Assembly (NCBI RefSeq): GCF_001070855.1 | Contig: NZ_JVLH01000009.1 | Span: 186,001 to 250,000, forward strand | DNA length: 64,000 bases | Source of the DNA: Trueperella pyogenes | GTDB taxonomy: Bacteria > Actinomycetota > Actinomycetes > Actinomycetales > Actinomycetaceae | Direction: 5' to 3' | In this document: positions 1 to 64,000 of the stretch, piece by piece | How the letters are laid out: every line of letters starts with the position of its first letter | Position numbering within the stretch: position 1 is the first letter of the stretch | Notes under the pieces: generated by a model | The model's input: the letters and a program-made list of their open reading frames with translations, nothing else | Database searches by the model: none | What the model was told of the DNA's origin: nothing | Position numbers and translations under genes: made by a program

Positions 1-6
1 GTCCCC

Positions 7-309
7 ATGAGGATCACGATCCGTTATTTCGCTGCCGCGAGCGCTGCAGTAGGCACAGAAAGCGCAGTGATCGAGGTTGCGGACGACTCAAATGAGACAG
101 TCGTCGACCTTGTTCGTCGCTCAACTGACCGCGATATCGACGATCTTCTGGCGGCCTCGTCCTTCCTGGTGAACGAAGAACTTGTTGACGCTCAAGCAAC
201 TCTTGCCCAAGCCCTGGGCGCTTCATCCCTGAGCGACGAGGCCGTGACCTCTGTGGCCGATCGCAGTGGGATTCGCCTTGACGTCCTTCCGCCTTTTGCA
301 GGTGGCTGA
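7..309 (+). CDS. moaD: MoaD, molybdopterin synthase small (sulfur carrier) subunit
   Basis: A 100-residue ubiquitin-like sulfur carrier of the MoaD/ThiS type. Its C-terminal thiocarboxylate donates sulfur to precursor Z (cPMP) inside molybdopterin synthase. The decisive feature is the C-terminal Phe-Ala-Gly-Gly tail, which MoeB-type enzymes adenylate. Length is slightly above the usual 80-90 residues. It starts at the very edge of the window, so its upstream context (for instance moaA) cannot be seen. The gene for its partner MoaE lies just downstream on the opposite strand, and the activating enzyme MoeB follows. Confidence 0.9.
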   Translation: MRITIRYFAAASAAVGTESAVIEVADDSNETVVDLVRRSTDRDIDDLLAASSFLVNEELVDAQATLAQALGASSLSDEAVTSVADRSGIRLDVLPPFAGG

Positions 310-323
310 GACCCACAATCTGG

Positions 324-749
324 TCACGGAGTATTGCTCCACTCATTGTGACCATCACTGAAATACTGATCTTTCCAGATCGGTACACTGGCTTTAATGT
401 CGTCGACAATTTGACCGCACAGCGCGAAGGCTTCCTTTCGATGGGCACTATCGACGACAACAAGAAGTGCGACGTCCCCAATTTCTAGGTGTCCCACACG
501 ATGACGGACGTAAATGCCATCTACCTCAGGATTTCCAAGTACCTCTAGTGATTTCTCAACACTTGCGCGAAGGAACTTGGCGGCCGCAGGGTGAGCGGAG
601 TATTCCAAGTAGTGAACGCCTTCACCACCGTCATGATCGCGAACAACACCCTCAAAGACGACGCGCGCACCGGAATGAGCTGGAATAAGGGGTACTTCCC
701 CCGAGCACATCTCCGTTGGAACAGAGACAATATCGGTATCAATAATCAC
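324..749 (-). CDS. moaE: MoaE, molybdopterin synthase catalytic subunit
   Basis: Large subunit of molybdopterin synthase, which with MoaD converts cPMP to molybdopterin. Visible family features are the GVVRDHDGG segment, the LEYSAH segment, the VRHRVGHLEIGD block that includes conserved Arg/His residues, and the HRKEAF and PIWKDQ motifs near the C-terminus that hold the catalytic lysines. The frame stays open to 848, but I place the start at the GTG at 749: it is preceded by AAGGGGAG at good spacing and gives 141 residues, the normal length. It is convergent with moaD and divergent from moeB, so all neighbours share one pathway although not one strand. Confidence 0.9.
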   Translation of the reverse strand: MIIDTDIVSVPTEMCSGEVPLIPAHSGARVVFEGVVRDHDGGEGVHYLEYSAHPAAAKFLRASVEKSLEVLGNPEVDGIYVRHRVGHLEIGDVALLVVVDSAHRKEAFALCGQIVDDIKASVPIWKDQYFSDGHNEWSNTP

Positions 750-789
750 GGGACTCCCCTTATTTAAATGGTCGTGGAGGGACACAGAC

Positions 790-1548
790 ATGGTAGCGCA
801 GCGAGACATTATGACCGCTCGTATCCCCGGAATCGGTGAGAGCGGCATCGAAAAGATCCGCGCTGCTAAGGTCCTTGTTGTCGGCGCCGGCGGCCTGGGA
901 TCACCCGTCTTGGCCTATCTGGCGGCAGCGGGGATTGGGACAATCGGTATCTCTGACCCAGACAATCTGGAGGAGTCTAACCTCCAGCGACAAGTCATTC
1001 ACGGCGTCGCACGCTTGGGCATGAATAAGGCCGAATCTGCCAAGATGACCGTCCTTGCTCTCAACCCCGATATCCAGGTCAACATCGAACCAAAGATTAT
1101 TGATAGTCAGAGCGATGAGACCGTTGCGGCCTACGACTTCATTGTCGACGCAACAGACAATTTCACCGCAAAATACGCGATTTCAGATACGTGCGCACGC
1201 GTTGGGCGCCCGCACATGTGGGGCACTTTGGTATCAATGTCCTTCCAGGCCTCGCTTTTCACCGATGGCCTGACTCTTCGCGATATCTATCCTGAACCCC
1301 CCACCGTCGAAACAATGAGTTCAAAAACCGTCGGCGTTCTGGGAGCCGTCTGCGGGCAGGGGGGATCGGTCCTCGCCACAGAATGTCTGAAGTGGGTCAC
1401 CGGAGTTGGTGAGCCCTTAATCGGGCGCCTGCTCATTGTTGACACCGCCGCAGGTCGCTGGAACGTCGTCCCGTTCCGGCCTCGAACCACCCCCGCAAAA
1501 GTTCCCTCAGTGACTCCCGCCGAAGCCACCCCCGAACCGATCGAATAA
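790..1548 (+). CDS. moeB: MoeB/ThiF-family adenylyltransferase (MoaD activation)
   Basis: E1-like enzyme that adenylates the C-terminal Gly-Gly of MoaD. The nucleotide-binding loop VGAGGLGSP is near residue 32, NLQRQVIH supplies the conserved arginine, and DATDNFTAKY is the typical Asp-containing motif. There is no C-terminal rhodanese domain. The zinc-binding Cys-x-x-Cys pairs of E. coli MoeB are absent: the place before YPEPP reads LRDI instead of a CxxC. The ATG at 790 has GGAGGG eight bases upstream. The gene is divergent from moaE and leads the block moeB-moeA-moaC-mobA. A role with ThiS or another carrier cannot be excluded, but the context favours MoaD. Confidence 0.85.
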   Translation: MVAQRDIMTARIPGIGESGIEKIRAAKVLVVGAGGLGSPVLAYLAAAGIGTIGISDPDNLEESNLQRQVIHGVARLGMNKAESAKMTVLALNPDIQVNIEPKIIDSQSDETVAAYDFIVDATDNFTAKYAISDTCARVGRPHMWGTLVSMSFQASLFTDGLTLRDIYPEPPTVETMSSKTVGVLGAVCGQGGSVLATECLKWVTGVGEPLIGRLLIVDTAAGRWNVVPFRPRTTPAKVPSVTPAEATPEPIE

Positions 1549-1597
1549 GCCATAAACTGAGCCATGGCCCCATGTGGACCGCGCGAAGGAGACTACG

Positions 1598-2848
1598 ATG
1601 CAACTTCTTGAAGACTATTTGAACTCCATCTTGGGACGCGTTCACCCCCTCTCCCCCGTTGAGCTTCCCATTGATCAGGCACTTGATCACGTCCTGGTCG
1701 ATGATCTTGTCGCGCGCTTTGCAGTCCCACCTTTCTCAAATTCGGGAATGGATGGCTACGCACTTCACCTCGATCACGATCTCGAGGCCTCCCCTGAGAA
1801 CCCCGTCACCATCGCGGTCGCTGGCGACATCGCGGCAGGAGATAACGAGTCCCACGTTCTTGAACCCGGAACCTCATGGCGAATCATGACGGGCGCTCGA
1901 ATTCCCGAGGGCGCAAACACCATCGTTCCCGTGGAGCATACCTCCGAAGAACCCGGTCCCCATCCCCTCCCCGAAAGCATCAGCATCTACGCCCCTGCAA
2001 AGGTCGGCGCTCACGTGCGCCGTCAGGGCGAGGACTGCACGCCCGGAGACGTCATTTTGCATGCCGGTGACGTTCTCACGCCCGCAGCCATCGCCTCGGC
2101 AGTATCGGTTGGTTATGCAAGCGTGAAGGTCTACCCCACCCCCCGCATCGCCATCGTCTCAACGGGTGACGAGCTGCGTGCACCGGGCGAAGACCTCAAG
2201 GGCGCTCAGATTCCCGATTCAAACTCCGTGATGATCGCTGCGCTGGCTCGCCGTGCAGGTGCCCAAGTCACGGGAATTTTCCGCTCCAATGACGACCCAG
2301 CTCACTTTGCTGAAGTTTTGCGCCAGGCAGGTGAGGTCGCTGACCTCATCATCACCTCGGGAGGCGTCAGTGCCGGGGCCTACGACGTCGTTAAGGAAGT
2401 TGGCTTGGGCAAGGGAGTGGACTTCGTTCGCGTCGCAATGCAGCCCGGGAAGCCACAGGGCTTTGGCGTCCTTCAAGCAAGTGACGGTCGCGATGTCTAC
2501 TTGGCGACTCTGCCGGGCAACCCGGTATCGGTCTTCGTCTCTTTCCATATGTTTGTTCGCCCAGTTCTGGCCGAATTCACCGGTCTCAACGGGCGCGAAC
2601 TACTGCGTCCCATCGTCGTCACCACACCCAACGGCTGGATTTCCCCCGAAGGCAAGCGCCAGTTTGTACCGGTCATTCTTTCTGAACCCGATGGCCCAGA
2701 ACAGACTCCGATTGTGGTTCCGACACACAGGTTGGGTTCGCGTTCTCACCTCGTTGCCTCTTTGCACTCGGTGAACGCGCTGGCAATCGTCCCCGAAGAT
2801 GTCACTTCGGTTGAACCCTGGTCGATCCTGACTGCGGTTCGAGTCTGA
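1598..2848 (+). CDS. moeA: MoeA, molybdopterin molybdotransferase
   Basis: Inserts molybdate into adenylylated molybdopterin. The N-terminal part carries the family motif PPFSNSGMDGYA, followed by the MTGARIPEGANTIVPVE segment. The MoCF-binding domain follows (STGDEL, then ITSGGVSAGAYD and LPGNPVSVFVSF), and a C-terminal beta domain completes 416 residues, the usual length. An ATG lies further upstream at 1574, but the ATG at 1598 has AAGGAG six bases before it and is preferred. It sits 50 bases after moeB and 47 before moaC, consistent with one transcript. Confidence 0.93.
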   Translation: MQLLEDYLNSILGRVHPLSPVELPIDQALDHVLVDDLVARFAVPPFSNSGMDGYALHLDHDLEASPENPVTIAVAGDIAAGDNESHVLEPGTSWRIMTGARIPEGANTIVPVEHTSEEPGPHPLPESISIYAPAKVGAHVRRQGEDCTPGDVILHAGDVLTPAAIASAVSVGYASVKVYPTPRIAIVSTGDELRAPGEDLKGAQIPDSNSVMIAALARRAGAQVTGIFRSNDDPAHFAEVLRQAGEVADLIITSGGVSAGAYDVVKEVGLGKGVDFVRVAMQPGKPQGFGVLQASDGRDVYLATLPGNPVSVFVSFHMFVRPVLAEFTGLNGRELLRPIVVTTPNGWISPEGKRQFVPVILSEPDGPEQTPIVVPTHRLGSRSHLVASLHSVNALAIVPEDVTSVEPWSILTAVRV

Positions 2849-2895
2849 TCACTTTCCCATTCTCTTCCCGTCAAACGAGCGCCGAAAGGCTAGAC

Positions 2896-3381
2896 ATGAG
2901 CGAAACCAGTCCATTCACTCACCTCACCGAGCGCGGTGAAGCACACATGGTTGATATCACGGCGAAAACACCGACCGTGCGTCAGGCGCGAGCACGCGGC
3001 TTCGTCGAGTGCTCACCAAAAATCATGGCGGCCCTCCGCGATGACTCGGTCCCCAAGGGCGACGCTCTTGCAGTCGCACGAATTGCGGGAATTCAGGCCT
3101 CGAAGCGCACTCCCGAGTTGCTCCCCCTGGCACACCCGATCGCCGTTCATTACTGCGCGGTCGATTTGTCATTGGCCGAAGACGGGGTGGAGATCCGTTC
3201 GACCGTTCGAACCGCAGATCGAACGGGTATCGAAATGGAAGCTCTGACCGCCGTAACCGTCGCCGCACTGACCATCATCGACATGGTGAAGGGCATCGAC
3301 AAATTGCTTGCGATTCGTGAGTGCTATGTCGAAGAGAAAAGCGGCGGTCGGAGCGGAACATGGACTCGCCCCAGCGCCTAG
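2896..3381 (+). CDS. moaC: MoaC, cyclic pyranopterin monophosphate synthase
   Basis: Acts after MoaA to form cyclic pyranopterin monophosphate. The 161-residue protein shows the family signatures: MVDITAK at the start of the core, KGDALAVARIAGI, LLPLAHPI with its active-site histidine, and the C-terminal DMVKGIDK lysine-aspartate motif. The start at 2896 has a GAAAGG Shine-Dalgarno six bases upstream. Its 3' end overlaps the mobA start by 22 bases, so the two are probably translationally linked. moaA is not in this window. Confidence 0.93.
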   Translation: MSETSPFTHLTERGEAHMVDITAKTPTVRQARARGFVECSPKIMAALRDDSVPKGDALAVARIAGIQASKRTPELLPLAHPIAVHYCAVDLSLAEDGVEIRSTVRTADRTGIEMEALTAVTVAALTIIDMVKGIDKLLAIRECYVEEKSGGRSGTWTRPSA

Positions 3382-4013
3382 CACTCAGTGGATTAGTGAT
3401 CCTCGGCGGGGGGACCGGACAGCGGCTGGGAGGGGCATCAAAGCCCGACCTCGTGGTCCGAGGCCGACGTGCGCTTGAGTGGGCACTCGCCTCTGAGCCC
3501 GGGATTCCTCACGTATGCGTGGTGCCTGAGACCGTCACAGTTCCACGCGACGTTATCCGCGTCATGGAGGAGCCGCCACGCTCTGGCCCCGCCGCCGGCT
3601 TTATTGCAGGCGTTCAGGCACTTCTTAAAGTTCTCCCCGAGGACACCCCGTCTCGCTGGATTGGCCTTGTTCCCGTTGACGCACCCTTGGCCACCCTGAC
3701 TTTTCCCCTCCTTCTCGAGGCCGTGGAAGAGTCGATTTCTCAGGGACGTCGCGTAGATGGTGTGCTCGCATGCGCAGCGGGACACCGACAGAACTTGATC
3801 GGCGTATTTTCGTTGGATGCAGTCCGCAAGTTCACGGTTTCCCAGTGGGTAAATCGTTCGATGCGCGCCCTATTGGAAGACCTCGACACGATTGATGTCG
3901 AGGTCCCAGAATCGTGGGTCGCAGATATCGATACACCCGTTGATTTGCAGCGCGCGCAGACATACGCAATGGACGGGGAGCTTTGCATAGAAGGAGAAAG
4001 CTCACGTGAGTGA
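3360..4013 (+). CDS. mobA: MobA-like molybdenum cofactor guanylyltransferase / NTP transferase
   Basis: A 217-residue nucleotidyltransferase of the MobA/GlmU-N fold that attaches GMP (or CMP in related enzymes) to the molybdenum cofactor. The N-terminal signature VILGGGTGQRLGGASK matches the family pattern (L-A/G-G-G-x-S/T-x-R-x-G-G-x-x-K). PRSGPAAGFIAG and PVDAPL are the later nucleotide and metal-binding segments. The frame is open from 3321, but the ATG at 3360 with a purine-rich GGAGCGGA upstream gives the normal N-terminus. It overlaps moaC and the following ybaK-like gene. Choice between GTP and CTP as donor cannot be read from the sequence. Confidence 0.8.
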   Translation: MDSPQRLALSGLVILGGGTGQRLGGASKPDLVVRGRRALEWALASEPGIPHVCVVPETVTVPRDVIRVMEEPPRSGPAAGFIAGVQALLKVLPEDTPSRWIGLVPVDAPLATLTFPLLLEAVEESISQGRRVDGVLACAAGHRQNLIGVFSLDAVRKFTVSQWVNRSMRALLEDLDTIDVEVPESWVADIDTPVDLQRAQTYAMDGELCIEGESSRE

Positions 4014-4572
4014 ATCGATTGAAATTCCCGGTTCGGGGAGTTTAGAGACGCTTCCAGCTCTGGAGCACCTCAACCTTGTGGCTGAGCCAGTCGCGCGTGC
4101 GCTCACGGCGCTCGAAGCGGCCAACCCCGCGGTGGCCTCGTTAGCGCAAGTAAGTGAAATTGACCCGGAACTGGCTGATACGGAAGTTCTCACCCAGGCT
4201 TTCGGGATGGATCTTGCACTGTCTTCGAATTGTATTTTGGTTGCGGGCAAGCGCGCGGGTGAAGAAAGAATCGCAGCGTGTGTTGTGCGCGCAACGACCA
4301 ACGCTGATGTGAATCACGTGGTGAAGAAACTTCTCGACGTACGAAAAGCCTCGTTTTGGCCGCAAGAACGCGCAGTCGAGGCCTCGGGGATGGAATACGG
4401 AGGGATCACTCCGCTTGGCATCCCCGAGGCCTGGCGACTGTTGATCGATTCGCGTTGCGTGCAGGGATGGTCCTGCATCGGCTCGGGACTGCGCCGCTCA
4501 AAGCTCTTTGTTCCCGGAGAGCTCCTTGCTGCGCTTCCCGGCGTCGAAATCGTGGAGGGCCTTGGGTTTTAG
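4006..4572 (+). CDS. YbaK/ProX-type aminoacyl-tRNA editing protein
   Basis: A 188-residue YbaK/EbsC-domain protein. Family members hydrolyse mischarged tRNAs such as Cys-tRNA(Pro) or Ala-tRNA(Pro). The central VVKKLLDVRKASF block contains the lysine region of the active site, and SGMEYGGITPLGIP is the typical Gly/Pro-rich loop. The GTG start at 4006 is preceded by AAGGAG at nine bases. It overlaps mobA by eight bases, so it is the last gene of the molybdenum cofactor operon although its function is unrelated. Its stop codon overlaps that of the convergent ndk gene. The exact substrate is unknown. Confidence 0.75.
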   Translation: MSESIEIPGSGSLETLPALEHLNLVAEPVARALTALEAANPAVASLAQVSEIDPELADTEVLTQAFGMDLALSSNCILVAGKRAGEERIAACVVRATTNADVNHVVKKLLDVRKASFWPQERAVEASGMEYGGITPLGIPEAWRLLIDSRCVQGWSCIGSGLRRSKLFVPGELLAALPGVEIVEGLGF

Positions 4573-5039
4573 TCGATTTCAGGGAACCAAATCTGAATCT
4601 CACGAAGGGCAGACTCTGCGCAATCCGACCCGTGGATGATGTTCTCCATGTTCGGGGTGTCCCATGCGCGACCCAAGTCGCCGCGAATCGTACCGGCAGG
4701 CGCAGTTGTCGGATCCGTTGATCCCATCATGGTGCGCATGCCTTCGATGACGCGCTGGCCTTCAACAATGATGGCAACCAGCGGACCCGCACTCATGAAA
4801 TCAAGAAGCCCTTCAAAGAAAGGCTTGCCCGCATGGTCACGGTAGTGCTCCGCAAGAAGTTCACGCGAGGCAACCATAAGCTTCAGGCCCTTGATGATGT
4901 AGCCCTTTGCTTCGATGCGACGAAGGATTTCACCGGTCAGACCACGGGCATAACCGTCTGGCTTCACCAAAATAAGGGTGTGTTCCAACGAGGGATCCAA
5001 CAGGTGCTGACGTGTAATCAGAACGGAATTGGCGCTCAC
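4569..5039 (-). CDS. ndk: Nucleoside diphosphate kinase
   Basis: Transfers the gamma-phosphate of ATP to nucleoside diphosphates through a phosphohistidine. TLILVKPDGYARGL is the N-terminal signature, and the active-site block NIIHGSDCAESA contains the catalytic histidine. The frame stays open to 5114, but the GTG at 5039 has a perfect AAGGAG just upstream and gives 156 residues with a short extension (SANSVLITRQHLLDPS) before the canonical start. Its 3' end overlaps the stop codon of the convergent ybaK-like gene, and no hairpin lies between them, so the two transcripts probably overlap. Confidence 0.92.
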   Translation of the reverse strand: MSANSVLITRQHLLDPSLEHTLILVKPDGYARGLTGEILRRIEAKGYIIKGLKLMVASRELLAEHYRDHAGKPFFEGLLDFMSAGPLVAIIVEGQRVIEGMRTMMGSTDPTTAPAGTIRGDLGRAWDTPNMENIIHGSDCAESALREIQIWFPEID

Positions 5040-5117
5040 AAAATCTCCTTTGCTTGAGTGAGGATGCTTCAGCATAACCGGCGATGGGTCGAAAGTCATA
5101 GCCCTACATGACAAACG

Positions 5118-5150
5118 AAAAAGGACTGACCGCCGTGGTCAGTCCTTTTT
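5118..5150. terminator. Perfect 14-bp hairpin terminator between ndk and the upstream minus-strand gene
   Basis: Arms 5118-5131 and 5137-5150 pair perfectly with a five-base loop (gccgt) and both ends are runs of A/T, the form of a bidirectional Rho-independent terminator. For the minus strand it ends transcription from the gene at 5339-6004, insulating ndk. The 190 bases between it and that gene hold no gene I can recognise. Confidence 0.85.
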
Positions 5151-5338
5151 CGTTATCCCATCAACACAGAGCAGTCTTCCCAGAAAGTCTTCCGGAGAGA
5201 TACGAGCAACTCTCGTCACTCGTTGTCTGATGCAGATAGTTTATGAAGTCTTACTGCAAGAAAAACGCGCGTTTACTGGGACTTTTCTGAACGAATTTTA
5301 CGAAGTGTCAACTTCGCTACCAGAGCATCTACATCCAC

Positions 5339-6004
5339 TTATAAATTCGCGCCATTTTGCTGAGAAAAACGATCTTCTACAAATGCTGGGCCTTCATAAC
5401 CATGACGACCAAGAGTTTGGAAAATATCATCCATAATCTGCGATGGTTCCAGCAATCCCGCGGAAAACTCAGGGTGCTTAATTTCGATCGCCGCGAATCC
5501 GGCAGGGTCGGAAACTGGCTGAGTATCGTACTTTTCTCCCAGAAGACGGTTGACTTCTTCCAGATCGGATGGGGAACCAAAAATCCAGGTCGTTGCGGCA
5601 GGCCCCTCGCTGGAACGCCCAAGGTAGAGGCGCATCAGCACAACCTTCTTGCCAGCACGCGGGAAACTCTCACCGACACGCGTGAAAAGATGAAGATCCA
5701 AGTCCCCCATTGAGCCATCGACAAGGCAATATGCGTAGGCACCAATGCCCCGGACACTCAAGGCATCAGCAAGAATCCCCAAGAATTCATCCGGGAAAGC
5801 ATCCTCTTGGAAGTAGATTCCTTCACCGCGTTCGGGGGCATGCTCGCCCATGATTTTGATGGGCAGTCCCGCCTCTTGAAGCGCCTGCGCGACTAAAGAA
5901 ATGTTGTATTCGGGGAAGGGATGAAGAATTGCGGCGTTCTTTCCCAGTCTTTCAACGAAAACGTAGGTCGAGAATCCCAACTCTTTTGTAATCTGCGTGC
6001 TCAT
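5339..6004 (-). CDS. Conserved-looking protein of unknown function
   Basis: I do not recognise a family. The 221-residue product is acidic, has no signal peptide or membrane segment and therefore is probably cytosolic. It begins MSTQITKELGFSTYVFVERLG and contains a DLDLHLFTRVGESFPRAGKK stretch in the middle. The start has a near-perfect AGAGGAGGAA Shine-Dalgarno. Codon use looks like that of neighbours, which supports a real gene. It lies between two hairpin terminators (6052-6103 upstream, 5118-5150 downstream) and is therefore probably transcribed alone. Confidence 0.7.
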   Translation of the reverse strand: MSTQITKELGFSTYVFVERLGKNAAILHPFPEYNISLVAQALQEAGLPIKIMGEHAPERGEGIYFQEDAFPDEFLGILADALSVRGIGAYAYCLVDGSMGDLDLHLFTRVGESFPRAGKKVVLMRLYLGRSSEGPAATTWIFGSPSDLEEVNRLLGEKYDTQPVSDPAGFAAIEIKHPEFSAGLLEPSQIMDDIFQTLGRHGYEGPAFVEDRFSQQNGANL

Positions 6005-6051
6005 TCTTCCTCCTCTAGCTTCCCTTCAAAAGGCATATCCGCCCAGACATA

Positions 6052-6103
6052 CAAGAAAAATCGCCGAGGCCGGGAAAGACCCAAAGGCACGCCCGGCCTC
6101 GGC
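6052..6103 (-). terminator. Terminator of the nitroreductase gene
   Basis: Arms 6063-6074 and 6092-6103 form a 12-bp GC-rich stem with a 17-base loop. Read on the minus strand it is followed by GATTTTTCTT, a proper U-tract. The stem is built from an inverted pair of the word CGAGGCC that is frequent throughout the window. Confidence 0.85.
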
Positions 6104-6112
6104 AATTCTCAA

Positions 6113-6913
6113 TCAGTTCAGGCACAACCCCTGAGAGCGCAAAACCTCAAGGACCGGCGCGGTGTCGAAGGTATTTGGCAGGCCCATCTGCTCGCTAATC
6201 TGCTGAGTAAAGGCATTGGTCGCACCCAGGCCAGCCTTACGCAGTTCGTAGTATGCGCGCACGTCTTCGTCGTACTCGGCAAGCTCCTCGAGGTAGGAAC
6301 CTTCGACCACCGGGTAGGTGTTCTCGGAAACAGCAAGGTTTTTGGGCAGACGAGGCCGGTACGGGGGATCTTGAAGCGGGCGGCCAACCAAGAGGCCCAG
6401 AATTGGGAAGGTCATGCGCGGAAGCTTCAAGAGCTCGATTGTGCGCTGGGGTCCTCTCAGAAGAGAACCGAGGTAGACCGTGCCCAAGCCCATCGATTCA
6501 GCGGCAACTTCCATGTTGTGTGCAGCAAGGACCGCGTCTTCCATTGCAGCAAGGAAGAGGTTGGTCCGCTGCAAGGGAGCGATATCCAGCCCGGCTTCTT
6601 CACGGATACGCGCATTGCGGTACAGGTCAACAACGAACATGAAAAGGTCGCCTTTGGAGGTGCCCACGTAGGGCTGCTGTGCAACCTCGGCCAGCTGGTC
6701 GCGCAAGGCTACATCCGTCACGTGAATGATCGAGAACTGCTGACGGAAGGGGGATGTGGGGGCGCGACGCGCAACGTCAATCAGTGCATCGCGGTCCTGC
6801 ACGCTCAGCGGAGAGTCCTCAAACTTCCGGATTGTGCGGTGCGCACGCAGCACATCAATCGTTGGATTGGTCACTCCAACTTCGGGGACCTTGCGGTAGT
6901 CTTCGGCCTGCAT
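6113..6913 (-). CDS. NfsA/FRP-like FMN-dependent nitroreductase
   Basis: An oxygen-insensitive nitroreductase-family flavoprotein of 266 residues using FMN and probably NADPH. The N-terminal block RAHRTIRKFEDSPLS supplies the phosphate-binding arginines, RRAPTSPFRQQFS is the flavin-contact segment, and AAESMGLGTVYLGSL is the conserved central helix-loop. Substrate is unknown; relatives reduce nitroaromatics, quinones or flavins. Although the frame is open to 6979, the ATG at 6913 has AAAGGAG at good spacing. It is transcribed alone, ended by the hairpin at 6052-6103. Confidence 0.82.
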   Translation of the reverse strand: MQAEDYRKVPEVGVTNPTIDVLRAHRTIRKFEDSPLSVQDRDALIDVARRAPTSPFRQQFSIIHVTDVALRDQLAEVAQQPYVGTSKGDLFMFVVDLYRNARIREEAGLDIAPLQRTNLFLAAMEDAVLAAHNMEVAAESMGLGTVYLGSLLRGPQRTIELLKLPRMTFPILGLLVGRPLQDPPYRPRLPKNLAVSENTYPVVEGSYLEELAEYDEDVRAYYELRKAGLGATNAFTQQISEQMGLPNTFDTAPVLEVLRSQGLCLN

Positions 6914-7090
6914 TTTTGCTCCTTTGGTGACAACGGTCGCTCTTATTGTCCGTTTTTCGGCTATTTTTCGCCAGTGCATCCTACTTTTGCGTCAACCAAG
7001 AATCGCCCTCACCCTGGGACTTTGGCAGCATTGCTTCATCACAATTTGGTCGCAGTTTCGGTGCAGACTTCCGAAATGTGGAGTCTGAGA

Positions 7091-7125
7091 TGGACGCTTT
7101 TTCAAGGATGGCTAGACTGAGACTC
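7091..7125 (+). promoter_or_regulatory. Promoter of the small lipoprotein gene, probably leaderless
   Basis: TGGACG at 7091-7096 and TAGACT at 7113-7118 are separated by 16 bases and resemble -35 and -10 hexamers. The ATG of the lipoprotein is seven bases after the -10, where transcription would start, and no Shine-Dalgarno is present, so the mRNA is probably leaderless. Confidence 0.55.
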
Positions 7126-7482
7126 ATGCGTAAATCTCTCATTGCAACAATGTGCATTGCTGTCATGGCAGCAACCGGCCTCGCTGCTTGCTCCAGCGGC
7201 CCCCAGTCAGCAACCAACGAAAAGATCATCACTAAGGATCCCGCAACGGTGACTCAGACGGGCGTCACTCTTCCCGAGAAGCGTGACCTTGAGTTCAAGC
7301 TCAACGGTGATGCGTCTAAGGCCAAGGTTGAGGTCGCTGACACCGAGGTCGCCGAGCAGGTCAAGGGCTCAAAGAACCTCCGCGTCCACCCCAAGAAGCC
7401 CGGTGAAACCACTCTGAAGGTCACCGATGCCAGCGGCACCGAATACACGATCCCGCTTGAGGTCGTTGAAGGCAGCAACTGA
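7126..7482 (+). CDS. Small secreted lipoprotein with a beta-rich domain
   Basis: A 118-residue exported lipoprotein. Residues 1-22 are a signal peptide ending in the lipobox LAAC. The mature part is about 95 residues, charged, and ends in a pattern (LRVHPKKPGETTLKVTDASG, then EYTIPLEVVE) that resembles the end of a Big/Ig-like bacterial domain; that similarity is weak. Longer in-frame starts exist upstream but the ATG at 7126 begins a proper signal peptide and sits right after a -10 element. It lies between its own promoter and terminator. Function unknown. Confidence 0.8.
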   Translation: MRKSLIATMCIAVMAATGLAACSSGPQSATNEKIITKDPATVTQTGVTLPEKRDLEFKLNGDASKAKVEVADTEVAEQVKGSKNLRVHPKKPGETTLKVTDASGTEYTIPLEVVEGSN

Positions 7483-7505
7483 GTCTCACTTCGATTCACA
7501 CTTTC

Positions 7506-7545
7506 TCCCGGGGAATAGGGCATACCTATTCCCCGGGATTTTTGT
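7506..7545 (+). terminator. Terminator of the lipoprotein gene
   Basis: Arms 7506-7518 and 7526-7538 form a 13-bp stem with a short loop, followed by TTTTTG. A classic Rho-independent terminator 23 bases after the lipoprotein stop codon. Confidence 0.9.
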
Positions 7546-7595
7546 CATTTCCATCGATCTCGCAACAATCTGTACGGAGATGCGGAGAACGTCTA

Positions 7596-7625
7596 TTGAC
7601 CTTTAGAGTGTGAGTCACCTAACAT
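7596..7625 (+). promoter_or_regulatory. Candidate promoter of the GntR regulator
   Basis: TTGACC at 7596-7601 and TAACAT at 7620-7625 with an 18-base spacer, 35 bases before the GTG start of the regulator. Confidence 0.55.
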
Positions 7626-7659
7626 GGGCGCCTGTCAGCAATGTGCAAAGGAGCAACAG

Positions 7660-8418
7660 GTGACCAGTATTTCTCCTCCGGTATACGAGCAGATCGCTCA
7701 GGCGATCCGGCGTCAGATTCTGGATGGCGATCTTCCACCCGGTTCCAGACTTCCGTCCGAAAGTATTCTCTGCGAGCGCTTCTCCGTCACGCGCGGCACC
7801 GTACGCCGCGCTTTGCAGGTCCTCACCCACGAAGGTCACTTACGCTCATATCAAGGCAAGGGGACTTTTGTTACTGCGCAGGATGACAAGAGAATTCTGT
7901 GGGGTTTCGGTTCACTGACAGACCGCCTTCAGGGAAGCAGTGACCAGGCACGTGCTCGTGTCATTGAGCACGGCGTAGTCACCCGGCAAAATCGCCCATT
8001 CCTACGACTCAAGCGACTTCGCTTGATCGAAAGCAACACGGGGATATTCCCCGTTAGCCTTGATCTGTCGTTCATTCCAATCGATCTGCTGCCTGGTATC
8101 CAAGATGTCGATTTCACAGATCTGTCCATCTATCACGTTCTACGTGACATCTATAAGAGCTCTCCAAAGTTCTCTGTTGTCTCACTGCGTGCCCAAAGCA
8201 TCGACCAAGAAACCCGCACGATCCTTGGCGAACCAGCGGGTACCCGTTGTCTTCTTCACCTCACGGGCTCTACCTACGACCACAACGGGGCATGCATTGA
8301 GGAAAGCGAAGTCACCTACTCAACTCGGGTGCAAGCAACCTTGACCATCGACCAGGTCAGGGGCCACGCAGAACCGCTTACTCTCAATGAATCAGCATCC
8401 ACCAGAGGTAAGTTCTAG
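7660..8418 (+). CDS. GntR-family (HutC subfamily) transcriptional regulator
   Basis: A 252-residue repressor-type regulator. Residues 1-75 are a GntR winged helix (PVYEQIAQAIRRQILDGDLPPG, PSESILCERFSVTRGTVRRAL, YQGKGTFV). The remainder is a UTRA-type ligand-binding domain. The GTG at 7660 with AAAGGAG six bases upstream is preferred over the ATG at 7624. Its 3' end faces codBA, now separated by the copper island; before that insertion it would have been directly convergent with codA, so a role in cytosine use is conceivable but unproven. Confidence 0.85.
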   Translation: MTSISPPVYEQIAQAIRRQILDGDLPPGSRLPSESILCERFSVTRGTVRRALQVLTHEGHLRSYQGKGTFVTAQDDKRILWGFGSLTDRLQGSSDQARARVIEHGVVTRQNRPFLRLKRLRLIESNTGIFPVSLDLSFIPIDLLPGIQDVDFTDLSIYHVLRDIYKSSPKFSVVSLRAQSIDQETRTILGEPAGTRCLLHLTGSTYDHNGACIEESEVTYSTRVQATLTIDQVRGHAEPLTLNESASTRGKF

Positions 8419-8438
8419 CCTCTCCACTCATACAAAAA

Positions 8439-8464
8439 TCCCGGGGCCACACCTGACCCCGGGA
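8439..8464. terminator. Bidirectional terminator behind the GntR gene
   Basis: Arms 8439-8446 and 8457-8464 form an 8-bp GC-rich stem, with AAAAAT before it and CTTTTA after it. Before the island inserted it would have served both gntR and codA. The right-hand copy at 12 kb keeps only the distal arm. Confidence 0.8.
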
Positions 8465-8507
8465 CTTTTATGTAGACCTCAGAAATTCACCGTGCGCACC
8501 ACGACCT
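8448..8507. repeat. Left 60-bp imperfect direct repeat bounding the copper island
   Basis: Matches 12015-12074 with four mismatches in 60 bases. It contains half of the terminator stem and the last codons of a codA copy (ending Val-Asn-Phe-stop on the minus strand). Directly to its right the similarity to codA stops and a DUF305 fragment begins, so this is the left junction of the inserted copper genes. Confidence 0.85.
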
Positions 8508-8705
8508 AGGCGGGGATACCCTCCTTGGCCAGGAGCATCTCACTCATCTCCACGGCCTGCTGGTGATGGGGGGATCATCATCTGGGCAAACATGATGTCC
8601 GCGTCGTTGTAATCGGCGGAGATCTCCCCGTCCGCCTCAGTCGTCACCATCGTGGTCTCGGTCGTCTCAGCGGTAGTCGTCGCAGTGCTGGTGGCCGAGG
8701 TGGTG
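8506..8705 (-). pseudogene. Truncated and frameshifted DUF305 protein
   Basis: On the minus strand directly behind copB, in the same frame as its stop codon, is a Thr/Ser-rich stretch leading to ADYNDADIMFAQMMIP, the start of a DUF305 (ferritin-like, metal-resistance-associated) domain. At the expected Pro-His-His one extra C in a run of six C shifts the frame; the sense continues as QQAVEMSEMLLAKEGIPA in the next frame and then runs into the codA-tail repeat. It therefore lacks its signal sequence, carries a frameshift and is cut at its C-terminus. DUF305 genes commonly accompany copper ATPases. Confidence 0.75.
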
Positions 8706-8707
8706 GA

Positions 8708-10942
8708 TCAGTGGACGGTGGTGGATGCCGGAGTAGGCGTGGTGTGTTCCTCCTTCGGACTGGTGGGAGCCAGGTGGGCCGGGTCCAGATCAATCCGGCG
8801 CAGCAGCTGAGCGTTAAGCGCCACCACAATCGTCGACAGCGACATCAACACCGCAGCAGCAGCCGGGGGAAGCAGAAAGCCGCTAGAGGCGAGCACGCCG
8901 GCGGCCAGGGGCACGGACAAGATGTTGTAACCGGACGCCCAGATGAGGTTCTGGATCATCTTGCGGTAGCTGGCCTGCGAGAGCTCAATCATCGACAATA
9001 TTGCCCGGGGATCGTCACTGGCCAGGACCACTCCGGCGGATTCCATCGCCACATCCGTGCCGGCCCCGATGGCGATGCCGACCTCGGCGCGGGCCAGGGC
9101 CGGGGCGTCGTTGACACCGTCGCCGACCATGGCCACGCTCAGGCCACGCTCCTGTAACTGGGTGACCTTGGTGTCCTTGTCCTGGGGCAGGACCTCGGCG
9201 AAGACCTCATCAATCCCCAGGTCCTGGCCAACCGCATGGGCCACCTGCTGCGCGTCACCGGTGATCATCGCGACCTTCACCCCGCGGTCCTGCAGGGCTT
9301 TCACAGCGGCGCGGGATTCGGGGCGGATCTTGTCCTCGACGGCCACCGCACCGATAATCTGACCGTCGCGGACAATATGGAGCACACCGGCCCCACGCCC
9401 GGTCCAGGCGCTGGTGGTGTCGGTGAGCTCGGCCGGGGTGGTGAGGTTGAACTCGCGCAGCATGTTCGGCCCGCCCACGAGGATCTCAGCGCCATCGACA
9501 GTGGCCCGGACCCCCCGGCCGGAGGCGGCGCTGAAACCAGTTGCACGGATTTGCCGACGAGAGGCCTCGGGATGGGCGGCCGCGGCCGCCACGATGGCGC
9601 GGGCCACGGGGTGCTCGCTGTCGGCCTCCGCGGCGGCGGCCAGGGCCAGCAGCTCGCCCTCGGTGACGCCGACAGTTGCCGCGACACCGGTGACCGCGTG
9701 CGCGCCCTCGGTCAGGGTGCCGGTTTTATCGAAGAGCACCACGTCGATGGTGCGCATCCGCTCGAGCGCCATCCGGTCCTTGATGAGCACCCCGGATTTC
9801 GCGGCCCGCTCGGTGGAGATCGCAATGACCAGCGGAATCGCCAGGCCCAAGGCGTGCGGGCAGGCGATGACCAGCACCGTGACCGTGCGCACCACGGCAT
9901 CGTTCGGGCTGCCGATGATGGTCCACACCACCGCGGTGATCAGAGCAGAGATCAGCGCGAACCAGAACAACAGCGCCGCCGCCCGATCTGCCAGGGCCTG
10001 AGCCCGGGAGGAGGACTCCTGTGCGTCAGCAACCATGCGTTGGATTCCGGCCAGGGCGGTGTCCCCGCCGGTAGCCTCCACCCGGACGCGGACGGTGTTG
10101 TCGGTGGCCACGGTACCAGCGACCACCTTGTCACCGGTGTCGCGGAAGACGGGACGGGATTCGCCGGTGATCATCCCCTCATCGAATTCGGCGGCTCCCT
10201 CGATGATGGTTCCGTCGGCCGGCACCCGGGCACCGGCCCTCACCAGCACGACGTCGCCGACGACCAGCTCGGAGATGTCCACGGTGCGGGTGGTCCCATC
10301 GATGACTTTCTCGGCCTCATCCGGCAGCAGGGCAGCCAGCGCGTCAAGCGCGGAGGACGCACCCCCGAGAGCGCGCATCTCCAGCCAGTGGCCCAGCAGC
10401 ATGATGGTCACCAGCAGGGCCAGCTCCCACCAGAAGTCCAGGTCAAAACCGCCCAGCCCCAGAGTGGTGACCCAGGAGGCGACAAACGCCACGGTGATGG
10501 CCATGGCAATCAGGAGCATCATCCCGGGTTGGCGGGATTTCACTTCCTTCCATCCGCCCTTGAGGAAAGGCGTTCCGCCGTAGACGAAGATGATCGTGTC
10601 CAGTACCGGGGGAACCCAGGTGGATCCGGGGAATGCCGGGAGGGGGTAGCCGAGCAGGTGGGCGACCATGGGGCTGAAAATAACGACGGGAATGGACAGA
10701 ATCAGTGACCACCAGAAGCGTTCCCGAAACATTGCGGTGCTGTGCCCGGCGTGTTCGCCGTGACCATGAACCTGGTGGTCTTCGTCCAGGACGGAGTGCG
10801 GGTGACCGTGGTGCATTGCCCGGCCGTGGGTGTCGGCGTCTGCGTGGTGTTCGTGGCTGGCATGATCCGGGTGGTGGGTGTGGTCTGTTTCCGGAGCGGT
10901 GTGATCACCATGGTGATCGCCGGAATGGTGGGGAGTGTTCAT
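8708..10942 (-). CDS. copB: CopB-type copper-translocating P1B ATPase
   Basis: A 744-residue heavy-metal P-type ATPase of the P1B-3 (CopB) subgroup. The N-terminus, about residues 5-70, is rich in His and acidic residues and likely binds metal in place of a CxxC domain. Transmembrane helices follow; the metal-binding helix has IACPHALGLAIP (CPH, typical of CopB). MITGESRPV is the actuator motif, DKTGTLTEG the phosphorylation site, SEHPVARAI the nucleotide-domain HP motif, and MVGDGVNDAPALA the hinge. The ATG at 10942 with AAAGG upstream is preferred over the TTG at 10960. It follows copZ by 50 bases. The extra tail after LDLDP-like RIDLDP may be fused remnant sequence. Part of a transferred island. 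Confidence 0.92.
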   Translation of the reverse strand: MNTPHHSGDHHGDHTAPETDHTHHPDHASHEHHADADTHGRAMHHGHPHSVLDEDHQVHGHGEHAGHSTAMFRERFWWSLILSIPVVIFSPMVAHLLGYPLPAFPGSTWVPPVLDTIIFVYGGTPFLKGGWKEVKSRQPGMMLLIAMAITVAFVASWVTTLGLGGFDLDFWWELALLVTIMLLGHWLEMRALGGASSALDALAALLPDEAEKVIDGTTRTVDISELVVGDVVLVRAGARVPADGTIIEGAAEFDEGMITGESRPVFRDTGDKVVAGTVATDNTVRVRVEATGGDTALAGIQRMVADAQESSSRAQALADRAAALLFWFALISALITAVVWTIIGSPNDAVVRTVTVLVIACPHALGLAIPLVIAISTERAAKSGVLIKDRMALERMRTIDVVLFDKTGTLTEGAHAVTGVAATVGVTEGELLALAAAAEADSEHPVARAIVAAAAAHPEASRRQIRATGFSAASGRGVRATVDGAEILVGGPNMLREFNLTTPAELTDTTSAWTGRGAGVLHIVRDGQIIGAVAVEDKIRPESRAAVKALQDRGVKVAMITGDAQQVAHAVGQDLGIDEVFAEVLPQDKDTKVTQLQERGLSVAMVGDGVNDAPALARAEVGIAIGAGTDVAMESAGVVLASDDPRAILSMIELSQASYRKMIQNLIWASGYNILSVPLAAGVLASSGFLLPPAAAAVLMSLSTIVVALNAQLLRRIDLDPAHLAPTSPKEEHTTPTPASTTVH

Positions 10943-10992
10943 GACGTTCCTTTCGCTCAACCCGGTCGGGGTCGAGATGATGGGTAAATCGA

Positions 10993-11319
10993 TCAGGATA
11001 AGACGGTGTAGCCGGTCGCCTCGATAGCCCGGCGAACCATCTCCGGAGGTACGACACCGGTGACCGTGACGGTGGAAACACCACCAGCAGCGAGATCAAC
11101 CTGGACGTCGTCGACCTGGGGGAGGGCCTGAAGGGCCTGGGTCACGCTTTTCGCGCAGTGCCCGCAGGTCAGGCCGGTGACCTGGTAGCTAGAGGAGGAC
11201 CCTCCTGCTGACGAGTCGCTGGCGGCAGGGATGGAGGCGGTGTCGGCATGTGAGGCAGGTCCGCAACAGCTGCAACCGTGGGAGGCCATCGGCAAGAGGC
11301 GGGGCGGGGAGGTGATCAT
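10993..11319 (-). CDS. copZ: CopZ-like copper chaperone with heavy-metal-associated domain
   Basis: A 108-residue protein. Residues 40-108 form an HMA domain with the metal-binding motif LTCGHCAKSV and the usual beta-alpha-beta-beta-alpha-beta length. Before it is an extension with a Cys-rich stretch (HGCSCCGPASH) that may add a binding site. The start at 11319 has AGGAG upstream; the frame runs on into kinase-remnant sequence and should not be extended. It is the first gene of the copper operon behind the palindromic operator at 11366-11390 and would pass Cu(I) to CopB. Confidence 0.88.
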   Translation of the reverse strand: MITSPPRLLPMASHGCSCCGPASHADTASIPAASDSSAGGSSSSYQVTGLTCGHCAKSVTQALQALPQVDDVQVDLAAGGVSTVTVTGVVPPEMVRRAIEATGYTVLS

Positions 11320-11365
11320 GGGAAAGCTCCTACGGGTCGGTGGGATGCGGCGATGTTGCTCTCCA

Positions 11366-11390
11366 GCATATACCCCCCGGGGGTATATGC
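11366..11390. promoter_or_regulatory. Perfect 25-bp palindrome, CsoR-type copper operator
   Basis: Two 12-base arms around one central base form a perfect palindrome whose core is tataccccc/gggggtata, the form known for CsoR operators of actinobacteria and firmicutes. It lies 47 bases upstream of the copZ start. No csoR gene is in the window, so the regulator must be encoded elsewhere or have been lost with the rest of the donor element. Confidence 0.75.
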
Positions 11391-11460
11391 TCAAGGGGTG
11401 GAGGGCACGGCCCTCACGCGGGGCAGGGCGTGGTCGCCGAGCAGCCTCCTCACTGTCGGG

Positions 11461-11662
11461 AGGGGACAGCGGGAGGCGGAGGGCAAACACCGCTCCGCGA
11501 CCGGGTCCGGGGGAGGTGGCGGTGAGAGTGCCGCCGTGGGCCTCGATCAATGCCTTGGAGATGGTCAGACCGATACCGGCCCCGCCGTTGTCCCGACTGC
11601 GGGCGGCACTCCCGGTAGAAGCGTTCGAAGATGTGTCCGAGCTGGCCAGGTGGGATGCCCTC
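11461..11662 (-). pseudogene. C-terminal remnant of a sensor histidine kinase (CopS-like)
   Basis: Only the ATP-binding end is left. One frame reads EGIPPGQLGHIFERFYR (F-box) and, after a frameshift near 11608, another reads GGAGIGLTISKALIEAHGGTL and AVFALRLPL (G2 box and end). The N-terminal sensor, dimerisation and most of the ATPase domain are missing, cut at 11662 where IS3-family sequence begins. In related islands a CopRS pair precedes the copper genes, which fits the position. Non-functional. Confidence 0.8.
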
Positions 11663-12016
11663 GCCGATAAGACGGTCTTGAAAATGATGCGTGAGATGGG
11701 GCTGCGCTGCGGCATACTCCGCAAGAGGGCCTACCACAGGTATAACTCCTACAAGGGCACGGTGGGGCAAAGCTTCAAGAACATCATCGGTCGCAACTTC
11801 AAGGCCGATGGCCCCTGGCAGAAATTGGGTACCGATGTCACCGAGTTCAAGCTCTCCTTCGGTAAGGCCTACCTCGCCACCTACATCACACACTGGAACA
11901 CAACAAGAGCCACGTAAAGCTCAAGGGCCTGACCCGGCAGAATACCGGGATCAGGCCCTACGGGAAGCCGCATAACGGCTACCATTAAACGCGTCCAAGT
12001 TTCGGGGCGCAGTTCA
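11663..12016 (+). mobile_element. Relic of an IS3-family insertion sequence
   Basis: Plus-strand remains of an OrfB-type transposase: DKTVLKMMREMGLRCG, then YNSYKGTVGQ, WQKLGTDVTEFKLSFGKAYL. The sequence then jumps straight to the C-terminal YITHWNTTRA and, through two single-base frameshifts, to KLKGL and AEYRDQALREAA with stop at 11973-11975. The DDE catalytic core between FGKAYL and YITHWN (about 100 residues in relatives) and the whole N-terminus are absent, so it is inactive. The end (tttcggggcgcagttca) looks like the terminal inverted repeat and stops exactly where the right direct repeat begins. Confidence 0.8.
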
Positions 12017-12074
12017 CACCTGACCCCGGGACTTTTATGCAGACCTCAGAAATTCACCTTACGCACCACGGCCT
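12015..12074. repeat. Right 60-bp imperfect direct repeat (end of codA)
   Basis: Counterpart of 8448-8507 with four mismatches. It holds the true 3' end of codA and the distal half of its former terminator. Its left edge coincides with the end of the IS3-family relic. codA has thereby lost an intact terminator. Confidence 0.85.
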
Positions 12075-13350
12075 CGGACTCGGTCAAAACCCGACCAGCG
12101 CGGAAGTTCGCAAGCACGGGGGCACCGAAGCTCAGTGCGTGGAACCAATCCTCGGCGTCCAGCACAATGAAGTTCGCCGTGTTTCCAACCTCGATGCCGT
12201 AATCGGAGAGATTAAGCGTGCGCGCTGCATTGTGAGTGATGAAGTTGTAGGACCCGGTGATCTCACTGCGCGCCATCATCTGGGTGACGTACAGACCGTT
12301 GAGTACGACATCTCGCAAGTTTCCGGTGCCCATGGGATTCCACGGATCCTCAATATCATCCTGACCGAAGGAGACGTTGATTCCTGCCTCGGTTAGTTCC
12401 TTCACTCGGGTGACGCCTCGGCGCTTCGGGTAGGTATCGACGCGCCCCTGCAGGTGCGTATTGACCAGCGGATTCGACACGAAGTTGATGCCGCTCATCT
12501 TGAGCAGGCGCACCAGACGCAGGAAGTAGGCGTTGTTATACGAGTGCATCGCGGTCGTGTGCGAGGCGGTGACTCGCGGGCCAATCCCAGCCTCGAGCGC
12601 GCGCGTGGCCAGGGTTTCCAGCCCGCGCGAGGCCTCGTCGTCGATTTCGTCGCAGTGCACGTCCATGAGCAGTCCGTATTCCTGGGCGAGCTCGACTGCA
12701 AAGTTCAGTGAAGACACGGAGTACTCGCGGGTGAACTCAAAGTGCGGGATAGCACCGATTGCATCCACGCCCATTTCGGCCGCGCGACGCATGAGGTCGC
12801 GACCGTTGGGGAAGGACTCGATGCCTTCCTGCGGGAAGGCGACCAACTGCAGGGTCATGGAGTCCTTGAGTTCCTCACGCAGGTCAATGAGGGCACGCAA
12901 GGCTGTCAGGTCCGGGTCAGTAACGTCGACGTGCGAGCGCACGTATTGAATACCAAACTGCGCCTGCTGGCGAAGTGCCCGGCCGGCGCGATCCTTGACG
13001 TCCTCGTAGGTCAGGGTCTGCTTGCGCTCACTCCACACCTCAATGCCCTCAAAGAGGGTGCCGCTTTCGTTGTAGCGCGGTTGCCCCGAGGTGAGCGCAG
13101 TGTCCAGGTGCACGTGCGACTCGATATAGGGAGGCAGAACCAGCTTGCCCGTGTAGTCGCGAACCTCTTCTCCTTCACGAGGCGCCAGACCCGCGCCGAT
13201 TTCGGCGAACTTTCCGTCCGTAATGCGGATGTCGACTCCGGCGGGGCCATCTTCAATGCGGACGCCCTTGATGAGAAGATTGGCGCCCTTTTCTCCCATT
13301 GCCGAGGCCTGGTTGTGAGGCGTGTTGTTTCCCTGAGTTTGCGCGCTCAT
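12046..13350 (-). CDS. codA: Cytosine deaminase
   Basis: Amidohydrolase that converts cytosine to uracil and ammonia. Metal-binding HVHLD is near residue 80, followed by HVDVTDP, VHCDEID (catalytic Glu region), ASHTTAM and the SFGQDDIEDPW motif with the metal-binding Asp, which identifies the CodA type. The length of 434 residues is normal. The ATG at 13350 overlaps the codB stop as ATGA and has GAAGGGA upstream, so it is translationally coupled to the permease. Its last seven codons are duplicated at the left end of the copper island. Confidence 0.93.
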   Translation of the reverse strand: MSAQTQGNNTPHNQASAMGEKGANLLIKGVRIEDGPAGVDIRITDGKFAEIGAGLAPREGEEVRDYTGKLVLPPYIESHVHLDTALTSGQPRYNESGTLFEGIEVWSERKQTLTYEDVKDRAGRALRQQAQFGIQYVRSHVDVTDPDLTALRALIDLREELKDSMTLQLVAFPQEGIESFPNGRDLMRRAAEMGVDAIGAIPHFEFTREYSVSSLNFAVELAQEYGLLMDVHCDEIDDEASRGLETLATRALEAGIGPRVTASHTTAMHSYNNAYFLRLVRLLKMSGINFVSNPLVNTHLQGRVDTYPKRRGVTRVKELTEAGINVSFGQDDIEDPWNPMGTGNLRDVVLNGLYVTQMMARSEITGSYNFITHNAARTLNLSDYGIEVGNTANFIVLDAEDWFHALSFGAPVLANFRAGRVLTESEAVVRKVNF

Positions 13351-14606
13351 CGACGGATTCCCTTCTCGATTGCGCTTCCGACGAAGTAGACAAGGATCGC
13401 GACGACCATGGCGTTGATCGAGACGATTCCGAAGCCGGGGGTCAGCCAGCCGGTCAGTGCACCTGCGATCAGTGCGACGATCGGTGCCCATTTGACCTCG
13501 GGGTCATCTGATCCCAGATCCATGTAGCTGCGGCGACGTGCGAAGTAATCGGCAACCAGAACTGCACCGATGGGGGGCAGGGTGGCATTGAGCAAGCTGA
13601 GCCAGCCGACAAAGTTGTCGTAGAGCCACAGGGCTCCAAGGGTTCCGATGATGCCTGCGACCAAAACCAGAGGCTTCTTGTTGATTCCGGTGATGTTCGC
13701 GTAGCCCAGGCCGGTGGTGTACAGGGCGTTGTTGTTTGTTGTCCAGATGTTTGCGCCCAAGACGATCAGCGCAGGAATCAGCAGGCCCTGAGCGATCATT
13801 ACGTAGAAGATGTCGTCCTTACCGGTGAAGGCTCCACCAACCGCTCCGAAGGTGAACATCAGGGTGTTACCGATGAAGAATGCGATCACAGTGGTGATTA
13901 CTGCCGAGGTTGCGGACTTTGCGAAGCGAGTGAAGTTGGGGGTTGCGCTACCGCCGGAGACGAAGCTTCCGATCACGAGGCCGATGGCTGCAACGGTGGT
14001 CATGCCTTGGTTTTGGCCGAAGACTGCGGCAATACCGCCGCCTGCGTTCACCGCACTGATCATGGAGTAGCTTCCGAGGATTGCGATCAGAGGTACTGAG
14101 ACGAAGGAGACGATCTCAATGGCCTTGATTCCGAAGTAGGCCGAGGCGGTCATCAGGCCGCCCGCGATGATGACGACGGGCCACGCGTTGATGTGCAGGG
14201 TCTCAGCGGTGGGGATTGCGAACATCGCGACGCCCACGCCAAACCACCCCATCTGAGTGAAGGAGATCAGCGCTGAGGGCAGGAAGGAACCGATGCGGCC
14301 GAAGGTGCGGCGGGACATGAGGTCGAAGCTCAGACCGGTCTTTGCACCGATGTAGCCCAGCGCACCCGTGTACACCGCAAGGATTGCGCCACCGACGATG
14401 ACTGCCCACACGTATTGGGTGTAGTTCAGGCCGTTTCCGAGCTTGGCACCGACGCTCATCGAGGCCGAGAAGAAAGTGAAGCCGAGCATAACAAAACCGA
14501 CGGCCCAAAATGACCGTCGGTTCTTTGATGGAACTGCTTCAAATGAGAAGTCATCATCGTGTCGAATGACTTCTTCTTTGTGTCGTTCAGGTGCGATTGT
14601 GCTCAT
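13347..14606 (-). CDS. codB: Cytosine permease, NCS1 family
   Basis: A 419-residue nucleobase:cation symporter with about 12 hydrophobic helices. Family features are SMSVGAKLGNGLNY near the first helix, the GYIGAKTGLSFDLMSRRTFG segment, FVSGGSATPNFTRFAKS, and ANIWTTNNNALYTTGLG. It imports cytosine for CodA, whose gene overlaps it by four bases. The start at 14606 has GGAAGGA upstream. A promoter must lie in the 330 bases upstream but I cannot single out one. Confidence 0.92.
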   Translation of the reverse strand: MSTIAPERHKEEVIRHDDDFSFEAVPSKNRRSFWAVGFVMLGFTFFSASMSVGAKLGNGLNYTQYVWAVIVGGAILAVYTGALGYIGAKTGLSFDLMSRRTFGRIGSFLPSALISFTQMGWFGVGVAMFAIPTAETLHINAWPVVIIAGGLMTASAYFGIKAIEIVSFVSVPLIAILGSYSMISAVNAGGGIAAVFGQNQGMTTVAAIGLVIGSFVSGGSATPNFTRFAKSATSAVITTVIAFFIGNTLMFTFGAVGGAFTGKDDIFYVMIAQGLLIPALIVLGANIWTTNNNALYTTGLGYANITGINKKPLVLVAGIIGTLGALWLYDNFVGWLSLLNATLPPIGAVLVADYFARRRSYMDLGSDDPEVKWAPIVALIAGALTGWLTPGFGIVSINAMVVAILVYFVGSAIEKGIRR

Positions 14607-14940
14607 CGGTTATCCTTCCAGGTTCTGAGGTTTCGTAGCGCGTCGTTCGTTATCTGTCTTGTTTGGTCCGTCACCTCTGTCACCTAGGCACACCCGGTTT
14701 TCATGCATTTGCAGACTGGGTAATGGCGTGATGAACAGGATTGGATCTAGGCCAAATTGTCAATAGGTTACCGCGCACAGCGCATCCCACGCAAAGTCCA
14801 GCACTGTGACTCTGCACGCATTGGTTCCAAACCCTAAGATAACCTTCGGTTAACCTAAAAACTACCTGATAATAGGGCTGTGGCCCCATCTCTCCCTCCT
14901 AGAAGATGGGGCCACAACCTGATCGTGAAACTATGAGCGA
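14607..14940. other. Intergenic region between codB and the secreted GH66 gene
   Basis: 334 bases without a gene. It holds the promoter region of codB on the right of the codB start, a small dyad-like element near 14837-14856 (two copies of ggttaacc-type sequence), and the hairpin at 14879-14916 behind the GH66 gene. Nothing else is recognisable. Confidence 0.6.
14879..14916 (-). terminator. Hairpin behind the secreted GH66 gene
   Basis: Arms 14879-14891 and 14904-14916 form a perfect 13-bp stem with a 12-base loop, 25 bases after the GH66 stop codon. On the minus strand there is no immediate U-tract; a TTTTT run follows about 15 bases later, so termination may be imperfect or the hairpin may protect the 3' end. 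Confidence 0.65.
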
Positions 14941-17607
14941 CTAGCGCCCAAAGCTCCATTTTTCAGTCTGCCCTGGGTGACAATCCCAGATATGAAGGAC
15001 AGTCCCATTCTCCGAAGAGTCCTCGCGAACTGCCAGACATTTCCCAGTCTGAACATTCTGGAATTGTCCATCGGGCAGGTGCTTCCATTGCTGGGTCGGT
15101 GCCGGGACACAATCCCACAGGTGAACCGGAGTTCCGTTCGCATTGCGCTGCTGATAGACGTCCAGACACTTTCCTTCAATGCTGAGTTTGCCCTGATCAA
15201 AGGTGACCCTCTGCGCCTCAATAGGCTCTGACTGTCCATCTGCGCCGCTTGTACGGGTGCAATCCCACAACTGAACGCGGCGACCATTCAGGCTTGCGGC
15301 ATCCCACAAATCCATGCACTTTCCATTGCCATTGACCAGCGAACCCTGCTGGGGTCCCGCCACGGGCACGTCACTTGCATCCTTTGCCTGATCAATGTTC
15401 GGCAGTGAAGTATTCGCATCGCGATTCTCAGCGTGCGGCTTCGGATCCTCCTTTTGGGTATAGAAGAAATCCCAAACCGACAAAACATCTGCCGTGAAGT
15501 TCACCGTTAATTGGCCTTGATCATTGGCCTTGACGGTAAATGGAATTTCACGTGCGCGACCACCATCAATTTCAGGGCTGACGGCATAGAGGTGCGCGGG
15601 AACCTCACCCTCACCAATCGTGTAGGAAACCGGCAAATTCACCAAAGTTTCGGGCACTGCCGTAGGATCACGCCACTTGTCATCGGTGTCCTTCTCGAGG
15701 TTAATCAGGTGAAGGATCTGGGTATCCCCATTGGTCATCGCATTAGCCCAGATGCTTCGCGGGCTTCCGTTCGAGCTGACATTGTGCCCCTGAATTGAAA
15801 CCCCTCGACTGACGCGGTGCAAATCGGGACCATAGAGGACGTTCTCATAGGCGGTGACCACGTTGTAATAGTTGCGCAGCCACTCTTGAAGGTCGTAGCT
15901 CATGAACTTAATACGGTCAGGGAAGAAGGGGCCATTGAGCATATTGTTGTCTTGCCCAAGCTCCAGATGGTGTGCACCATTAGCCGCAAAGATCGCATCG
16001 GCCAGCTGAACCGAAGGCGTATCGAAGGAAGACACGGTCAGCGAGTCAATGTTGATATCACCGTGGTCACCTTGATCAAGCTGGTAGGTAATGGTGTGGG
16101 TTCCCTTGTCCAACCATGCACTTCGCGCCTCACCGGTACTCCAGCGGCTCCAGATATCTTCGTTGGGCAAGTTGGTCTCACTGGATCCCATGTACATGAC
16201 GCCAATCTTCTGACCGTCAACATAGACGCTGCGCACAGCCATATCACCGGTCGCATTCGCCCAGCGCAAGACCAGACCATAGTTTCGACTTTCAGTCACA
16301 TTGACGCGGAAACTGATGGCATTACCGCGCCACTGGGGCTGCTCGACGAAACCACGCCCCTGGTATCCGCCGTGATACGAGGCCGTCGGCAGTCCCGCGT
16401 GAGCTGCGTCTTCCGCCTCGTATCGGTCGCCCGTCACGGAATCGGAGTTCATGTAAGCAGCAACAACCGCGCTCTTCCCATTGGATTCCTTGCGTTGGCG
16501 CTCAAGGTAGTCTGCCAGGTTTCCATTCGAGGCCTGGCCTCCCCACAGTTCTGTGTAGAGGTAGTCGGCTTTGGACTGAGCAAGCTGCGTCGATCCAAAG
16601 CTATCGACGGCATTCAAGCCAACGGGCTGACGGGTCTGCTCAGATGTTTCGTTCACCAAGCTTGCGAACCCGGCCTCAAGATCAACGGAATTTCCGTTGA
16701 CATCCCACGCCCCCTGAGGATTACCCAGCTGGTCGATATGCGTCCCCTCAAAGCCCAAGGCGATCTGCCTCTTGTACTGATCGATCATGTGCTGACGCCA
16801 CTGAACATTCTGCGGGTTCATCATGTGCAGGGTCGTGTCCTGCTGGCCGGGAATCATGACACTTGTCCACGGAACGCGGGTATTACCCTCTCCACGAATC
16901 GAGATAGCCCAATCGCTACTGACACCGTGATCCTGATATCCCTCAAGGGCTGCGTAGCTCATCGAGTACGGAAGCGAGGCAACGCCAGCTTTATCCCCGG
17001 AGGTAATGAACTGCTTGATGACATCTGAGGAGAAGTTCCACTTTTTCCAGTCGCTCCACTGATCAGCAACCTGGTTATTCTCATAGCGCACGGGGTCTTC
17101 GTGGCGCCACATCCAGTCGTAGTACTGCAGTGAATTGATGTGATAGTCCTGAGCCAGCTGGTTGATGACCTCGTCGGTCTTTCCACTCAGATCGGCCGAG
17201 TAGTTACCCAGGTAGCCGAAGCGCGGGTAGCGGGTCCAGGTGCTGGAAACATCGATGGCTGTGTTCGCTTGAGAATCTTGTGTATCAACTTCGACGAGGT
17301 ACCCCGTGAAGTCTGTCTGTGGCGGAGTGAACGTCCAGGTTGTCTTTCCATCTGCCGAGGCCTGGGTACTGAAGTGGTCAACTTCCTTCCCCAAGTGCTT
17401 GAGAGAGAAGTTCACTTCCCCATCTCCCTGGGTCTGCGCGGTAACTGTCACGGATTGACCCGGTGCATAACGCGCTCGATCAACGCTCACTTTCGTCACT
17501 CGAGGGGCAGCTTCTGCCTGATACTCGGCGCCAAGAACGGTGGCCGTCCCTGCAAGTACACCGGCGGTCAGAAGTGCACCGATTCTCTTTGCGGTTCCAG
17601 TCCGCAT
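14941..17607 (-). CDS. Secreted GH66 dextranase / cycloisomaltooligosaccharide glucanotransferase with CBM35 and ricin-type lectin domain
   Basis: An 888-residue exported enzyme acting on alpha-1,6-glucan (dextran). Residues 1-35 are a Sec signal peptide. An Ig-like N-domain comes next, then the GH66 (beta/alpha)8 barrel beginning RFGYLGNYSADLSG. The nucleophile is the Asp of GTHIDQLGNP (about residue 292) and the acid/base the Glu of LYTELWGG (about 353). A CBM35 (YEAEDAAH ... INIDSLTVS, about 395-528) is inserted within the catalytic region, the arrangement of CITases and type II dextranases. The C-terminal 135 residues are a ricin-B/CBM13 domain with LWDC and QW repeats. There is no sortase signal. 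The ATG at 17607 is best spaced from GAGG; GTG 17622 is possible. Whether it hydrolyses or cyclises cannot be read. Confidence 0.9.
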   Translation of the reverse strand: MRTGTAKRIGALLTAGVLAGTATVLGAEYQAEAAPRVTKVSVDRARYAPGQSVTVTAQTQGDGEVNFSLKHLGKEVDHFSTQASADGKTTWTFTPPQTDFTGYLVEVDTQDSQANTAIDVSSTWTRYPRFGYLGNYSADLSGKTDEVINQLAQDYHINSLQYYDWMWRHEDPVRYENNQVADQWSDWKKWNFSSDVIKQFITSGDKAGVASLPYSMSYAALEGYQDHGVSSDWAISIRGEGNTRVPWTSVMIPGQQDTTLHMMNPQNVQWRQHMIDQYKRQIALGFEGTHIDQLGNPQGAWDVNGNSVDLEAGFASLVNETSEQTRQPVGLNAVDSFGSTQLAQSKADYLYTELWGGQASNGNLADYLERQRKESNGKSAVVAAYMNSDSVTGDRYEAEDAAHAGLPTASYHGGYQGRGFVEQPQWRGNAISFRVNVTESRNYGLVLRWANATGDMAVRSVYVDGQKIGVMYMGSSETNLPNEDIWSRWSTGEARSAWLDKGTHTITYQLDQGDHGDINIDSLTVSSFDTPSVQLADAIFAANGAHHLELGQDNNMLNGPFFPDRIKFMSYDLQEWLRNYYNVVTAYENVLYGPDLHRVSRGVSIQGHNVSSNGSPRSIWANAMTNGDTQILHLINLEKDTDDKWRDPTAVPETLVNLPVSYTIGEGEVPAHLYAVSPEIDGGRAREIPFTVKANDQGQLTVNFTADVLSVWDFFYTQKEDPKPHAENRDANTSLPNIDQAKDASDVPVAGPQQGSLVNGNGKCMDLWDAASLNGRRVQLWDCTRTSGADGQSEPIEAQRVTFDQGKLSIEGKCLDVYQQRNANGTPVHLWDCVPAPTQQWKHLPDGQFQNVQTGKCLAVREDSSENGTVLHIWDCHPGQTEKWSFGR

Positions 17608-17807
17608 TCTCATGTTCCTCACTCTGTAGTTCTATGGAATTTCAGCGAAAACAGCTCCTTCGAGCTTCGGCGTCACGGTATAGAAATCACCTGAAGGCAT
17701 TCAGTGCCGAAACTGTGTAAAGAATCAGGAGGATAGGCTCTTAAAACGGTTCATTTTCGTATCGAGAAATCGTTGAGAGCACACCAAAAATGCGCAGAGA
17801 ATATGAT

Positions 17808-17841
17808 CTGACCTGCACTAATAAATATCAGTGCAGGTCAG
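17808..17841. terminator. Perfect 12-bp hairpin between the GH13 gene and the secreted GH66 gene
   Basis: Arms 17808-17819 and 17830-17841 with a ten-base AT-rich loop. It can end transcription from the GH13 gene (minus strand, stop at 17939). Because the LacI-type operator and candidate promoter at 17845-17872 lie upstream of it on the minus strand, it would also be in the 5' leader of any GH66 transcript starting there. The rest of 17623-17938 contains no gene. Confidence 0.7.
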
Positions 17842-17844
17842 AGC

Positions 17845-17872
17845 GTTAAATAGGCGAATACGTATTCATCAA
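17845..17872 (-). promoter_or_regulatory. Candidate GH66 promoter with LacI-type operator in its spacer
   Basis: On the minus strand TTGATG (17872-17867) and TTTAAC (17850-17845) are 16 bases apart. The perfect 12-base palindrome gaatacgtattc at 17856-17867 lies between and touches the -35. The same palindrome occurs at 28256-28267 and, with one change, at 28312-28323 beside the lacI gene, so the repressor encoded there probably controls this promoter. Confidence 0.6.
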
Positions 17873-17938
17873 TACTCAGGAAAACCGCGATTTCCCAAGG
17901 AATTCAAAGGTGAATGGTCTCACCAGTTGACACGATGT

Positions 17939-19681
17939 TTATCGAAGAAAGACTCGCACCCTCCACGGAGCAAGGGGCGCATCCATCTCTTCCCAAACAT
18001 TTGCATTGGTCAGAACTGGGACAAACTCCGGCGCGGCCTCGGAAATGTCTGAAGGAAGTGCAGGCCGGGCATCATGCGAGGAAAGATTTGAAATAACTAT
18101 CAGCTCGCGTTCACCTAGAAGTCGGCGATATGCGAAGATTTCACGGCTTCTCGCATCGATGCGCTCAAAACTTCCGTTGGCAACTACAGCCAAGCGGTGA
18201 CGCAATTCGATCAGCGCCTTGAAGTAGGCAAAGACCGAGGTCGAATCACCCACCTGCTCGGAGGCATTAATCACCGGGTAATTCGGATTGAGCGCAATCC
18301 ACGGCGTACCCGTAGTGAAACCAGCATGCGTAGAACCATCCCACTGGACGGGGGTTCGCGCATTATCACGCCCCATGGCACGCAGACCGGAAAGAACAGC
18401 CTGAGGATCTTCCCCGCCTTCCACGGCCAGGCGATAGTAATTCGTCGATTCAATGTCTTCGAAGTCCTCAATTCCTTCGAAAACAGTATTCGACATGCCA
18501 AGTTCTTCACCCTGATACACGTAGGGAGTCCCGCGAAGCAGGTGAAGCGCGGTTGCCAGCGCGGTTGCACTGTCATACCAGTACTTTTCATCTCCGAAAC
18601 GGCTCACAGTCCTGGGCTGGTCATGGTTGCACAGGTACAGGCTGTTCCAACCCTTCTCGGCAAGGCCTTCTTGCCAGCGCGTCAGGCAATCGGCAAGATC
18701 TCCCTCTTCCAAGGTGCGGCGGCCAAACTTCCCTTCGGGAAGCCCCAAAATCACGTGCTCAAATTGGAAGATCATATTGACTTCACGCCGCGCGGGGTCG
18801 GAATACAGGTGCGCGTTTTCTAAAAGGACGCCGGGAGTCTCCCCGACGGTAAAAAGAGCGCCGCGACCATCGAAAACCTCGCGATGCATTTCTTGAAGGA
18901 ATTCATGCAGGCGCGGGCCTTCCATATAGAAGGCGCTTCCATCGGCCAGAGCTCGACCGGGCGCAGGAGTTCCATCAGGCAATCCCGGAACCTTTGAGAT
19001 CAGGTTAATAACATCCATACGGAAGCCGTCGACGCCGCGGTCAAGCCACCAGCGCATCATTTCGTAGACGGCCTGACGAACTTCTGGGTTCTCCCAGTTC
19101 AGGTCAGGTTGCTGCTCCGCAAATAGATGCAGGTAGTACTGCCCAGTTGCCGGGTCATACTTCCACACCGGACCGGAAAAGAAAGACTCCCAATTCGTTG
19201 GTTCCGCTCCGGGAGTTCCGCCTTCAAAACCTGGCCGCGGATCTCGCCAGTAGTACCAATCACGCTTGGGATTATCCAGTGATGAACGTGATTCAACGAA
19301 CCACGGGTGTTCATCCGAGGTGTGGTTAACGACCAAGTCCATAACCAGCTTCATACCCAAGGCATGAACATCGGCAATGAGCTGGTCGAAATCCTTCATG
19401 GTTCCGAAAACCGGATCAATATCCTGGTAGTCACTGATGTCGTAACCGTTATCAGCCTGTGGCGATCGATAGATCGGCGAAAGCCACAGGACATCAACAC
19501 CCAGCTCTTTCAGATATCCCAGTCGAGAGCGGATCCCCTGAAGGTCCCCAAAACCATCACCATTGGAGTCTTGGAATGAGCGCGGATAGATCTGATAGAC
19601 AACCGCACTCTTCCACCACTCATCAGCTGAAAGCTCGCTTAGGGCATTGGTTTTGGGAAGTGAAGCCTCAGAGAATAACAC
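17939..19681 (-). CDS. GH13 alpha-glucosidase, oligo-1,6-glucosidase / dextran glucosidase type
   Basis: About 580 residues, cytosolic (no signal peptide). GH13 regions in order: YQIYPRSFQDSNGDGFGDL, LVMDLVVNHTSDEHPWF (region I), GFRMDVIN with the catalytic Asp and a Val after it as in alpha-1,6-specific enzymes (region II), FTVGETPG with the catalytic Glu (region III), and CNHDQPRTVSRFGDE (region IV). It would release glucose from isomaltooligosaccharides. The start is uncertain: no ATG is suitable; the GTG at 19681 with AGG upstream overlaps the end of the preceding GH66 gene by 14 bases and gives the normal length. Co-transcribed with that GH66 gene. Confidence 0.88.
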   Translation of the reverse strand: MLFSEASLPKTNALSELSADEWWKSAVVYQIYPRSFQDSNGDGFGDLQGIRSRLGYLKELGVDVLWLSPIYRSPQADNGYDISDYQDIDPVFGTMKDFDQLIADVHALGMKLVMDLVVNHTSDEHPWFVESRSSLDNPKRDWYYWRDPRPGFEGGTPGAEPTNWESFFSGPVWKYDPATGQYYLHLFAEQQPDLNWENPEVRQAVYEMMRWWLDRGVDGFRMDVINLISKVPGLPDGTPAPGRALADGSAFYMEGPRLHEFLQEMHREVFDGRGALFTVGETPGVLLENAHLYSDPARREVNMIFQFEHVILGLPEGKFGRRTLEEGDLADCLTRWQEGLAEKGWNSLYLCNHDQPRTVSRFGDEKYWYDSATALATALHLLRGTPYVYQGEELGMSNTVFEGIEDFEDIESTNYYRLAVEGGEDPQAVLSGLRAMGRDNARTPVQWDGSTHAGFTTGTPWIALNPNYPVINASEQVGDSTSVFAYFKALIELRHRLAVVANGSFERIDARSREIFAYRRLLGERELIVISNLSSHDARPALPSDISEAAPEFVPVLTNANVWEEMDAPLAPWRVRVFLR

Positions 19682-21263
19682 GAAGAACCTGCCAAACTTG
19701 TAGCGGCGGAAGATCCACCTTTGCCTGCGCTCCCTCACAGTGAACACGAAGTTCTTCTAGGTGTCCACTACCATCTGGGTCCGCCACAAATACGCGGGGA
19801 GTACGCCCCGCGCAGCAGCGCAATGTCAGTCGTCCACCTTCGACAAGAATCCCTGAACGCTTAGGTCCATCCCACAGGGTGTCCTTTTGCCCGACAAGGT
19901 TGATGAGGTGAACAACCAATCCGTGGCGGGTCGTCGTTACTCGCCTCCACACTGCCCCTTCCGCAGGATCTTCCGTCACGCACAGGTTGTCGTAGGCAAC
20001 CTCGACGTCCTCATTCAATGGGCCAGCAAATGAATCAGTTACTTCCGCAATGCATGGATCCATCAGGATCTCATCGTGCTCAACGAGGAAGTCGTACCAG
20101 CGCTTGAGCATCTCCAAGGTGCTGTCAGCGGCCTGGTGGTTATTGACGTAGTAGGGGTCGACGAGGACGTTTCCTCCTTCTCCCGCCAAAAGCTGGGTTG
20201 CTCCGTGAGAGAAGAGCGTCGCCATGGTGAGTTTGTTTGCCTGCTCTGATTCCTCTGCCGAGGCCTTGGAGTAGACGCTTTGGTACGCCGCAAGAACCAC
20301 GGGCTTTCCTTGCGCAACGCTTCTGGCTCGAGAGGCAACACCCGCGAGCGCACCCAGCGTTGTGATGGGAGCCCAGGGTTCGATGTACACAGCATCTTGG
20401 GGAGTACCAGCAGTGGCCCAAGTTGGGAAGTCATTGACATTGTTGAAAACAAGGACAGTGTCTGAGAGACCATCGCGCGCAGCGTTGATCATGCGCGTAA
20501 AGCTCTGCGACAAGTCGATAAGTTCTCCGTCGGCGCGAGTTGCATACTTTGGGTATCCGTATTGATCTAGGTGGAATCCCTGGAACCCCACCTGCTCAAC
20601 GCACTTTTGAAGGTCACTGATGAAGTGCGCAAGCCACGCCCTAGCGGCCGGGTCGACAATCTGAAGGAAACCACCCAGCTCATAGGGGGTCCCATCGCAT
20701 TGCATGAGTGCAGCGTCTTTCCACTGGTCCCAGTCTTCATTTCCGACGCCATAGACAGCGGCGTATCCGAATGAGCGAGATCCAGCCTGCGCCAGCGCAC
20801 GGATGAGGCGACGAACTGTTTCCAGTGAAATCGGTTGGTCAAGAGGATCAAGATAGTTCTCTCCCCCACCTACAAGATCCGCGTGGCGGTAGGCCCAGTC
20901 GTAGAACTGAATGCCGTTGAGGTGCAGCTTGCGCGCCAAACGGGCTACGACCTCGACATCCTTATCAGGGGCATAGCTGGCAACGAAACCGTAGCGAAGA
21001 CGCTGACGAGTATCGCCAAGAACCTGAAGAGCGGTGGAGGCAAGGACCTCGTCCCCATCACACAGCAGAACGCCGTATCCACCCTCTTCCAAAGTGCCAA
21101 AGGACACTGATTCACCCAGCGGGGGCTCGGCCTCGGCAATAACGACTCCCATGTAGGTCAGACGCAAGGTGGCGGCGGGAGGAAGGGGTGAATCGGCGAC
21201 AATGTCGATGCGTACATCGTCTTTGACCTCAAAGGCCGCGGACACTGGAAGAAGTTCGAACAT
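19668..21263 (-). CDS. Cytosolic GH66-family glucanase
   Basis: A second GH66 protein, 531 residues, without signal peptide, CBM35 or lectin domain. Family features are LRYGFVASYAPDKD and LHLNGIQFYDWAYRHADLVG at the start of the barrel, the nucleophile Asp in GFHLDQYGYPK (about residue 233) and the acid/base Glu in VYIEPWAP (about 295). It would act on dextran fragments or cyclic isomaltooligosaccharides after uptake. The ATG at 21263 with AAAGGA upstream is preferred to the open frame up to 21359. It leads an operon with the GH13 gene and is divergent from the ROK regulator. Confidence 0.87.
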   Translation of the reverse strand: MFELLPVSAAFEVKDDVRIDIVADSPLPPAATLRLTYMGVVIAEAEPPLGESVSFGTLEEGGYGVLLCDGDEVLASTALQVLGDTRQRLRYGFVASYAPDKDVEVVARLARKLHLNGIQFYDWAYRHADLVGGGENYLDPLDQPISLETVRRLIRALAQAGSRSFGYAAVYGVGNEDWDQWKDAALMQCDGTPYELGGFLQIVDPAARAWLAHFISDLQKCVEQVGFQGFHLDQYGYPKYATRADGELIDLSQSFTRMINAARDGLSDTVLVFNNVNDFPTWATAGTPQDAVYIEPWAPITTLGALAGVASRARSVAQGKPVVLAAYQSVYSKASAEESEQANKLTMATLFSHGATQLLAGEGGNVLVDPYYVNNHQAADSTLEMLKRWYDFLVEHDEILMDPCIAEVTDSFAGPLNEDVEVAYDNLCVTEDPAEGAVWRRVTTTRHGLVVHLINLVGQKDTLWDGPKRSGILVEGGRLTLRCCAGRTPRVFVADPDGSGHLEELRVHCEGAQAKVDLPPLQVWQVLRVIL

Positions 21264-21365
21264 GGGATTTAATCCTTTCATTGCACCAGCCCTCACCTTC
21301 GTTAGACTTCTCTGCTTCGTCGCTGTGTGTCTTTTCGTGAGGCGGTCATCATTGGCCACTGGAGG

Positions 21366-21446
21366 TTATTTCACCAAATAAAAATACTTGCGTCAAGTGT
21401 GTGATCTATAGTCTAATTACTCTGCTATTTATTTAATTTGGTAAAG
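21366..21446. promoter_or_regulatory. Divergent control region between cytosolic GH66 and ROK genes with inverted operator-like elements
   Basis: An AT-rich stretch unlike its surroundings. Near 21371-21382 is TCACCAAATAAA and near 21430-21443 is the opposite orientation TTAATTTGGTAAAG; together they resemble an inverted pair with core ATTTGGT, the sort of site ROK/NagC-type repressors bind. The position between the two divergent genes supports autoregulation and control of the GH66-GH13 operon. I cannot single out the promoter hexamers. Confidence 0.5.
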
Positions 21447-21456
21447 AAAGGCGGTC

Positions 21457-22590
21457 ATGATGGGGTGGCAGCCTCAGGATGAACTTGCGCAGAGCGTGGC
21501 ACTCGAAGTCCTCCTTCACGGACCACTCGGCCGCTCCGAATTAGCCCGTCGTCTTTCACTGGCACCCGCGACGCTCACCCGCATCAGCACCGATCTGATC
21601 GCCTCGGGACTCCTGACCGAAGTACGCAGCACCCGCACCGGAACATCCGGCCGCCCTTCGATCCCCCTAGCCGTCGTTCCCGATAGCCATCATTTCCTGG
21701 GAATCAAAGTTGCCGACGACTGCCTCACCGCTGCGGTCATTAACCTGAAGGCACAGGTCTTAAGGTACGATCAGCTTCCTCTTCCCACGCACTCCCCCAA
21801 GGACGTTGTTGAGGGTATTGCCTCCTTGGCAAGCCAGGCCGAAAAGACTTTCCGCATCGACGCGATTGGCGTGGGCATCGGCGGTGTAGTCACAGATCAG
21901 GGCATCATCAGATCCGCGCCCTTCTTGGAATGGGAAGATGTCGATCTTGTCGGTCTTTTGCGCGAACACATCAAAATCCCTGTTTTCGTCGCAAATGACC
22001 TAACGGCCTACACACAGGCGCAGCACTGGTTTGATCTGGGTGCACAGCACCGGAATTTCGCGGTCCTGACCTTGGGCGTCGGCACCGGCTATGGCTGCGT
22101 GGCAAATGGACGGCCGCTGGAAAACCAGGATTCAGGGATCGGTTTGGTCGGGCACTGGCCCCTAGACCCGCTGGGCCCGCTATGTTCGCAAGGGCATCGC
22201 GGCTGCGCAGAATCAATGCTGACAACCCCCGCTATCACCCGCTCTATTTCAGAAGCTCTGGGCCGTGAGGTCAGCTGGAGCGAGGTGATCTCGTTGGCCG
22301 AGGCCGAAGACCCCGCGGTTTCCGCTGTCTTGCGAGCATCGGGATTGGCACTTGGGCGTCTCATTGGCGCAATCGCCAACCTCACGGCTCCGGAAGTCAT
22401 CATTATCGGCGGCGAAGGCGTTGCCTTGGCATCGCTGAGCAATCGATGGATGCGCCAGGGCTTAGCGGAAACCCGCGACCCACGAGCCTCACTGGTCAAA
22501 ATCGAGTTGGCCTCGCCAGCGAATGAAACCTGGTGCCGGGGAGCAGCGGTTATCGGGCTCCAGGGCTACGTGTCCAAGCGCCGCTCCTAA
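21457..22590 (+). CDS. ROK-family transcriptional repressor (NagC/XylR type)
   Basis: A 377-residue regulator: residues 1-75 contain a winged helix (LLHGPLGRSELARRLSLAPATLTR), the rest a ROK sugar-kinase-like domain with GVGIGGVV, the ANDLTAYTQAQHWF active-site-like loop and TLGVGTGYGCV phosphate loop. The zinc motif normally CxCGxxGCxE reads CSQGHRGCAE, so the second cysteine is replaced by Gln. Divergent from the cytosolic GH66-GH13 operon, which it likely controls in response to a glucose-containing sugar. ATG 21457 follows AAAGG closely. Confidence 0.88.
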   Translation: MMGWQPQDELAQSVALEVLLHGPLGRSELARRLSLAPATLTRISTDLIASGLLTEVRSTRTGTSGRPSIPLAVVPDSHHFLGIKVADDCLTAAVINLKAQVLRYDQLPLPTHSPKDVVEGIASLASQAEKTFRIDAIGVGIGGVVTDQGIIRSAPFLEWEDVDLVGLLREHIKIPVFVANDLTAYTQAQHWFDLGAQHRNFAVLTLGVGTGYGCVANGRPLENQDSGIGLVGHWPLDPLGPLCSQGHRGCAESMLTTPAITRSISEALGREVSWSEVISLAEAEDPAVSAVLRASGLALGRLIGAIANLTAPEVIIIGGEGVALASLSNRWMRQGLAETRDPRASLVKIELASPANETWCRGAAVIGLQGYVSKRRS

Positions 22591-22643
22591 GAGCAACTCG
22601 GCCCAGCCTCGGCAACGCCCTCTTCCTGCCTTTCAGGCACAAA

Positions 22644-22679
22644 CTTGGGGGCATCGGCCCACACACCGACGCCCCCAAG
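22644..22679. terminator. Shared terminator between the ROK gene and the ABC permease gene
   Basis: Arms 22644-22652 and 22671-22679 (cttgggggc/gcccccaag) with further pairing inside. It lies between two convergent genes. There is little U-tract on either side, so efficiency is uncertain. Confidence 0.6.
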
Positions 22680-22711
22680 CAACTCACCACCCAACTTTTA
22701 GGGTCAGGGTT

Positions 22712-23665
22712 TCACCCCTTCGTCGCGCCGCCGGCAAGGCCGGCAACGATGTACTTCTGAAGGGCGACGAACAGGATCAAGACGGGGATCGCAATAACCG
22801 TTGCGACGGCCATCAGGTCATTCCAGTTCGTTGCGTACTGGCCAATGAGTCGGTTCAACGCAACCGTCAAAGGCTGCAGATCCGCCTTCGTGAGCAAGGT
22901 CAAGGCAAAGGTAAATTCACCCCATGTCATCAAGAAGGAGAAGGAACCGATCATAATGACACCGGGACGAATCGTCGGGATGACGACTCGGACAATGGTT
23001 CCAATGATGCCTAGTCCATCAAGTCGCGCGGCCTCTTCAACTTCCTTGGGGAACTGCTTGAAGAAGGGGCGCAGCATGATGATCGCAAAGGGTAGTGTTC
23101 CCGTCACATCCGCCAAGATGATCGAGGGAAGGGTGTTGACCATTCCAGCGTGACGGAAAAGCACGAACATCGGAATCGAGATTGCGATCGCGGGAAGCAG
23201 CTGGACAACACTGAGCAAGATCAACATGCCCGTTGTGATTGTGCTTCTCATTCGTGCAATTGCGTAGGCGGCAGGAATTGCAAAGAGCAGTGTCAGCACC
23301 AAACATCCGGCTGCGATGATTGCTGAATTTCCCAGCGCCTTCCAGATCCCGAAGTTGTCACTGAAAGCGACCCTAAACGAGGCCAGGGTTGGGTTTTGCG
23401 GAATCAGGTGCGGGGGCTGCGCAAAGGTTTCCATCTGCGTCTTGAAGGCCGTACACACCATCCAGTAGACGGGGAACAGGTAGAAAATTGCCATGACCCA
23501 CGCGAATGCGGATTTCCCAATCCGGACACGCCCCTCGCGCTTTTCGCGCTTCGTCTTCGCTAAGCCCTTTATTCCCGAGGCGGCGGAAAGCGCCCCGCCT
23601 TTAGGTGAACTTTCGTCCGCCACGGTCTGGACTTTTTCTTGAACTTCAGCGGTCTTTTCAGACAT
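22712..23665 (-). CDS. ABC sugar transporter permease, MalG-like
   Basis: Inner-membrane permease of a CUT1 sugar importer, 317 residues, six predicted helices after a charged cytosolic N-terminus of about 50 residues that is longer than usual. The EAA loop for ATPase contact reads EVEEAARLDGLGIIGTIVRVVIP. The ATG at 23665 overlaps the stop of the first permease gene (TGATG) and has GGAGG upstream, implying coupled translation. Third gene after the substrate-binding protein in the LacI-controlled operon. No ATPase gene is present; a shared MsmK-type ATPase elsewhere is likely. Confidence 0.9.
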   Translation of the reverse strand: MSEKTAEVQEKVQTVADESSPKGGALSAASGIKGLAKTKREKREGRVRIGKSAFAWVMAIFYLFPVYWMVCTAFKTQMETFAQPPHLIPQNPTLASFRVAFSDNFGIWKALGNSAIIAAGCLVLTLLFAIPAAYAIARMRSTITTGMLILLSVVQLLPAIAISIPMFVLFRHAGMVNTLPSIILADVTGTLPFAIIMLRPFFKQFPKEVEEAARLDGLGIIGTIVRVVIPTIRPGVIMIGSFSFLMTWGEFTFALTLLTKADLQPLTVALNRLIGQYATNWNDLMAVATVIAIPVLILFVALQKYIVAGLAGGATKG

Positions 23666-24588
23666 CACTGGTCCTCCTTATCCAGCGAACGAACGTAGAA
23701 CCACGACAGAGCCAGCGGTAAAACCATGGTCAGCATTGAAGCCGCAGCACCGTTACCAAAGTCGAAAACCTTGAAGGTTTGCAGGTAGGTGAAGATCGGC
23801 AGGGTTGTGGTCGCCTCGACAGGACCGCCCTTGGTCATGGTGTAGATCAGGTCGAAGACCTTGTAGGTATTGATGACGCCAAGCAAGAGCAGTGAAATCA
23901 CCACGGGGCGCATGAGTGGTTCAGTGATGGAGAAGAAGGTACGAATTGGGCCAGCGCCGTCGACCTCTGCGGCCTCGTACAGGCCGTCATCGATGGTGTG
24001 AAGTCCTGAAAGGATCAGCAGCATATTGAAGGGCATACCAACCCACAGGTTCGCAACGACGATTGCAATCATTGCGGTTGTTGGACCGGTCAGCCACAAC
24101 ACCGGGTGATCAGTAATATGCAGGCTCATCAAGAAGTAGTTGATCACGCCGAAGTCAGAGTCGAACATCCAACGGAAGATCGTGCCCGTGACAACAGCGG
24201 GAAGGATCCACGCGACCAATAGGAGCGCGCGAATGATGCCATTACCCGGGAAAGGTTTGCGGAAGAACAAGGCCAGCGCATAACCAACAAGGAATTGCAG
24301 GGCAAGTGAGGCAACTGTCCAGATGATGGAGAGCTTCACGCCATTCCAGAAGCCTGGGCTCTTGACCATCGCTTCATAGTTCGCCAGGCCTGTGGGGTGA
24401 TAGTCACCCGAAATGAGGTTTGCGCCGTTCGCGTCAGAGATGGACAGCCAGATGTTATAGATCAGTGGGACAACAAGAAAAATCGTTATGTAAATCAGTG
24501 CGGGTAACGCCAGAAGCAGTCCTAGACGCCGTGTTCGCGCCAAAGAACGTGATCCGTCGTCGTGGCCCGCTGTTTTCGTTCGCGCCAT
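23665..24588 (-). CDS. ABC sugar transporter permease, MalF-like
   Basis: A 307-residue CUT1 permease with six helices. The EAA motif is YEAAEVDGAGPIRTFFSITEPLM near residue 215, and NLWVGMPFNMLLILSGL is the conserved segment before it. It pairs with the MalG-like protein encoded directly downstream. It is 226 bases downstream of the substrate-binding protein gene; that gap holds a strong stem-loop that may lower permease expression relative to the binding protein. Confidence 0.9.
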   Translation of the reverse strand: MARTKTAGHDDGSRSLARTRRLGLLLALPALIYITIFLVVPLIYNIWLSISDANGANLISGDYHPTGLANYEAMVKSPGFWNGVKLSIIWTVASLALQFLVGYALALFFRKPFPGNGIIRALLLVAWILPAVVTGTIFRWMFDSDFGVINYFLMSLHITDHPVLWLTGPTTAMIAIVVANLWVGMPFNMLLILSGLHTIDDGLYEAAEVDGAGPIRTFFSITEPLMRPVVISLLLLGVINTYKVFDLIYTMTKGGPVEATTTLPIFTYLQTFKVFDFGNGAAASMLTMVLPLALSWFYVRSLDKEDQ

Positions 24589-24675
24589 CGAAATTCACTC
24601 ACAGATCCGAGGTTTGTGTGGGAATACTGTTGTGGCCTGGCGGACTCAGTGGCCTGCCAGCACCAAAACAGGGAT

Positions 24676-24756
24676 GTTTCCCCACGCGAGCGGGAGATTC
24701 GCTGCGGCTTCAAGCCGTTGCTCATCGTTGCGTTCCCACTCGCGCGGGGAACTTTA
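24676..24756 (-). other. Intra-operon stem-loop between binding-protein and permease genes
   Basis: Read as minus-strand RNA, UUCCCCGCGCGAG near 24755-24743 pairs with CUCGCGUGGGGAA near 24690-24678 over 13 bp with one G-U pair. Inside are a small perfect hairpin CGGCUU-GA-AGCCG and a local GUUCCC/GGGAAC stem. Such elements between a binding-protein gene and its permeases commonly stabilise the upstream mRNA. The arms also resemble type I-E CRISPR repeats, but two inverted copies do not make an array. Confidence 0.65.
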
Positions 24757-24813
24757 TGTGTGTGTTGGTTGCCTAGGCGCGATCGCCCCAAGCAAACCGG
24801 TTTCTTGCGCTAC

Positions 24814-26067
24814 TCACTTCTTGGGCAGCAAGGGGTTGATTGAGTCCGCGGCCTTCTTTGCTGCGGCCTCGGGGGTCGATGCGCCCGTCAGAGCTTCCTG
24901 CATGGACAGCTGGATGGCCTCAGAAATCTTCGGGTAATCCTTGCCGTATGCACGTGCGTGTGCGTCAGCAAGCTGGCTTTCGAAGACCTTGAGCTTTGCA
25001 TCGTTCGAGAGCTTGAGCTTGCCCTGCAGGTCGGGGCGAGAGGACAGCTGGCCGGAGCCATCGCAGTAGATCTTGGCGCCTTCTGCGCTGGTCAGAAACT
25101 TTGCGAGCTTGACTGCTGCATCAGACTGCTTGGCACCGTTCATAACGACAACGTTTTCGCCACCCATCGAGGTTGCTGCACGCTTGTCCTTGGGCAGAGG
25201 CGCAACATCCCAGTCAAACTGGGCGTCCTTGGTCAGGGTTGACAGCTCCCAGGGGCCATTGATCATCATGGCGGACTTGCCGGTGATGAACTGGGTACGT
25301 GCGTCTTCCTGGGTGTAGTTCGAAACGGCCTCGGACATGGAACCGTCGTCGATCAGGCCACGCAGGTAGGCCAGAGCGGTTGCGCCAGAGGTGGCGTAAT
25401 CGTTCAGGTCACCGCCGGTCTGCCACACGAAGGGCAGAATCTGGAAGGTAGCGGACTCGGACTTCACGGCCGAGATCGCGAGGCCCTTCACGTCACCCTT
25501 GGTGGTCTTCTTTGCGACGTCCTTGAGGGATGCCCAGTCGGTCGGAACCTCAACGCCCGCGTCCTTAAGCATCTGCTTGTTGTAGTACAGAGCCAGGTTG
25601 TTGGAGTTCAGCGGAATGCCGTAGGTCTTGCCCTCGTAGACGACCGAGGACCAGGGGCCATCGAAGAAGTCAGACTTATTGATTCCGTCGTTGCTCAGAT
25701 CCTTGAGCATTCCCAGGGATGCGAAGTTCTGGTTGTCGACAACGTCGACGACTGCGACATCGGGAACCTGACCGCCGACCGAGCCCTGAAGGATGGACTT
25801 GGACAGGTCTGCAAACGCAAAGGTGGTGCGCTTGACCTTGATGTCGGGGTTGGCCTTCTCGAACTCAGCGATCGATGCATTGATCGAGTCATTGGCGGTT
25901 TCACCGCTCAGGTAGTCCCACATCTCAACGGTTACTTGACCGCCGGATGCGCTGCCGGAGTCGGCCGAATCCGTCTTCGTCCCGGAGCATGCTGCCAATC
26001 CCAGTGCCATTACGCCGGCACCGAAGAAGGCAATCCCGCGCATTGCGCGCTTAGATGCGTATGCCAT
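24814..26067 (-). CDS. ABC sugar transporter substrate-binding lipoprotein
   Basis: A 417-residue extracellular solute-binding protein of the MalE/CUT1 class. The signal peptide ends in the lipobox GLAAC near residue 28. MWDYLSG, then EFEKANPDIKVK and YGIPLNSNNLALYYNKQML are typical SBP segments; FITGKSAMMINGPWEL is the usual ligand-cleft region. It captures the oligosaccharide, presumably isomaltooligosaccharides or cyclic forms given the neighbours. The ATG at 26067 has AAAGGAG upstream and lies 17 bases inside the end of the GH31 gene, so the two are translationally linked. Confidence 0.92.
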   Translation of the reverse strand: MAYASKRAMRGIAFFGAGVMALGLAACSGTKTDSADSGSASGGQVTVEMWDYLSGETANDSINASIAEFEKANPDIKVKRTTFAFADLSKSILQGSVGGQVPDVAVVDVVDNQNFASLGMLKDLSNDGINKSDFFDGPWSSVVYEGKTYGIPLNSNNLALYYNKQMLKDAGVEVPTDWASLKDVAKKTTKGDVKGLAISAVKSESATFQILPFVWQTGGDLNDYATSGATALAYLRGLIDDGSMSEAVSNYTQEDARTQFITGKSAMMINGPWELSTLTKDAQFDWDVAPLPKDKRAATSMGGENVVVMNGAKQSDAAVKLAKFLTSAEGAKIYCDGSGQLSSRPDLQGKLKLSNDAKLKVFESQLADAHARAYGKDYPKISEAIQLSMQEALTGASTPEAAAKKAADSINPLLPKK

Positions 26068-28231
26068 TCTTTCTCTCCTTTGAGTGTCGATAGTTGTCCG
26101 TCAACCAACTATCTAGATCCGTGTTTTCACGGATGAATAATGGGATGCACTCCAGTGGTGCATCTATGGTGAGTTCACTTCCGCCTTCGAAAGTCTCACC
26201 AAGCATGTACGAGGCCGTGGCCTCTTGATCCTCATCACCGCGGCTTGGGGCGATGAGAAGTTGGCGCCACCGCGCACCCTGGGGAAGGTAGACGCGGGCA
26301 GTGCGGGAGCCGGCCTCGGTAATCGGGGAAACCAAGAGGTCGGGACCCAAGAAGAACTCCCCGTCCCAGCTCCAACAGCGCTCGTCCTCGGGGAATTCCA
26401 GGAAGAGGGCGCGCATGGCGGGGATTCCGCGTTCGCTGGCCTCGTCCATCACGCGAGTGAGGTAAGGGCGAAGGGTTTCGCGTAGGAGGATGTAGCGGGA
26501 GCAGATATCCGCGACTTCCTCGCCATAGGACCAGATTTCGTTGGGGCCGCCGGGGTTTTCCGAGGCCACATCTTCGCGGGGTTCGCGGTGTCCGTGAACG
26601 CGCATGAGTGGGCAGAAGGTTCCGAATTCGAACCAGCGTGCGAAGAGTTCCTGATATGCGGGATCGCTGGCATCGCCTCCGTGGAAGCCTCCGATATCAC
26701 TGGTCCACCAGGGGATTCCTGCGATTCCAATGGATTGTCCGGCTCGGACCTGCGTGTAGAGGGCCTCCCAGGTGGGGCCGATATCTCCACTCCACACGGC
26801 GGCGCCGTACTTTGCCTGGCCTGCCCAGGCGCTGCGGCACAGGGTCAGGAATTCATCTTCGCCCTCTTCACGCATACCTTCCCAGATCATGCGGGCATTC
26901 TCGCGTGGGTAAAGGTTCGAGACATTCAGGCCCTTTCCCGCATAAAAACGCAGGTTCGAGGGGTGACCGGGATTGAGCTCGGGCTCGCAGGCATCCAGCC
27001 AGAACACGCGCACGCCCAGATCGAAGTAGTTGTTCTTGAGCTTGTTCCACACGTAGTCGCGCGCCGTCGGATTCGTCGGGTCGTAGAAGGCGACGGGAAG
27101 CGGGCGATCCATTCCCTTATCACGGAAGGTTTGGTGGTATTCAACTCCTGCTTCGGTGCCGACCAATAAACCTTTTGCGCGGATTTCCGCATCTGTTTCG
27201 GCAAGGGGCGAGACCGTGGGCCACACGGAAACCATGAGCTTGGTGCCCATTTCGTCCAGTTCGGCCATCATCGCTTCGGGGTCGGGGTATTCGCTTGGGT
27301 CAAAGCGCCACTCCCCCATTGCCGGCCAGTGGATGAAGTCGGTAACGATGACAGAGAGGGGAAGGCCTCGGCGGTGGTATTCGCGGGCGACTTCCATAAG
27401 TTCGTTTTGGCTGGTGTAGCGCAGTTTGGATTGCCACAAGCCCAGTGCCCACTGAGGAATTCGGGGTGCGTGGCCCACCGCGTCGGCGTAGGACTGGAGG
27501 ATTTCCTTAGGAGTGTCTCCTACGCACACCCAGTAGTCGATCCATTCGCTTGCCTGCGCGACCCAGCGGGTGGCTTCTTTGGCGAATTCCACACGGCCAA
27601 CACTGGGGTTGTTCCACAGGAATCCATAGCCTTTGTCTGAGAGGACGAAGGGGATGGAGACTTCGCCGTTTCGCTGGACCAGATCGGAGACGACGCCCTT
27701 GTGATCAAGGAAGTCGTAGGAGTGCTGGCCCATTCCGTAGAAACGCTCAGCGGGGTCCGAGGCAAAGCATTGGTGCACTTCGTTTCCGCCGAAGCCCGGG
27801 TAGATTCCGTGGGCTCCCGGCCACCAGAAGTGTTCGGGGGCTTCGCGCAGGATGGATTCGCCATCCTTGTGGAAATCCAGAAGGAATCGGGCAATTCCGG
27901 TTCCACCGTCAAGGTTTGCAACCACGCTGATTCGTCCGTTGGAAAAGACTTCTTCGGGGCGATCGTAGCCGGGGATTTCGGTGACAGAGCATGGTTCATT
28001 CCCGGTAGTCCTTGCCGAAGCCTGGGTTTCAGCAAACGGGTCCGTGGGTGCTCCAGAGGTCGCGCCGAGGCCACTAAGGGGTGCGGCCTCGAGCGCGCCC
28101 AGTCCCTGGGGGAAGTTCGCATTGGGGCCTATGCGCACGCGAAGTGCATTGCGACCCCAGGCCTCAATGCGGATGAACTCGTGCGCATAGGAGAGTTCGA
28201 CTGCGCCCGGGTACTCCTTCTTCGTATACAC
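26051..28231 (-). CDS. GH31-family alpha-glycosidase
   Basis: A 726-residue cytosolic GH31 enzyme. The N-terminal beta-sandwich contains ERFYGMGQHSYDF, the catalytic barrel starts with GLWQSKLRYTSQNELM, the nucleophile is the Asp of VFWLDACEPE, and the acid/base probably the Asp of WSGDIGPTW. HGHREPRE and the C-terminal beta domains follow. GH31 includes alpha-glucosidases, alpha-xylosidases and isomaltosyl- or alpha-1,3-active enzymes; context suggests an alpha-glucan substrate but linkage specificity cannot be assigned. GTG start at 28231 with AAGGAG upstream. First gene of the operon GH31-SBP-permeases, behind a promoter with LacI-type operators. Confidence 0.87.
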   Translation of the reverse strand: MYTKKEYPGAVELSYAHEFIRIEAWGRNALRVRIGPNANFPQGLGALEAAPLSGLGATSGAPTDPFAETQASARTTGNEPCSVTEIPGYDRPEEVFSNGRISVVANLDGGTGIARFLLDFHKDGESILREAPEHFWWPGAHGIYPGFGGNEVHQCFASDPAERFYGMGQHSYDFLDHKGVVSDLVQRNGEVSIPFVLSDKGYGFLWNNPSVGRVEFAKEATRWVAQASEWIDYWVCVGDTPKEILQSYADAVGHAPRIPQWALGLWQSKLRYTSQNELMEVAREYHRRGLPLSVIVTDFIHWPAMGEWRFDPSEYPDPEAMMAELDEMGTKLMVSVWPTVSPLAETDAEIRAKGLLVGTEAGVEYHQTFRDKGMDRPLPVAFYDPTNPTARDYVWNKLKNNYFDLGVRVFWLDACEPELNPGHPSNLRFYAGKGLNVSNLYPRENARMIWEGMREEGEDEFLTLCRSAWAGQAKYGAAVWSGDIGPTWEALYTQVRAGQSIGIAGIPWWTSDIGGFHGGDASDPAYQELFARWFEFGTFCPLMRVHGHREPREDVASENPGGPNEIWSYGEEVADICSRYILLRETLRPYLTRVMDEASERGIPAMRALFLEFPEDERCWSWDGEFFLGPDLLVSPITEAGSRTARVYLPQGARWRQLLIAPSRGDEDQEATASYMLGETFEGGSELTIDAPLECIPLFIRENTDLDSWLTDNYRHSKERKNGIRI

Positions 28232-28254
28232 CTATGACTCCTTAGCGAAGAGTA

Positions 28255-28333
28255 CGAATACGTATTCGCTCCATGCTTCTATGCAGGAGTTTTTCTGGTA
28301 ATATCCATTACGCATACGTATTCGTTATGTAAA
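28255..28333 (-). promoter_or_regulatory. Promoter of the GH31-ABC operon with two LacI-type operators
   Basis: On the minus strand TTTACA (28333-28328) and TAATGG (28310-28305) are separated by exactly 17 bases, and the palindromic site gcatacgtattc (28312-28323) fills that spacer. A second, perfect palindrome cgaatacgtattcg is at 28255-28268, between promoter and start codon; the centres are 56 bases apart. This is the divergent region shared with the lacI gene and the third member of the site family is at 17856-17867. Confidence 0.75.
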
Positions 28334-28421
28334 AATTTTTTGCGAGCATCGCTGCTCGCGTGTGATGTGAAACTCAAGATAAGTAGTAAAAGCGTTCCTG
28401 TCAAGAGAGCAGGAGGAACTG

Positions 28422-29522
28422 ATGGCACGTCAGCCAACCAGTAGAGATGTCGCAAAACTGGCGGGAGTCTCACAAACCACGGTCTCCTACGTCATGAGCG
28501 GCAGACGGACAGTGTCTCCGGAGACGGAAAAACGTGTCCAAATTGCAATGAAAGAACTGGGCTACCAGCCTCATGCGGGCGCTCGTTCACTGCGCTCACG
28601 CAAGTCGCGCGTGCTTGGAGTTGTCATCCCCTACCACGAGGGTGCGGATGGGGCGGACCAGCACTACATGCTGATCTCACTGGCACAGCTCTTGCGTGAA
28701 CATGATTTTGATCTGCTTTTGATCACCGCGAACGAGGGAGCGGCTGGGCTGCGTCGCGTCATGACAACCGCGCTGTGCGATGGTCTGTTCATCATGGAAG
28801 TTCGCTTCAATGATCCCCGCTTGGAGGTCGTGGCCGAGGGAAAGATTCCAACGGTTTTCGTTGGTACTCCCGGGCCCGGGCCCTTTAAGTCGCCGATCCA
28901 GTCCATTGACGTGGACTATTACGAGGCCGGCACCCAGGCCGTGCACCGTATTCGCGACGCGGGGGCACGCAATGTTGCTTTCGTGCACTCGGCCAGCACA
29001 GATGTGCAGTCCTTGAACTTCGTCGCACAGTTTAAGCAAGCGGTTGTGGATACTGCTGGTGAGCTTGGGATTCCTCTGCTCTCACGAACCTGCGGAACTG
29101 GGATTCAGGCAATTCGCCACTTGGTCGGCCAAATTGCCGGCGAGGGACGAGTTGATTCCTACATTCTGGGGCCGACGATTTCCGCTGATGACTGGTGCAA
29201 TGCGCTAATGGATCTGGGAATTAGACCAGGACGCGATGTCTCACTGGTTGCCAGCGGATGGCATGCAGAGCGAGCCCACTGTCTTTTCAATGTCGACCAT
29301 TTTGATACCCGGCCGGATGAGCTTTTGAGGCGAGCGGTTGAGATGCTAGTTGCCCAAATCGATGGGGAGCCTCGAAAGGAAGCGGACGTAGATACTGAGG
29401 GACATGAGTCGACGACATCGTCAGATTTCGAGGCCAAGATCCACCGCCCCGTGCACGGATTGACCCTGCTTGATCCAATCTTCGTGCCCGGAAATACGGT
29501 TATTGGGGCCGATCGGTCGTAG
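28422..29522 (+). CDS. LacI-family transcriptional repressor of the dextran locus
   Basis: A 366-residue LacI/GalR regulator. The N-terminal helix-turn-helix reads SRDVAKLAGVSQTTVSYVMSG, the hinge region AGARSLRSRKSRVLGVVIPY, then a periplasmic-binding-protein-like effector domain with IQSIDVDYYEAGTQAV. The tail after the effector domain is about 30 residues longer than usual. AGGAGG precedes the ATG. Divergent from the GH31-ABC operon, with two palindromic operators between them and a third before the secreted GH66 gene. Confidence 0.9.
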   Translation: MARQPTSRDVAKLAGVSQTTVSYVMSGRRTVSPETEKRVQIAMKELGYQPHAGARSLRSRKSRVLGVVIPYHEGADGADQHYMLISLAQLLREHDFDLLLITANEGAAGLRRVMTTALCDGLFIMEVRFNDPRLEVVAEGKIPTVFVGTPGPGPFKSPIQSIDVDYYEAGTQAVHRIRDAGARNVAFVHSASTDVQSLNFVAQFKQAVVDTAGELGIPLLSRTCGTGIQAIRHLVGQIAGEGRVDSYILGPTISADDWCNALMDLGIRPGRDVSLVASGWHAERAHCLFNVDHFDTRPDELLRRAVEMLVAQIDGEPRKEADVDTEGHESTTSSDFEAKIHRPVHGLTLLDPIFVPGNTVIGADRS

Positions 29523-29573
29523 CCTAAAGCCGTGTATGGCCTTCAGTTTTTCTTTTGTAGACCCCAAATAGCC

Positions 29574-29610
29574 CACGGGGCCCTGAGCCAGAACAGCTCA
29601 AGACCCCGTG
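29574..29610 (-). terminator. Hairpin behind pyrG
   Basis: Arms 29574-29580 and 29604-29610 (cacgggg/ccccgtg), with an inner gagc/gctc pair. It is 27 bases after the pyrG stop codon. The U-rich part (AAAAGAAAAA on minus) is about 20 bases further, so the fold is clear but the terminator is not canonical. It can serve the convergent lacI gene too. Confidence 0.6.
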
Positions 29611-29636
29611 AGATCGGTATGAGAGCTCAACAGCCC

Positions 29637-31343
29637 TTACTTACGCCCACCGCGCGCAGCGTAGTTCTCTGCGTGACGCGCAAGTGCGGCACGAACCAGG
29701 CCCGCGAATAGCGGGTGAGCCTTCGTCGGACGCGACTTGAACTCGGGGTGCGCCTGAGTTGCCACGTAGTAGGGGTGCAAGGAACGATCCAGCTCAACAA
29801 ACTCGACCAGGTTTCCATCGGGTGATGTACCCGAGATGTGCAGACCAACCGATTCCAGCTGATCGCGGTAATCATTGTTCACCTCGAAACGGTGACGGTG
29901 GCGCTCCGAAACCTTGGTCTTCCCATAGGCCTCGGCAACAATAGAACCTTCCTGAAGGACCGCGGGGTATGCGCCCAATCGCATGGTTCCGCCCAGATCG
30001 CCATCTCCCTCAACAATGTCGACCTGCGAATCCATGGTGTGAACAACCGGATCCGGGGTCTCGGGATCCATTTCCGTCGAGGAAGCTCCAGCCAAGCCAA
30101 GCAGGTCACGCGCGGCCTCGATCACCATGCACTGCAAGCCCAAGCACAATCCCAAGGTCGGGATCTTGTGCTCGCGTGCCCAACGCAGCGCACCCAACTT
30201 GCCTTCAATGCCTCGGATACCAAAACCGCCGGGGACGATGATCGCATCAACGCCACCCAGAGCCTTTTGCGCACCCTCGGGGGTTTCACAGGTGTCGGAG
30301 GCAACCCAACGCAGGTCAACGCGAGCGTTATTTGCAAAGCCACCGTGCTTCACGGCCTCGGAAACAGAAAGGTAAGCGTCGTGCAGGTCAATGTACTTAC
30401 CAACCAACGCAACCTCAACGCGGTACTTCGGTGATTCAACGCGCTCAAGCAGCTCGTTCCACTCGCTCCAGTCCACGTCGCGGAAAGTCAGGCCAAGACG
30501 CTGAACAAGGAAGGCATCCAAGCCCTCGCGATGCAGCGTCGGGGGAACCTCATAGATCGAGGCCGCATCCTTACATTCGATGACAGCATCCCGGTCGACG
30601 TCGCACATGAGTGCAACCTTGCCCTTAATTCCCTCGGGCAGCGGACGGTCCGTACGCAGCACCAGCGCATCGGGCTGAATACCGATAGAGCGCAGCGCGG
30701 CCACAGAGTGCTGGGTCGGCTTGGTCTTGAGCTCACCGGCAGCGGGAAGGAAGGGGATCAGTGCGACGTGCACAAAGGCAACATTGTCGCGGCCCAGGTC
30801 GGCGCGCACCTGACGCGCAGCCTCCAAGAAGGGCTGTGATTCGATATCGCCAACCGTGCCACCGATTTCGGTGATGATGACATCAGGGGCATTGCCCTCG
30901 GCATCGGGGATGGCCTGCGCGCGCATGACGCGCTTGATTTCATCGGTGATGTGAGGGATGACCTGGACGGTATCGCCCAGGTATTCGCCGCGGCGTTCCT
31001 TTGCAATAACCGTGGAGTACACCTGGCCGGTCGTCGCGTTCGCCGCGCCGGAGAGGTTCACGTCCAAGAAGCGCTCGTAGTGGCCGATATCAAGGTCGGT
31101 TTCCGCGCCGTCTTCAGTGACGAAAACCTCACCGTGCTGGAAGGGGTTCATCGTCCCGGGATCGACGTTGATATAGGGGTCAAGCTTTTGCATGGCGACA
31201 CTCAAACCGCGCGAACGCAGCAGACGCCCCAGCGAAGAGGCCGTCAAACCCTTACCTAAAGAAGAAACCACACCTCCGGTGACGAAGATGTGGCGAGTAA
31301 CGTTTTCCTGCGTCTCTTGACGACGTCCATAGCTGTTTACCAT
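29637..31343 (-). CDS. pyrG: CTP synthase
   Basis: Makes CTP from UTP, ATP and glutamine. The 568-residue protein has the N-terminal synthase domain ([42 protein letters not shown]) and a class I glutamine amidotransferase domain with FGIRG, the nucleophile in [10 protein letters not shown], and the His-Pro-Glu triad end [11 protein letters not shown]. Length is typical. The start has no strong Shine-Dalgarno. It begins 11 bases after the response-regulator stop codon and is probably also transcribed with that operon. Confidence 0.96.
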
Positions 31344-31354
31344 GGAATCTCAGT

Positions 31355-32002
31355 TTACAACCACCCGTTTTCTGTTGCTACCTTGAGTGCCTCAGCTCTC
31401 GTTCGCGCGTGGGTCTTATCCATCGCCGAGCTCACGTAGTTGCGCACCGTCCCCGCCGACAACATGAGCTCCGAGGCCACATCCTCCACGGTCCCCCCGC
31501 TTTCAAAAGCGCGCAGAACTTCAACTTCGCGCGCGCTGAGCGGGCTTTGACCTTTGGTGAGCGCATCGACTGCGAGCGCAGGATCGACCGTGCGCAGTCC
31601 TTGGGAAGTTCGTCGGATTGCTTCTAGGAGCTGCTCGGCCGGTGCGTCTTTGACAATGAATCCAACGGCTCCCGCGTCCAATGCGCGCTGGACGTACCCG
31701 GGACGCCCGAAGGTCGTCACCATGAGAACTCGTGCATTCGCCCCGCGCTCTTTCAAGGCCGCGGCTGCACTAATTCCATCCATCACGGGCATTTCAACGT
31801 CCATAATGACGACCAGTGTCGAGGCGGCTTTCGAAGCCTGGTCACCACGGGAATTCTCGGCGGTATATGCCTCGACTGCGGCGATGGCCTCGCGACCATC
31901 AGCGGCCTGAGCGACGACGCGCATATCGTCTTCCAAGTCAATAAGCGCGCTCAAGGCACCACGAATCAAGGCCTGATCATCGGCCACAATCACGTGAATC
32001 AT
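31355..32002 (-). CDS. Response regulator, NarL/DesR type
   Basis: A 215-residue two-component regulator. The receiver domain has the acidic pair VADDQ, the phosphorylation Asp in VVIMDVEMPVMDG, the Thr in MVTTFG and the Lys in IVKDAP. A longer than usual insertion (about 15 residues) precedes the phosphorylation strand. The C-terminal LuxR-type HTH is LSAREVEVLRAFESGGTVEDVASEL. The ATG at 32002 has AAAGGA six bases upstream. It follows the histidine kinase gene by 50 bases and likely regulates the ABC genes of the same operon. Confidence 0.9.
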   Translation of the reverse strand: MIHVIVADDQALIRGALSALIDLEDDMRVVAQAADGREAIAAVEAYTAENSRGDQASKAASTLVVIMDVEMPVMDGISAAAALKERGANARVLMVTTFGRPGYVQRALDAGAVGFIVKDAPAEQLLEAIRRTSQGLRTVDPALAVDALTKGQSPLSAREVEVLRAFESGGTVEDVASELMLSAGTVRNYVSSAMDKTHARTRAEALKVATENGWL

Positions 32003-32052
32003 TGGCATTCCTTTTGCGCGCCAGTACTTGACCAGCCAATTCTATCTTCCGC

Positions 32053-33213
32053 TTAGGAGGATTCCCCGCGGAAGGTCAGGCGCAGTATCCACGTATTCCC
32101 CTGGCTCCCCCAGGTCATCTCCCCTTCCGAGGCCGCCCGCTCACGCAGTCCTTCCAATCCGGCTCCTCCCCCTGCCGAGGCCTCCGAATAGCTGCGTGAA
32201 TACCCGTCGTTTTCCACCAGGACCTCATCAGGTGTCAGGCGGACACTGATTGTGGAGGGACGAGCGTGAGTAATCGCGTTGGCAGTCCCCTCTCGGATGA
32301 CATGTGCAGCCAAAGTTGCCCTGGGACCGGGTGGGATTTCGCCCTGAATGTCAGCGATAAATTCGATTCCCGCTTGCTCGCATAGTTCACGGGCCGACTC
32401 GACCTCTTCCTCGGCGGACAGGCTTCGCGAAGCAGCGATGATTCCACGCAGATCTTCTTTTGCCTGGCGGGATAACTCCAGGGTCTGCGCAATCTGCTCA
32501 CTGGCCTCGGCAATCTTTCCCACGGAAAGCAAGCGCTGGGCGAGCTCATTCTTCATGGTGATGACCGTCAGCGAGTGCCCCAAAATATCGTGAAGATCCC
32601 CGGCAAAACGCAGGCGCTCGCGCTCGCGAACCAGGCTGATTGCTTGGCGTTGACGTTGTTGCTCTGAGTGGCGATTATCGAAACTGCGGCGCACGGCCAG
32701 GGTTAATCCCAAAACCATCAGCAGCGCGATGATCGCATAGCTCAAGGCCACTGCGTCGATACTGCCAATGGGCAGCAAGATGGCAATGACTTCCCAGCCG
32801 ACAAGTGCCACTAGGCCGGGAACCACATATCTCTTGGGAGCTTGAAGGTTCCAGCCTGCAATCGAGTAGGTGATGAAAAGGGCCGAGGTTACTCGCGATG
32901 CGCCGGCGACAACCAGGACGAGTCCCAGTGCAATCACCAGGGCCAGCAAGATCCCGTGCGAGATCCACATTTTCTTGGTGATGCGCGCTCCCCATTCAGG
33001 GGTTGGATTGACGATGTAAATTGCGATATCAGCAGCGGCAACACCAAAGACCAGGGTGAGGATCAGCGCGATCATCCTGGGAGATTCAACGGAAGGAATC
33101 ATCCCCAAGGGAAAGGCCAAGAAAACCAGGTAGGGCAGCGCCCACAGCACCGCGGACAAGCGCGGGTGACGCTGTGACCACGAGGCATCTGTCCCCTGAG
33201 TTTTGGTGCTCAT
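32053..33213 (-). CDS. Sensor histidine kinase, DesK-like (HisKA_3)
   Basis: A 386-residue membrane sensor. Five to six hydrophobic helices occupy residues 20-170. The dimerisation/phosphorylation domain has RLRFAGDLHDILGHSLTVI with the phospho-His, and the ATPase domain has HVIREGTANAITHA (N box) and GGGAGLEGLRERA (G box). GGAAGGA precedes the ATG. Membrane-embedded sensor domains of this type respond to membrane state or membrane-active compounds; with the adjacent ABC-2 exporter a role in sensing an exported or toxic lipophilic compound is plausible. Confidence 0.9.
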   Translation of the reverse strand: MSTKTQGTDASWSQRHPRLSAVLWALPYLVFLAFPLGMIPSVESPRMIALILTLVFGVAAADIAIYIVNPTPEWGARITKKMWISHGILLALVIALGLVLVVAGASRVTSALFITYSIAGWNLQAPKRYVVPGLVALVGWEVIAILLPIGSIDAVALSYAIIALLMVLGLTLAVRRSFDNRHSEQQRQRQAISLVRERERLRFAGDLHDILGHSLTVITMKNELAQRLLSVGKIAEASEQIAQTLELSRQAKEDLRGIIAASRSLSAEEEVESARELCEQAGIEFIADIQGEIPPGPRATLAAHVIREGTANAITHARPSTISVRLTPDEVLVENDGYSRSYSEASAGGGAGLEGLRERAASEGEMTWGSQGNTWILRLTFRGESS

Positions 33214-33279
33214 TCCGGTCCTTCCCCAGTCATTGGCAATGAAAGTAGTGCGAGAGCGCGCCCGACTGCGCCGGACTTC

Positions 33280-34080
33280 TTAGCGATCAGTGTCCCTGCG
33301 CTGTGCCCAGATCGCAAGCAGTGCCATGGGAACAAACCACGCGACCGTGGAAATCACCCATTTCCATTCGAAATTATCGAAACCGTAGAGGGGCAGCTGA
33401 GAGAGGTTGAAGAGTCCATAGAAGGGGCTATAGGGAGCGAGCGTCTTAAATATCGACCCCATGGAGCTAATCGGAATGAACATTCCCGCAAGGAAAGCAC
33501 CCAAGACAACGACACCATTAATCACCGCGAAGGCAGTATCTGAGCGCATGAGGAAGGCCAGCGCCAGACCAAGGGCCGCGGAAATCACCGACGCAGCCAA
33601 GGTGATGAGCCCACTTTCAACCCAGGCCTCGGGTCTCATTCGTGCTCCGGTCGCGTATCCGAAGGTATAGGTAATGACAATAACCAGGGCGCTCATAGAG
33701 ATCGCCGCGATCAAACGGGAAAAGATGAAGGCGCCCGAACCCACGGGGGACAGTGCAAAGAGCCTGGAGATTCCAGAGGTTCGCTCAAGTGCGACAACGG
33801 TTGCAGCCGATGCGGCAGCGATCATTACGCCGTACAGGGTCATTGACACCAAAACCGTTGCGCCAATATTTGCATTGATCGCCCACTCTTTCGAGTACTC
33901 CTGCCCTGCTCCAAACATCATGTACATGAAGATCGGAAGGATCAGCGCGAAGGCGAACATAGCGGGATTGAGAACCAGCTTCAGGAATGACTTCCAGGTG
34001 AGAAGCCCAAATCCCTGCCAGGAGCTCAGTGCCCGGCGGCTGATCCAGGGGTTTGTTGCTGCGTGAGTGTGAGTCGTCAT
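33280..34080 (-). CDS. ABC-2 type exporter permease
   Basis: A 266-residue membrane protein with six helices typical of ABC-2 permeases, including the LERTSGISRLFALSPVGSGAF coupling region and the GVVVLGAFLAGMFIPISSM segment. It pairs with the ATPase encoded 65 bases upstream. AAGGATTC precedes the ATG. Substrate unknown. Confidence 0.88.
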   Translation of the reverse strand: MTTHTHAATNPWISRRALSSWQGFGLLTWKSFLKLVLNPAMFAFALILPIFMYMMFGAGQEYSKEWAINANIGATVLVSMTLYGVMIAAASAATVVALERTSGISRLFALSPVGSGAFIFSRLIAAISMSALVIVITYTFGYATGARMRPEAWVESGLITLAASVISAALGLALAFLMRSDTAFAVINGVVVLGAFLAGMFIPISSMGSIFKTLAPYSPFYGLFNLSQLPLYGFDNFEWKWVISTVAWFVPMALLAIWAQRRDTDR

Positions 34081-34145
34081 TGTGAATCCTTAGAGAAGAG
34101 GTGCGAGGTGGCCAAAGTGAAAGACAGGACTTCGTGCCCTGCGTT

Positions 34146-35132
34146 CTACTGCGTGAGCTCGGCGAAAACATCCTCGAGGCTGGAGAAAACAACCTCGAAT
34201 TCGCATGCTTGGGGAATAGCGACGATGTGTCGAGCGGCCTCGTCAGAGAAGGTCGTGTGGAACTCCACGCGTAGCCAATGATCGGCAGCCAAGTCCTCTT
34301 CGCCTAAGGAAGCGGGGGAGGAATCGGGGGAATCGACCTCGGCAATATCGGAAAGCTCCCACACTGTCCCAAGCTCAGCCGCACGCGCGGCCAGTCCTGC
34401 ACGCACTCCCTCAAGAGAGGAAGCAGGGATAGAGAAGGCCAGGCGCGTCGACGAGTGCGCTCGGCGGATTTCTTCGGTGGGGGCGTCGGCGCTCACGCGG
34501 CCCGCATTGACGATGACCGTACGCTGAGCGTAGTCCTGCGCCTCGGCCAGGTAGTGAGTGGCGAAAAGGATCGTCTTACCTTTCGAGGCCTGGGTACTCA
34601 TGAGATCCCAGAACTCCTTGCGCATGGTGACGTCCATTCCGGCGGTCGGTTCGTCGAGAATGATGAGTTCTGGGTCAGGAATGAGCGCCATTGCTAGGCG
34701 AACGCGTTGCTGCTCACCACCGGATAGCTTGCGGATTTTGCGGCCAAGAAGGTGTCGAAGGTGGGTTTCTTCGACAAGGGGGTCAATGGACTCGGTGCGC
34801 TTGTAGACGCGCGAGAAGAGTTTGAGGATTTCTGCGACGCTGTAGTCACCAGGAAGCGAACCCGATTGAAGAACGACACCGATCAGGCCGCGGCGGATTG
34901 CTTCTTTGGCGCTCATGCCAAAAACTTCAACGCTTCCGCTATCTGCCTGTTGAAGGCCAAGAATGATGTCAATTGTTGTGCTTTTTCCTGCGCCATTTCG
35001 GCCAAGGAAAGCAACGATTTCACCGGAATCAACGCGCAGGTTCATGCCCTTGAGCGCGTGCACATTCCCGTAGGTCTTCACCAGGTCTTTCGCGAGGATC
35101 ACTGGGGTCGTGGTTTGAGTGTCCGTGTTCAT
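34146..35132 (-). CDS. ABC exporter ATPase
   Basis: A 328-residue ATP-binding subunit. Walker A is GRNGAGKST, the signature LSGGEQQRVRLAMAL, Walker B LIILDEPTAGMD, and the H-loop ATHYL. About 90 residues follow the ATPase domain, as in DrrA/YxlF-type exporters. First gene of ATPase-permease-kinase-regulator. The upstream region carries a 16-base palindrome (35190-35205) that may bind the response regulator. Confidence 0.9.
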   Translation of the reverse strand: MNTDTQTTTPVILAKDLVKTYGNVHALKGMNLRVDSGEIVAFLGRNGAGKSTTIDIILGLQQADSGSVEVFGMSAKEAIRRGLIGVVLQSGSLPGDYSVAEILKLFSRVYKRTESIDPLVEETHLRHLLGRKIRKLSGGEQQRVRLAMALIPDPELIILDEPTAGMDVTMRKEFWDLMSTQASKGKTILFATHYLAEAQDYAQRTVIVNAGRVSADAPTEEIRRAHSSTRLAFSIPASSLEGVRAGLAARAAELGTVWELSDIAEVDSPDSSPASLGEEDLAADHWLRVEFHTTFSDEAARHIVAIPQACEFEVVFSSLEDVFAELTQ

Positions 35133-35189
35133 GCTTTAAGTCAAGCCTGTGAGGGACATCGACAACAGTGTCGTTTTTACGAAGTTTCA

Positions 35190-35205
35190 CATGACAATTG
35201 TCATG
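35190..35205. promoter_or_regulatory. Perfect 16-base palindrome upstream of the ABC/two-component operon
   Basis: The sequence catgacaattgtcatg lies 58 bases before the ATPase start and 36 before the divergent acetyltransferase start. One half, TTGTCA, could be a -35 element in either direction. An imperfect dyad gacaacagtgtc is nearby at about 35161-35172. NarL/DesR-type regulators often bind such sites, and the cognate regulator is in the operon. Confidence 0.55.
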
Positions 35206-35240
35206 AGGCAGCCGATGCGGGTGAAATTTAGTATGGAAGG

Positions 35241-35861
35241 GTGAGTTCAAGCGAGTCATCTCTTATCACTTTGCCCATCCGCCGTCATTCCCACTTCTAC
35301 CCGCAGGTTCGTCGCCTCCTTGCCGAGGCCTTTCCACCCGCCGAACTCATTCCTGAATGGGTGATGAATGCGCTTGCACTACGCCGTTCTATTGATTTCA
35401 CGGCGTATTTTGATCCGGAAGAGCCCTCGGGCTTTTGCGGAGTGACTTTTACTATTCACTCAGATGATTTGCTTTTTGTCGTGTTTTTAGCAACGAATCC
35501 CGCGCTTCGCTCACGGGGATATGGAACACGAATTCTTGACCAGTTGAAGGAGCGTTTCCCCGGTTTTGCCATTGCTTTGGAAATCGAGCCAATGACTACC
35601 GATGCTTCTAATTTCCATCAGCGCGAAAGGCGACTGGCCTTCTATCAGCGCAATGGCTTCGTCGAAACCGGATTGTATACGGACTATGAAGGAGATCAGT
35701 ACGAGGTTTTGCGCTATCTTCCCTCTCGTCTTCCGGGCGAAGCGCATCAGGGTATGCAGTATGCAGATCTAGGAGTTTTACGCAGTAGCCTTGAGGAGCT
35801 TCTTGCGTCACTGGCCATACCGGTCTACATTCCCACCATCCACGTCGGTATTAGGGGATAG
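35241..35861 (+). CDS. GNAT-family N-acetyltransferase
   Basis: A 206-residue acetyltransferase-like protein. The acetyl-CoA binding motif A reads NPALRSRGYGTRIL, and the end of the fold is RRLAFYQRNGFVETG. About 40 residues after the GNAT core are unassigned. Substrate unknown. The GTG at 35241 lies seven bases after TAGTAT, a good -10, with no well-placed Shine-Dalgarno, so the transcript may be leaderless. Confidence 0.8.
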   Translation: MSSSESSLITLPIRRHSHFYPQVRRLLAEAFPPAELIPEWVMNALALRRSIDFTAYFDPEEPSGFCGVTFTIHSDDLLFVVFLATNPALRSRGYGTRILDQLKERFPGFAIALEIEPMTTDASNFHQRERRLAFYQRNGFVETGLYTDYEGDQYEVLRYLPSRLPGEAHQGMQYADLGVLRSSLEELLASLAIPVYIPTIHVGIRG

Positions 35862-35879
35862 CCGAGGCCGCGGTCGCTG

Positions 35880-37013
35880 CTACGCGAGAGGGTCTGGTAG
35901 GTCGCGGTGGTCGTTGGGAATCAACACCGTCGGGTCAGGCACAGAACCATCAGAAGAACGAATCCCACTTTCATAACTAAACTCCGTATTCTTCTCGCGA
36001 AGAATAACCGTCACAAGCCCACCATTCTTCTTATCTTCCCACGCAAGGTAATGACCGACCCCAGGTACCGAACTGGCATAGTCATACACCAACTCATAGC
36101 CCAGCGGATTCAAATGAGAATTTCCCATCTCAATAACCTGCCCCGCATCACGCGGACCACACTGAACACGCTGACTCTCAAACCAATACCGCTTAACAAC
36201 ATCCTTCGCATCCGCATCTATCTCACTAGGCGAAAGAGCTACGTAATACGGTGAATCACCAACAACTTCGTCTCTGAAACTCAAAATCCCCGGCTCAACC
36301 TCACGCTCAAACACCTCAACCGACTGACGATCACGCAACAACTCACTGCCAACAGTCTCTGGAAATTCAGGTGCATCCCGATCCAAATACCGAATACTGG
36401 GAAAACTAGAACTCACGTATCCAGCAATATCCCGAGAATCATTAGGAATCAACACCCGCGGATCAGGCACAGAACCATCAGAAGGACGATCTTGGGTGTC
36501 ATATTGAAAAGTTATTGACTGATCTCTAATTAAGAGTTCAACATGTCCTCCATTCTTTTTGTCACGCCAAACCAGACGCTCCTGATCATGCACAATCGAT
36601 ACATACCCAAGGGGTTCGAGATACCGGCCGAGAATTTCTTCAACGCGGTCTGGGGATTGGGCACCCCCACGTACTCTCTGACTGGACAGCTCCCATCCAT
36701 CGTAGAGACGACTAATTTCGCTCTTCTCAGTCTCAGGACGAAGAGACTGAGAACCACTAAAAATTTCATTTCGTGCGGCAAGAATGCGCGGCTCAACATC
36801 ACGCTGAAAGGCCTCAATCGACACGCGCTTCTCCAAAGGAAGATCCCCACCCTCACGCGGGGGATCATCGATGTAAGGGAGCGAGATAATTCCAATAAAC
36901 ACCCATATCGCGAATAGGAATCCCACCACTGCACCTACAAAACGCAGCACGTACCGCAAATAGCGCTTTACGCGCCCTCGCTGCACTCCACGCGTGGACT
37001 GCGAATCAGACAC
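35880..37013 (-). CDS. Membrane-anchored protein with a tandemly duplicated extracytoplasmic domain
   Basis: I do not recognise a family. Residues 1-20 are basic, one membrane helix follows at about 22-44, and the rest is probably outside the cell. Two copies of a domain of about 130 residues follow (about 65-195 and 231-372). Each begins with EAFQRDVEPRIL or EVFEREVEPGIL, contains W[RE]DKKNGG and ends GSVPDP-x-VLIPND. Part of the repeat is nearly identical in DNA: 35917-35960 and 36445-36488 differ at four of 44 positions. The third of three consecutive GTG codons (37013) is best spaced from AGGAGG. Confidence 0.75.
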   Translation of the reverse strand: MSDSQSTRGVQRGRVKRYLRYVLRFVGAVVGFLFAIWVFIGIISLPYIDDPPREGGDLPLEKRVSIEAFQRDVEPRILAARNEIFSGSQSLRPETEKSEISRLYDGWELSSQRVRGGAQSPDRVEEILGRYLEPLGYVSIVHDQERLVWRDKKNGGHVELLIRDQSITFQYDTQDRPSDGSVPDPRVLIPNDSRDIAGYVSSSFPSIRYLDRDAPEFPETVGSELLRDRQSVEVFEREVEPGILSFRDEVVGDSPYYVALSPSEIDADAKDVVKRYWFESQRVQCGPRDAGQVIEMGNSHLNPLGYELVYDYASSVPGVGHYLAWEDKKNGGLVTVILREKNTEFSYESGIRSSDGSVPDPTVLIPNDHRDLPDPLA

Positions 37014-37090
37014 CACCACACCTCCTCGCCGTCGTTGAGGTCAACCTCAGCCTAACGAAGAAAGCTGATTCAGCAAGTAATTACTCGACA

Positions 37091-37585
37091 CTATTTCGAT
37101 ATTTGAGAAAACAACCCATCGTAGGCAATTCGCGGGCACTGGCCTCGTACCGAAATCATCCCGCACGGCTCAAAGCCATAAGCCTCCAGCGCTCGACGCA
37201 TCGGTCCGTTATCAAGGTGCGTATCGCAGCGCAAATACGGGACTTGTCCCGCGCAAAAGTCCATGACCACGCGAGTGACCCCACGGCCTCGGACGCTGGC
37301 AAGGCGATGGATCACGCCATACTCATCATCGAAGTGCCACGCACCATCAATCTGGGAATACTCCTCTTCCGGCCCGCGAGCGAAACTAAACACTGCCAAA
37401 GGCCCCTGTTCATCACAAACAAGGAAGCACTCGCCTCGTTCAATGTCGTTGAGCGCATCACTGCGGTTGGGGTAATCGCTGGGCCACTGCGTCGGGTTAC
37501 CGTTCGCCCGCATGAATTCCCGAGCATGATCAAAAGCAGACTCGATGAAATCCAGATCCTCGGAAGTGGCAGGGCGTATGAACAT
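37091..37585 (-). CDS. GNAT-family N-acetyltransferase
   Basis: A 164-residue protein starting MFIRPATSEDLDFIESAF, the usual GNAT N-terminus, with RLASVRGRGVTRVVMDF as the acetyl-CoA motif and LRCDTHLDNGPMRRALEAYGFEPCG as the end of the fold. Substrate unknown. The frame is open to 37657, but the ATG at 37585 gives the canonical N-terminus. TACCCT lies seven bases upstream, suggesting a leaderless mRNA. Divergent from rarD. Confidence 0.82.
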   Translation of the reverse strand: MFIRPATSEDLDFIESAFDHAREFMRANGNPTQWPSDYPNRSDALNDIERGECFLVCDEQGPLAVFSFARGPEEEYSQIDGAWHFDDEYGVIHRLASVRGRGVTRVVMDFCAGQVPYLRCDTHLDNGPMRRALEAYGFEPCGMISVRGQCPRIAYDGLFSQISK

Positions 37586-37659
37586 GCCATCAGGGTAGCC
37601 CACACAAAAATCGCACACACCACCGGGCACTTCCCTACCCAAACCGATACCCTGCATCT

Positions 37660-38601
37660 ATGGCCAGCGAACATCCCACACGACACGAGCACTTCGGTAA
37701 GTACCTTGCACTAGGTATTGGTACCCATGTCTTATGGGGTTTCTTCCCGCTCTATTTCCACCTGCTTGATCCCGCAGGTTCTCTAGAGATCATCGTCCAC
37801 CGCGCACTGTGGGCCTTCATTGCGTGCTTTATCGCCTTGGCCTTGACCCGCTCACTGCCGCGAGTGTGGCGCATTGTCCACGACCCCTCGATCACATGGC
37901 CTCTAGTCGCAGCGGGATTCCTTGTCGTTATCAACTGGACGACCTATATTTACGCGATCCTCATCGGACACACGACTGATGCCGCACTTGGCTATTACAT
38001 CAACCCCCTACTGACCGTTGCTCTGGGCATGATCGTCTTGCGCGAAAAGATCTCACGTCTTCAGGGAGTCGCATTAGTTTTGGGTGTGATCGCTGTCGCG
38101 GTCATTATTGTCGGCCTTGGGCGCTTGCCGTGGATCTCGCTGGCCTTACCCGCATCATTTGGCCTGTATTCCCTTGTGAAGAAGCAGGTCGCGCTCAAGG
38201 TCCGTCCCCTTGATGGAATGACGATCGAAACTGCCGTGGTCATCCCAATTCTTCTGGGTTACTACATCTACCTTGCCGCGCACGAGGCAACTTCTTTCCA
38301 TGCGCTTGCTCGCTTGGGAGACGGAGCCATGTCGTGGCAGCTTCACCTGGCTCTTCTGATTGGTTCGGGAATCCTCACCGTCATCCCGCTGCTCACTTTC
38401 GCCAAAGCCTCCCAGGGCCTGCCTCTTGGCCTTTTAGGCTTCTTGCAGTACATCTCGCCCAGCATTCAGCTGATCATCGGCGTCTGCATTTTCCACGAGC
38501 ACATGGAGCCCACGCGCTGGATTGCAACCGGCATCGTCTGGGTTGCACTGGCTTTACTCAGCGTGGACGGTCTGCTTAAAGTACGCCGCTCCAAACAATA
38601 G
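37660..38601 (+). CDS. rarD: RarD, EamA-family drug/metabolite transporter
   Basis: A 313-residue membrane protein with ten helices in two EamA halves. WGFFPLYFHLLDPAGSLEIIVHRALWAF is the RarD hallmark, followed by NWTTYIYAI and ALGYYINPLLTVALG. Function in cells is unclear; relatives were linked to chloramphenicol sensitivity. The ATG is six bases after TACCCT with no Shine-Dalgarno, so the transcript may be leaderless. Its 3' end overlaps that of the convergent LRV gene by 26 bases. Confidence 0.88.
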   Translation: MASEHPTRHEHFGKYLALGIGTHVLWGFFPLYFHLLDPAGSLEIIVHRALWAFIACFIALALTRSLPRVWRIVHDPSITWPLVAAGFLVVINWTTYIYAILIGHTTDAALGYYINPLLTVALGMIVLREKISRLQGVALVLGVIAVAVIIVGLGRLPWISLALPASFGLYSLVKKQVALKVRPLDGMTIETAVVIPILLGYYIYLAAHEATSFHALARLGDGAMSWQLHLALLIGSGILTVIPLLTFAKASQGLPLGLLGFLQYISPSIQLIIGVCIFHEHMEPTRWIATGIVWVALALLSVDGLLKVRRSKQ

Positions 38602-39130
38602 CGATCACACCCGCACAGAGCGCTATAAAGGCCCCAATTGCCCACACAAGAGCGGACCCGCCCCTTCCCTGTCCGGGTTCGCGCACGCGCTTGCCATTCG
38701 CAAAGGCCTCGAGGTCTTGAAGTGGCCCGCTTTGGCGCGGTTGTGCCCAGCTCCAGTCCACCGCTTCCCCCACTACCGAGGCCGGTGCCTGATCCTGCGC
38801 CGAGGCGTACTGTCCTGGGACCGGTGCCTCACTCTGCGGCGAGACCTGAGTCTGCGGCGCAGGGCTGCTTTGGGGGATTGGGAAGTAGTCAGCTTGAGGC
38901 TGAGAGGGAAATGCTCCACTTGGTGCGGCAACTCCCGAACCGTAGACGAACTGGGGCTCGCGCTGAGCATTCGTATCGATAATCCACTGGCGCAGCTGCG
39001 GGTACATGCTGGGGTTTTCCAAGAGCACGGCATGCAGGTCAGGGCGTGCGGCGGCAAGTTGGGCGATCAGTTCGGCAGGTAAAGAGGGATCAGCCGCTTG
39101 TGCAGGCGTGAAAGCGTTTAAGTCGTACAT
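38576..39130 (-). CDS. Variant leucine-rich-repeat protein with C-terminal membrane anchor
   Basis: A 184-residue protein. Residues 5-60 (ADPSLPAELIAQLAAARPD, ENPSMYPQLRQWI) match the variant leucine-rich repeat seen in many small actinobacterial proteins. Residues 65-150 are a Pro/Gln/Ser-rich linker, and the last 20 residues form a membrane helix. It is tail-anchored with the repeat domain facing the cytoplasm. Function unknown. It follows dnaB by 20 bases on the same strand. Confidence 0.75.
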   Translation of the reverse strand: MYDLNAFTPAQAADPSLPAELIAQLAAARPDLHAVLLENPSMYPQLRQWIIDTNAQREPQFVYGSGVAAPSGAFPSQPQADYFPIPQSSPAPQTQVSPQSEAPVPGQYASAQDQAPASVVGEAVDWSWAQPRQSGPLQDLEAFANGKRVREPGQGRGGSALVWAIGAFIALCAGVIAIVWSGVL

Positions 39131-39150
39131 ATCCCTCCTGACTCTTCAAA

Positions 39151-40494
39151 CTACACAGGTTCTTCGCGCGAAGTAAAGTTCGCAAAGCGTGCCATGTGCC
39201 CCTGGAAAAGCACACGAATAGTTCCCGTTTCACCGTTACGATGCTTGGCCAAAATAATATCGGCTTCACCCGGACGATCTTCAGAATTGTAGTATTCGGG
39301 ACGATGCAAGAGCATGATGATATCCGCGTCCTGTTCCAGCGAACCGGATTCACGCAGGTCACTCATCATCGGCTTCTTGTCGGTTCGCGCTTCGGGACCA
39401 CGGTTCAGCTGGGCGACTGCAACAACCGGAATATCCAGGTCCTTCGCAAGAAGCTTGAGGTTTCGCGACAGAACTGAAACTTCCTGCTGTCGAGATTCAA
39501 CCTGCTTACCCGTTGTCATCAACTGCAGGTAGTCGACAACAACAAGGCCCAGATTGTGCTGCTGCTTGAGGCGGTGACACTTTGAACGAATTTCCGTCAT
39601 GGTGACATTCGCCGAGTCATCAACAAAAATCGGAGCCTCGGAAATCTTGCCGGTTGTTTCAGAGACCTTGCGCCAGTCACGCTCGGTCATTTCGCCCTTC
39701 ATCATCTTGCTCATAAAAACTGAAGACTCGGCGGAAAGCATGCGCATCGCAATATCGTTTTGCGACATTTCCAGCGAGAAGATAACCGAGGTAATTCCGT
39801 GTTTGATCGAGGCCGAACGGCAAAAGTCCAGAGCCAAAGTCGACTTACCCATTGCGGGACGGGCTGCGACGATGATCATCTGCCCACCTCGCAGGCCACC
39901 GGTCATTCGATCAAGGTCAACGAACCCCGTGGGCACACCGGCAAGCTTGCCCTGATTGAGTTCAATCTGCTCCAGTTCGCCCAAAATATTCTCTGACATC
40001 TCTGCCATCGACACGTAGTCAGTTTGCGACTGGCGTTCGGCGACTGCGAAGATCTCAGCCTGTGCCTGGTCAACGATCTCATCGACGTCACCACCGGCAT
40101 CCGCGTAACCCAGCTGGACAACTCGCGTTCCTGCGGTTACCAGTCGACGCAAGATTGCGCGCTCCTTGACAATTCGCGCGTAGTAGCCGGCGTTTGCCGC
40201 GGTGGGAACTGCGGCAATAATCGAATGGATATACGAGGCCCCGCCAACCCTGGACAGGTCGCCCTGCCTTTGCAGTTCACCGACCACCGTCACGGCATCT
40301 GCGGGTTCTCCGCGCCCCATCAGATCAATGATCGTGTTGTGGATGATTTCGTGAGCGGGTTTGTAGTAATCCGACCCTCGAATTTCCTCGGTGACATCGG
40401 CAATAGCTTCCTTGGAGAGCATCATGGACCCCAAGACGGACATCTCAGCGTCGATGTCCTGAGGTGGGGTGCGATCAAAATCTTCCGATGCCAT
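39151..40494 (-). CDS. dnaB: Replicative DNA helicase DnaB
   Basis: Hexameric 5'-3' helicase of the replisome, 447 residues. The N-terminal domain starts PPQDIDAEMSVLGSMML, the RecA-like domain has Walker A ARPAMGKSTLA, Walker B LVVVDYLQLM, and the H4 region SDLRESGSLEQDADI. No intein is present. AGGAGAG precedes the ATG. In many actinobacteria it follows rplI directly; here it is divergent from the rpsF cluster, with a MATE gene and a DnaA-box cluster between. Confidence 0.95.
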   Translation of the reverse strand: MASEDFDRTPPQDIDAEMSVLGSMMLSKEAIADVTEEIRGSDYYKPAHEIIHNTIIDLMGRGEPADAVTVVGELQRQGDLSRVGGASYIHSIIAAVPTAANAGYYARIVKERAILRRLVTAGTRVVQLGYADAGGDVDEIVDQAQAEIFAVAERQSQTDYVSMAEMSENILGELEQIELNQGKLAGVPTGFVDLDRMTGGLRGGQMIIVAARPAMGKSTLALDFCRSASIKHGITSVIFSLEMSQNDIAMRMLSAESSVFMSKMMKGEMTERDWRKVSETTGKISEAPIFVDDSANVTMTEIRSKCHRLKQQHNLGLVVVDYLQLMTTGKQVESRQQEVSVLSRNLKLLAKDLDIPVVAVAQLNRGPEARTDKKPMMSDLRESGSLEQDADIIMLLHRPEYYNSEDRPGEADIILAKHRNGETGTIRVLFQGHMARFANFTSREEPV

Positions 40495-40630
40495 TAAGGG
40501 CTCTCCTAGGCGAATTTGTGCATGTGGACGGGATTAGCCTGCCGCGTCGATTCGAGCTACCGACGCAAAGCGCGTACACGCGAGAGTACTGCCAAGTGAG
40601 GAAGCGTGCCACCCTCAAGTTCAACACGAA

Positions 40631-40984
40631 TGTGGATGACGTGTGGATATCTTGTGGATTTGGCCGCGTGTCATCCACATGTCCTGTGGAAAGGTGTGGA
40701 TAACAGGTATTTCCCAAGCCCTCTCTCAGGCTATCCTCAGTTTTGAGATTCCCTAGAATCACGCCATTTTCCGAGTAAGATCTTTCCACAGATGTGTACA
40801 CAGACTGTGGATAAAAAGTGGAGCGAGAATCAGTGGATAACGATGACCAGCGCAAACATAAGCCTCAAGCGGAGATTGAAGGTTTACGCGCGTCACATTT
40901 ATCTATCCACGATGAATCGACATCAACTGAAAATGAGCACTCTGAACAGGGCCTATCCACAGATGAATCCACGTCAGTGGATAA
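40631..40984. other. Cluster of DnaA-box-like sequences between dnaB and the MATE gene
   Basis: Perfect boxes TGTGGATAA are at 40695-40703 and 40806-40814. One-mismatch boxes are at 40631, 40642, 40653, 40671 (opposite strand), 40832, 40953 (opposite strand) and 40976; two-mismatch forms at 40685, 40782 and 40903. That is at least nine within 355 bases. Such density is typical of oriC or of a DnaA-titrating/regulatory site. Genes to the left run mostly leftwards and those to the right rightwards. dnaA and dnaN are not here, so this is a candidate and not an assigned origin. Between 40495 and 40630 I see nothing. Confidence 0.75.
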
Positions 40985-41057
40985 ACACACACCTACTGAA
41001 GCATCCGATCCCATTCCCAGCATCCTTTCAGAAAAGACAGGTGACAGCACCCCTGTG

Positions 41058-42416
41058 GTGACGAAAAAACCAAGCCTCACCAGACAAATCTTGGCGCTCG
41101 CCATCCCAACCCTTGGGGCAACGATCGCCCAACCGCTCTTCCTCACCATTGACTCCGCGATGGTCGGACACTTGGGTGCAGAGAAAATCGCCGGCATGTC
41201 CCTGGCCATGATCATCATCAACACCGTCTACGGAATGTCGATCTTCCTGGCCTACTCGACCACCGCCGAAACTGCCCAAGCAATGGGAGCCGGAAACGAA
41301 CGCAGGGCACGCGAACTGGGAGTACACGCCATGTGGCTCGCAGCCATCATCGGTGTTTCCTTGGCTCTTCTCTTGGCACTCTGCGGAATTCCGCTGCTTC
41401 ACGCATTGGGCGCAGCACCCGAAATCATGCCCTACGCCCAATCCTTCCTCTACGCATCCCTACCCGGACTTGCGGCCTCGCTGATCACCATGGCGGCCAC
41501 GGGTGTCCTGCGCGGAATGAAGGACACCACAACTCCGCTCATCGCGGCTGGAGCGGGCGCAGCGCTGAACATTGGCCTCAACGCCTTCCTCATCTACGGG
41601 ATCAACCTGGGGATTGTCGGTAGCGGCATTGGAACCTCGATCGTCTCAACAATCATGGCGATCAGCCTGGTCATAATCCTTGCCCGTCCGGCGCACACCC
41701 TGGGAGTCTCCCTGCGGCCCTCACTCACGGGAATCCGCCAATCCGCGCGCGTCGGAGGCCCCCTCTTGGCGCGTTCGGTCGCAATTCGCCTGGCCTTCCT
41801 CACCTCGATCTGGAGCGCGACGGCAATCAGCGTCAACGGCCTGGCCGCCTACCAAGTTGTCATGTCCGCCTGGCAAATCCCACTTTTCCTTCTCGATTCC
41901 CTTGCGATCGCCTCGCAAACCCTGGTCGGTTTCGCTATCGGTTCGGGCGATCGCTCACAGCTGCGCACTCTGCTTCGCACCCTCTCGTGGTGGGGAATTT
42001 TTGCGGGGATCATCATCGGCGCCCTGACCGCGGCCCTGTCCCCCTGGATCCCTTCCTTCTTCGTTTCCGAGGCCGTGGTGCGAAATATGGCAATCCCCGC
42101 GGTGATCGTCAACGCAGTCTTCTTCCCCGCTCAATCTCACGCCTTCCTGCTCGATGGGGTCCTAATTGGAGCCGGACGCGGAGCATCCCTGGCAAAGGCC
42201 GCATTCCTCAACCTGGCGATCCTGCTTCCGGCACTGTGGCTGTTCTCGGTTGCGCGCCCCGCCCTTACAGAAACTCAGGCAGTTGCAGTCCTCATCGGTT
42301 TGGTCACCGGTTTGTACATGCTCACGCGCGCGTTGACCAATTCGTGGATCACCTGGTTCTCGCCCAAACACGCGCTGATTCCTCGCCACGAGGCCGGTGC
42401 CCAAAGCGCCGAATAA
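41058..42416 (+). CDS. MATE-family efflux transporter
   Basis: A multidrug/oligosaccharidyl-lipid/polysaccharide family exporter of about 452 residues and 12 helices. Family segments are LAIPTLGATIAQPLFLTIDSAMVGHLG, NTVYGMSIFLAYSTTA and GFAIGSGDRSQL. The frame extends upstream to a GTG at 40818, adding 80 hydrophilic Ser/Thr/Glu-rich residues, but that stretch overlaps the DnaA boxes, has much lower third-position GC than the rest and gives an unusual length. I therefore favour a start near the GTG at 41058, though its Shine-Dalgarno is poor. Substrate unknown. Confidence 0.8.
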   Translation: MTKKPSLTRQILALAIPTLGATIAQPLFLTIDSAMVGHLGAEKIAGMSLAMIIINTVYGMSIFLAYSTTAETAQAMGAGNERRARELGVHAMWLAAIIGVSLALLLALCGIPLLHALGAAPEIMPYAQSFLYASLPGLAASLITMAATGVLRGMKDTTTPLIAAGAGAALNIGLNAFLIYGINLGIVGSGIGTSIVSTIMAISLVIILARPAHTLGVSLRPSLTGIRQSARVGGPLLARSVAIRLAFLTSIWSATAISVNGLAAYQVVMSAWQIPLFLLDSLAIASQTLVGFAIGSGDRSQLRTLLRTLSWWGIFAGIIIGALTAALSPWIPSFFVSEAVVRNMAIPAVIVNAVFFPAQSHAFLLDGVLIGAGRGASLAKAAFLNLAILLPALWLFSVARPALTETQAVAVLIGLVTGLYMLTRALTNSWITWFSPKHALIPRHEAGAQSAE

Positions 42417-42443
42417 ATCACGCTTTGAACTAGGTGACAGGTA

Positions 42444-42632
42444 GTGACAGAAAACTGAAAAAACGCTAGACTTTGACGCTGGACTGTTTCTACCCACCCG
42501 GGCAAGAAATGAGTCCCATGGACACCCATGTGTCCATGTGCAAAAGCCGGTGAAACTCCGGTAATTGCAACGCATGACCCTCCTGTCACGGAAATACCGT
42601 GACCGCGAAGACCACAGGAGGTGGGTATCAAC
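42444..42632 (+). promoter_or_regulatory. Promoter and structured leader of the rpsF operon
   Basis: GTGACA at 42444-42449 and TAGACT at 42467-42472 are 17 bases apart. Transcription would start near 42479, giving an untranslated leader of about 150 bases. It can form hairpins at 42517-42538 (9-bp stem) and 42585-42603 (7-bp stem), and a ccgg/ccgg pair near 42547-42561. In many bacteria the S6:S18 complex binds the rpsF leader to control translation; this leader is a candidate but I cannot confirm the motif. Confidence 0.6.
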
Positions 42633-42923
42633 GTGCGTGAATACGAACTGATGGTGATCCTCGATCCTTCGATCGACGAGCGCACCGTCGCCCCGCAGAT
42701 GGAGAAGTACCTCGAGCAGGTCACCGCTAACGGCGGCTCCGTCGAAAAGGTCGACATCTGGGGCAAGCGTCGTCTTGCCTACGACATTCTCAAGCGTTCC
42801 GAGGGCATCTACGTCGTCATCAACATGACGACCACCCCCGAAATTGCGCTGGAAATCAACCGCTTGATGACTCTGAACGAGTCCATCCTGCGCACGAAGC
42901 TCCTGCGTCCGGACGCCCACTGA
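42633..42923 (+). CDS. rpsF: Ribosomal protein bS6
   Basis: A 96-residue small-subunit protein that binds S18. It begins [17 protein letters not shown] and contains [10 protein letters not shown] and EGIYVVINM, the usual S6 core. The GTG at 42633 is eight bases after AGGAGGTGG and preferred to the GTG at 42621. First gene of rpsF-ssb-rpsR-rplI. Confidence 0.95.
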
Positions 42924-42972
42924 CCTTTGCTCACCTGAGCAATCACCTCATACAGCCCACCAAGGAGATCCA

Positions 42973-43539
42973 ATGGCTGGAGAAACCGTCATTACGATCA
43001 TTGGCAATTTGACCAATGATCCGGAACTGCGTTGGACGCAGAGCGGAGCACCCGTCGCCGACTTCACGGTGGCATCTACCCCGCGTTCCTTCGACCGTCA
43101 AAGCGGCGAATGGAAGGACGGGGAAACCCTGTTCATGCGCTGCTCTGTTTGGCGCGAAATGGCTGAAAATGTCGGCGAATCCCTGCGTAAGGGAATGCGC
43201 GTCATTGTCACCGGTCGCCTCGTGCAGCGCTCTTTCGAAACCCGCGAGGGCGAACGTCGTACCGTCGTCGAACTTCAAGTCGACGAGGTCGGCCCCTCAC
43301 TGCGCCGCGCAAAGGCACAGGTCACCCGCACGGGCGGCCCGACCTCGCAAGGCGGAGCACCCCAGGGAGGATACTCCCAGGGTGGCGGCTACGGACAGCA
43401 GCAGGGCTACGGAAACCAAGGTGGTTACTCACAGGGCCAGGCCAGCTATGGCGCACCCGCCGGCGGCTCTCAAGACGATCCGTGGCGCACATCCGATTCC
43501 GGTGCTGCGACCTCTTTCGCTGAAGATCCGCCCTTCTAA
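42973..43539 (+). CDS. ssb: Single-stranded DNA-binding protein
   Basis: A 188-residue SSB. Residues 1-110 form the OB fold ([47 protein letters not shown]). A flexible Gly/Gln/Tyr-rich linker follows, with repeated GGYSQG and GYG units, and the acidic tip ends AEDPPF, the element that recruits replication and repair proteins. AAGGAG precedes the ATG. Between rpsF and rpsR as in most actinobacteria. Confidence 0.95.
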
Positions 43540-43623
43540 ATAGCGCTTCGTCAGCAACATGCTGACACACGCTGAACACATGCTTGGGAGCGTTCACTCG
43601 CTCAGATCATCAAGGAGAACATC

Positions 43624-43866
43624 ATGGCGAAGCCTCAACTTCGCAATAAGCCCATTAAGAAGAAGGCCAACCCGCTGAAGTCGGCCAAGATCGAATCGAT
43701 CGACTACAAGGACACCGCTCTGCTGCGTAAGTTCATCTCGGACCGTGGCAAGATCCGCGCTCGCCGCGTCACCGGTGTCTCCGTCCAGGAGCAGCGTCGC
43801 ATTGCTCGCGCCATCAAGAATGCGCGAGAGATGGCTTTGCTGCCCTACACCTCTACCGGCCGCTGA
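43624..43866 (+). CDS. rpsR: Ribosomal protein bS18, cysteine-free form
   Basis: An 80-residue small-subunit protein with the S18 core [27 protein letters not shown] and the end [11 protein letters not shown]. It contains no cysteine, so the zinc-binding CxxC of many S18 proteins is absent (C-minus form). It is nonetheless in the housekeeping position between ssb and rplI. AAGGAG precedes the ATG. Confidence 0.95.
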
Positions 43867-43887
43867 TTCGAAGGGAAGGACTGAAAA

Positions 43888-44346
43888 ATGGCAACTACCA
43901 AGCTCATCCTCACCCACGATGTGGAACGTCTCGGTTCCGCAGGCGATGTCGTCGAGGTCAAGTCTGGATACGCCCGTAACTACCTGGTTCCCCGTGGCTT
44001 CGCCACCAAGTGGACCAAGGGTGCACAGGCACAGATCGATCAGATGGCAGCAGCTCGCCGCCGTCGTGAGATCGCTTCCGTCGACGATGCACGCCTCGTG
44101 CGCGACGCCCTGCAGGCCGCGGTTGTGACCGTGAACAGCAAGGTCGGTGCACACGGACGCCTCTTCGGTTCCGTCTCTGCCGCTCAGATCGCTGACGCAG
44201 TGAAGGAACAGCTGAACCAGACCATCGATCGTCGTCGCGTGATCATCACCGACCCGATCAAGACCACCGGTGACCACACCGTGACGGTCAACCTCCACGC
44301 CGATGTTCGCGCAAACCTTAAGGTTCGCGTTCTGGCCGTGAAGTGA
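43888..44346 (+). CDS. rplI: Ribosomal protein bL9
   Basis: A 152-residue large-subunit protein. The N-terminal domain has the family motif VERLGSAGDVVEVKSGYARNYLVPRGFA, joined by a long helix to the C-terminal domain (GRLFGSVSAAQIADAV). GAAGGGAAGGA precedes the ATG. Last gene of the rpsF operon, followed by a strong terminator. Confidence 0.96.
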   Translation: MATTKLILTHDVERLGSAGDVVEVKSGYARNYLVPRGFATKWTKGAQAQIDQMAAARRRREIASVDDARLVRDALQAAVVTVNSKVGAHGRLFGSVSAAQIADAVKEQLNQTIDRRRVIITDPIKTTGDHTVTVNLHADVRANLKVRVLAVK

Positions 44347-44365
44347 CAGTCTGACAAGGCTTATA

Positions 44366-44406
44366 CAAAAGCCGGGGCGTCCCGAAAGGGATTGCCCCGG
44401 CTTTTG
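44366..44406. terminator. Bidirectional terminator between rplI and the PBP gene
   Basis: Arms 44366-44378 and 44394-44406 (caaaagccggggc/gccccggcttttg) form a perfect 13-bp stem with flanking A and T runs. It ends the rpsF operon and the convergent PBP gene. Confidence 0.92.
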
Positions 44407-44423
44407 TTATACCCGAATAGGCT

Positions 44424-46907
44424 TTACTCCGGACCGCCACCGCCACCGGGGCGTCCGCCACCACCATTTGATGAGCCCCCGCCGTTAGAGCCGCCACCGT
44501 TGCCGCCATTGCCGCCGTTGTTTTGGGCAGAAGGAGTAACGGTTGGCTGAACCTCAGCTCCAGGGGTTTCTTGGGTCGCCTCGGGAGTTGGCGTTGGTGT
44601 TTCCTCAGTTGGAGTGGGGGTGGTCGTCGCGACCGGTGCGGGATTCACCGGAGTCGCGGTTTGACGCTTATACCAGTCGAAGTGGAGCTTCGTATCGTTT
44701 GCGCTGACTGCCTTCATGTAGCGCACCCACACGGTTACCGGCCAGTCACCGCCGTGGAATTGGCCCAAACCGCCAATATTTGTCAGCGACACGGGGCTAC
44801 CATTCTCATCGAGCTGGTACATGCTAACGGCAGTGACCAAGCTCGGGGTAAACCCAACAAACTGCGCGGTCTTCTGTTCTTCCGAGGTACCCGTCTTTCC
44901 GCCGCTATCCTGTTTGAGAACTGCGGCGGCCTCGGCTGTACCACCCGAAGCGGTCACCGCCTGCAGTGCCGGAAGGACCGTTGACATGGTCTTCGTGTCG
45001 AAAACCTGCTTAGGATTCACGGTGGTCTGGAAAACCTTCGAACCATCAGAGTTTTGAACCTCGCGGACGATGTGCGGGTTGGTTCGCTGACCGCCAGAAG
45101 CGATGGTCGAATACGCGTGAGCCAGATCGATATTGTGAGGCGCCGCGAAGCCCAGAACATTCAGCAGGGAGTCATCCAAGCCATTGGTGTCTTCGGGGAT
45201 ACCCAGCTCAATGGCAACCTGCTTGGTCGTTGCGGATCCAACTTCCTGGTTGAGCCCAACGAAAACCGTGTTAATCGAATTCTTCGTTGCATTGACCAGG
45301 TTCTGTCGACCCCAGGACACACCCCAGTCATTACTCACCGGACGTGCCAATCCACTGAAGGTCTTCGGCGAGGAACCGTCGTAGGTGTCGTAGATCGACC
45401 CGCCCTGTTCGGCATGAGCAATCAAAGCGAAGGGCTTAAAGGTCGAACCAGCAGCCATGATGTCCTGCGTCGCACCATTTTGCTGGCGCTTGAGGTAGTC
45501 CTTGCCGCCGTATTCGGCAACGATTTCACCGGTAGCGGGATCCAATGATGTCAAAGCCACGTGCATGGAGTCTTCATTCCAGCCACGCACCGTGTACATG
45601 TACTCGGCAGCATCAACCGCCTGATCCTGCTTCTCCTTATCAATTGTGGAAATGATTCGGTATCCACCGGTTGCCAGCTGATCGGCTGTGAAACCGCCCT
45701 CTTGGGCAAGTTCCGTACGGATCTGCTCCATGAGATAACCGGTCGGACCTTCCATTGTCGGCCCGCCCAAAGTATCGGGGTCAATGGTCTTGGGGAATTC
45801 AGCCGCATTCGCATCGGCCTGGGAAATCCACCCGTCTTCGACCATCAGATTGATGACACGAGTCCACCGCGAGCGCGCTTTCTCTTCATCAACCGCCGGG
45901 TCCCACGCGGAAGGAGCGGGAATGATGCCGGCAATCATTGCGGCCTCGGAAAGGGTCAGGTCCTTTGCTTCATGACCGAAGTAAGCCTGAGATGCGGCCT
46001 CAATTCCGTAGGCTCCACGCCCGAAGTAAATGGTGTTGAGGTAGTTGCCGATGATCTGGTCTTTGGACTGTTCGCGGTTGATCTTGAGGGCAAGAATTGC
46101 TTCCTTGGCCTTACCCACATAGCCGGTCGTTTCCCCAACGTAGTAGCGCTCAACATATTGCTGAGTCAGGGTCGACGCACCCTGGCGCGCTCCGCCCCTA
46201 ATATTGTTGACCAGTGCGCGTCCAATACCTTTAAGATCAACGCCGGAGTTCGTGTAGAAAGTCCGGTCTTCCGAGGCAACAACGGCATGCGCAACATAGT
46301 CCGGAAGAGTCGATGCATCGATGATCTTCCTATTGACCTGCGACATCCGGCCCATTTCGGTGGTGCCATCGGCGTAGTAGACAGTCGTGGTCTGCGCGAG
46401 CGCAACCTGATCAGCCTGGGGAACCGTCAACGCGGCATAGGCAACCAAGAAGGTCCCCAGCCCCGCGATGATCAGCCCAAGGAAAGTAAAGAGGATTCCG
46501 CGGCCGATACGTGCACCTAGGCTCCGCTTCTTCTTCCCCTTATTTGCCTTACCGCCCTTAGCTGGGCCCTTCTTTGCACGCGCGCGGCTTGCTGCTGCCG
46601 AGGCCTCGCGATCGCTTTGTGGGCGAGTGGGACGCTTACGCGCACTACTTGCCGACGAAGAGCTAGCGCCTTGGGTGCCTGTGCGTCGACCCTCGCTGCT
46701 GCTTCCTGTGCGCGCCGAGGCCCCGCCTGAGACCCGTGCAGCTGCGGAAGTCCGCTTGGGTGCAGAGGACGCCGAGGATGCGGAAGTCTTGGGAATCGTT
46801 CCCTCTCCATCGCGACGGGCCTGCTCTGCGAGCCGACGTCGAGTGGCCTCGGCCCGCGAGGGAAGAGGTCGACGTCCGCGGTCGTCGTTTGCGTTAGAAG
46901 GTGCCAC
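44424..46907 (-). CDS. Class A penicillin-binding protein (bifunctional transglycosylase/transpeptidase)
   Basis: Builds and crosslinks peptidoglycan, PonA1-like, about 827 residues. A basic Ser/Ala/Arg-rich cytosolic N-terminus of about 125 residues precedes one membrane helix. The GT51 domain has VVASEDRTFYTNSGVD and GASTLTQQ, the transpeptidase domain AGSTFKPF (catalytic Ser), KNSINTVF (SxN) and SGGKTGTS (KTG). The C-terminus is a Pro/Thr-rich segment ending in Gly/Asn repeats. The start is uncertain: GTG 46907 has AAAGG upstream, ATG 46928 has none. Convergent with the rpsF operon; pcnA lies upstream on the same strand. Confidence 0.92.
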   Translation of the reverse strand: MAPSNANDDRGRRPLPSRAEATRRRLAEQARRDGEGTIPKTSASSASSAPKRTSAAARVSGGASARTGSSSEGRRTGTQGASSSSASSARKRPTRPQSDREASAAASRARAKKGPAKGGKANKGKKKRSLGARIGRGILFTFLGLIIAGLGTFLVAYAALTVPQADQVALAQTTTVYYADGTTEMGRMSQVNRKIIDASTLPDYVAHAVVASEDRTFYTNSGVDLKGIGRALVNNIRGGARQGASTLTQQYVERYYVGETTGYVGKAKEAILALKINREQSKDQIIGNYLNTIYFGRGAYGIEAASQAYFGHEAKDLTLSEAAMIAGIIPAPSAWDPAVDEEKARSRWTRVINLMVEDGWISQADANAAEFPKTIDPDTLGGPTMEGPTGYLMEQIRTELAQEGGFTADQLATGGYRIISTIDKEKQDQAVDAAEYMYTVRGWNEDSMHVALTSLDPATGEIVAEYGGKDYLKRQQNGATQDIMAAGSTFKPFALIAHAEQGGSIYDTYDGSSPKTFSGLARPVSNDWGVSWGRQNLVNATKNSINTVFVGLNQEVGSATTKQVAIELGIPEDTNGLDDSLLNVLGFAAPHNIDLAHAYSTIASGGQRTNPHIVREVQNSDGSKVFQTTVNPKQVFDTKTMSTVLPALQAVTASGGTAEAAAVLKQDSGGKTGTSEEQKTAQFVGFTPSLVTAVSMYQLDENGSPVSLTNIGGLGQFHGGDWPVTVWVRYMKAVSANDTKLHFDWYKRQTATPVNPAPVATTTPTPTEETPTPTPEATQETPGAEVQPTVTPSAQNNGGNGGNGGGSNGGGSSNGGGGRPGGGGGPE

Positions 46908-46991
46908 GAAAAACCAGCCTTTCAGCATAGGTGATCGTGACTAGCCTACGCAGAAAGCATGCATATTGCCTAAAGCAAGCTCCGGATCGGC

Positions 46992-48596
46992 TTAGTTTTC
47001 GCTGGCAGAACGACGCTTGCGCGCCTTCTTTTCGGCGGCCTTTGCTTCCCAGCGTTCCTGCTGCGCTTGATACTCCGCGGCGATCTCTCGAACTTCATCC
47101 GATGCCCACCACGCAAGGAGTGCTTCGCGCGCCGCTTCTTCGCCCAAAGGCCCCTGTTCCATTCGAAGATCCAGAAGATAATCGCGGGCCATCTTCACGG
47201 CCTTCGAAGGACGCAGACCAAGAATTTCCATGATCTGATCACCATCGAGATCGGGGCGAATAGCGTCGAGTTCTTCTTGGGCGCGAAGAGCAGCAATACG
47301 CTCTTCCAGGTCGTCATAGGCAGCAGACAGGTAGGCAGCCTTGCGCTTATTACGCGTTGTGCAATCAGCGCGCGTCAGGCGATGCAGGCGCTCAAGAAGC
47401 TCTCCCGCATCGGCAACGTAGCGGCGGACGGCCGAATCCGTCCATTTCGCTTCCCCATAGCCATGGAAACGTAGGTGGAGGGCAACCAGTTCTGAAACGG
47501 CATCGATCGTTGCCTTATCAAAACGCAGGGCCTTCATCCGCTTACGAGTGAGCTTCGCTCCCACTAATTCATGGTGGTGGAATGACACCGTGCCATTGGA
47601 TTCAAAGCGACGCGTGGCCGGCTTGCCCACATCGTGCATGAGTGCCGCGAAACGCAAAATGAAATCAGGACCGGGAACAGGGCCATCGGCATCCGTTTCC
47701 AAATCGATCGCTTGATCCAAAACGGTCAGCGTATGTTCGTAAACATCCTTGTGACGATGATGCTCATCAACGGTCGATACCAGAGCAGACAGTTCCGGCA
47801 GGACGATATCTGCAACCCCGGTATGGACCATCAATTCCAAACCGCGCCTGGGCCACGGCGAAATAACGAGTCGTTCAAGTTCAGCGCGGATACGTTCAGC
47901 TGAAACGATCTCAAGACGTCCGGCCATTGACTCCATGGCGTTCATGACGTCTTCATCAACATCAATACCCAGCTGGGCACTGAAGCGCGCCGCACGCATG
48001 ATTCGCAGCGGATCGTCATCAAAGGACTGCAGAGCACTAACGGGGGTACGCAGACGGCCCGAAGCCAAATCGCCAAGGCCATCGTGGGGATCAACCAGAG
48101 CCATCTGAGGCAATCGCATGGCCATCGCATTGACGGTGAAATCACGCCGCGTTAGATCGCCTTCCAAGGTGTCGCCATACTCGACCTCAGGCTTGCGCGA
48201 ACCGACCTCATACGAATCCGTGCGGTAGGTCGTGACTTCAACGACCAGCTTTCCGTGGCGACCACCAATGGTCCCGAACTCGCGGCCAATATCCCAGGTT
48301 GCATTCCCCCACTGCGCCAATAGCTTTTCAGTTTTCTCTGGACGCGCAGAAGTTGTGCAATCAAAATCGTGGGGAGTGAGTCCCAAGAAGGCATCGCGAA
48401 CCGGTCCACCGACCAGGCTGATTTCCTCTCCAGCTTCGGCAAAAATTTCACCGAGCTCGAGGATTTCCTTGGGAAGGTGGGAAAAAGCCTGCTGTGCCTG
48501 AGCCATTAATAGACCCAGATCGCCCTCGCCTAGACCGCTGGGAAGGGGGGCGTGAGAGCGGGATTGACCCATCGTTCGCGAAAGTTGTGTACTCAT
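46992..48596 (-). CDS. pcnA: CCA tRNA nucleotidyltransferase with HD domain
   Basis: Adds or repairs the 3' CCA end of tRNAs. The N-terminal polymerase domain has SLVGGPVRDAFLG, the DFDCTT metal site, RRDFTVNAMAM and DDPLRIMRAARFSA. An HD domain follows (ALMHDVGKP, then HLRFHGY). The C-terminal 20 residues are Lys/Arg-rich. Length is about 534 residues. The frame is open far upstream; the ATG at 48596 right after GGAGGGG gives the likely N-terminus but 48608 is also possible. Divergent from the nudix gene, the arrangement known around the actinobacterial mviN cluster. Confidence 0.93.
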   Translation of the reverse strand: MSTQLSRTMGQSRSHAPLPSGLGEGDLGLLMAQAQQAFSHLPKEILELGEIFAEAGEEISLVGGPVRDAFLGLTPHDFDCTTSARPEKTEKLLAQWGNATWDIGREFGTIGGRHGKLVVEVTTYRTDSYEVGSRKPEVEYGDTLEGDLTRRDFTVNAMAMRLPQMALVDPHDGLGDLASGRLRTPVSALQSFDDDPLRIMRAARFSAQLGIDVDEDVMNAMESMAGRLEIVSAERIRAELERLVISPWPRRGLELMVHTGVADIVLPELSALVSTVDEHHRHKDVYEHTLTVLDQAIDLETDADGPVPGPDFILRFAALMHDVGKPATRRFESNGTVSFHHHELVGAKLTRKRMKALRFDKATIDAVSELVALHLRFHGYGEAKWTDSAVRRYVADAGELLERLHRLTRADCTTRNKRKAAYLSAAYDDLEERIAALRAQEELDAIRPDLDGDQIMEILGLRPSKAVKMARDYLLDLRMEQGPLGEEAAREALLAWWASDEVREIAAEYQAQQERWEAKAAEKKARKRRSASEN

Positions 48597-48740
48597 CCCC
48601 TCCAGCATGCCATGATTTCCGCATCTTTGATGCATCCGCACCACGGCCTCGTCTTCGGTTGACATGCGCCGAAGGTCGCACCAATTGACCTTCTGACACA
48701 CGAAAATTGCGGTAATTCCCACTTGACCGATGGTGCGACC

Positions 48741-48775
48741 TGACCAAGTGCCCCAATCCCGCCTAAAGTGGAGGT
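48741..48775 (+). promoter_or_regulatory. Promoter of the nudix-DUF6049-murJ operon, probably leaderless
   Basis: TGACCA at 48741-48746 and TAAAGT at 48764-48769 are 17 bases apart, and the ATG follows the -10 after six bases (ggaggt). The GGAGG touches the start codon and is too close to act as a normal Shine-Dalgarno, so a leaderless transcript is likely. Confidence 0.6.
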
Positions 48776-49315
48776 ATGACTGTGCCTTCTGAAGCCTTAC
48801 GACCCGGAGTGCCCCGGCCTCCGCGTCGCAATCCTTCTTTGCGCACGGTCCAGCCGACACCCCATTTCCTTCCCGTTTCTTCCGAAACCTCCGCGGGCGG
48901 CATCGTTGTCGATGTTCGTGATGGTCAGCCCTATGCGGCAATCATTGCTCGCCGTAATCGGTCGGGGAAGATCGAATGGTGCCTCCCTAAGGGACATCTT
49001 GAAGGCCGTGAATCTCCCGAGGAAGCCGCTCTGCGCGAAGTCGCCGAAGAGACCGGAATCCACGGGCGAATTATTCGTCACCTGGCCTCAATCGACTATT
49101 GGTTCTCAGGTGCAGATCGACGAATTCACAAGGTCGTTCACCACTACTTAATGGGCTATATTTCAGGCTCCATCACCGTCGAGGGCGACCCCGATCACGA
49201 GGCCGAAGACGCCGCGTGGGTTCCCTTACGCGACCTCACCCATGAGCTGGCCTATCCCAATGAAAGGCGCATTGTCGGTATCGCTTTGGACTTGCTCTAC
49301 CGGGATGCATCATGA
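48776..49315 (+). CDS. Nudix hydrolase
   Basis: A 179-residue NUDIX protein. The full nudix box GHLEGRESPEEAALREVAEETGI is present with all catalytic glutamates. The N-terminal 35 residues are basic and Pro-rich. Substrate unknown; the orthologous position next to DUF6049 and murJ is conserved in mycobacteria (Rv3908 type, MutT4). The following gene overlaps it as ATGA, so translation is coupled. Confidence 0.9.
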   Translation: MTVPSEALRPGVPRPPRRNPSLRTVQPTPHFLPVSSETSAGGIVVDVRDGQPYAAIIARRNRSGKIEWCLPKGHLEGRESPEEAALREVAEETGIHGRIIRHLASIDYWFSGADRRIHKVVHHYLMGYISGSITVEGDPDHEAEDAAWVPLRDLTHELAYPNERRIVGIALDLLYRDAS

Positions 49316-51840
49316 TCAAGCCGCCAGCAGCTCGATACGCACTGACTCTTCTGCCTCTGAGCGCACTGCTCCTGGGGACCACCCCCGCGAGCGCTCAAGC
49401 GCTGCCCACGCACGCTCAGGGAACTCAGGGGGCACAGGCCTCGGCTTCTCTGCACTCCACCTCTCCTTCTGCACTCGCGCCCCAATCAACAACGCGACCG
49501 CAGATCTTGGGGGATGCGGGTCAGGCCTCGGGAATTGACGTACGAATCAATAGGCTGGAACCACGGGTCATTACCTCGCAGCACAACCTGCAGGTATCGG
49601 GGGTTGTTCGAAACCTGTCAGATAAGCCCGTCACGAACCCATCCCTGGATGCTTACGTCCAGACCTATTCACCCGTGACCGCACCGGAACTTTCCTCATA
49701 CCTTTCAGGCCAGAGCTGGCAGGGTCGACGCGTTCACGCGGGAACCCTCGAGGCAACGATCGCTCCTCACACCGAGCAGACCTTCCACATCACGATTCCC
49801 TTTGAATCCCTTCCCTTCGGATCAGATTTTGAGTGGGGACCGCGTGGAATCACCATCGTCGTTGAAGGCGATGAAACTCGCGGCTCTGATCGCTCAATCC
49901 TCGTGTGGGATTCGGGTTATTCCCTTGAACCCACTCGCGCAAATGTCCTGCTCCCGTGGACCGAATCAACGCCGCAAACTCCTACCGACTCCTATTCGAT
50001 CCTGTCCGCAGCATCGATGACCGGTGTTACCTTCGCGACCGATTCAGATACTTTGGTCCGTGAGCTCATGGTCCCCGAAGACCAAAGTTCAACTCGCGCT
50101 TTCCCCTCCGTATCCGCCTCGGCCGCTTCTCCTTCGACTTCCTCTTCTTCCGAGGCCACCGCCTCCGCTTCGCCCAGTGCGTCTTCCTCGCCCACTGCGC
50201 GTTCCGAGGCCGAGATCACGGCAGATCGCAGTACTCGTGCGGCCTTTCTCCAAACTTTCTTCGAGCGCACGAAAGAATTGGTTGCTCTGCCCAGCCACGA
50301 TGCTGACCTCTCCTTGGCAACCACGCTCAACAATGACACGGTCATGGACTACCTGACCTCATCGCGCGCTTCGGTTCCAACCTCCGTCAGCAAGGTCAAG
50401 GCTCTCCTGCCTTCCTCGCGTTCAAATGCGTCTACTTCTCCCTCGAGCTCTGCCTCTTCGTCTTCAAACGCCACTCCCTCAAGCGAAAGTTCGCAATCAC
50501 CCAGCGCCACCCCCTCGCCGGACTCAAGCTCGACCTCGTCAGATAACGACAACTCCGGGCCAACACTGATCTCAAATGTCTCCTGGCCTGCCTCGCAAAG
50601 CTGGGGTACCCAAGCGCTCAACAGCACATACGCCTCGACTGTGATTGCCCCTCCCGGGCAACTAGCACCAAGCTCAGAGCAGAACTTCACTTCGATGGCC
50701 AAGGTCAAGCTTTCGTCCGACGGCCAGACCCACACGGGTGACTCCGCTCAGTCTGGGGACACGGTCACTGCTCTTGCCTCAATCGACAACCTGAGTGAGC
50801 TTTTGTCGTGGGATGCGCAAAGCGTTGATGATGAGCTGGATACTCAGCAATTCCTGACAGCTTTGACCGCGATGATCACCCGCGAGCGCCCAAACTTCTC
50901 GCGCACCCTATTTGTTCCACTTCAGCGCGGGTCCTCGCTGGATGAGAATCGCATTGAGCGTGTTCGTGCGATCCTTGATAACCGCTGGGTTAAGGGCACC
51001 AGTTTCAGTGAACTGGCGGATTCCGAGGCCACCGACATTGAACGTAACCCCGTCGAGGACGCGCATTTTTCTGACTCACTGCGCTCGCAAACGGCAGGAC
51101 TGAGCGCAGCATATTCAAACGCACTTCCCTTGGCCAATGCCACAGAGAATGTCGATGCCGCACGTCTTCAGTTGAATTCGACCGTAGCCGGCGCGCTCCA
51201 AGCGGATGCGGGTGACCAGCAAAGCCAGACGATCACTGCGAATACGCAGGCACTTGATGCATTCAGGTCCTCCGTTTCGGTTGAATCCTCGAATGCCGTC
51301 AATCTGATTAACAAGAGCGCGAATTTCCCCGTGCGCGTGCGTAACTCACTTCCATGGCCAGTCAATGTCGAAGTGACTTTGCTTCCCAGTGACCCCCGCC
51401 TGCGCGTAACCAGCACGGGAACAGCCACGATCCCCGCGAATTCCTCCTCGAATGTAGATGTGCCAGTCACGGCAATTGGTTCGGGTGATATTCGCGTGAC
51501 CTATAAGGTGTCAACGCCAAGCGGAGCTGTTCTTGATGATTCCCAGAAAGTCCTGGTGCGAATGCGCGCGGGATGGGAAGACGCAGCCACTGCGGTCATG
51601 ACCGTCATTGTAGGAATCGCTTTCCTTGGCGGCATCATTCGGACCATTCGACGTCGTTTGAAGTCCTCGCAAAGCGAAGAGTCTTCACATCTTCCCGGAA
51701 TGGGCGGCGTCGAAAAGGGCACAGTGAACGTTCCACTTTCCAGCGGAGGTTTTGTTCATGCAGGACGTCCCCCGCGCCACCCGGATCATCCGGAAAGCTC
51801 GGATTCACCCAAACCAGATGTAGAGGATCAGAATGAGTGA
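49312..51840 (+). CDS. DUF6049-family exported membrane protein
   Basis: An 842-residue protein of the type found between nudix and murJ genes in actinobacteria. It has a signal peptide at 1-28, an Ig-like N-domain (GIDVRINRLEPRVI ... LQVSGVVRN), two long Ser/Ala/Pro-rich stretches near 265-300 and 360-415, another beta-rich region (LPWPVNVEVTLLPSD) near 680, a membrane helix near 760-780 and a cytosolic tail of about 60 residues. The function is unknown; a link to MurJ is inferred from conserved neighbourhood. It overlaps the nudix gene by four bases and murJ by eight. Confidence 0.85.
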   Translation: MIKPPAARYALTLLPLSALLLGTTPASAQALPTHAQGTQGAQASASLHSTSPSALAPQSTTRPQILGDAGQASGIDVRINRLEPRVITSQHNLQVSGVVRNLSDKPVTNPSLDAYVQTYSPVTAPELSSYLSGQSWQGRRVHAGTLEATIAPHTEQTFHITIPFESLPFGSDFEWGPRGITIVVEGDETRGSDRSILVWDSGYSLEPTRANVLLPWTESTPQTPTDSYSILSAASMTGVTFATDSDTLVRELMVPEDQSSTRAFPSVSASAASPSTSSSSEATASASPSASSSPTARSEAEITADRSTRAAFLQTFFERTKELVALPSHDADLSLATTLNNDTVMDYLTSSRASVPTSVSKVKALLPSSRSNASTSPSSSASSSSNATPSSESSQSPSATPSPDSSSTSSDNDNSGPTLISNVSWPASQSWGTQALNSTYASTVIAPPGQLAPSSEQNFTSMAKVKLSSDGQTHTGDSAQSGDTVTALASIDNLSELLSWDAQSVDDELDTQQFLTALTAMITRERPNFSRTLFVPLQRGSSLDENRIERVRAILDNRWVKGTSFSELADSEATDIERNPVEDAHFSDSLRSQTAGLSAAYSNALPLANATENVDAARLQLNSTVAGALQADAGDQQSQTITANTQALDAFRSSVSVESSNAVNLINKSANFPVRVRNSLPWPVNVEVTLLPSDPRLRVTSTGTATIPANSSSNVDVPVTAIGSGDIRVTYKVSTPSGAVLDDSQKVLVRMRAGWEDAATAVMTVIVGIAFLGGIIRTIRRRLKSSQSEESSHLPGMGGVEKGTVNVPLSSGGFVHAGRPPRHPDHPESSDSPKPDVEDQNE

Positions 51841-54826
51841 AAGCCAGGCCCGCAACGGCTCACTTCTTCGAGCCAGCGTACTGATGGCCTCGGGAACAAT
51901 GGTTTCCCGAGTCCTTGGCTTCATTAAAGCCGCTATGCTCTTGGCGGCCCTGGGTTCTGCCGGTGGCGCGGTCTCCGCGGCTTTCCAAACGGCTAATACT
52001 CTTCCCAACACAATCTTCAACCTGCTGGCATCGGGCGTTTTCGATGCGGTCCTGGTTCCCCAGATCGTGCGCGCACTCAAACGCGACGAGGGTCAGGTCT
52101 ACATCAACCGACTGATTACTCTGGCCGGAACGATTCTGTTCCTGGTCGCCTTCATTTCAACGCTCTTGGCACCGGTGCTCATCGTCATCATGGCACCGGG
52201 ATACAGCCAAGACATTCGCTCACTTGCCGTTGCTTTCGCATTCTTGTGTCTCCCGCAGATTTTCTTCTACGGCCTGTACAACCTCTTGGGCGAGCTGCTC
52301 AATGCCCGCGGTGTCTTCGGTCCCTACATGTGGGCGCCAGTGCTCAACAACATCATTGCCATCGCGGGTCTGGTAGCTTTCCTCATTCTGTGGGGTGCCC
52401 ACGAAGATTTCGCAATTTCTGACTTCACATCCCCCCAGTTCTGGCTGCTGTCGATCACAACCACTTTGGGTGTGGTCTGCCAGGCTCTGGTGCTCTTCAT
52501 TCCCATGCGTCGCGCGGGAGTCTCCTTTAAGCCTGACTTCCACTTCCGCGGAACGTCTTTTGGTTCTGCCTCAAAGGTTGCGGGTTGGACCTTTGCAACC
52601 TTGGGTGTGTCTCAGGTTGGTGTTCTTTCGACGAACGCGATCGCTTCAATTGCGGATAACTACCTGAACCAGAACCCCATGCCCATCGCGGGCCTGGCGG
52701 GATATTCGGCAGCCTTCTTAATCTTCATGTTGCCGCAGTCGGTCATCACTGTTTCTCTTGCAACCGCGATCTTTACGCGATTGAACTACGCGGTTGCCGA
52801 CGACAATGACCAAGAAGTCGCCGAGCACTACCACACGGGCATTCGCCTGATTACCTCACTGACGGTTCTTGCCGCTGCGATCTTCATGGCGGGCGCTGCT
52901 CCCATGATGCAGTTGGTTGTCACGAACACCGCCCGTCCCGAACTCATTTCTTCCTACGCGCTGATCCTGGTCTCCCTCATGCCCGGTGTGGCTTCCACGG
53001 GCATTGTTCTAATGAGCCAGCGCGTCTTCTTCGCCTACGAGGACGCCAAGCCCGTCTTCCTCATGGGCATTGTTCCGACGATCTTGCAGATCATTGTCGG
53101 TTGGTCGATCTACTTCGCAACCGGCGTGCGCTGGTGGGTGATCGGCGCGGCTCTTGGCGAAACGGTCTGCCGAATCGTTCAGGGTTTGATTGCGATGCGC
53201 TGGGTCGGACAGCGCAACAGCTACGTAAATTCCTCAGAAATCACGCGCTCCTACCTCACCTATGTCGGGTGTGCGATCATCGCAGGCGGTATCGGTTTTG
53301 GGGTTCTTTGGCTCATGGGTATCTACACGACCCTGTCCTCGAAGATCCTGCGCTGGCTGCTTTCGGGCGTGAAGTTTGGTGTGGTGGCCATCATCGTCAC
53401 CATCGTGTACATGGTCGCAATGCGTGTGATCAATCCCCAAGAATCTTCAACCAGTATTCGCCCCCTGCTCAAGCGTTTACACCTTCCGATCGCGGTATGT
53501 GACCTGCTTTCGGCCGCGCAGCCTACACCTGAACCACAAAGCGTTCATAATGGTGTGGCACCGTCCCCTCAGGAGGAAACCATGGCTACCGAGGATCAGC
53601 ACACTCCCCGTGAAGGAACGCCACATTGGGTTCCCCTTTCTGTTGACCTTTCGGTGCCGACCTTCGATGATGTTGTTCATCCCGACGGCGAGGGCCACCC
53701 TGCGGCATCGTCTCATTCACCCCAGCAGGACACACCTGCGAATGTCCCAACCCTTCCTCACAGCAATCGCGGTTCCCAAGGGAGCGTCCAGATGAGCCAA
53801 GCAAAGCCCGAACACCCCATCGTCCCAACCTTGCCCGCAACCGCGCGCATGTACGACGTCGACGCAACCGCGCCCGCAGGTATTCCCTTGGGCGCCGCAG
53901 CTGCCGAGGCCTCGGCTGAGACAGCCGCCGCTAAGGCTCAGCATCAGGAATCAACTTCTCGTATCCCCGCACCGCTTCCCCACGGTTTCGCCGAGGGCGC
54001 GGTTGTCGGAGGGGCTGCAGCATCCGTCGCGGGCTCTGGCGCGGCTGCCACCCCGACTCGCTCCTCCGGTCACGGTCATTCCGAGGCCGGCGGAGGCAGT
54101 AACGGAGGCTCCGGCGGTGGCCGTGGAAACTCCGGCGACGCTCACGGCCACGATGAACACTCACGCTCTTCGGCCTCGGGAAATGGGGGCGAAAAGGGAA
54201 TTGACCCCACGCGACCCACGATTATCTTTGCCGCAGTTCTGACTGTGATCGCTACGATCTGGGCGGGTGCAACCGCCCTCAGCCCGGTCAAGCACAGCGA
54301 TATCAGCAGCTCGGTCACTAAGCCAAGCTCATCGGCGTCGGCATCCGCCTCAGCATCGGGGCAGCCCACCCAGGAAGCCACTCAGGCAGCGACGGAGAAG
54401 CCCGTCATTTCCAGCGTTTCCGTGTTGTCCTGGCAAAACGATAAGGGTGACCACGAAGAAATGGCTGTCAATATGATTGACGGCGACGCAAAGACGAATT
54501 GGCACTCGCGCTACTTCGATTACAACCAGTTCCTGGACCAGACCGCGGTCACCATCTTGGTGAAGCTCGAGAAGAAGGCAACGGTCTCTGAGATCACCTT
54601 GGATATGGATCCGTCGACAACTGGTGGCGAAGGCGTTGTACGTGCTGTAAATCCCAATACGCCTCGAGAGGGAACAGAAATCGCTACGACGACGTTCTCT
54701 CCCAAGACGGACATCAAGCTGGCACATCCCGTGGAAACTGAAGCGATCAGCATCACCTTCCGTAAGATGCCAACATCGCAAGATGGCCGCGCCTGGGCGT
54801 GGGTCAGCGAATTGTCAGTGAAGTAA
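51833..54826 (+). CDS. murJ: MurJ lipid II flippase with C-terminal extracytoplasmic discoidin-like domain
   Basis: A 997-residue protein. Residues 1-525 are the MviN/MurJ flippase (SGTMVSRVLGFIKAAML, then NTLPNTIFNLLASGVFDAVLVPQIV) with 14 helices. About 250 low-complexity, Ala/Gly/His-rich residues follow. A further membrane helix (PTIIFAAVLTVIATIWAG) leads to an outer domain of about 160 residues resembling a discoidin/F5-8C domain (NMIDGDAKTNWHSRY ... ITLDMDP). The mycobacterial homologue has a pseudokinase between flippase and that helix; no kinase-like motif is visible here. The ATG overlaps the preceding gene. Confidence 0.92.
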   Translation: MSESQARNGSLLRASVLMASGTMVSRVLGFIKAAMLLAALGSAGGAVSAAFQTANTLPNTIFNLLASGVFDAVLVPQIVRALKRDEGQVYINRLITLAGTILFLVAFISTLLAPVLIVIMAPGYSQDIRSLAVAFAFLCLPQIFFYGLYNLLGELLNARGVFGPYMWAPVLNNIIAIAGLVAFLILWGAHEDFAISDFTSPQFWLLSITTTLGVVCQALVLFIPMRRAGVSFKPDFHFRGTSFGSASKVAGWTFATLGVSQVGVLSTNAIASIADNYLNQNPMPIAGLAGYSAAFLIFMLPQSVITVSLATAIFTRLNYAVADDNDQEVAEHYHTGIRLITSLTVLAAAIFMAGAAPMMQLVVTNTARPELISSYALILVSLMPGVASTGIVLMSQRVFFAYEDAKPVFLMGIVPTILQIIVGWSIYFATGVRWWVIGAALGETVCRIVQGLIAMRWVGQRNSYVNSSEITRSYLTYVGCAIIAGGIGFGVLWLMGIYTTLSSKILRWLLSGVKFGVVAIIVTIVYMVAMRVINPQESSTSIRPLLKRLHLPIAVCDLLSAAQPTPEPQSVHNGVAPSPQEETMATEDQHTPREGTPHWVPLSVDLSVPTFDDVVHPDGEGHPAASSHSPQQDTPANVPTLPHSNRGSQGSVQMSQAKPEHPIVPTLPATARMYDVDATAPAGIPLGAAAAEASAETAAAKAQHQESTSRIPAPLPHGFAEGAVVGGAAASVAGSGAAATPTRSSGHGHSEAGGGSNGGSGGGRGNSGDAHGHDEHSRSSASGNGGEKGIDPTRPTIIFAAVLTVIATIWAGATALSPVKHSDISSSVTKPSSSASASASASGQPTQEATQAATEKPVISSVSVLSWQNDKGDHEEMAVNMIDGDAKTNWHSRYFDYNQFLDQTAVTILVKLEKKATVSEITLDMDPSTTGGEGVVRAVNPNTPREGTEIATTTFSPKTDIKLAHPVETEAISITFRKMPTSQDGRAWAWVSELSVK

Positions 54827-54852
54827 CCGTTACCTGCTCAAAAGGAGACATC

Positions 54853-55785
54853 ATGTCTGAAACTATCCACGACGTCGTCATCGTCGGCTCCGGTCCTGCG
54901 GGATACACTGCGGCTATTTACACTGCGCGCGCTGGATTCAAGCCTGTTGTCGTTGCCGGTGCCCTGGCTGCCGGTGGCGCGCTGATGAACACGACTGAAG
55001 TTGAGAATTTCCCCGGTTTCCCCGAGGGTGTCCTTGGCCCGGAGCTGATGGACAATATGCGTCAGCAGGCCGAAAAGTTCGGTGCTGATATTCGCTACGA
55101 GGATGCCTACACGCTGGAGCTCGAAGGCGACATCAAGAAGATCACCCTTGAGGATGAGACCCTCCTGGCTCGCAGCGTCATCTTGGCGACCGGTTCGGAA
55201 TACCGTCATATGAATGTTCCCGGAGAAGAAGAGTTCTCTGGTCGAGGCGTTTCTTTCTGCGCGACCTGCGATGGTTTCTTCTTCCGCGATAAGCACGTCA
55301 TCGTTGTCGGTGGCGGTGACTCCGCAATGGAAGAGGCAACGTTCTTGACGAAGTTTGCTTCAAAGGTCACTGTCGTTCACCGCCGCGATCAGCTGCGTGC
55401 GTCTAAGGCCATGGCCGATCGCGCACTGGCCAATGAGAAGATCGAATTCGCATGGAACTGCGTTGTCGAAGAGGTTCTGGGCGATTCGGCTGTCACCGGT
55501 GTTCGCTTGCGTTCCACCGTTGATGATTCGACTCGCGTTCTTGATGCCGATGGCGTTTTCGTTGCCATCGGTCACCTTCCCCGCACCGCCGTACTTTCCG
55601 GTCAGGTTGCTTTGGACGAGGCCGGTTACATCCTGGTCAATGACCCGGGTACCGCAACGAACCTCCCGGGTGTCTTCGCCTGTGGCGACGCTGTTGATCA
55701 CACCTATCGCCAGGCAATTACTGCTGCTGGCTCCGGATGCCGCGCTGCTCTGGATGCGCAGCACTGGCTCGAATCTCAAGAGTAA
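54853..55785 (+). CDS. trxB: Thioredoxin reductase
   Basis: A 310-residue FAD enzyme transferring electrons from NADPH to thioredoxin. FAD site VGSGPAGYTAAIYTAR, redox-active FCATCDGFF, NADPH site VVGGGDSAMEEATFL, and GVFACGDAVDHTYRQAI at the end. The ATG at 54853 has AAAGGAG at five bases. It follows murJ by 26 bases. Thioredoxin and parAB genes that usually follow in relatives are not here; a disrupted oxidoreductase gene comes next. Confidence 0.95.
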   Translation: MSETIHDVVIVGSGPAGYTAAIYTARAGFKPVVVAGALAAGGALMNTTEVENFPGFPEGVLGPELMDNMRQQAEKFGADIRYEDAYTLELEGDIKKITLEDETLLARSVILATGSEYRHMNVPGEEEFSGRGVSFCATCDGFFFRDKHVIVVGGGDSAMEEATFLTKFASKVTVVHRRDQLRASKAMADRALANEKIEFAWNCVVEEVLGDSAVTGVRLRSTVDDSTRVLDADGVFVAIGHLPRTAVLSGQVALDEAGYILVNDPGTATNLPGVFACGDAVDHTYRQAITAAGSGCRAALDAQHWLESQE

Positions 55786-55788
55786 ACA

Positions 55789-56037
55789 ATGAAGGCCTTC
55801 GGTTTCCTGAGCTTTGGACATTATGCACGGGACGGAAGGCGCGGACTGAGCGGGCGCGATGCCCTTCATCAGGCAATCGAGTTATCTGTTGCTGCTGATG
55901 ATCTGGGAGTGAATGGAGCCTAGTTCAGGGTTCATCACTTTGCGCCTCAGGGGGCTTCGCCTATGCCGCTTCTTTCTGCGGTTGCAGCACGGACGACACA
56001 TATCGAAGTGGGTACCAGCGTCATCGATATGCGCTAG
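55789..56037 (+). pseudogene. N-terminal fragment of an LLM-class flavin-dependent oxidoreductase
   Basis: Starts three bases after trxB. Reads MKAFGFLSFGHYARDG, then ADDLGVNGA, an in-frame TAG at 55921-55923 where relatives have a tyrosine, then FRVHHFAPQGASPMPLLSAV and HIEVGTSVIDMR. It is cut at Met-Arg by the metal island. The matching C-terminus lies at 58385-58492, so the central two thirds of the gene are gone. Non-functional. Confidence 0.85.
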
Positions 56038-56070
56038 CACATGTCTGAGTTATGACGTCCGATGCCACCC

Positions 56071-57975
56071 CTATCGTTTGTGGGCACGCGCTGCGCGCAG
56101 CCCGTTGGCGATAACGACGACCTCGGCGACCTCGTGGACGAGGACGACCGCGGCCAGGCCGAGCACGCCGGTGATGGCCAGCGGCGGCAGCACGGCGATG
56201 ATCGCCAGGGACAGCACGATGTTCTGGTTCATGATCACCCGGCCGCGGCGGGCATGCCGCAGCGCCTGCGGGATCAGGCCAAGGTCGCGCCCGGTGAAGG
56301 CGACGTCGGCAGACTCGATCGCGGCGTCGGAGCCGGTCGCGCCCATCGCGATGCCCACAGTCGCACCGGCCAGGGCGGGGGCGTCATTGATACCGTCGCC
56401 GATCATCGCAGTCGGTGAGGCCTCGGAGAGCTGGGCAACGATGCGGGCTTTGTCCTCGGGCCGCAGCTCGGCGTGCACGTCGCCGATCCCGGCGATCTGC
56501 CCGAGCGCGTGGGCGGTGCGGGAGTTGTCGCCGGTGAGCATGCTCACCTCGACGCCCTGGTCACGCAGGGTCCGCACGACCTCGGGGACCTCGGGGCGCA
56601 GCTCGTCGCGGACGCCGATCGCCCCGGCCAGGCGGCCGTCGACGGCCACGAGCACGCAGGTCTGGCCCTCGGCCTCCAAGTCCTTGACCCGGGCCTTGAG
56701 CGGTCCGGCGTCGATCCAGCGGGGGCTGCCCACCGTCACCCGTCGGCCGTCGACGGTGCCGCCGATGCCGTGCCCGGCCTCCTCCGTCACGTCCTGCGCG
56801 GCGAGGGCCCCCTGGCCCGCGGCGGCGATGGCGGCGGCGAGAGGGTGCGTCGAGTGCTGCTCGACGGACGCCGCCCAGGCGAGCACCTGCGCGTCGTCGA
56901 ACCCGTCGGCGGCGACGACGGCGGTGACCTCGGGCCGGTTGCGGGTCAGGGTGCCGGTCTTGTCCACGGCGAGGTGGCGGATGCCGCCGAGGCGCTCGAA
57001 CGCGGCACCGCTCTTGATGACGACGCCGAACTTCGTCGCCGCCCCGATCGCGGACACCACGGTGACCGGCACCGCGATCGCCATCGCGCACGGGCTGGCG
57101 GCGACGAGGACGACCAGGGCGCGGGTGATCCAGGTCTCGGGGTCACCAAGCAGCGATCCGAGCACGCCGACCAGGACGGCGAGGATCATCACGCCGGGCA
57201 CCAGCGGGCGGGCGATCTTGTCGGCGATGCGCGCACGCTCGCCCTTCTCGGCCTGGGCCTGCTCTACCAGCTCCACGATCGTGGTCAGCGAGTTGTCGGT
57301 GCCCGGGGCGGTCGCCTCGACCTCCAGCACTCCGGCGGTATTGATCGCCCCCGCCGAGACCGCGTCATCGGGTGCGACCTCGACCGGGATCGACTCGCCG
57401 GTGATAGCGGAGGTGTCCAGGCTGGAGCGTCCGACGCGGACGATCCCGTCGGTGACGACCCGCTCGCCCGGACGGACCAGCAGCACGTCGCCGACGGCAA
57501 TCTCCTTGGCCGGGACCTCCACCGAGGCACCGTCGCGCAGCACGGTCGCGGTCTCCGGCACGAGCTTGAGCAGCGCGCGCAGGCCGCCGCGGGCGCGGTC
57601 CATCGCCTTGTCCTCCAGGGCCTCGGCGATCGAGTACAGGAACGCCAGCGCGGCGGCCTCCTCCACGTAGCCGAGGATGACCGCGCCGACGGCACTGATC
57701 GTCATCAGCAGCGCGATCCCGAGCTTCCGCTTGGCGAACAGGTTCCGCAGCGCGCCGGGCACGAACGTGTACGCGCCCAGCAGCAGGCCCGCCGAGAACG
57801 CGACCAGCGCCGCGACGTGCAGCCCCGACCACTCCAGCACCAGGCCGGTGCCGAACGCGACCCCGGAGAGGATCGGCACCACCAGGCCCGGGTCGCGCCA
57901 CCACGGGCGCTCGGTCTCCTCTGCCTCTTCAGCGGCGTTGGTGGTCGGCTCGTCGCAGCCGCATGCGGCGCTCAC
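56071..57975 (-). CDS. CmtA/CadA-type heavy-metal P1B ATPase (Cd/Pb efflux)
   Basis: A 634-residue metal-exporting ATPase. The membrane metal site is AASPCAMAIA (SPC variant), with SAITGESIPVEV as actuator motif, DKTGTLTRN as phosphorylation site, STHPLAAAI as nucleotide-domain motif and MIGDGINDAPALAG as hinge. The last helix has HEVAEVVVIANG. The only N-terminal cysteines are in CGCDEP. Starts at GTG 57975 overlapping the cmtR stop as GTGA, so coupled. The gene is far richer in GC than its surroundings, a sign of transfer. The partner regulator is of the Cd/Pb-sensing CmtR type, hence the metal assignment, which remains an inference. Confidence 0.88.
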   Translation of the reverse strand: MSAACGCDEPTTNAAEEAEETERPWWRDPGLVVPILSGVAFGTGLVLEWSGLHVAALVAFSAGLLLGAYTFVPGALRNLFAKRKLGIALLMTISAVGAVILGYVEEAAALAFLYSIAEALEDKAMDRARGGLRALLKLVPETATVLRDGASVEVPAKEIAVGDVLLVRPGERVVTDGIVRVGRSSLDTSAITGESIPVEVAPDDAVSAGAINTAGVLEVEATAPGTDNSLTTIVELVEQAQAEKGERARIADKIARPLVPGVMILAVLVGVLGSLLGDPETWITRALVVLVAASPCAMAIAVPVTVVSAIGAATKFGVVIKSGAAFERLGGIRHLAVDKTGTLTRNRPEVTAVVAADGFDDAQVLAWAASVEQHSTHPLAAAIAAAGQGALAAQDVTEEAGHGIGGTVDGRRVTVGSPRWIDAGPLKARVKDLEAEGQTCVLVAVDGRLAGAIGVRDELRPEVPEVVRTLRDQGVEVSMLTGDNSRTAHALGQIAGIGDVHAELRPEDKARIVAQLSEASPTAMIGDGINDAPALAGATVGIAMGATGSDAAIESADVAFTGRDLGLIPQALRHARRGRVIMNQNIVLSLAIIAVLPPLAITGVLGLAAVVLVHEVAEVVVIANGLRAARAHKR

Positions 57976-58340
57976 GAGGCGTCCTCGGAGTTGCTCGGAC
58001 CGCAGCAGCCGGGCACCGAGCAGTGCGGATCGATGCACGGGGCGCTCTCGTCCACCGCCAGCGTCACGTCCATCAGCGCCGTCAGCGCCGCGGCCAGGTG
58101 CGGGTCGGCGATCTCGTAGCGGGTCTGCCGCCCCTCGGGCTCAGCGACCACGATGCCGCAGTCGCGCAGACAGGTCAGATGGTTGGACACGTTCGAGCGG
58201 GTCAGCCCCAGCTCGCGCGAGAGCACGGCAGGGTGGCTTGGACCGTCAAGCAGGGACATCAGGATCCGGGAGCGCGTCGGGTCGGCCATGGCCCGGCCGA
58301 GCCGGTTCATGACGTCGAGGCGCGAAGCAATAGTCAGCAT
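57972..58340 (-). CDS. CmtR-like ArsR-family metal sensor
   Basis: A 122-residue winged-helix repressor. The N-terminus MLTIASRLDVMNRLGRAMADPTRSRIL and the helix with TCLRDCG match CmtR, whose Cd/Pb site uses the two cysteines there plus a third near the C-terminus; here CIDPHCSVPGCCG supplies candidates. The ATG at 58340 is preferred to the open frame up to 58370. It is leader gene of the pair with the ATPase and has a dyad over its own promoter at 58342-58358, indicating autorepression. Confidence 0.87.
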   Translation of the reverse strand: MLTIASRLDVMNRLGRAMADPTRSRILMSLLDGPSHPAVLSRELGLTRSNVSNHLTCLRDCGIVVAEPEGRQTRYEIADPHLAAALTALMDVTLAVDESAPCIDPHCSVPGCCGPSNSEDAS

Positions 58341-58341
58341 G

Positions 58342-58358
58342 CACTGAACTATACAGTG
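58342..58358. promoter_or_regulatory. Imperfect dyad over the cmtR promoter
   Basis: cactg and cagtg arms separated by seven bases. The -10-like TATAGT (minus strand, 58353-58348) lies inside, and the cmtR ATG follows seven bases after it. A repressor bound here would block initiation. Confidence 0.55.
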
Positions 58359-58384
58359 ATGGCTGACCAATAGTCCAGTTGGGA

Positions 58385-58492
58385 TTCCAGGAAAATCTGT
58401 CGATCATCAGCAACTTCGCCAAATATGTGGCACCTGAGCTCGGTTGGGTTCCTGCTGATCAGGGTCTTCCAACGGGCTACCCAATTGATTAA
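58385..58492 (+). pseudogene. C-terminal fragment of the LLM-class oxidoreductase
   Basis: Reads QENLSIISNFAKYVAPELGW and ends TGYPID-stop at 58490-58492 in plus orientation. NFAKYVAPELGW is the usual end of this actinobacterial luciferase-like family. It is the counterpart of 55789-56037; the cmtRA island separates them. Confidence 0.75.
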
Positions 58493-58569
58493 GTCCGCGA
58501 CACTTAGCTATCGCGGAGTCCCAGATAAGACATCTGCCTGCGAAAGCTGAGGTCTCCGGACGGCTGACT

Positions 58570-58603
58570 TGCCGGTGCTTTTGTAGGGGCAAAAGCACCG
58601 GCA
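58570..58603. terminator. Hairpin behind the former oxidoreductase gene
   Basis: Arms 58570-58583 and 58590-58603 pair over 14 bp with a six-base loop. No T run follows on the plus strand. It is probably the remaining terminator of the disrupted gene. The region 58493-58805 holds this hairpin and the next one and no gene. Confidence 0.6.
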
Positions 58604-58701
58604 CGTCATTCCACCAGCGCCATTGCAAGTGGAAGCTCAGCCCGGTCGAAACCCTGACCTCCCAACCAGTGCCTTTATTTTAATCCCGACTAAACGATAA
58701 A

Positions 58702-58743
58702 ACCTGGGAAAATGTGCATTGTACGATGCACATTTTCCCAGGT
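58702..58743 (-). terminator. Terminator of the ABC/FtsX-type operon
   Basis: Arms 58702-58719 and 58726-58743 form a perfect 18-bp stem with a six-base loop; on the minus strand TTTTATCG follows. It lies 62 bases after the permease stop codon. Confidence 0.85.
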
Positions 58744-58805
58744 CAGAGGCTGTTTAAAGCTGATTAAGATGCAACCTTAAAGTGCTCTTTTTGTACCGTA
58801 TTAAT

Positions 58806-60152
58806 TCAGTTATTCCCCTCGTGAAGATCACTCAATAGTTTACGACGCAAGGGTCCTGTGGCCTCGGAAGCCAACATAATCAGCCCGATGCCCAGCACAG
58901 TCATACCCACCAAAATCAGCATCGGGGCGAGTCCAGCACTCAGAGCCATGATCGGAGACATAAAGACAATGCCCAAACTCATTGCTCCGCCGATCATGAG
59001 CAGTGCCGGAAGCAGAATTTCAATCCTGCGCGCACGATCCATAAAGTTTCGGGGTGAGCCCATGAATTCCAAGGCTTTCATCTGCTCAACGGAATCAATG
59101 ACGCGAATGCCTTGATTGATCGCAGTCGAAATTGCACCCAAAGCCATAGTGATACCAAAGGTCAGAAGCATTCCCGTGCGAATATCCGACACGAGGATCT
59201 TCTCGACGTCCTGCATGTCCCCCGTACTGCCCACGATCGAGCTGAAGATTGGCATGAGCACACCGACAATGAAGGCGACCAGGGCAACCGCACCGAAAGA
59301 CCTCCAAACGCTCTTTGGATCATCAGCGATACGACGACCCGCAAGAAGCATCTGAGGAGTGCGCGCAAGACTTGCCATGGCATTGCCCAGAAGGGATACC
59401 GAAAAAGCTCCCACGACATTAACCAGCGCAAAAATCACGCCAAGGAATCCCAAGAACAACCCGAAGGCAATCGCCGACCCCAGCTGCATCATAAACTGAG
59501 CAACAATCACCCAGCCTACGATCAGCACAAGCATCAAGGCCAGCCACAGTGGTGAAAGCTTCGCTCCCTCAGTTCGACGCGTAACACCCAAGGGCGTAAT
59601 TGCCACTTTACGCATCGCAAGCATCGACGAAGCGGCGGCCAGCACAATCATCAGTACGGCCTCGGCAAGAAGGGCAAGGGGACCGACCCACATCTCGTGA
59701 ACTCCTATGCGCTCACCCTGGAAAGAAATCAGCTGCCACACCGGCAAAAGTGCGCCGTATAGAGCGGTACCACACACAACACCAATGGCTGCATAGACCG
59801 CGGTCTCGATCAGACACGCAAGATGCGTTTTTGCAGGCCCTAATCCCATGAGGCGGAGAACCGCTAAATCCCGTGCGCGTCGACTCATTCCCAGACGCGC
59901 AGCGGCCGCGCCCATGCTCAGAGTCGGGACGATCATCAAAAGTCCCGCAAAGCACGCCAGCAAAACATAAAAGCCACCCATTCCCTCGAAACCAGCTGGC
60001 AGGTCATAGGTACGCGAGAAGAACATCAGAACCCCACCCGTGACGGAAAGAAGAATTGCGTGGGGAAGGGCGAAAGCCAAAACTGTCAGAATTGAGGTCG
60101 CGCGATCACGAGAACCCAGGACTGCGCGTGCCGCAGTGAGTATTGTGCTCAT
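58806..60152 (-). CDS. FtsX/MacB-type ABC permease
   Basis: A 448-residue membrane protein with about eight to ten helices and two FtsX-like halves. RDLAVLRLMGLGPAKTHLACLIET is the usual coupling segment, repeated as VIDSVEQMKALEFMGSPRNFM in the second half. Unlike MacB there is no large periplasmic domain. It pairs with the ATPase encoded upstream (ATGA overlap). Substrate unknown; such pairs often confer resistance to antimicrobial peptides or export lipids. Confidence 0.85.
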   Translation of the reverse strand: MSTILTAARAVLGSRDRATSILTVLAFALPHAILLSVTGGVLMFFSRTYDLPAGFEGMGGFYVLLACFAGLLMIVPTLSMGAAAARLGMSRRARDLAVLRLMGLGPAKTHLACLIETAVYAAIGVVCGTALYGALLPVWQLISFQGERIGVHEMWVGPLALLAEAVLMIVLAAASSMLAMRKVAITPLGVTRRTEGAKLSPLWLALMLVLIVGWVIVAQFMMQLGSAIAFGLFLGFLGVIFALVNVVGAFSVSLLGNAMASLARTPQMLLAGRRIADDPKSVWRSFGAVALVAFIVGVLMPIFSSIVGSTGDMQDVEKILVSDIRTGMLLTFGITMALGAISTAINQGIRVIDSVEQMKALEFMGSPRNFMDRARRIEILLPALLMIGGAMSLGIVFMSPIMALSAGLAPMLILVGMTVLGIGLIMLASEATGPLRRKLLSDLHEGNN

Positions 60153-60889
60153 CGAGATACCTGCTGATCGATCAGGCCGTCTCGCATGTGGATTTCATGC
60201 GGAAGCCGCGCGGCCACCGAAGGATCATGGGTCACCAGAATCAAGCTCGCCCTGGTGCTTTGGCAGGCATAGGTCAGCACACCCATGACCTCCGCGCCGG
60301 TGCTTTGATCCAAAGCGCCCGTCGGTTCATCGGCAAAGACAACTTTTGGATTGGTAATCAGCGCGCGCCCAATCGCTACGCGCTGTGCCTGACCACCGGA
60401 GAGTTGGCCGGGCCGGTATGGACCTGCACCCTCCAGGCCCAGATTCACCAGGATCTGCTGTGCGCGGGCAATGGCCTCTTTACGCGCAACTCCCGCCAGC
60501 ATCAGGGGCATTGCAATATTTTCCTGGCAGGGAAGTTCTGGAAGCAGCTGCCCATCTTGGAACACGAAACCAAAGTGCTTGAGGCGGAGTTCTGAAATTG
60601 CTCCCTCACTCAGTTGTGTGATTTCAGTGCCATCCAGGGTGATACTTCCCGTCGTCGGTCGCAGCACTCCCGCTAAGCAGTGCAAAAGCGTGGTCTTTCC
60701 GCAGCCCGAGGGTCCCATAATTGCCAGTTGGCTGCCCTGGGGGATCGATAGGCTGACTCCCGCGAGCGCCTGTACTGTATTTCCGCCGCGTTGATAGAGT
60801 TTCGTAAGCCCGTTGACAACCATTCCCGAGGCCGTGGATGCATAAGGAGCTTGTGGCGCGCCTGCGCCCTGCTGCAGTGGTGAAGTCAT
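60149..60889 (-). CDS. LolD/MacB-type ABC transporter ATPase
   Basis: A 246-residue ATPase. Walker A GPSGCGKTT, FGFVFQDGQLLPELPCQENI (Q-loop), signature LSGGQAQRVAIGRAL, Walker B VVFADEPTGALD, H-loop VTHDPS. It overlaps the permease gene by four bases. A Gly/Ala/Pro-rich N-terminus of 20 residues precedes the domain. Confidence 0.9.
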   Translation of the reverse strand: MTSPLQQGAGAPQAPYASTASGMVVNGLTKLYQRGGNTVQALAGVSLSIPQGSQLAIMGPSGCGKTTLLHCLAGVLRPTTGSITLDGTEITQLSEGAISELRLKHFGFVFQDGQLLPELPCQENIAMPLMLAGVARKEAIARAQQILVNLGLEGAGPYRPGQLSGGQAQRVAIGRALITNPKVVFADEPTGALDQSTGAEVMGVLTYACQSTRASLILVTHDPSVAARLPHEIHMRDGLIDQQVSR

Positions 60890-61023
60890 GGTTTAAGTCT
60901 GCGCTTTGCTGCTCTTTTGTACCATGAGGTAAGGCCCTGATTGGCCCCTGGTTTTCCCTAGGGGATGTACCCTTGTAAACAATCAATGACACACCATCAC
61001 CGCGCCGCTGCCAAGGAGGGCCA

Positions 61024-61728
61024 GTGCTCACTCTGAGCCAACATATCGACCAGATCCTCGGGATCTTGCTTGCCCTATTCCTTTCCTCTCTGATCGGTTT
61101 GGAGCGTCAGGCCCGCGGAAAGAGCGCTGGTCTTCGTACTGATGCGATTGTCGGTATGACCTCAGCCCTTCTCATGGTCGTGTCGAAGTACGGTTTTAAT
61201 GACGTGCTTGCGGCTGATCTTGTGCGCGTTGATCCCTCTCGCGTCGCCGCGCAGATCGTTTCCGGAATTGGCTTCCTTGGCGCGGGTATTATTCTGACCC
61301 GCTCGGGAGCAGTCCGAGGCCTGACCACAGCCGCTACCGTATGGGAGACAGCCGGGATTGGTATGGCATGTGGCGCAGGTTTGTGGATCGCGGGAACCGC
61401 TGTCACATTAATGCACTTCATTGTTGTTTTCGCACTCACACCCCTTTCACGCCACATCGGTCCTCATGCTCCCCGTCGTCCCAACACTATTGTTTTGGAG
61501 TTGGTTTTCGATCCCGGTCAAGGGGTCATGCGTCGCGTATTGAGCGTGATGACAGATTCAAAGTGGCGCGTTTCCGAAGTTCGATCTGACACCGAGGGTA
61601 AGCGCGGACATGCATTCATTGAGACGACGACCGCCGACCGTGTCGCGCTGCCCGCACTGATCGCCACAATCTCTGATCTTCCCGGCATCTATTCCGTTGA
61701 GGAAGCGGACCCTCACGGCGCGGACTAA
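61024..61728 (+). CDS. MgtC/SapB-family membrane protein
   Basis: A 234-residue protein. The N-terminal 140 residues are the MgtC membrane domain (SSLIGLERQARGKSAGLRTDAIVGMTSAL, GIGFLGAGIIL, VRGLTTAATVWETAGIGMACG). The soluble C-terminal part of about 85 residues resembles an ACT-like domain. Linked in other bacteria to growth under low magnesium and to virulence; role here unknown. GTG start with AAGGAGGG upstream. Confidence 0.88.
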   Translation: MLTLSQHIDQILGILLALFLSSLIGLERQARGKSAGLRTDAIVGMTSALLMVVSKYGFNDVLAADLVRVDPSRVAAQIVSGIGFLGAGIILTRSGAVRGLTTAATVWETAGIGMACGAGLWIAGTAVTLMHFIVVFALTPLSRHIGPHAPRRPNTIVLELVFDPGQGVMRRVLSVMTDSKWRVSEVRSDTEGKRGHAFIETTTADRVALPALIATISDLPGIYSVEEADPHGAD

Positions 61729-61824
61729 GTGTCCACGGCCTCGGCGCTTATGTCACGACAGTCGTTTTAGTGGCACACTTAGATACGTGTGTCCTTCGAC
61801 ATACTTATATAGAAAGGTTCGCTA

Positions 61825-63144
61825 ATGTCTCAGGATCCTCAGTCACAGGGAAATCGACTCGACCCGTGGTTTGATGCCTACGCAGATCGAGCTCATAACC
61901 TGCGAGCTTCTGAGATTCGCGCACTGTTTTCTGTTGTCTCTCGTCCCGAGGTTGTTTCCCTTGCCGGCGGTATGCCGAATTTGAAGGACCTTCCCCTTGA
62001 GAGCCTTGCAGAGACTGCGAAGAGCTTGATCTTAACCTCTGGTGCTCAGGCCCTGCAGTACGGTTCCGGTCAAGGCTGGGAACCTCTACGCGAGCAACTT
62101 GTGAGCGTGATGACCTATGACGGAATCATTGGCGCCGACCCCGACGACGTCGTGATCACTACCGGCTCACAGCAAGCCCTTGACCTCATGGCAGAGCTTT
62201 TCATCAACGCGGGCGATGTTGTTTTGGCTGAGTCTCCTTCGTATGTGGGCGCTCTGGGATGTTTCCGTGCTCGCCAGGCCGATGTTGTTCACGTTGATTT
62301 GGATGAAGATGGCCTGATTCCCGAGGCCTTGGAAGAGACGATCCGTCGCCTAAAGTCTGCCGGTCGCGCGATCAAATTCCTCTACACAATTCCGAATTTC
62401 CAAAACCCTGCTGGCGTGACCTTGACTCTTGAAAGGCGTCAACGCATTGCAGAGATTTGTATGCGTGAGCATGTGCTGATCTTGGAAGACAATCCCTACG
62501 GTTTGCTCGGCTTCCATTCAGATCCTCTGCCGGCTATTCATTCTTTCTCCCCCGAGGGTGTTGTCTACCTGGGCTCGGTTTCTAAGATGTTTGCTCCCGG
62601 TATGCGTATTGGATGGGCGCTCGCCCCCCACGCTATCCGCGCAAAGCTGATCTTGGCCTCGGAAGCAGCTATTTTGTCGCCCGGCATGTTCGGACAGATG
62701 TTCCTGTCCAGCTATCTGAACAATTACGACTGGTATGGCCAGGTAAAGGTCTACCGGGCAATGTATGCCGAGCGCTGCAAAGCGATGTTAGATGCTCTTG
62801 ATGAGTACATGCCTGAGTGTTCGTGGACCAAGCCTGTCGGTGGCTTTTACACCTGGGTAACGCTGCCTGAGGGCTTGAATGCTCGCAGCATGCTTCCCCG
62901 CGCTGTGAAGGCGCAAGTTGCCTACGTTTCAGGTACTGCTTTCTACTACGACGGTCGCGGAACTGATCACATGCGTCTATCTTTCTGCTATCCGGAACCG
63001 GATCGCATTCGTGAGGGTGTCCGCCGCCTTGCTGGGGTCGTCAATGCCGAAAAACAATTGGTCGACATGTTCGGTGTTGCCCCTGAAGAAGATGCTGAAT
63101 TTTTAACTAACCGTCATGACGGTTCTGTTCACACCGAAGACTGA
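61825..63144 (+). CDS. PLP-dependent class I/II aminotransferase
   Basis: A 439-residue aminotransferase of the alpha-aminoadipate/MocR-catalytic-domain group without a GntR domain. LQYGSGQGWEPLREQL, ITTGSQQALDL, TIPNFQNPAGVTLTLERR, ILEDNPYGLL and the PLP lysine in GSVSKMFAPGMRIGW are all present. Substrate unclear (aromatic, aminoadipate or branched amino acids). GAAAGG precedes the ATG. ddl follows by 15 bases, so co-transcription is likely, which may hint at a role in wall precursor or amino-acid supply. Confidence 0.88.
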   Translation: MSQDPQSQGNRLDPWFDAYADRAHNLRASEIRALFSVVSRPEVVSLAGGMPNLKDLPLESLAETAKSLILTSGAQALQYGSGQGWEPLREQLVSVMTYDGIIGADPDDVVITTGSQQALDLMAELFINAGDVVLAESPSYVGALGCFRARQADVVHVDLDEDGLIPEALEETIRRLKSAGRAIKFLYTIPNFQNPAGVTLTLERRQRIAEICMREHVLILEDNPYGLLGFHSDPLPAIHSFSPEGVVYLGSVSKMFAPGMRIGWALAPHAIRAKLILASEAAILSPGMFGQMFLSSYLNNYDWYGQVKVYRAMYAERCKAMLDALDEYMPECSWTKPVGGFYTWVTLPEGLNARSMLPRAVKAQVAYVSGTAFYYDGRGTDHMRLSFCYPEPDRIREGVRRLAGVVNAEKQLVDMFGVAPEEDAEFLTNRHDGSVHTED

Positions 63145-63159
63145 CAAGGAGAAACCCTC

Positions 63160-64000
63160 ATGTCCGCTCAATCTTTGAAGGTGCTTATTGTCGCCGGAGG
63201 TCTGACCCACGAACGCGATGTTTCCGTGCGTTCGGGGCGACGTGTTGCAAATTCGCTGGTCAATCAGGGTTTTGCGGCCAAGGTTGTCGATTTTGATCAA
63301 AACCTTCCCTCGGCAATTTCGGATTTTCAGCCCGATGTTATTTGGCCGCTTGTGCATGGCTCCATCGGTGAAGATGGATCCTTGCAAACCCTTCTTGAAG
63401 GAATCGGAATTCCTTACGTGGGTTCAACTCCCGCCCAAGCGATGCTCGCATCGAATAAGCCCACTGCCAAGGCTTTGGTTGGCTCCGCAGGGCTTGATAC
63501 CCCCGGGTGGATCGCTCTTCCCCAGCTTCTGTTCCGCCAGCTTGGCGCACAGAATGTTCTGAAGATGATTGAGGCCGGACTGAGCTTTCCTTTGGTTGTT
63601 AAGCCTTCCTCGGGTGGATCAGCCCTGGGGATGTCAAAGGCCTACGACGCCAGCGATCTTCGCTCAGCGATGGTTGATGCCTTCTCTTATGAGGAGCACG
63701 TCATGCTCGAGCGCTACGTTGCCGGACGTGATATCGCGGTTTCGGTCATCGATTTAGAAGATGGCCCTCTTGCGCTTCCTCCCGTCGAGGTAGCTACCGA
63801 TGATGGGCACTACGACTACGAAGCTCGCTACACAACCGATGAGAGTGAATACTTCGTCCCCGCTCGGCTGAGCGACGACGAGATGACCGATGTCCAGTCT
63901 GCGGCAATTCAGATTCACGAGCTCTTGGGCCTGCGTGATCTTTCACGTATCGACTTCATCGCTGATGAAGACGGAAACTTCTGGTTTATCGATGCGAATG
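63160..64000 (+). CDS. ddl: D-alanine--D-alanine ligase (runs off the window)
   Basis: The first 280 residues of an ATP-grasp ligase that makes D-Ala-D-Ala for peptidoglycan. The N-terminus MSAQSLKVLIVAGGLTHERDVSVRSG and WPLVHGSIGEDGSLQTLLE are Ddl signatures; FPLVVKPSSGGSALGM is the ATP-binding loop and LLGLRDLSRIDFI the start of the metal-binding end. The frame is open to the window edge without stop. ATG at 63160 with AAGGAG eight bases upstream. Confidence 0.93.
   Translation, partial: MSAQSLKVLIVAGGLTHERDVSVRSGRRVANSLVNQGFAAKVVDFDQNLPSAISDFQPDVIWPLVHGSIGEDGSLQTLLEGIGIPYVGSTPAQAMLASNKPTAKALVGSAGLDTPGWIALPQLLFRQLGAQNVLKMIEAGLSFPLVVKPSSGGSALGMSKAYDASDLRSAMVDAFSYEEHVMLERYVAGRDIAVSVIDLEDGPLALPPVEVATDDGHYDYEARYTTDESEYFVPARLSDDEMTDVQSAAIQIHELLGLRDLSRIDFIADEDGNFWFIDAN

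Follow-up and report, generated by a model that had tools for sequence, protein, structure and literature searches.

The analyzed stretch of DNA (hereafter, the window) comprised 64,000 nucleotides, corresponding to bases 186001–250000 of contig C8 in a 1.92-Mb genome of 14 contigs. It contained the gene of the replicative helicase DnaB, with its start codon at 40494 and a product 100% identical to the DnaB of Actinomyces sp. ph3, the best named relative, as well as a divergent gene of a MATE-family efflux transporter, the start codon of which is presumably GTG 40833 or GTG 40818. A cluster of DnaA boxes, defined in this genome as sites with no more than one mismatch to TGTGGATAA, was found upstream of dnaB. 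The features of the locus and of the adjacent part of the window were as follows:

39151–40494, minus strand: dnaB, replicative DNA helicase, 447 aa (TIGR00665 DnaB, 524.8 bits, cut-off 385)
40583–40588, minus strand: predicted dnaB −10 element TACTCT (TANNNT type), proposed by comparison, 42 bp from the last box
40631–40639, minus strand: DnaA box TCATCCACA of the tandem array, centre at about −59
40642–40650, minus strand: DnaA box ATATCCACA, 11 bp from the 40631 box, centre at about −70, kept in the nearest relatives
40653–40661, minus strand: weaker DnaA box AAATCCACA with two mismatches, 11 bp from the 40642 box, centre at about −81, with one mismatch in relative L040
40671–40679, plus strand: inverted DnaA box TCATCCACA
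40685–40693, minus strand: weak DnaA box CTTTCCACA with two mismatches
40695–40703, minus strand: perfect DnaA box TTATCCACA
40782–40790, plus strand: weak inverted box CTTTCCACA, partner of the perfect 40806 box according to alignments with L040, L052 and other Actinomycetaceae
40806–40814, minus strand: perfect DnaA box TTATCCACA
40832–40840, minus strand: DnaA box TTATCCACT, overlapping the likely MATE start codon
40833–42416, plus strand: divergent MATE-family efflux transporter (TIGR00797 matE, 236.8 bits), frame kept in relatives
40953–40961, plus strand: DnaA box CTATCCACA in the MATE N-terminal coding region, TTATCCACA in L040, with the CTTATCCACA context kept in relatives
40976–40984, minus strand: DnaA box TTATCCACT in the MATE N-terminal coding region
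44424–46928, leftwards: PBP gene
46992–48941 (within), leftwards: CCA-transferase-like gene
56071–58038, minus strand: heavy-metal-type P-type ATPase (translation read by eye)
57972–58370, minus strand: ArsR-like regulator (translation read by eye)

Between positions 40631 and 40984, TGTGGATAA was matched with at most one mismatch at eight sites (40631, 40642, 40671, 40695, 40806, 40832, 40953 and 40976). The earlier note on this DNA had reported at least nine; the dense cluster was borne out, the count being slightly too high, while the two perfect boxes that it mentioned were confirmed at 40695 and 40806. A further site lies at 40338, within dnaB and outside this interval, and with two mismatches allowed, 13 sites were counted across 40500–41000. 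At the genome-wide rate (302 sites within one mismatch in 1.92 Mb), 0.056 sites would be expected in 354 bases vs. 8 observed (P(≥8) approximately 2 × 10−15). Perfect boxes number 20 in the genome, two of them in 40631–40984 and three in the rpmH–dnaA gap. The right part of the cluster, from 40832 on, is not intergenic and falls within the start of the MATE gene. In the N-terminal extension of this gene (40833–41030), coding sequence overlaps DnaA boxes, the peptides LSTD and SVDK being encoded by box sequences; both the frame and most of the boxes were kept in two near relatives. The block 40782–40820 was among the best conserved in the alignment with the nearest relatives, L040 and L052.

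A switch point of gene orientation, also described in the earlier note, was observed in part: dnaB runs leftwards and MATE–rpsF–ssb–rpsR–rplI run rightwards, but the switch is not clean, as the PBP and CCA-transferase-like genes run leftwards again before nudix–murJ–trxB. Farther to the right, with trxB on one side and an ABC transporter pair on the other, the P-type ATPase and ArsR-like genes form a GC-rich (64%) minus-strand pair (56071–58370), the composition of which suggests that it was acquired.

The upstream regions of dnaB were compared in 61 named loci and in genomes drawn across the class, with one mismatch to TTATCCACA or TTGTCCACA allowed in the 61 loci. The 500 bp upstream of dnaB in these loci contained 7.18 boxes per kb, vs. 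about 0.2 per kb in nearly all other 500-bp bins up to 10 kb on either side; 161 of the 219 boxes pointed with dnaB, and a reversed-motif decoy gave no peak upstream of dnaB in the same loci. After redundancy had been removed by shared 10-mers, at least two boxes were present in 87 of the 99 upstream regions (8 of 99 for the reversed-motif decoy). The cluster was found in Actinomycetaceae, Georgenia, Glutamicibacter, Nocardioides, Cutibacterium and other Propionibacteriaceae, Mobiluncus, Actinospica and Nanopelagicales, as well as in most of the further genomes drawn across the class. Outside the class, the distribution is patchy and not phylum-wide: of 40 genomes from the rest of the phylum, only 8 had at least two boxes. 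The cluster was absent from the eight Brachybacterium loci (L072, L075, L076, L077, L083, L089, L109 and L110) and from one Bifidobacteriaceae locus, and consequently dnaB can be expressed without it.

The neighbor upstream of dnaB was a divergent MATE gene in Actinomyces, Georgenia, Bowdeniella and Nocardioides and a co-directional rplI in a cellulomonad and Actinospica, with the cluster present in all of them. It was still there in Cutibacterium, where neither MATE nor rplI adjoins dnaB, and it remained upstream of dnaB in Mobiluncus, where dnaB is inverted relative to rplI. The cluster is linked to dnaB irrespective of the neighbors, orientation and distance to dnaA, with Brachybacterium and the Bifidobacteriaceae locus as exceptions.

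Analysis of box spacing revealed that boxes of the same orientation were separated by approximately 11, 22, 33, 44, 55 and 65 bp (period 10.8, R = 0.73, n = 178), and those in plus/minus order by 14, 24, 35, 46 and 57 bp (period 10.7, R = 0.84); minus/plus pairs had no clear period. With a period of about 10.7–10.8 bp, the boxes keep to one face of the helix. The distance from the last box pointing with dnaB to a TANNNT sequence, the actinobacterial −10 element, was 30–32, 41–44, 51–55 or 62–65 bp. An in-phase element was present in 53 sequences and an out-of-phase one in a single sequence, figures that express conservation rather than 53 independent events, since the sequences are related by descent; the phase classes were set after the distances had been seen, the periodicity test and the controls being independent of them. 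The phase R was 0.77, compared with a mean of 0.28 in dinucleotide shuffles. The control motifs AT...T, T...AT, TT...A and TA...A had no such phase, and AA...T had a weaker one. On the side away from dnaB, i.e., the MATE side, TANNNT was in phase three times and out of phase six times, so that no phased −10 element was seen there. A TTGnnn hexamer preceded the −10 element by approximately 18 bp at many of the in-phase sites.

In the window, the order in the dnaB direction is the 40806 box with its inverted partner at 40782, the 40695 box, the inverted 40671 box, the tandem boxes 40653/40642/40631 and, after 42 bp, TACTCT at 40588–40583; this offset belongs to an in-phase class, the promoter itself being predicted by comparison. 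The assignment of the −10 element is supported by the presence of TAnnCT in the same place in most of the aligned Actinomycetaceae, and transcription of dnaB would start near 40576. The tandem boxes, at about −81, −70 and −59, would then be placed where activators that touch RNA polymerase from the upstream side are typically found, as at CRP class I promoters of E. coli. A scan of the region with the sigma-70 consensus returned no promoter on either strand because the −35 element is poor, as might be expected if this promoter depends on an activator. In the literature searched, no paper beyond those cited here mentioned DnaA together with the region upstream of dnaB, and a phased architecture shared by the whole class does not seem to have been reported there.

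Taken together, the cluster is most likely an array of boxes through which DnaA regulates the dnaB promoter. It lies directly upstream of dnaB at a density above chance, as would be expected of a DnaA-regulated dnaB promoter of the mycobacterial type, and its boxes stand in a fixed relation to the predicted dnaB core promoter. The suggestion in the earlier note of a regulatory region for dnaB is strongly supported by the linkage to dnaB across the class, by the helical phase with the −10 element and by the mycobacterial DnaA-binding data (PMC7738170). According to the model proposed here, DnaA would bind the tandem boxes, one helical turn apart, directly upstream of the dnaB core promoter and, judging from the order and phasing of the boxes, would lie on one face of the helix, where it could contact RNA polymerase or set access to the promoter. 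The farther boxes, including those at the MATE start, may extend or nucleate the DnaA oligomer. Transcription of dnaB would most likely be raised when DnaA is abundant, a direction that the mycobacterial data support, and the supply of helicase would thereby be coupled to the level of the initiator. DnaA probably regulates dnaB by activation; this sign is deduced from one M. tuberculosis mutant and from the location of the boxes upstream of, and not over, the core promoter. It should be noted that the cluster is longer than an activator requires, which counts against a regulatory array.

The dense boxes, of oriC-like number, and a maximum AT content in 50 bp of 64%, close to the 66–68% of the regions flanking dnaA, would also fit the chromosomal oriC or a second active origin. 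AT content, however, does not separate these regions, and a search for DnaA-trios yielded none in any of the three, oriC included, and was thus not discriminating. Such an origin is extremely improbable here: dnaA was located at C8:257472, at a distance of 31 kb on the right-hand side, between the rpmH–dnaA gap with 7 boxes in 186 bp and the dnaA–dnaN gap with more, mostly weaker boxes. Moreover, the cumulative GC skew over 204 kb of the contig had a flat local minimum at approximately C8 246–274 kb, around dnaA, and no turn at 226.6 kb, the position of the cluster. The location of oriC at the cluster was rejected on the basis of the position of dnaA and the local GC skew, and in mycobacteria the published oriC is distinct from the dnaB site (PMC7738170). 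The earlier note correctly stated that dnaA and dnaN were not in view, dnaA being outside the window though only 31 kb away; its chromosomal-origin reading was not supported, given the box clusters of dnaA itself and the local skew minimum there, and nothing was found in favor of the second origin-like element that it also proposed.

It is possible, although we consider it rather unlikely, that the cluster serves mainly as a DnaA titration or inactivation site (datA-like or of the Bacillus/Streptomyces type), which, being near oriC and doubled early, would soak up DnaA and prevent re-initiation. Many boxes, two of them perfect, 31 kb from dnaA are consistent with this, as are the distances between dnaB and dnaA: 20–105 kb in most of the near-complete genomes checked, 135–166 kb in Propionibacteriaceae, where the cluster is present, and always within about 170 kb in the cluster-bearing genomes measured. 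Therefore, a role of proximity to the origin is not fully separable among these genomes, but dnaB itself stays near oriC. In Brachybacterium, dnaB is 230–270 kb from dnaA and has no cluster, though the boxes around dnaA are normal; this correlation, however, comes from one lineage. Neither a phase relation to the −10 element nor a lasting association with dnaB despite inversions and changes of neighbors would be required for titration, and both were observed; titration is compatible with the regulation of dnaB and may occur as a side effect of the same boxes. Regulation of the divergent MATE gene instead of dnaB is highly improbable. The boxes in 40832–40984 are indeed situated at the beginning of the MATE gene and have been conserved together with its reading frame in the nearest relatives, but the cluster is also found where dnaB has no MATE gene next to it (Mobiluncus, Cutibacterium and the rplI-adjacent loci), and the MATE side has no phased −10 element; on these grounds, it was rejected as the main role.

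A second cluster of DnaA boxes was detected at C8:153829–154060 (L003:7829–8060), 32 kb to the left of the window and just downstream of crgA (Rv0011c in M. tuberculosis); a 76% AT stretch lies between its two groups of boxes. Across 30 genomes of the class, 82 boxes (one mismatch) were found in the 1.5 kb downstream of crgA and one in the 1.5 kb upstream, and most of these genomes had boxes downstream. In Brachybacterium G033, the crgA cluster is gone as well, and dnaB and crgA are 268 and 569 kb from dnaA, respectively. The crgA cluster occupies the place of the M. tuberculosis Rv0010c–Rv0011c DnaA site, which is tied to isoniazid susceptibility and to which the authors found no counterpart elsewhere (PMC7738170). 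Only tentatively, and with more doubt than confidence, can it be proposed that the array phased with the dnaB promoter and that downstream of crgA, both near oriC, form a conserved control system of Actinomycetes, tying the supply of helicase and possibly the availability of DnaA to the level of the initiator, in the role of datA/DARS of E. coli.

What limits and times the initiation of replication in Actinomycetes is poorly understood, and to our knowledge, no homologues of the E. coli and Bacillus helicase loaders and DnaA regulators have been identified in mycobacteria. The class-wide phased array upstream of dnaB indicates that control of helicase expression by the initiator is a general trait of the group rather than one peculiar to mycobacteria, and the circuit becomes testable in harmless laboratory species. 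The array also cautions that counts of DnaA boxes alone can mislead the prediction of origins.

Compared with the oriC of the same genome (rpmH–dnaA–dnaN), the cluster has the same boxes in similar number and a similar AT content; unlike oriC, it contains neither dnaA nor dnaN, is not at the skew minimum and is linked to the dnaB promoter. Dense DnaA boxes outside oriC are likewise found in E. coli datA and in the Bacillus and Streptomyces clusters, among them the Streptomyces D78 cluster, whereas the cluster of the window differs from these in its association with the dnaB promoter, evident from both the phase and the linkage. In Caulobacter crescentus, which belongs to a different phylum, DnaA boxes are likewise predicted upstream of dnaB, a gene of the DnaA regulon (review, PMC8203912). 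The gene and the side are also shared with M. tuberculosis (dnaB, Rv0057) and M. smegmatis, where a DnaA site upstream of dnaB was established by experiment, as opposed to that of the window, which is known from sequence alone. Five strong DnaA sites, one of them upstream of dnaB, were identified in M. tuberculosis using IDAP-seq (Hicks et al. 2020, PMC7738170), and ChIP-seq in M. smegmatis revealed the same five, including that upstream of dnaB (PMC7738170); the DnaA I282T variant binds less upstream of dnaB and under-expresses this gene (PMC7738170).
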